From the NCBI GenBank assembly GCA_017428285.1, contig JAFRRE010000149.1, positions 1 to 17,765 of the forward strand: a DNA stretch of 17,765 nt. Direction: 5' to 3'. Under the pieces are notes generated by a model. That model searched no databases. It saw only the letters and a program-made list of their open reading frames with translations, and had not been told where the DNA came from. This stretch comes from Bacteroidales bacterium. Lineage in GTDB: Bacteria; Bacteroidota; Bacteroidia; Bacteroidales; F082. A program made the position numbers and the translations under genes. Shown here one piece after another: positions 1 to 17,765 of the stretch; position 1 is the first letter of the stretch; each line of letters starts with the position of its first letter.

Positions 1-3000
1 GACAAACACGCCTTCCATGGCTTCGATGCTACCGTTTGTGACAGGAAGGTAAACGCCATACGCATCCATGGTGTAGAAGTTGGTGGTGATACCGGAATTG
101 CTAGTGGTGAGGTAGGCAGTCTCAGCGAAGGGGTTGCCCAGGAGGTTCCAACCTGGCAAATCAATGGTAAAGCCATCGCCTTCCTCGTAATAGGCCAACG
201 GGATGGTTTCCTCGCCAGAGTGGCGGCCTGTGCCGGTGAAGACCAAGGTGACATCATTCAGGTTGGCGTAGAGGTAGCCCTTGCCAGATTCAAGGAGGCT
301 GAAGGCGCCAGGATTGTTATTTGCGTCTATATAGTTGACCCATTCCAAATCCCTATTGTGATCGAAATAATAGAGGTCGTAGCTACCGATACTGGAAACC
401 ATGTTGGCAGTAGCATCGCCTTCGATGGTAACAGCCGTGGGAGCAATGTCGCCAATAGGCGAAGCGATGAGGTAGAAATTAGAAGCTCCTTCTTCAGCAT
501 TACTCCAACCAGCAATGGGCTTGAAGTATTGCTCAATCACAGGTTCAGCAACAACCACTGTGGAAGAAGTGGCTTCGTATGGGAGGAGTTCAACATCGTA
601 GCTTAAGTTGCCTTCGTGAGGTACGGCAGTGAAGGTGTACTCGCCAGTTTCAGCCAACACGGTGAATTGTGCCGAGAAGACAACACCTTCGGTAGAAACA
701 CTGTTGTTGTTGTCACTGATTATCATAGCCAATTGAACCGCATTGGCAAGTGTACCAGGCATCATGAATGCACCATTCTGCTGTGCTTTTGTGGCAACAG
801 GACCATAAACTTGGCTATTAGCAACGTATTCAAATGCGGTATTGTCATAGGTGATATCCAAGATAAGGCCAGTGAAACCGTTCCAAGTTCCACTGGTAGG
901 AGCAGTCAGCACGCCTTCCACGGTGATGAAATCACCAGGAGCTGCATTGGCCGGGGCGTTCACGGTGAACTGGACTGCGTTCGGGTTGGAAGTCACGGTC
1001 ACGTTGATTTCGGCAGTGATATCGGGATTCGAGACGGAGGTGATGGTGATGGTGGTCGTACCCACGCTGACGCCGGTCACAACACCCTCTGCGTCGACGG
1101 TGGCAATGGCCGTGTTGGCAGAAGTGAAGGTGACAGACAGGTCGGTGGCATTGGCAGGTAACACTGTATACTCGATGGTGGCAGTCTCGCCAGTGATTAT
1201 CGTAATGTCGTAAGCAACGACGTTGATTTCCTCGACATCAATGTTCGTCACGGTCACGGTTAAGGTACCGGTGACACCCGAGCCGTCGGTGGCGGCGATG
1301 GTGATGGTAGTGGTGCCAGCGGCCACGCCGGTCACTACGCCATTTTCATTGACGGTGGCGACACTCTCGTCAGCCGAGCTGAAGGTGACGGCCGTATTGG
1401 TGGCATCTTCAGGAAGCACGGTGAAGACGATGGAGTAAGTAGCACCTACATTCATCTCGATTTCGGTGGGATTCACCGTGATGCTTTCGACGGGAACAGC
1501 AGCAATTTCAGGCGTGGTGAAGAAGGAACTGTAACTCCAATCGGTATTATTACCTTCGCCGTCGCAGTCGACACCCTGCACTTGCCATTCGTAAATACTT
1601 TCAGATTCAAGTTGGGTAAAGCCGAGGCTTAGCGTGTTGCCATTGGCGGTGGCAGTCATCCAATCGGTACCTTCGGTGACAGGGTCATCAGAGGAAATGA
1701 CAAAATTGTCAAGATAGAGTCTATACATATCATTAGAGAGATATGCAATGACAAAACTCGTGGCACCCACGGGAACTTCGCTTGTGTATTGCTCCCAATC
1801 CGTGTTTGAAACTGTTACTGCATCTTCCGCGACCACATCATCTCCAACAATGTAAAGCAGTTCAAAGGTTTCAGGATAAGTAGCACTTGCGACTTTATAA
1901 TCGAATGTCAAAGTCTCGCTGTGTTGTGTCGGTCTTGGGAAATCAGGAGAAAACAGGTATTGAGGAGGGTTGGTATTATAAGAGAACACCCAACAAACGT
2001 CAGTTTGAGTATCATCTGTATAGTAGAAACTACTATTATCATCCGCATATAATGACCCCCAGTCGCCTATATTATCAGGAGTCAGGGGCTCGTTGATGTA
2101 GTATCCATCAAAAGCAGGTATCCTGTATTGCACATTGTAGCTGTCATGATAACCCGTCCAGCTGAGTTCGGCAGAACTGCTTGTGAGCTCCACGGTGAGG
2201 TCAGTAGGAATAAGATCACAATAGGAAGGTGTGCTGAAAATGTTGCTGCTCCAGTCGCTCTCACCAAGACCACTGCAAACACCTTGCACCTGAACCTCGT
2301 AAGAGGTTCCCTCGGTCAAACCTTCAATCGTGTACGGAGAAGTAACGCCAGTGATAGTTTGATTCCAACTGCCACTTAATACAGAGATGTCATCGATACA
2401 GAAAATGAAGGCATCGTTAGAAACACATTGGATGGCAAGCTGAATAGTCTGGCCATTGTATGCCGACAAATCATAGCTGTATTGCGTCCAAGTTGTAGTA
2501 GGAGTAATCGATGTAGAGGCACTTCCTGCCAAATAGGATGATAATGAACCATTAGCACCGTAAACACCTACTCTAAAAGCTTCGGGATAGGAGTCAGTGT
2601 ATTGCTTAGCCCAGAATGAAAACACATCTCCAGTTTCGATAGTGAGTGAAGGCAGTATGAAAAAGTCATTGTTAGGAGGCGTTGTGGCGGCAAAGCATGC
2701 ACCAAAGGCATTGCCCCCATGTGCGTTCAAGCTACTAACCACATCGTTCTGGAAAGCGATAAAGGCGCCAGTGTATTGTTGATTTGTGAATTCAAGATCT
2801 TGAATACCATAGGTGCCTGAGCCGTCGCCGTCATACGTGGTGCAGGGCGAGAATTCATCAACCGCAAAAGGTGTAGCCGATTCGAAGTCATAGGTAAATT
2901 TCGAGGATAATTCTCTGTAGCGAAGGTTGTAACTGTCGCAATCGCCTTCCCAACTGACCGTGGCAGCAGAAGGAGTAGCACTAACGGTCACGCTGGTAGG

Positions 3001-3663
3001 TTCGTCGCAACTAGGAATCTCATATGTGACTTGAATATTAGACAAATACAAGGCTCTAGTATTAGGACTACTCGAGCCTTTCAACGTCACCACAATATTT
3101 CCTGAGGTATAATTCAAATTGGTAGCAGAGTAAGTAGCAGAGGATGTTGTCAAGTTACCGCTTTTTACAGTGTTTCCATTAACTGAAATGCTATAAGAAG
3201 AAGAAGAAGCATTTTGTGTTACATAACCTGTAATAGAAACACCCGTCACTATAACATTTTGACCAAAACTTGAGATAGGTGTCTGAATTGTCCAATTTGA
3301 AGCTTGTGGATTATTTTTTGAACCAACCTGGATTCTCGTAGCAGTAGCACCAATGTAAGTCGAGCTAGAATATGTCCAGTCGATGTTGTTGATTGTCTTA
3401 GTACCACCATTTGTACTCCATCCAGAGGTTGGAATACTGGAGAAAGAATACGTATACGTGGCCCTGTCGCCTCTATCGCCTCTGTCGTTTGAGAGGGTCA
3501 TCAACGAAGCCACTTTATAAGGCTTCGCATCAGAAGCGCTCTTCATTTTGAGTTCAGTAGAAACCTTTTTGGTCTTCTTTGTGAGCGCCTTTGTTTGTGC
3601 ATTCATTGCCAGCGGCACGCATAGGGCCACCAGCAACATGATGAGTAATGATTTTCTTTTCAT
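1..3663 (-). CDS. Secreted cohesin-bearing multidomain adhesin (3' end outside window)
   Basis: I read this frame codon by codon: it is open from the ATG at 3661-3663 to base 1 (1221 codons, no stop), so the C-terminus is missing. Residues 1-23 are a Sec signal peptide ending in AMNAQ. A beta-rich module follows (about 68-215). A short FN3-like strand set (219-255) leads into a cleaved-adhesin/choice-of-anchor-J-like domain (about 256-433), and a second such pair covers 482-661. Two Big_2 (BID_2) Ig-like domains follow (723-806, 808-892), with the typical SVATV..NGVVTGVAAGTTTITI pattern. Residues 893-1040 look like a type I cohesin: an APGDFITVEG strand, then ITYDNTAFEYV, then EGVVFSAQFTV. 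The remaining 180 residues resemble the pre-C-terminal module of T9SS cargo (GWNLLGNPFA). Cleaved-adhesin domains are known from gingipains and HagA. The likely role is a surface or secreted scaffold and adhesin for the two dockerin proteases upstream. Cohesin identity is by motif and strand order only. Confidence 0.88.
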   Translation of the reverse strand, partial: MKRKSLLIMLLVALCVPLAMNAQTKALTKKTKKVSTELKMKSASDAKPYKVASLMTLSNDRGDRGDRATYTYSFSSIPTSGWSTNGGTKTINNIDWTYSSSTYIGATATRIQVGSKNNPQASNWTIQTPISSFGQNVIVTGVSITGYVTQNASSSSYSISVNGNTVKSGNLTTSSATYSATNLNYTSGNIVVTLKGSSSPNTRALYLSNIQVTYEIPSCDEPTSVTVSATPSAATVSWEGDCDSYNLRYRELSSKFTYDFESATPFAVDEFSPCTTYDGDGSGTYGIQDLEFTNQQYTGAFIAFQNDVVSSLNAHGGNAFGACFAATTPPNNDFFILPSLTIETGDVFSFWAKQYTDSYPEAFRVGVYGANGSLSSYLAGSASTSITPTTTWTQYSYDLSAYNGQTIQLAIQCVSNDAFIFCIDDISVLSGSWNQTITGVTSPYTIEGLTEGTSYEVQVQGVCSGLGESDWSSNIFSTPSYCDLIPTDLTVELTSSSAELSWTGYHDSYNVQYRIPAFDGYYINEPLTPDNIGDWGSLYADDNSSFYYTDDTQTDVCWVFSYNTNPPQYLFSPDFPRPTQHSETLTFDYKVASATYPETFELLYIVGDDVVAEDAVTVSNTDWEQYTSEVPVGATSFVIAYLSNDMYRLYLDNFVISSDDPVTEGTDWMTATANGNTLSLGFTQLESESIYEWQVQGVDCDGEGNNTDWSYSSFFTTPEIAAVPVESITVNPTEIEMNVGATYSIVFTVLPEDATNTAVTFSSADESVATVNENGVVTGVAAGTTTITIAATDGSGVTGTLTVTVTNIDVEEINVVAYDITIITGETATIEYTVLPANATDLSVTFTSANTAIATVDAEGVVTGVSVGTTTITITSVSNPDITAEINVTVTSNPNAVQFTVNAPANAAPGDFITVEGVLTAPTSGTWNGFTGLILDITYDNTAFEYVANSQVYGPVATKAQQNGAFMMPGTLANAVQLAMIISDNNNSVSTEGVVFSAQFTVLAETGEYTFTAVPHEGNLSYDVELLPYEATSSTVVVAEPVIEQYFKPIAGWSNAEEGASNFYLIASPIGDIAPTAVTIEGDATANMVSSIGSYDLYYFDHNRDLEWVNYIDANNNPGAFSLLESGKGYLYANLNDVTLVFTGTGRHSGEETIPLAYYEEGDGFTIDLPGWNLLGNPFAETAYLTTSNSGITTNFYTMDAYGVYLPVTNGSIEAMEGVFV

Positions 3664-3719
3664 TGTAATTGTTTTGTTGTTAGTACTTTGATTTATTTTT
3701 GTTTGTTCTTTTCTTATGT

Positions 3720-3782
3720 GGCTATCGGCCGTCAGCTATCAGCTATCAGCTTGGTTGAACCGGGCTGATTGCTGATGGCTGA
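3720..3782. repeat. Hairpin repeat, copy A
   Basis: The left arm (3720-3750) contains repeated CAGCTATCAGC units. The right arm (3771-3782) has GCTGATGGCTGA, which pairs with one unit allowing a G-T pair. It is almost identical on its left side to copy B at 3954 and related to copy C at 7352. It lies in the predicted 5' leader of the cohesin-bearing gene. Confidence 0.65.
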
Positions 3783-3877
3783 AATCGAAGATTCAACGTA
3801 GTTAAAGCTGACTGCTATATTATAATCTCGCGTCTTTTATGTAATCTATTTATGTTCATTTATTTAATTTCGGGCTG

Positions 3878-3906
3878 CAAAAATAGTGAAAATTAATGAC
3901 ATACAA
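3878..3906 (-). promoter_or_regulatory. Candidate Bacteroidetes-type promoter for the cohesin-bearing gene
   Basis: Read on the minus strand, 3885-3878 is TATTTTTG, an exact match to the TAnnTTTG -7 consensus. A TTG at 3906-3904 lies 18 bases upstream, near the expected -33 position (consensus TTTG with about 19 bases between). The downstream ATG is at 3663, giving a leader of about 210 nt. Confidence 0.5.
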
Positions 3907-3953
3907 GTAACAGTTTAAAATTAATTTCATTTTTTTTGACTTGGGACTTGTGT

Positions 3954-4030
3954 GGCTATCAGCCGTCAGCTATCAGCTATCAGCTTGGTTGCACTGGGCT
4001 GAAAGCAGACTGCTGATGGCTGATGGCTAT
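3954..4030. repeat. Hairpin repeat, copy B
   Basis: The left arm (3954-3984) carries AGC-ATCAGC units in tandem. The right arm (4012-4030) is GCTGATGGCTGATGGCTAT and pairs with two units, with G-T or single mismatches. It sits about 60 bases past the stop of the Rgp-like protease and could act as a 3' hairpin for it. Confidence 0.65.
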
Positions 4031-4585
4031 ACATTGTCTTGCGTCATTTATATGAACTAAATTCGCACATTCACTTAGCTATTAATTCTACTAGTTCATG
4101 ATTGCTCTCAACAGCAGTGTGACATCTATCACGTTGACACTTCCGTCACCATTATAATCGGCATTCAGCAGGGCTTGGCCCGTGAGTTGGGTCCCTCCCA
4201 TACAGTGACGCAGAAGGAGCGTGACATCAATCACGTTGAGGCTTCCATTTCCGTCAACGTCGCCAGGGATGCCGTCGGGCAAGGTGGTGAAGCTCACCTG
4301 CTCGCCGTAGGCGGTGCCGACGCTGTTGGTGGCGTAGGCGCGCACGTAGTAGGTGGTGTTGGCAGCGAGGCCGGTCATCGCGCTGGTGAAACTGCCCGTG
4401 CCTGTGCCGTCGGTGGTATGGCTACCGCTGACCGTCGGGTTCTGCAAAGTGCTCCAGCAGATGCCGCGTGCCGTGACGGTGGCGCCGCCGTCAGCCGTGA
4501 CATTACCACCGCCCGTGGCCGTGGTCTTGTCCACATCGCTGATGGCTGTGGTGGTCACGGTAGGTGCCACTGCCGGGTTGGCAAC
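3954..4585 (-). repeat. Duplicated C-terminal cassette with 3' flank, copy 1
   Basis: This segment encodes the FN3-like module, the dockerin and the stop of the Rgp-like gene, plus the downstream flank with hairpin B. It is nearly the same as 7352-7965. The two encoded segments of about 157 residues differ at only 10 positions by my count, and the similarity continues past the stop codons. The upstream catalytic regions are far more diverged. Confidence 0.85.
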
Positions 4586-6625
4586 AGTGATCTGTTGGAT
4601 GTCGGTCACCTTGTTATAACCGAACACGCAAAGGGTCAAGGTTTGGCCTGCAGTAAGCGTACCGTTGATGGTGATGGTGGCGGTGTTGTTGCTCACCGTG
4701 GCTTTGCCGAGGATGTTGTGGTCGGCGTCGGTGATGGTGGCAAGAGCGCCATTGCCGTTGGTCACATTGACGGTGTAGGTGGTAGCGCTGGCCATAATTG
4801 TTCCATCGTGGGTGACGGTCATGGCGGTCGGGGTCTTGGTGCGGAGCATCAGGCTCGGGTCGCCGTAGAGAATCCATGATTGGTAGGTGCCAACAGCAGA
4901 TTGCGTTGAAGTGCTGTAATGGTCAAACATACCCATAATACCGTTGATGGCTACTCCACCCCAAGTGTGCTTGATATTGCTACTGTTGCTTTCGACCAAA
5001 AGATCAATGCATTCATCTTGTCCCCACATCGGCGGATCCCAAGGCTGTTCGATGTATGACATCAGGGTACCAATGGCACCAGTAGGATTGTTATTGTTCG
5101 TGGCATTCATCCAAGCCTCAGCGAAGCAGTCGCTACTGTGGTCGTATTTACCTACCAAACAGGCCACCGAAAAGATGAAAGGCAGCTTGTTTTCGTTGGT
5201 CAAGGCATTGACATGGGAAACAGCATAATAGACATATCCAGAGCTGTTTGCACCCCAAGCGGTTTCCTGACCGTGGTTGCAGTAGTTGATAATGCCAACG
5301 CCGCTATTGATGTCAGAAGAAATGGTTGCTGCTGTTGCACTATATCCTGTTAGGTTGGCATAACGTTGATACACGGTGGAATAACCATAGTTCAACAGGT
5401 CGGTACGGATATTGTTCATGTGGACATAGTCGTCCTCATTGTTGTGTGCTGACGGGGATTGACCTTCTTTTCTTGCGATACCCTCACCTAATTGAAGCCA
5501 AGTGGCTGAGGTAGTAAGGTCACGTTCGTAAGTGATGGCACGCTGGCACTGTGTGGTCACGCGGGCTGCGGTGCTGGCGGAGAAACGACCGATGAAAACA
5601 TCGTTGTAAACATCGCTACCGACAATTTGTCCGTAGGCGTTGTCGCCCAAACCACTGTAGGAAGAGCCACCGCCTGAGTAGGAATAACCCGGAATCTGGG
5701 CCACATCGCCGACGAGCAGCACATGGGTCAGGTTATTGTTGGCGTTGTATTGGTTCTTGATATAGGTCTGGATGGCCGAATAGCTGGAACCTGCGGTGCT
5801 GGTGCCCACAATGGTGGTGTTCACGCCACGGGTCTTCTTCCAGTTGATGAAGTCGGTCATGTAGCTGATGAAGTTGTCGTAGCAAATGATGAGCAGGTCG
5901 CCTTCCTCATCCACGGGCGTGTATTTTGACATGCCAGCTTCGTAGTTGATGAAGTGACGCTGATAGACGCTCTTGAAATCGGGATCCAGCTTCACGACAT
6001 TGCTGCGGCGGGATTCCATCACATTGGTGCCATTGTCATCGAGTTTGTACATCTCCACGGTCATGTCGTAATACACACGGAGGGTCTTGGTGACGGGGTT
6101 GTAGGCAAAGGGATAGACCACCATGTTCTGGCCACGGAAGTCGCGGATGATGTAGGGCTCATACATGCCCACGTTGTTAGTCGGGAAGAAGGCATCCTGG
6201 CTATAGCATTCGCCGTAGGTGTAAGGCACCGTGGCAGGGTCGATGGAACGCGGGAAGTCGCCCTTCGATGGAGCCACTTCGATGCCTTCGAAGTCCTGAT
6301 ACTTTGCGTTAACGACACGGATGTCCATGCGGGCACGGTCGCCGATCATTACGGGAATACCCGTCATGGGCACGTTGGGTTCGCCTGCCTCAGCCGTGCT
6401 GACGGCCTTGGGCATGGTGACAACATAAGCCTCACCACGAGGCGTGTTCACGGCAGTCGTATAGAATCCCGGAACCTGGAGTCTGACTTGGATCTGGTCT
6501 TCCGAAGAAGAGACCAGCACCTTCTTGAAGGACTCAGGTGTGCTACTGGTAATACTCGTCCATTCTTGCGCCATGGCTGTCAGGGCAAGGCAAAGAATGA
6601 AGAATGAAAGGAGTGTTTTTTTCAT
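4091..6625 (-). CDS. Arg-gingipain-like C25 cysteine protease with C-terminal dockerin
   Basis: This 844-residue protein is a secreted endopeptidase of the gingipain R type. It has a signal peptide (1-19, ending MAQ), a propeptide to about 234, and a mature start YTPVDEEGD matching RgpB YTPVEEKEN. The catalytic domain spans 235-598. Catalytic His451 lies in NYCNHGQETAWG, Cys489 in FIFSVACLVGK, and Glu387 matches RgpB Glu152. Asp399 (PSAHNNEDD) aligns with RgpB Asp163, the S1 residue for Arg; the WDPPMWGQDE segment keeps the S1 Trp and Met. A C25_C Ig-like domain (599-676), an FN3-like module (688-786) and a type I dockerin (789-844, loops DVDGNGSLNVID and DYNGDGSVNVID) follow. No T9SS tail is present. 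The start follows the signal peptide, 54 bases after the toxin gene, so co-transcription is possible. Residue matches are to P. gingivalis sequences recalled from memory. Confidence 0.95.
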   Translation of the reverse strand: MKKTLLSFFILCLALTAMAQEWTSITSSTPESFKKVLVSSSEDQIQVRLQVPGFYTTAVNTPRGEAYVVTMPKAVSTAEAGEPNVPMTGIPVMIGDRARMDIRVVNAKYQDFEGIEVAPSKGDFPRSIDPATVPYTYGECYSQDAFFPTNNVGMYEPYIIRDFRGQNMVVYPFAYNPVTKTLRVYYDMTVEMYKLDDNGTNVMESRRSNVVKLDPDFKSVYQRHFINYEAGMSKYTPVDEEGDLLIICYDNFISYMTDFINWKKTRGVNTTIVGTSTAGSSYSAIQTYIKNQYNANNNLTHVLLVGDVAQIPGYSYSGGGSSYSGLGDNAYGQIVGSDVYNDVFIGRFSASTAARVTTQCQRAITYERDLTTSATWLQLGEGIARKEGQSPSAHNNEDDYVHMNNIRTDLLNYGYSTVYQRYANLTGYSATAATISSDINSGVGIINYCNHGQETAWGANSSGYVYYAVSHVNALTNENKLPFIFSVACLVGKYDHSSDCFAEAWMNATNNNNPTGAIGTLMSYIEQPWDPPMWGQDECIDLLVESNSSNIKHTWGGVAINGIMGMFDHYSTSTQSAVGTYQSWILYGDPSLMLRTKTPTAMTVTHDGTIMASATTYTVNVTNGNGALATITDADHNILGKATVSNNTATITINGTLTAGQTLTLCVFGYNKVTDIQQITVANPAVAPTVTTTAISDVDKTTATGGGNVTADGGATVTARGICWSTLQNPTVSGSHTTDGTGTGSFTSAMTGLAANTTYYVRAYATNSVGTAYGEQVSFTTLPDGIPGDVDGNGSLNVIDVTLLLRHCMGGTQLTGQALLNADYNGDGSVNVIDVTLLLRAIMN

Positions 6626-6641
6626 TTGGTAAAGGTATTAA

Positions 6642-6677
6642 AATTCAAGATTTAAAGATTTAAGATTCAAGATTCGG
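6642..6677. repeat. 36-bp direct repeat flanking the toxin-antitoxin module, copy 1
   Basis: This copy is identical base for base to 7318-7353. It is built of loose AAGATT(T/C) units. It lies between the toxin stop (6680) and the start of the Rgp-like protease (6625), so the two copies bracket the toxin-antitoxin pair. Confidence 0.9.
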
Positions 6678-6679
6678 TT

Positions 6680-7015
6680 TTAGGAATTCAAAGAGTCTAT
6701 GGTTTGTTGTGCTTGTTTTTTGGGTTCGCGTCGGGTGTCCCAGAAATCAGCTATATGTATGGTGTCATCTTCTACGTAGTAAACAATCTTATTCAAGCGG
6801 TTCACCACAATGCTTCTGAAGCAGTCAGGAAAGTCGGCCAACAATGGTTCAACAGATCCTAGGTAAGGGTTGCTTTGCAGTAGTAATTCGACACGATTCA
6901 CTTCGTCTCGGAAGTTTTCTTTCACCGTAAGGCTAAAGTTCTTCCGAATGTAGGTCGCAGTCTCACGCAAGGCTTCCCAAGCCTGTTTGTGCCAGATCAC
7001 ATTCATCTTCATCAT
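6680..7015 (-). CDS. RelE/ParE-superfamily toxin
   Basis: A 111-residue protein of the usual RelE/ParE size. It shows the family pattern: an N-terminal strand (NVIWHKQAWEAL) and two helices, then PYLGSVEPLL, FRSIVVNRLNKIVYYV and a C-terminal IHIADFWDTRREP strand. In such modules the toxin inhibits gyrase or cuts ribosome-bound mRNA; which one applies here cannot be told. The start overlaps the antitoxin stop in an ATGA arrangement (7012-7015), which implies translational coupling. Two further in-frame ATGs follow at once (MMKM), so the exact start is uncertain by up to three codons. Confidence 0.88.
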   Translation of the reverse strand: MMKMNVIWHKQAWEALRETATYIRKNFSLTVKENFRDEVNRVELLLQSNPYLGSVEPLLADFPDCFRSIVVNRLNKIVYYVEDDTIHIADFWDTRREPKKQAQQTIDSLNS

Positions 7016-7284
7016 ACAGATTCGGCAAACTCAACAGGGGTAAAACCAAGCTCCTCATCCAACATTTTCATCACTTCATCATGCGTGTAGTAATTGCCTT
7101 CAGCGAAGTCACGCTTCGATTGGGCAATCCTTTCGTGCAGCTCTTCAATCGTGTAAGGCACCAGGCTCTCGGCTTCTTCCACATCGGCGTGCTCCACGAG
7201 ATGCGCCGCCAGCCAACGTTGGTTGCTTGGTGTGAGTGCACCGTAGAGATATTCCAACAGGCTTGTCAAGGTTGCTTCGCTCAT
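7012..7284 (-). CDS. Antitoxin of the RelE/ParE module (addiction-module component type)
   Basis: A 90-residue acidic protein directly upstream of, and overlapping by 4 bases, the RelE/ParE toxin. The segment YTIEELHERIAQSKRDFAEG followed by YYTHDEVMKMLDEEL resembles the C-terminal toxin-binding region of small Bacteroidetes antitoxins paired with RelE/ParE toxins. It would neutralise the toxin and probably repress the operon. No clear TAnnTTTG promoter was found upstream (7285-7468), so the module may be transcribed by read-through from the Kgp-like gene or from an unrecognised promoter. The N-terminal half (TLTSLLEYLYGALTPSNQRW) is not assigned to a DNA-binding fold by eye. Confidence 0.82.
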   Translation of the reverse strand: MSEATLTSLLEYLYGALTPSNQRWLAAHLVEHADVEEAESLVPYTIEELHERIAQSKRDFAEGNYYTHDEVMKMLDEELGFTPVEFAESV

Positions 7285-7317
7285 CGTTTTGCTCTTTTGT
7301 TTTGTTAATTGATTATT

Positions 7318-7353
7318 AATTCAAGATTTAAAGATTTAAGATTCAAGATTCGG
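7318..7353. repeat. 36-bp direct repeat flanking the toxin-antitoxin module, copy 2
   Basis: Identical to 6642-6677. It sits 33 bases upstream of the antitoxin start and its last two bases run into hairpin repeat copy C. Confidence 0.9.
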
Positions 7354-7408
7354 CTGTCAGCCGTCAGCTATCAGCTTGGTGAGGCCAAAGCTGATAGCTG
7401 TTGGCTTT
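7352..7408. repeat. Hairpin repeat, copy C
   Basis: CAGCTATCAGCTT (7365-7377) and AAGCTGATAGCTG (7388-7400) form a perfect 13-bp stem with a 10-nt loop. The outer flanks pair partly. It lies about 60 bases past the stop of the Kgp-like protease, the same position that copy B has behind the Rgp-like protease. Confidence 0.75.
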
Positions 7409-7965
7409 ACATCATCTCGCGTCATTTATATAAACTAAATCTGCACATTCACTTAGCTATTAATTCTATTAGTTCATGATTGCTCTCAATAGCAGTGTGA
7501 CATCTATCACGTTGACACTACCGTCACCATTGTAATCGGCATTCAGCAGGGCCTGACCCGTGAGTTGGTTTCCTCCCATACAATGACGCAGAAGGAGCGT
7601 GACATCAATCACATTGAGGCTTCCGTTTCCGTCCACATCTCCAGGGATGCCGTCGGGCAAAGTGGTGAAGCTCACTTGCTCGCCGTAGGCAGTGCCGGCG
7701 CTGTTGGTGGCGTAGGCGCGCACGTAGTAGGTGGTGTTGGCGGTAAGGCCGGTCATGCTGCTGGTGAAGCTGCCCGTGCCCGTGCCGTCGGTGGTATGGC
7801 TGCCATCAACGGTGGGGTTCTGCGAAGTGCTCCAGCAGATGCCACGTGCCGTAACGGTGGCGCCGCCGTCAGCGGTGACGTTGCCGCCGCCGGTGGCGGT
7901 GTTCTTGTCGATGTTGCTGATAGCTGTGGTGGTCAAGGTAGGTGCCGTTGCAGGAGTGACAACCG
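7352..7965 (-). repeat. Duplicated C-terminal cassette with 3' flank, copy 2
   Basis: Partner of 3954-4585. It covers the FN3-like module, the dockerin, the stop codon and the 3' flank of the Kgp-like gene. The stretch around both stop codons (TTAGCTATTAATTCTA, C/T, TAGTTCATGATTGC) is almost unchanged between copies. Confidence 0.85.
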
Positions 7966-13384: not shown

Positions 13385-15521
13385 ATTCCACAATCGTCAT
13401 TTCATCAATGAGGTGCCCTGCACCGGCGAATTTGTCGATAATGAAGAGCACATAGCGGATATCGACGCTGATGTTGCGACAGATGTCGGGGTCGTAGATG
13501 AGGTCGCTCATCGTGCCTTCCCAGCAGCGGTCGAAGTTGAGGCCAAGGAGTTGTCCCTCAGCGTTCAAGATGGGGCTGCCTGAGTTGCCGCCCGTGGTGT
13601 GTACGCTGGCGGTGAAGGCCACATGCATGGTGCCGTCCTTGTCGGCATAGCGGCCGTAATCCTTATTAATATACAGCTGCTTCAGGCGCGGCTCCACCAC
13701 ATAGTCGTAGATGTCGGGGTTCTCCTTCTGCATGATGCCTTCGAGTGTGGTGAAGTGGCGGTAGGTCTTGCCGTCCTGCGGCTTGAAGCCTTCGATCTTG
13801 CCGTAGGTGACGCGCAAGGTGAAGTTGGCGTCGGGGAAGAGGCGCTTGTCGGGCTGCATGTCCATCTGGCCTTTCATGTAGATGCGACGCAGGCGGTCGT
13901 TGTCCTTGGTGATGCTGGAGATGTGGGCGTAGACATTGTCGCGATAGAAGCCAATCAGACTCTGGTAGACCTTCATCGCGGGGTCGTTGGCCAACTTCTT
14001 GGCCTTGCTGGGCTTGAAGTCGTCCAACAGCTCGTTCACCTTTTCCTCATCAACAAACATCGACTTGGCAAAGAGCTTGTCGACATATCCGTCAACGTCC
14101 TTGATGTCGTTGAGGAAGGCGGGTCGGAAGTCGGCGGGCTGGGCTTTCAGGTACTCGTTGAACACCATGACGGCTACCTCGCGGTCGATGGGTTCATAAT
14201 AGTCCTTGAAGAAGCTGGCAGAGGTGGCTTTCAGCTGATGCAACATGCGGTCGATGTCTTCCTGCGGAGTGTCCTTGGTCACCTCGGAGAGCTTGGCAAA
14301 ACGACCTGCGAAAGTGACCAACTCGATGCGCAGTCCTGCTTCGGCCATATAGGTGTAGGCCAGCTGGTAAGGCTCCAAATCCTTATAGTTTTTCTTGAAG
14401 TCTTTCAGTAGGTCGATATACATATAGCGGTTGCGTGCGCCCAAGGCCCATTCCTGGAAGTTCTTCTCGAAAGCCTGTTTCTTCTCCACGCCGTGGAAGT
14501 GATTAATGCCTTCGGTCACACCCATCCATTTCTTCCAGCCATTGCCGAGACCGGCGTGCTTGGAGGCATACTGGATGCGCACCTTGGGGTCTTGCTCCTG
14601 GTATTTGTTGTAGATGTCGAGCACCTTGCCGCGCAGGTCGACCATGATGGGGTCGATGAGGTTGGCCTCTTGGTCGACGGCCACGGCAGGCAGGTATTCG
14701 TTGGTGCGGGCGGGATAGCCGAACACGAAGGCGAAGTCGCCTTCATCGGCACCTTTCAGCGAGATGTCGAGATGCTTGGCGGGCTTGTAAGGCACATTGT
14801 CCTTGTCGTACACGGCGGGGCGGCCGTCCTTGTCGGCATAAACGCGGAAGATGCTGAAGTCGCCCGTGTGGCGGGGCCAGACCCAGTTGTCGGTGTCACC
14901 ACCAAACTTGCCGATGTTGCTCGGCGGGCAGCCCACGAGGCGCACGTCGGTGTAGACCTCGTTGAGGAGCAGGTAGTACTCATTGCCCAAGAAGAACGGC
15001 TTGATGCTGACTTTATACTTCGTCTCCTTCTCGACTTGGGCGATGAGTTTCTTCATATTCTCATCGACCTTGGCTTGACGGTCTTCTTCTTTCATGTCAG
15101 GCGTGACGCCGAAGAGTATCTTCTCGGTCACGTCGCGCATCTCGCGGAGGAAGATGACGCTGAGGCCAGGGCAGGGCAGTTCCTCTCCCCTGTTCATGGC
15201 CCAGAAGCCGTTGGTGAGGTAGTCGTGCTCCACCGAGCTGTGTTTCTGGATGTAGTCGAAACCGCAGTGGTGGTTGGTGAGCAGCAGGCCTTGGTCGCTG
15301 ACAATCTCGCCCGTGCAGCCACCGCCAAAGAGCACGATAGCGTCCTTCAGGCTACTGTGATTAATGGAATAAATGTCATCAGCGGTGATTTTCATGCCCA
15401 TCTCCTGCATTTCTTTCTCGTTGTATTGCAGCAGCATGGGAATCCACATGCCTTCGCCGGCCTTGGCAATGCCGATGGAGAGCGTGAGGATGAAGGTGAT
15501 TAATAATGTGATGCGTTTCAT
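13383..15521 (-). CDS. dpp11: S46 dipeptidyl-peptidase, DPP11-like (Asp/Glu-specific)
   Basis: A 712-residue S46 serine peptidase that releases dipeptides from the N-terminus of oligopeptides, normally in the periplasm. It has a signal peptide (1-21, ending AKA) and the mature start GEGMWIPMLL typical of the family. The catalytic residues are His85 (LLTNHHCGF), Asp221 (WPRHTGDFSIFRVY) and Ser647 (TTGGNSGSPILNAEG). Arg665 in LNFDRCWEG lies 18 residues past the Ser, the same spacing as Arg673 and Ser655 of P. gingivalis DPP11; DPP7 has Gly there. I therefore predict preference for Asp or Glu at P1 (residue numbers of the homologues are from memory). Its length is standard. It lies downstream of a secreted unknown protein on the same strand, with a large hairpin between them. 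It fits with the C25 endoproteases as the next step of protein breakdown. Confidence 0.93.
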   Translation of the reverse strand: MKRITLLITFILTLSIGIAKAGEGMWIPMLLQYNEKEMQEMGMKITADDIYSINHSSLKDAIVLFGGGCTGEIVSDQGLLLTNHHCGFDYIQKHSSVEHDYLTNGFWAMNRGEELPCPGLSVIFLREMRDVTEKILFGVTPDMKEEDRQAKVDENMKKLIAQVEKETKYKVSIKPFFLGNEYYLLLNEVYTDVRLVGCPPSNIGKFGGDTDNWVWPRHTGDFSIFRVYADKDGRPAVYDKDNVPYKPAKHLDISLKGADEGDFAFVFGYPARTNEYLPAVAVDQEANLIDPIMVDLRGKVLDIYNKYQEQDPKVRIQYASKHAGLGNGWKKWMGVTEGINHFHGVEKKQAFEKNFQEWALGARNRYMYIDLLKDFKKNYKDLEPYQLAYTYMAEAGLRIELVTFAGRFAKLSEVTKDTPQEDIDRMLHQLKATSASFFKDYYEPIDREVAVMVFNEYLKAQPADFRPAFLNDIKDVDGYVDKLFAKSMFVDEEKVNELLDDFKPSKAKKLANDPAMKVYQSLIGFYRDNVYAHISSITKDNDRLRRIYMKGQMDMQPDKRLFPDANFTLRVTYGKIEGFKPQDGKTYRHFTTLEGIMQKENPDIYDYVVEPRLKQLYINKDYGRYADKDGTMHVAFTASVHTTGGNSGSPILNAEGQLLGLNFDRCWEGTMSDLIYDPDICRNISVDIRYVLFIIDKFAGAGHLIDEMTIVE

Positions 15522-15572
15522 TGGGTGTTGTTGAATAGTTGGTTGTTGAATCGTTGAATTGTTGAATTGTTT

Positions 15573-15667
15573 GGACTATGGCTAATGGCCTATGACTATG
15601 GCTACTTCAACAAAATGGGAAACTTTTATGCCTTGGGCGAAGTTGCCATAGTCATTAGCCATAGTCC
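15573..15667. repeat. Large bulged hairpin upstream of the S46 peptidase gene
   Basis: A perfect 15-bp pair (15573-15587 with 15653-15667) continues as a 14-bp pair with one mismatch (15595-15608 with 15639-15652), after a 7-nt bulge on one side. The loop is 30 nt. It fills most of the 164-base gap between the secreted unknown gene and the peptidase gene. It could terminate the first or control the second. Confidence 0.75.
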
Positions 15668-15685
15668 ATCGTTGAGTGCATATTA

Positions 15686-16345
15686 TTATTCCAATCCATG
15701 CCATTCGTCCGTGGCGTCGAAATCGATTTCCTTGCACTGGGTGAGGATGGCGGGGCAGTTGGAGACGCGATAGTATGGGTCGCCTTGCTGCTGCACCACT
15801 TCGACGTTGCGCCAATGGGTATCCCAGCCGTCGCTGTAAAGCTGGAAGTATTTCACATAGCCTCTCAGCATCTGTGAACGTTCGTCGTTGGGACGGACAG
15901 GGTCTCTACGCAATTCGATGGTGAAGGGTTTGGTCGGATTGTAGCCGTTGGCGGGCGTTGCCCCTTTGAAGCACGCTGACACCAAATAGGGTCTGGCATA
16001 AGAGTCGTTCGGGCGATACAGTTCGTTCAAACGACGTGTCACCGACGAGAGGTTGGTACTCGTGTTGTTGAGGCTCAGGCATTCTTGACCAACGTTTTTG
16101 TCGCGGCGATACATTTCCATGGCCACAAGTTGCAGCATGATGCAGCCTTCGGGTGTAGTGCCCAGCTCGGCTTGCAGGGCTTTGAACTCATCGAGGGTGG
16201 CCGGAATGGACTCGATGCTCACTTTGCCGTCTTGAATTTTAGTGGTTGAATTGTTCATGGTTTTGTCGTTTTGTGCGTTGACTGAAGTGGCTCCCACCAT
16301 CATGATGATGAGCAAAGCCAAAGTGAATAATATTGTTTTTTTCAT
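15686..16345 (-). CDS. Secreted protein of unknown function
   Basis: A 219-residue protein with a clear Sec signal peptide (1-24, hydrophobic LFTLALLIIMMVGA, ending VNAQ). The mature part has an early helical segment (TLDEFKALQAELGTTPEGCIMLQLVAMEMY), then polar NNTSTNLSSVTRRLNELY, and an aromatic-rich C-terminal half (KYFQLYSDGWDTHWRNVEVV) suggesting a beta domain. Four cysteines are present in the mature part. I do not recognise a family with confidence; it recalls secreted Bacteroidales DUF proteins, possibly DUF6935. It has a near-ideal promoter just upstream and is followed by the hairpin and the S46 peptidase gene on the same strand. Confidence 0.8.
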   Translation of the reverse strand: MKKTILFTLALLIIMMVGATSVNAQNDKTMNNSTTKIQDGKVSIESIPATLDEFKALQAELGTTPEGCIMLQLVAMEMYRRDKNVGQECLSLNNTSTNLSSVTRRLNELYRPNDSYARPYLVSACFKGATPANGYNPTKPFTIELRRDPVRPNDERSQMLRGYVKYFQLYSDGWDTHWRNVEVVQQQGDPYYRVSNCPAILTQCKEIDFDATDEWHGLE

Positions 16346-16406
16346 TGGTATAAGGTTTGGTTATGAATCATTCAAGGTGCCATTACATAACAAAGGTTTA
16401 GCCCTG

Positions 16407-16437
16407 CAAAAGTAATGACATTTTTGGGAAAAACAAA
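16407..16437 (-). promoter_or_regulatory. Bacteroidetes-type promoter of the secreted unknown gene
   Basis: On the minus strand, TTTG (16437-16434), exactly 19 bases, then TACTTTTG (16414-16407) give a full match to the TTTG-n19-TAnnTTTG consensus. The ATG at 16345 follows at a leader length of about 55 nt. Confidence 0.75.
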
Positions 16438-16544
16438 AACAAAATGGAGTTTGAGGTTTTAACCTGATGGCTGGTAGCCTGCTAGGTCATTTTTGCAAGC
16501 AATAACAACAAAAAAACTCCTTCAACGACAATCCTTCCCCCGAG

Positions 16545-16665
16545 GCCCTCATAGCGGACGGCCACGATCCGCTATCCCTGACACGAAACGACTGCATGAA
16601 AAAGACGCTTTTCGATTGTCTCCCAATAGCGTGAGGGATGGCGGATGCCTCTCCGCCATGAGGGC
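16545..16665. repeat. Imperfect inverted repeat of about 35 bp arms
   Basis: The left arm 16545-16582 (GCCCTCATAGCGGA, then ATCCGCTATCCCTGAC) matches the reverse complement of 16631-16665 with a few mismatches and a 3-base gap. It could be a dispersed repeat or the remnant of a small mobile element. No transposase remains. Confidence 0.65.
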
Positions 16666-16734
16666 AAGGGGAGCGATAGTAGTCCGACGAAGGGAGGGTG
16701 TGAGCGTAGGAATAACATGCTTTCCGAAGACTGC

Positions 16735-17034
16735 TTAATCCCAAAAATAAAAGAAACTTACCACGCGGCAAAACAGTTCGCGATACCAGGGTTGCTTCAG
16801 CTCAAGGTCGACATCGCGGGTGCGGCTGCGGAACACGTTAAGTTTGTAGAAAAAGTTGTGCGCCCGCCATTCATGCACCTGCGACTCGATGTCGCGTTTG
16901 CACACCGCCATTTCAGGATCGGCCATCTCGCGCACCTGTTCCAGATAGTCACGCATGGCCTGCTTGCTTTTGACAAGGCAAGAATCCACAATGTGGGTGC
17001 CATCTTTGGCTGTTATTGCGTTGGAGAGGTCCAT
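16735..17034 (-). CDS. Conserved small hypothetical protein downstream of MATE gene
   Basis: A 99-residue protein starting at the ATG at 17032-17034 (a TTG two codons upstream is an alternative). No signal peptide. It is helical and charged, with MRDYLEQVREMADPEMAVCK, DIESQVHEWRAHNFFYKLNV and RSRTRDVDLELKQPWYREL, and a hydrophobic aromatic end (CRVVSFFYFWD). I recall similar small proteins in Bacteroidales genomes but know no function. It starts 2 bases after the stop of the MATE gene, so the two are surely one operon and probably translationally coupled. Confidence 0.75.
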   Translation of the reverse strand: MDLSNAITAKDGTHIVDSCLVKSKQAMRDYLEQVREMADPEMAVCKRDIESQVHEWRAHNFFYKLNVFRSRTRDVDLELKQPWYRELFCRVVSFFYFWD

Positions 17035-17036
17035 GG

Positions 17037-17765
17037 TCAATTCGTTTTCGGCCCTTTGGCCTTGATCAGGTGCTTCCGGGGTTTCGATTGTTCGACAGTG
17101 TTAAACACATAGCGTTGGTTCAGCATCAGCAGGAAGGCCAACACGGCACCCAACACGTCGGAGATGGTCATCGAGGCCCAGACCCCCGTCAGACCTTGAC
17201 CACCCGCGTTGACAAAAATCGGCGGGATGAGGTAGATCATCGGGGCGAGAAACAGCACCTGACGCGAGAGACTGGTGACGATGGCAATCCAAGGCTTGTC
17301 GATGCTCTGGAAGAAGTTGGAATTGGTGATGGTGAAACCCACCAAAGGGAACATCACCATCATGAAACGCATGGCAGGTATGCCAATTTGAATGAGTTCC
17401 TCCTCCTTGGTGAAAAGGCGCAGCATGGCATGGGGCAATATCAAGGCTAACAAGGCCCCAACAAAGCCAATAAGCACATTGTATTTCATGGTGAGTGTGT
17501 AGACTTCCTTCAGCCGTAAAGGATGACCGGCGCCATAGTTGTAGCCGGCAATAGGCTGCATACCTTGGCAGAGGCCCACCATGAGCATCACGCTAAGGCT
17601 ACCGAAAGTGTTGACGAGACCGTAGGCGCCAACAGCCAAGTCGCCTCCATAGCGGAGCAGCTGGTTGTTGAGCAACGCCACTACAGCCGATGCCGCCAAG
17701 TTCATCGAGAATGGACTCAAGCCGATCATCAGGATGTTTTTGAAAATGTATAGTTTTGGTTTCCA
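17037..17765 (-). CDS. MATE-family efflux transporter, C-terminal part (5' end outside window)
   Basis: The frame is open through the right edge (243 codons visible) and begins in the window with WKPKLYIFKNILMIGLSPFS, a typical interdomain linker leading into transmembrane helix 7 of MATE proteins. Visible motifs are SPFSMNLAASAVVALLNNQL, GLCQGMQPIAGYNYGAG and GFTITNSNFFQSIDKPWIA, with six hydrophobic segments that make up the C-terminal half. MATE proteins are inner-membrane Na+ or H+ antiporters that export drugs and other organic compounds. The protein ends in a basic tail (KPRKHLIKAKGPKTN). The visible ATG at 17727-17729 is internal, not the start. Confidence 0.92.
   Translation of the reverse strand, partial: WKPKLYIFKNILMIGLSPFSMNLAASAVVALLNNQLLRYGGDLAVGAYGLVNTFGSLSVMLMVGLCQGMQPIAGYNYGAGHPLRLKEVYTLTMKYNVLIGFVGALLALILPHAMLRLFTKEEELIQIGIPAMRFMMVMFPLVGFTITNSNFFQSIDKPWIAIVTSLSRQVLFLAPMIYLIPPIFVNAGGQGLTGVWASMTISDVLGAVLAFLLMLNQRYVFNTVEQSKPRKHLIKAKGPKTN

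Follow-up and report, generated by a model that had tools for sequence, protein, structure and literature searches.

In Porphyromonas gingivalis, the RgpA/Kgp complex unites an Arg-type and a Lys-type C25 protease with cleaved-adhesin-fold domains and a T9SS tail, and its parts are joined by the cleavage of one polypeptide. Clostridial cellulosomes use type I cohesin-dockerin pairs to assemble glycoside hydrolases. In Candidatus Stygibacter (Cloacimonadota), a dockerin-bearing C25 peptidase has been inferred in silico together with a scaffoldin that has cohesins and, at its end, a T9SS-type CTD (PMC8542988). According to the portion of that paper drawn on here, the scaffoldin has 3,755 residues with tandem cohesins and CBM2/CBM3, and is accompanied by glycoside hydrolases and an S8/S53 peptidase (PMC8542988). 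Finally, the ‘planctosome’ of Nemodlikiaceae (Planctomycetes) is a hypothesised cohesin-dockerin complex for protein breakdown, which includes M14 carboxypeptidases (PMC6461901). Its described parts are a lamin tail domain anchor, an adaptor protein and an M12B-like peptidase; neither a T9SS tail nor a C25 peptidase is named in the excerpt of the source used here.

Here, we analyse a 17,765-nucleotide stretch of DNA from a Bacteroidales bacterium (the window), which encodes an RgpB-like protease (A), a Kgp-like protease (B) and an adhesin. We consider it likely that the two proteases, each ending in a dockerin, plug with calcium into the adhesin’s single predicted cohesin to give a surface protease-adhesin complex. 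The likeness to RgpA/Kgp lies in the pairing of Arg-type and Lys-type C25 proteases with cleaved-adhesin-fold domains, and in a T9SS tail within the assembly. However, the catalytic and adhesin parts are here separate genes, the proteases end in dockerins and have no T9SS tail, the adhesin gene carries a cohesin-fold domain, and the parts would be joined by predicted docking. Unlike the clostridial cellulosome, this would be a system of a T9SS bacterium, with proteases instead of glycoside hydrolases and one strong cohesin per scaffold whose sequence is missed by the Pfam profile.

The first-pass annotation knew of no described gingipain system built in this way, a statement that the Stygibacter proposal overtakes (PMC8542988). 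As far as the cited part of that work goes, both systems have a C25 protease with a dockerin, a scaffold with cohesin (here one, of predicted fold) and a T9SS tail (here in four complete relative scaffolds). In contrast to Stygibacter as described there, the present system has one cohesin missed by PF00963, a scaffold of gingipain-adhesin type and a Bacteroidales host, as well as an Rgp-like and Kgp-like pair in one locus, evidence of matched variation and apparent allele swapping. With the planctosome, as the cited portion presents it (PMC6461901), it shares the idea of a cohesin-dockerin complex for protein breakdown with M14 carboxypeptidases. What is new is therefore the lineage, the Rgp/Kgp pair, the single Pfam-missed cohesin, the gingipain-adhesin scaffold and the apparent allele swapping; the C25-dockerin principle had already been proposed. 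No paper linking gingipains and dockerins in Bacteroidales was found in the literature searched (subscription journals and bioRxiv preprints lay outside its scope). If our reading is correct, the cellulosome principle enters Bacteroidales, for proteolysis with gingipain-type parts. It would also raise a testable question, namely whether T9SS can export cargo without a sorting domain via non-covalent attachment to a tailed partner. Moreover, it would offer specificity studies and enzyme display a naturally occurring collection of candidate matched cohesin-dockerin pairs that the standard cohesin profile does not see.

Gingipain-like proteases and their candidate scaffold

The features of the locus are collected in Table 1. 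On the minus strand, transcription runs from protease B through a likely antitoxin and a ParE-like toxin to protease A and then the adhesin (hereafter the scaffold). Both proteases have the same domain order: Propeptide_C25, Peptidase_C25, Peptidase_C25_C, an fn3-like linker and a terminal Dockerin_1 (Pfam). Among PDB sequences, the best match of protease A is gingipain R (1cvr, E 1.1e-96) and that of protease B is Lys-gingipain (4rbm, E 4.2e-99). The likely start codon of protease B is at 10171 (the open reading frame as listed starts at 10258), and its signal peptide, MKKLFFIAMSLILSVSAIAQ, was judged by eye, as was that of protease A. In each protein, the propeptide, C25 domain, Ig-like domain and His/Cys dyad of a gingipain catalytic unit are present, and the PDB alignments show that both proteases retain the NY-x-x-HG and VAC/GNCC motifs known from RgpB and Kgp. 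The S1-pocket residues, which we take to be Asp163 in RgpB and Thr442 and Asp516 in Kgp, align with identical residues in proteases A and B. Because the catalytic motifs are kept and these presumed pocket residues are identical, the natural guess from sequence is one Arg-type and one Lys-type protease.

Table 1. Coordinates of the protease and scaffold features in the window
Feature	Position	Strand	Evidence
Protease B: Kgp-like C25, 900 aa, dockerin at C-terminus	7469..10171	-	Pfam; PDB sequence match
Dockerin of protease B, two full calcium loops	7472..7657	-	PF00404 41.5 bits; 98.4% identity to dockerin of A
Fn3-like linker of protease B, 93 aa	7658..7936	-	Sequence; 90.3% identity to linker of A
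Protease A: RgpB-like C25, 844 aa, dockerin at C-terminus	4091..6625	-	Pfam; PDB sequence match
Dockerin of protease A, two full calcium loops	4094..4279	-	PF00404 41.6 bits; PDB dockerin 1ohz_B, E 7.1e-8
Fn3-like linker of protease A, 93 aa	4280..4558	-	Sequence
300-nt direct repeat, copy 1: dockerin of A and its 3' flank	4012..4311	.	92% identity to copy 2
300-nt direct repeat, copy 2: dockerin of B and its 3' flank	7390..7689	.	Repeat search
Adhesin/scaffold gene, 1221 aa readable, C-terminus beyond window edge	1..3663	-	
Predicted cohesin-fold domain of scaffold, residues 893-1044	532..987	-	AlphaFold2 model
Two Big_2 Ig-like domains ahead of cohesin	988..1494	-	PF02368 E 4.5e-26, two stretches
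Choice-of-anchor-J / cleaved-adhesin-fold domain, residues 248-436	2356..2922	-	NCBIfam NF038128 56 bits; Foldseek

Both terminal modules are type I dockerins, scoring above the PF00404 cut-off of 22.9 bits with both calcium loops complete, and the window dockerin sequence matches the PDB dockerins 2ccl_B and 1ohz_B. This agrees with the first-pass annotation, which had described two adjacent C25 proteases, each with a C-terminal type I dockerin and two full calcium loops. The full RgpA/Kgp architecture, with adhesin domains and a T9SS tail on the protease polypeptide itself, is absent, since both proteases end in the dockerin.

The socket was recognized by its fold. An AlphaFold2 model of scaffold residues 893-1044 (pLDDT 94) has cohesins alone as its 36 best PDB matches, and the modelled domain shows the cohesin jelly-roll. 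PF00963 gave no match to the window scaffold protein at E <= 1 and 0 matches over cut-off in four relative genomes, and neither the single domain (phmmer) nor a 20-row profile retrieved a cohesin from the PDB sequences. We class the domain as a predicted cohesin fold rather than as a member of PF00963. The cohesin-like domain proposed earlier is thus upheld as a fold: of the two signs named against it, the lack of a cohesin match and the lack of a cohesin fold, only the missing Pfam match was found. The best PDB sequence matches, CFA/I pilin fusions, were short (28-46 residues) and were discarded as unrelated; acetyltransferase and TsaE matches were discarded at E 0.7 or worse. The cleaved-adhesin domain claimed for the same gene folds like those of Kgp itself, as the top 7 Foldseek matches of the choice-of-anchor-J domain are Kgp K1-K3.

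A profile search found one strong cohesin in each of 24 of the 26 distinct scaffold proteins, so that the several cohesins of a cellulosome scaffoldin are not present. In P0018, a further partial match is weak (10.4 bits), and a second cohesin suspected in P0012 from a weak BLAST match was dropped after the profile search. The two proteins without cohesin (P0022 and P0023), together with L050:12266-16258 (by eye), are scaffold-like adhesins with a similar C-terminal region. They are possible donors or relatives of the scaffold.

Relatives of the locus and matched variation

Across 99 genomes of the genus, the cohesin profile had strong matches in four (G001, G014, G042 and G059; E 3.4e-60 or better) and weak partial matches in two more (E 0.003-0.004). 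The identical four were found among 173 genomes of the family. Samples of 393 genomes from the order and 395 from the phylum gave 1 match each, G001 both times. All four cohesin-positive genomes carry terminal dockerins on the cohesin’s contig. G001 is the closest of the compared genomes to the window (21% of sampled 31-letter words common), and the order protease B, protease A, scaffold is kept in G001, G042 and G014. A full-length scaffold homologue lies at L014:2641-6768. Protease B falls into two lineages: cores are 87% identical between the window and G001 and 90% between G042 and G014, but 46-48% between lineages. The named records of the four cohesin loci are MAGs; L050 comes from yak reticulum, and L051 and L052 bear RUG names, which we take to mean rumen.

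In G059, the cohesin scaffold is preceded by an M14 carboxypeptidase carrying CUB, PKD and dockerin domains, and this in turn by the end of another dockerin protein with, by eye, a similar dockerin. This arrangement suggests that the enzyme is exchangeable while the dockerin-cohesin arrangement persists. A dockerin-bearing M14 carboxypeptidase stands beside the scaffold gene in L052, and Rgp-like and Kgp-like C25 proteases with dockerins do so in the window; several enzyme kinds may share one scaffold.

PF00404 exceeded its cut-off in 32 of the 99 genus genomes (41 matches listed), 28 of which have no strong cohesin match and hold 33 of the dockerin matches. We inspected the 26 of these 33 that had a locus: 23 have at least 187 residues beyond the dockerin, L029 and L037 are dockerin-terminated and the position in L046 could not be assigned. 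At L022-L049 (no strong cohesin), dockerins of a second kind occur internally in large proteins, with about 190-280 further residues and, by eye, a T9SS-like end.

To compare more loci than the sequence-verified ones, proteins were assigned to one locus when their longest contigs were of equal size. As a check, the proteins of 104116 (G001:C12) and 17765 (the window) do agree; the other links are by size only, which applies to 5 of the 10 cohesin-dockerin loci (5 of the 9 C25 loci) and to 14 of the 18 A-B pairs. In the four sequence-verified C25 loci, the dockerins of A and B are 81-98% identical, whereas their cores share 27-31%. Between verified loci, the relation is reversed, with A cores 77-88% and A dockerins 49-73% identical; likewise, protease B of the window and of G001 share 86.6% in the core and 46.8% in the dockerin. 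Over 18 loci (4 verified and 14 size-linked, several being near-duplicates of one another), A-B dockerin identity averaged 92.3% within a locus (range 73-100) versus 59.6% across loci, a difference reached in 0 of 100000 permutations. Core identity over the same 18 loci (14 size-linked) was 29.4 within and 29.1 across. The A dockerin had its own B dockerin as best match in 15 of the 18 loci, ties counted, and not in the remaining 3. In P0147-P0149, the B core matches that of the window at 99.9% identity and the dockerin at only 53%. The same new dockerin occurs exactly in an A protease and a B protease in two size-linked pairs (P0041 with P0147, P0043 with P0149). Since near-identical proteases can have quite different dockerins, plug and socket resemble matched alleles that can be exchanged.

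Divergence of the cohesin runs parallel to that of the dockerin in the enlarged set. Across 9 C25 loci (5 size-linked), cohesin and dockerin identities correlate with a Mantel r of 0.82 (Spearman 0.60; 2 and 4 of 20000 permutations in two runs). Removing the near-twin 82184 left r 0.73 over 8 loci (20 and 10 of 20000 permutations), and omitting one further locus at a time gave r 0.62-0.79. With the M14 outlier G059 added (10 loci), r was 0.69 and Spearman 0.42 (3 of 20000 permutations); G014 and G059 have similar cohesins (72%) and dissimilar dockerins (45%). In the 5 sequence-verified loci taken alone, cohesin and dockerin identities are uncorrelated (r 0.07, 36 of 120 permutations). In the controls over 9 loci, r was 0.09 for cohesin versus protease A core, 0.07 for cohesin versus fn3-like linker, 0.06 for dockerin versus Big_2 domains and 0.37 for dockerin versus the region after the cohesin (781 of 20000 permutations). 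The scaffold parts flanking the cohesin were uncorrelated with the dockerin over the 8 loci without the twin (r -0.18 and -0.03); over 10 loci, dockerin versus the region after the cohesin gave r 0.33 (848 of 20000) and versus Big_2 0.22 (1141 of 20000). G001 and contig 82184 have cohesins 100%, dockerins 94% and A cores 80% identical.

The cohesin face formed by strands 8-3-6-5 is the dockerin-binding interface according to the consulted section of PMC5429695. These strands (39 columns) are more variable than the other sheet (38 columns), with a mean entropy of 1.65 versus 0.66 (Mann-Whitney p 1.5e-6). A Mantel test split by sheet did not favour the binding sheet, the other sheet correlating equally strongly, so the correlation shows at most whole domains travelling together rather than contact residues. 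We make no claim of contact-level coevolution for this reason. At the level of domains, the pattern says that cohesin and dockerin appear to travel as matched partners, and it is from this matched variation across loci that we infer their docking. The earlier suggestion that separate parts are reunited through cohesin-dockerin pairing gains from this evolutionary evidence, which points to the cohesin as the partner, with many of the loci size-linked only.

At the DNA level, the dockerin regions of the window form a 300-nt repeat of 92% identity that extends into the 3' flank, which points to gene conversion. Short intergenic repeats of 70-nt and 31-nt families (‘GTCAGCTATCAGCTATCAGCTTGG’) lie behind both dockerin genes, at 3713-4016 and 7350-7380, and are perhaps linked to the conversion tract.

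Export, assembly and rival readings

How the proteases would reach the surface depends on their C-terminal endings. We classified the best 120 of 3957 homologues of A and the best 120 of 1073 homologues of B, window proteins included. Of these 240 listed C25 proteins, 136 have a C-terminal dockerin and 25 a T9SS tail (by our own profile); 79 have neither ending and 0 have both. The 79 comprise fragments and other endings, and P0206 and P0226 among them carry PF18962 in a precomputed list. Some proteins whose B-type core has 82-86% local identity to that of the window (e.g. P0195, P0200) combine it with Flg_new_2 repeats (PF18998) and a T9SS tail on a single chain. Neither window protease matches TIGR04183 or PF18962. 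The dockerin thus occupies the place that the T9SS tail has in many related C25 proteases.

In contrast to the proteases, all 4 complete scaffolds of verified relative loci carry a T9SS type A tail (TIGR04183 over cut-off); the window scaffold gene is truncated by the window edge, ahead of any tail. SprA is present in 4 of the 4 cohesin-positive genomes, which have from 76 to at least 150 Por_Secre_tail matches (G001 at least 150). In G001, TIGR04183 exceeded its cut-off in 12 of the 15 complete other C25 proteins (last 150 residues scanned), two of which, L084 and L085, also resemble the PorU C-terminus. The other 3 have another ending, and one more protein is cut. A third gingipain-like ending, which reads ‘...PGHGYIY...’ or similar and lacks both T9SS tail and dockerin, is seen in L090, L091 and L092 of G001 and in P0116, P0188, P0192 and P0222; NCBIfam gave no match to it in the three G001 proteins.

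In the model that we favour, the dockerin of A or B would dock in a calcium-dependent manner into the one cohesin of a scaffold. Because there is a single cohesin, a scaffold could carry only one enzyme at any moment, and the cell would display a mixed population. Assembly would take place in the periplasm, and the docked protease would cross the T9SS pore by virtue of the scaffold’s T9SS tail (‘piggyback’), which would also serve surface display; alternatively, docking may occur outside the cell. T9SS cargo crosses folded and needs a folded C-terminal domain, according to the cited part of PMC9251779. Taken with tailed scaffolds and tail-less proteases, this suggests that a docked protease could leave with its scaffold. 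The scaffold’s tail is proposed as the export route because the proteases have signal peptides but no T9SS tail, while complete scaffolds have one. Thus, the adhesin probably carries the tail-less proteases out, the export route being the step that we hold with the least certainty. More tentatively, and with somewhat less than even confidence, one may picture that the T9SS tag moved from gingipains to a separate adhesin. The dockerin would then be a portable export ticket: any periplasmic enzyme with a fitting dockerin (Rgp-like, Kgp-like or M14) would leave together with the adhesin and be displayed on it. Mutually exclusive dockerin/cohesin allelic types would be swapped wholesale between strains, as a lock-and-key code that keeps each strain’s enzymes on its own scaffold.

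The same complex could also arise by docking outside the cell only, with the proteases leaving by vesicles, lysis or an unrecognised signal and the scaffold capturing them at the surface without co-export. Classical cellulosomes assemble after independent secretion, our data speak to partnership rather than to the site of assembly, and the C25 proteins with neither module (3 of the 15 in G001, 79 of the 240 listed homologues) leave room for other exits. Yet the window proteases have no export signal besides the signal peptide in Pfam and NCBIfam, and dockerin and T9SS tail never occur together among the listed homologues, as if the one had replaced the other. The folded transit of T9SS substrates, with its need for a folded C-terminal domain (PMC9251779, as cited above), also counts against this reading. 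We regard outside docking as a serious minority reading, a little less credible than the export-ticket picture.

Two other readings would remove the partnership itself, and we find both improbable. Covariation might come from block exchange of neighbouring DNA (recombination or gene conversion) with no functional matching. The dockerin repeat reaching into the 3' flank is a sign of recent gene conversion, the non-binding cohesin sheet covaries as well as the binding one, and the region after the cohesin correlates weakly over 10 loci. Against such exchange, flanking scaffold parts and the A core covary far less than the cohesin over the 9 C25 loci and the scaffold parts are uncorrelated once the twin is removed, while G001 and 82184 share cohesin and dockerin despite their diverged A cores. 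Slightly less probable still, the dockerins may serve as C-terminal caps stabilised by calcium, or as a signal for secretion or anchoring in their own right, with the cohesin-fold domain being a non-binding Ig-like adhesin module. Non-cellulosomal dockerins without known partners are reportedly widespread, and the 28 genus genomes with dockerins and no strong cohesin match, the long extensions behind 23 of their 26 inspected dockerins and the failure of PF00963 would all suit this idea. It sits poorly with a fold match specific to cohesins and with a cohesin that tracks the dockerin more than other scaffold parts do. Likewise, proteases only about 29% identical share the dockerin type of their locus, and the M14 enzyme and preceding fragment of G059 have similar dockerins by eye. 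The docked protease-adhesin complex remains the reading that we prefer.

Neighbouring genes

Between the protease genes of the window, at 6680-7284 (minus strand), lies a ParE-like toxin gene (PF05016, 29.9 bits) with a likely antitoxin reading frame upstream. This segment is bordered by a 64-nt direct repeat (6614-6677 and 7290-7353, 81% identity). In G001, G042 and G014, the protease genes are merely 22-24 bases apart. The protease block had no match among phage records. Further along the window, a full S46 peptidase (13383-15521, minus strand; PF10459, E 1.2e-228) lies near the protease locus, fitting a peptide-eating lifestyle. The plus strand encodes, at 12128-13348, a leucine-rich repeat protein of BspA type whose T9SS sorting tail matches PF18962 at 43.1 bits.
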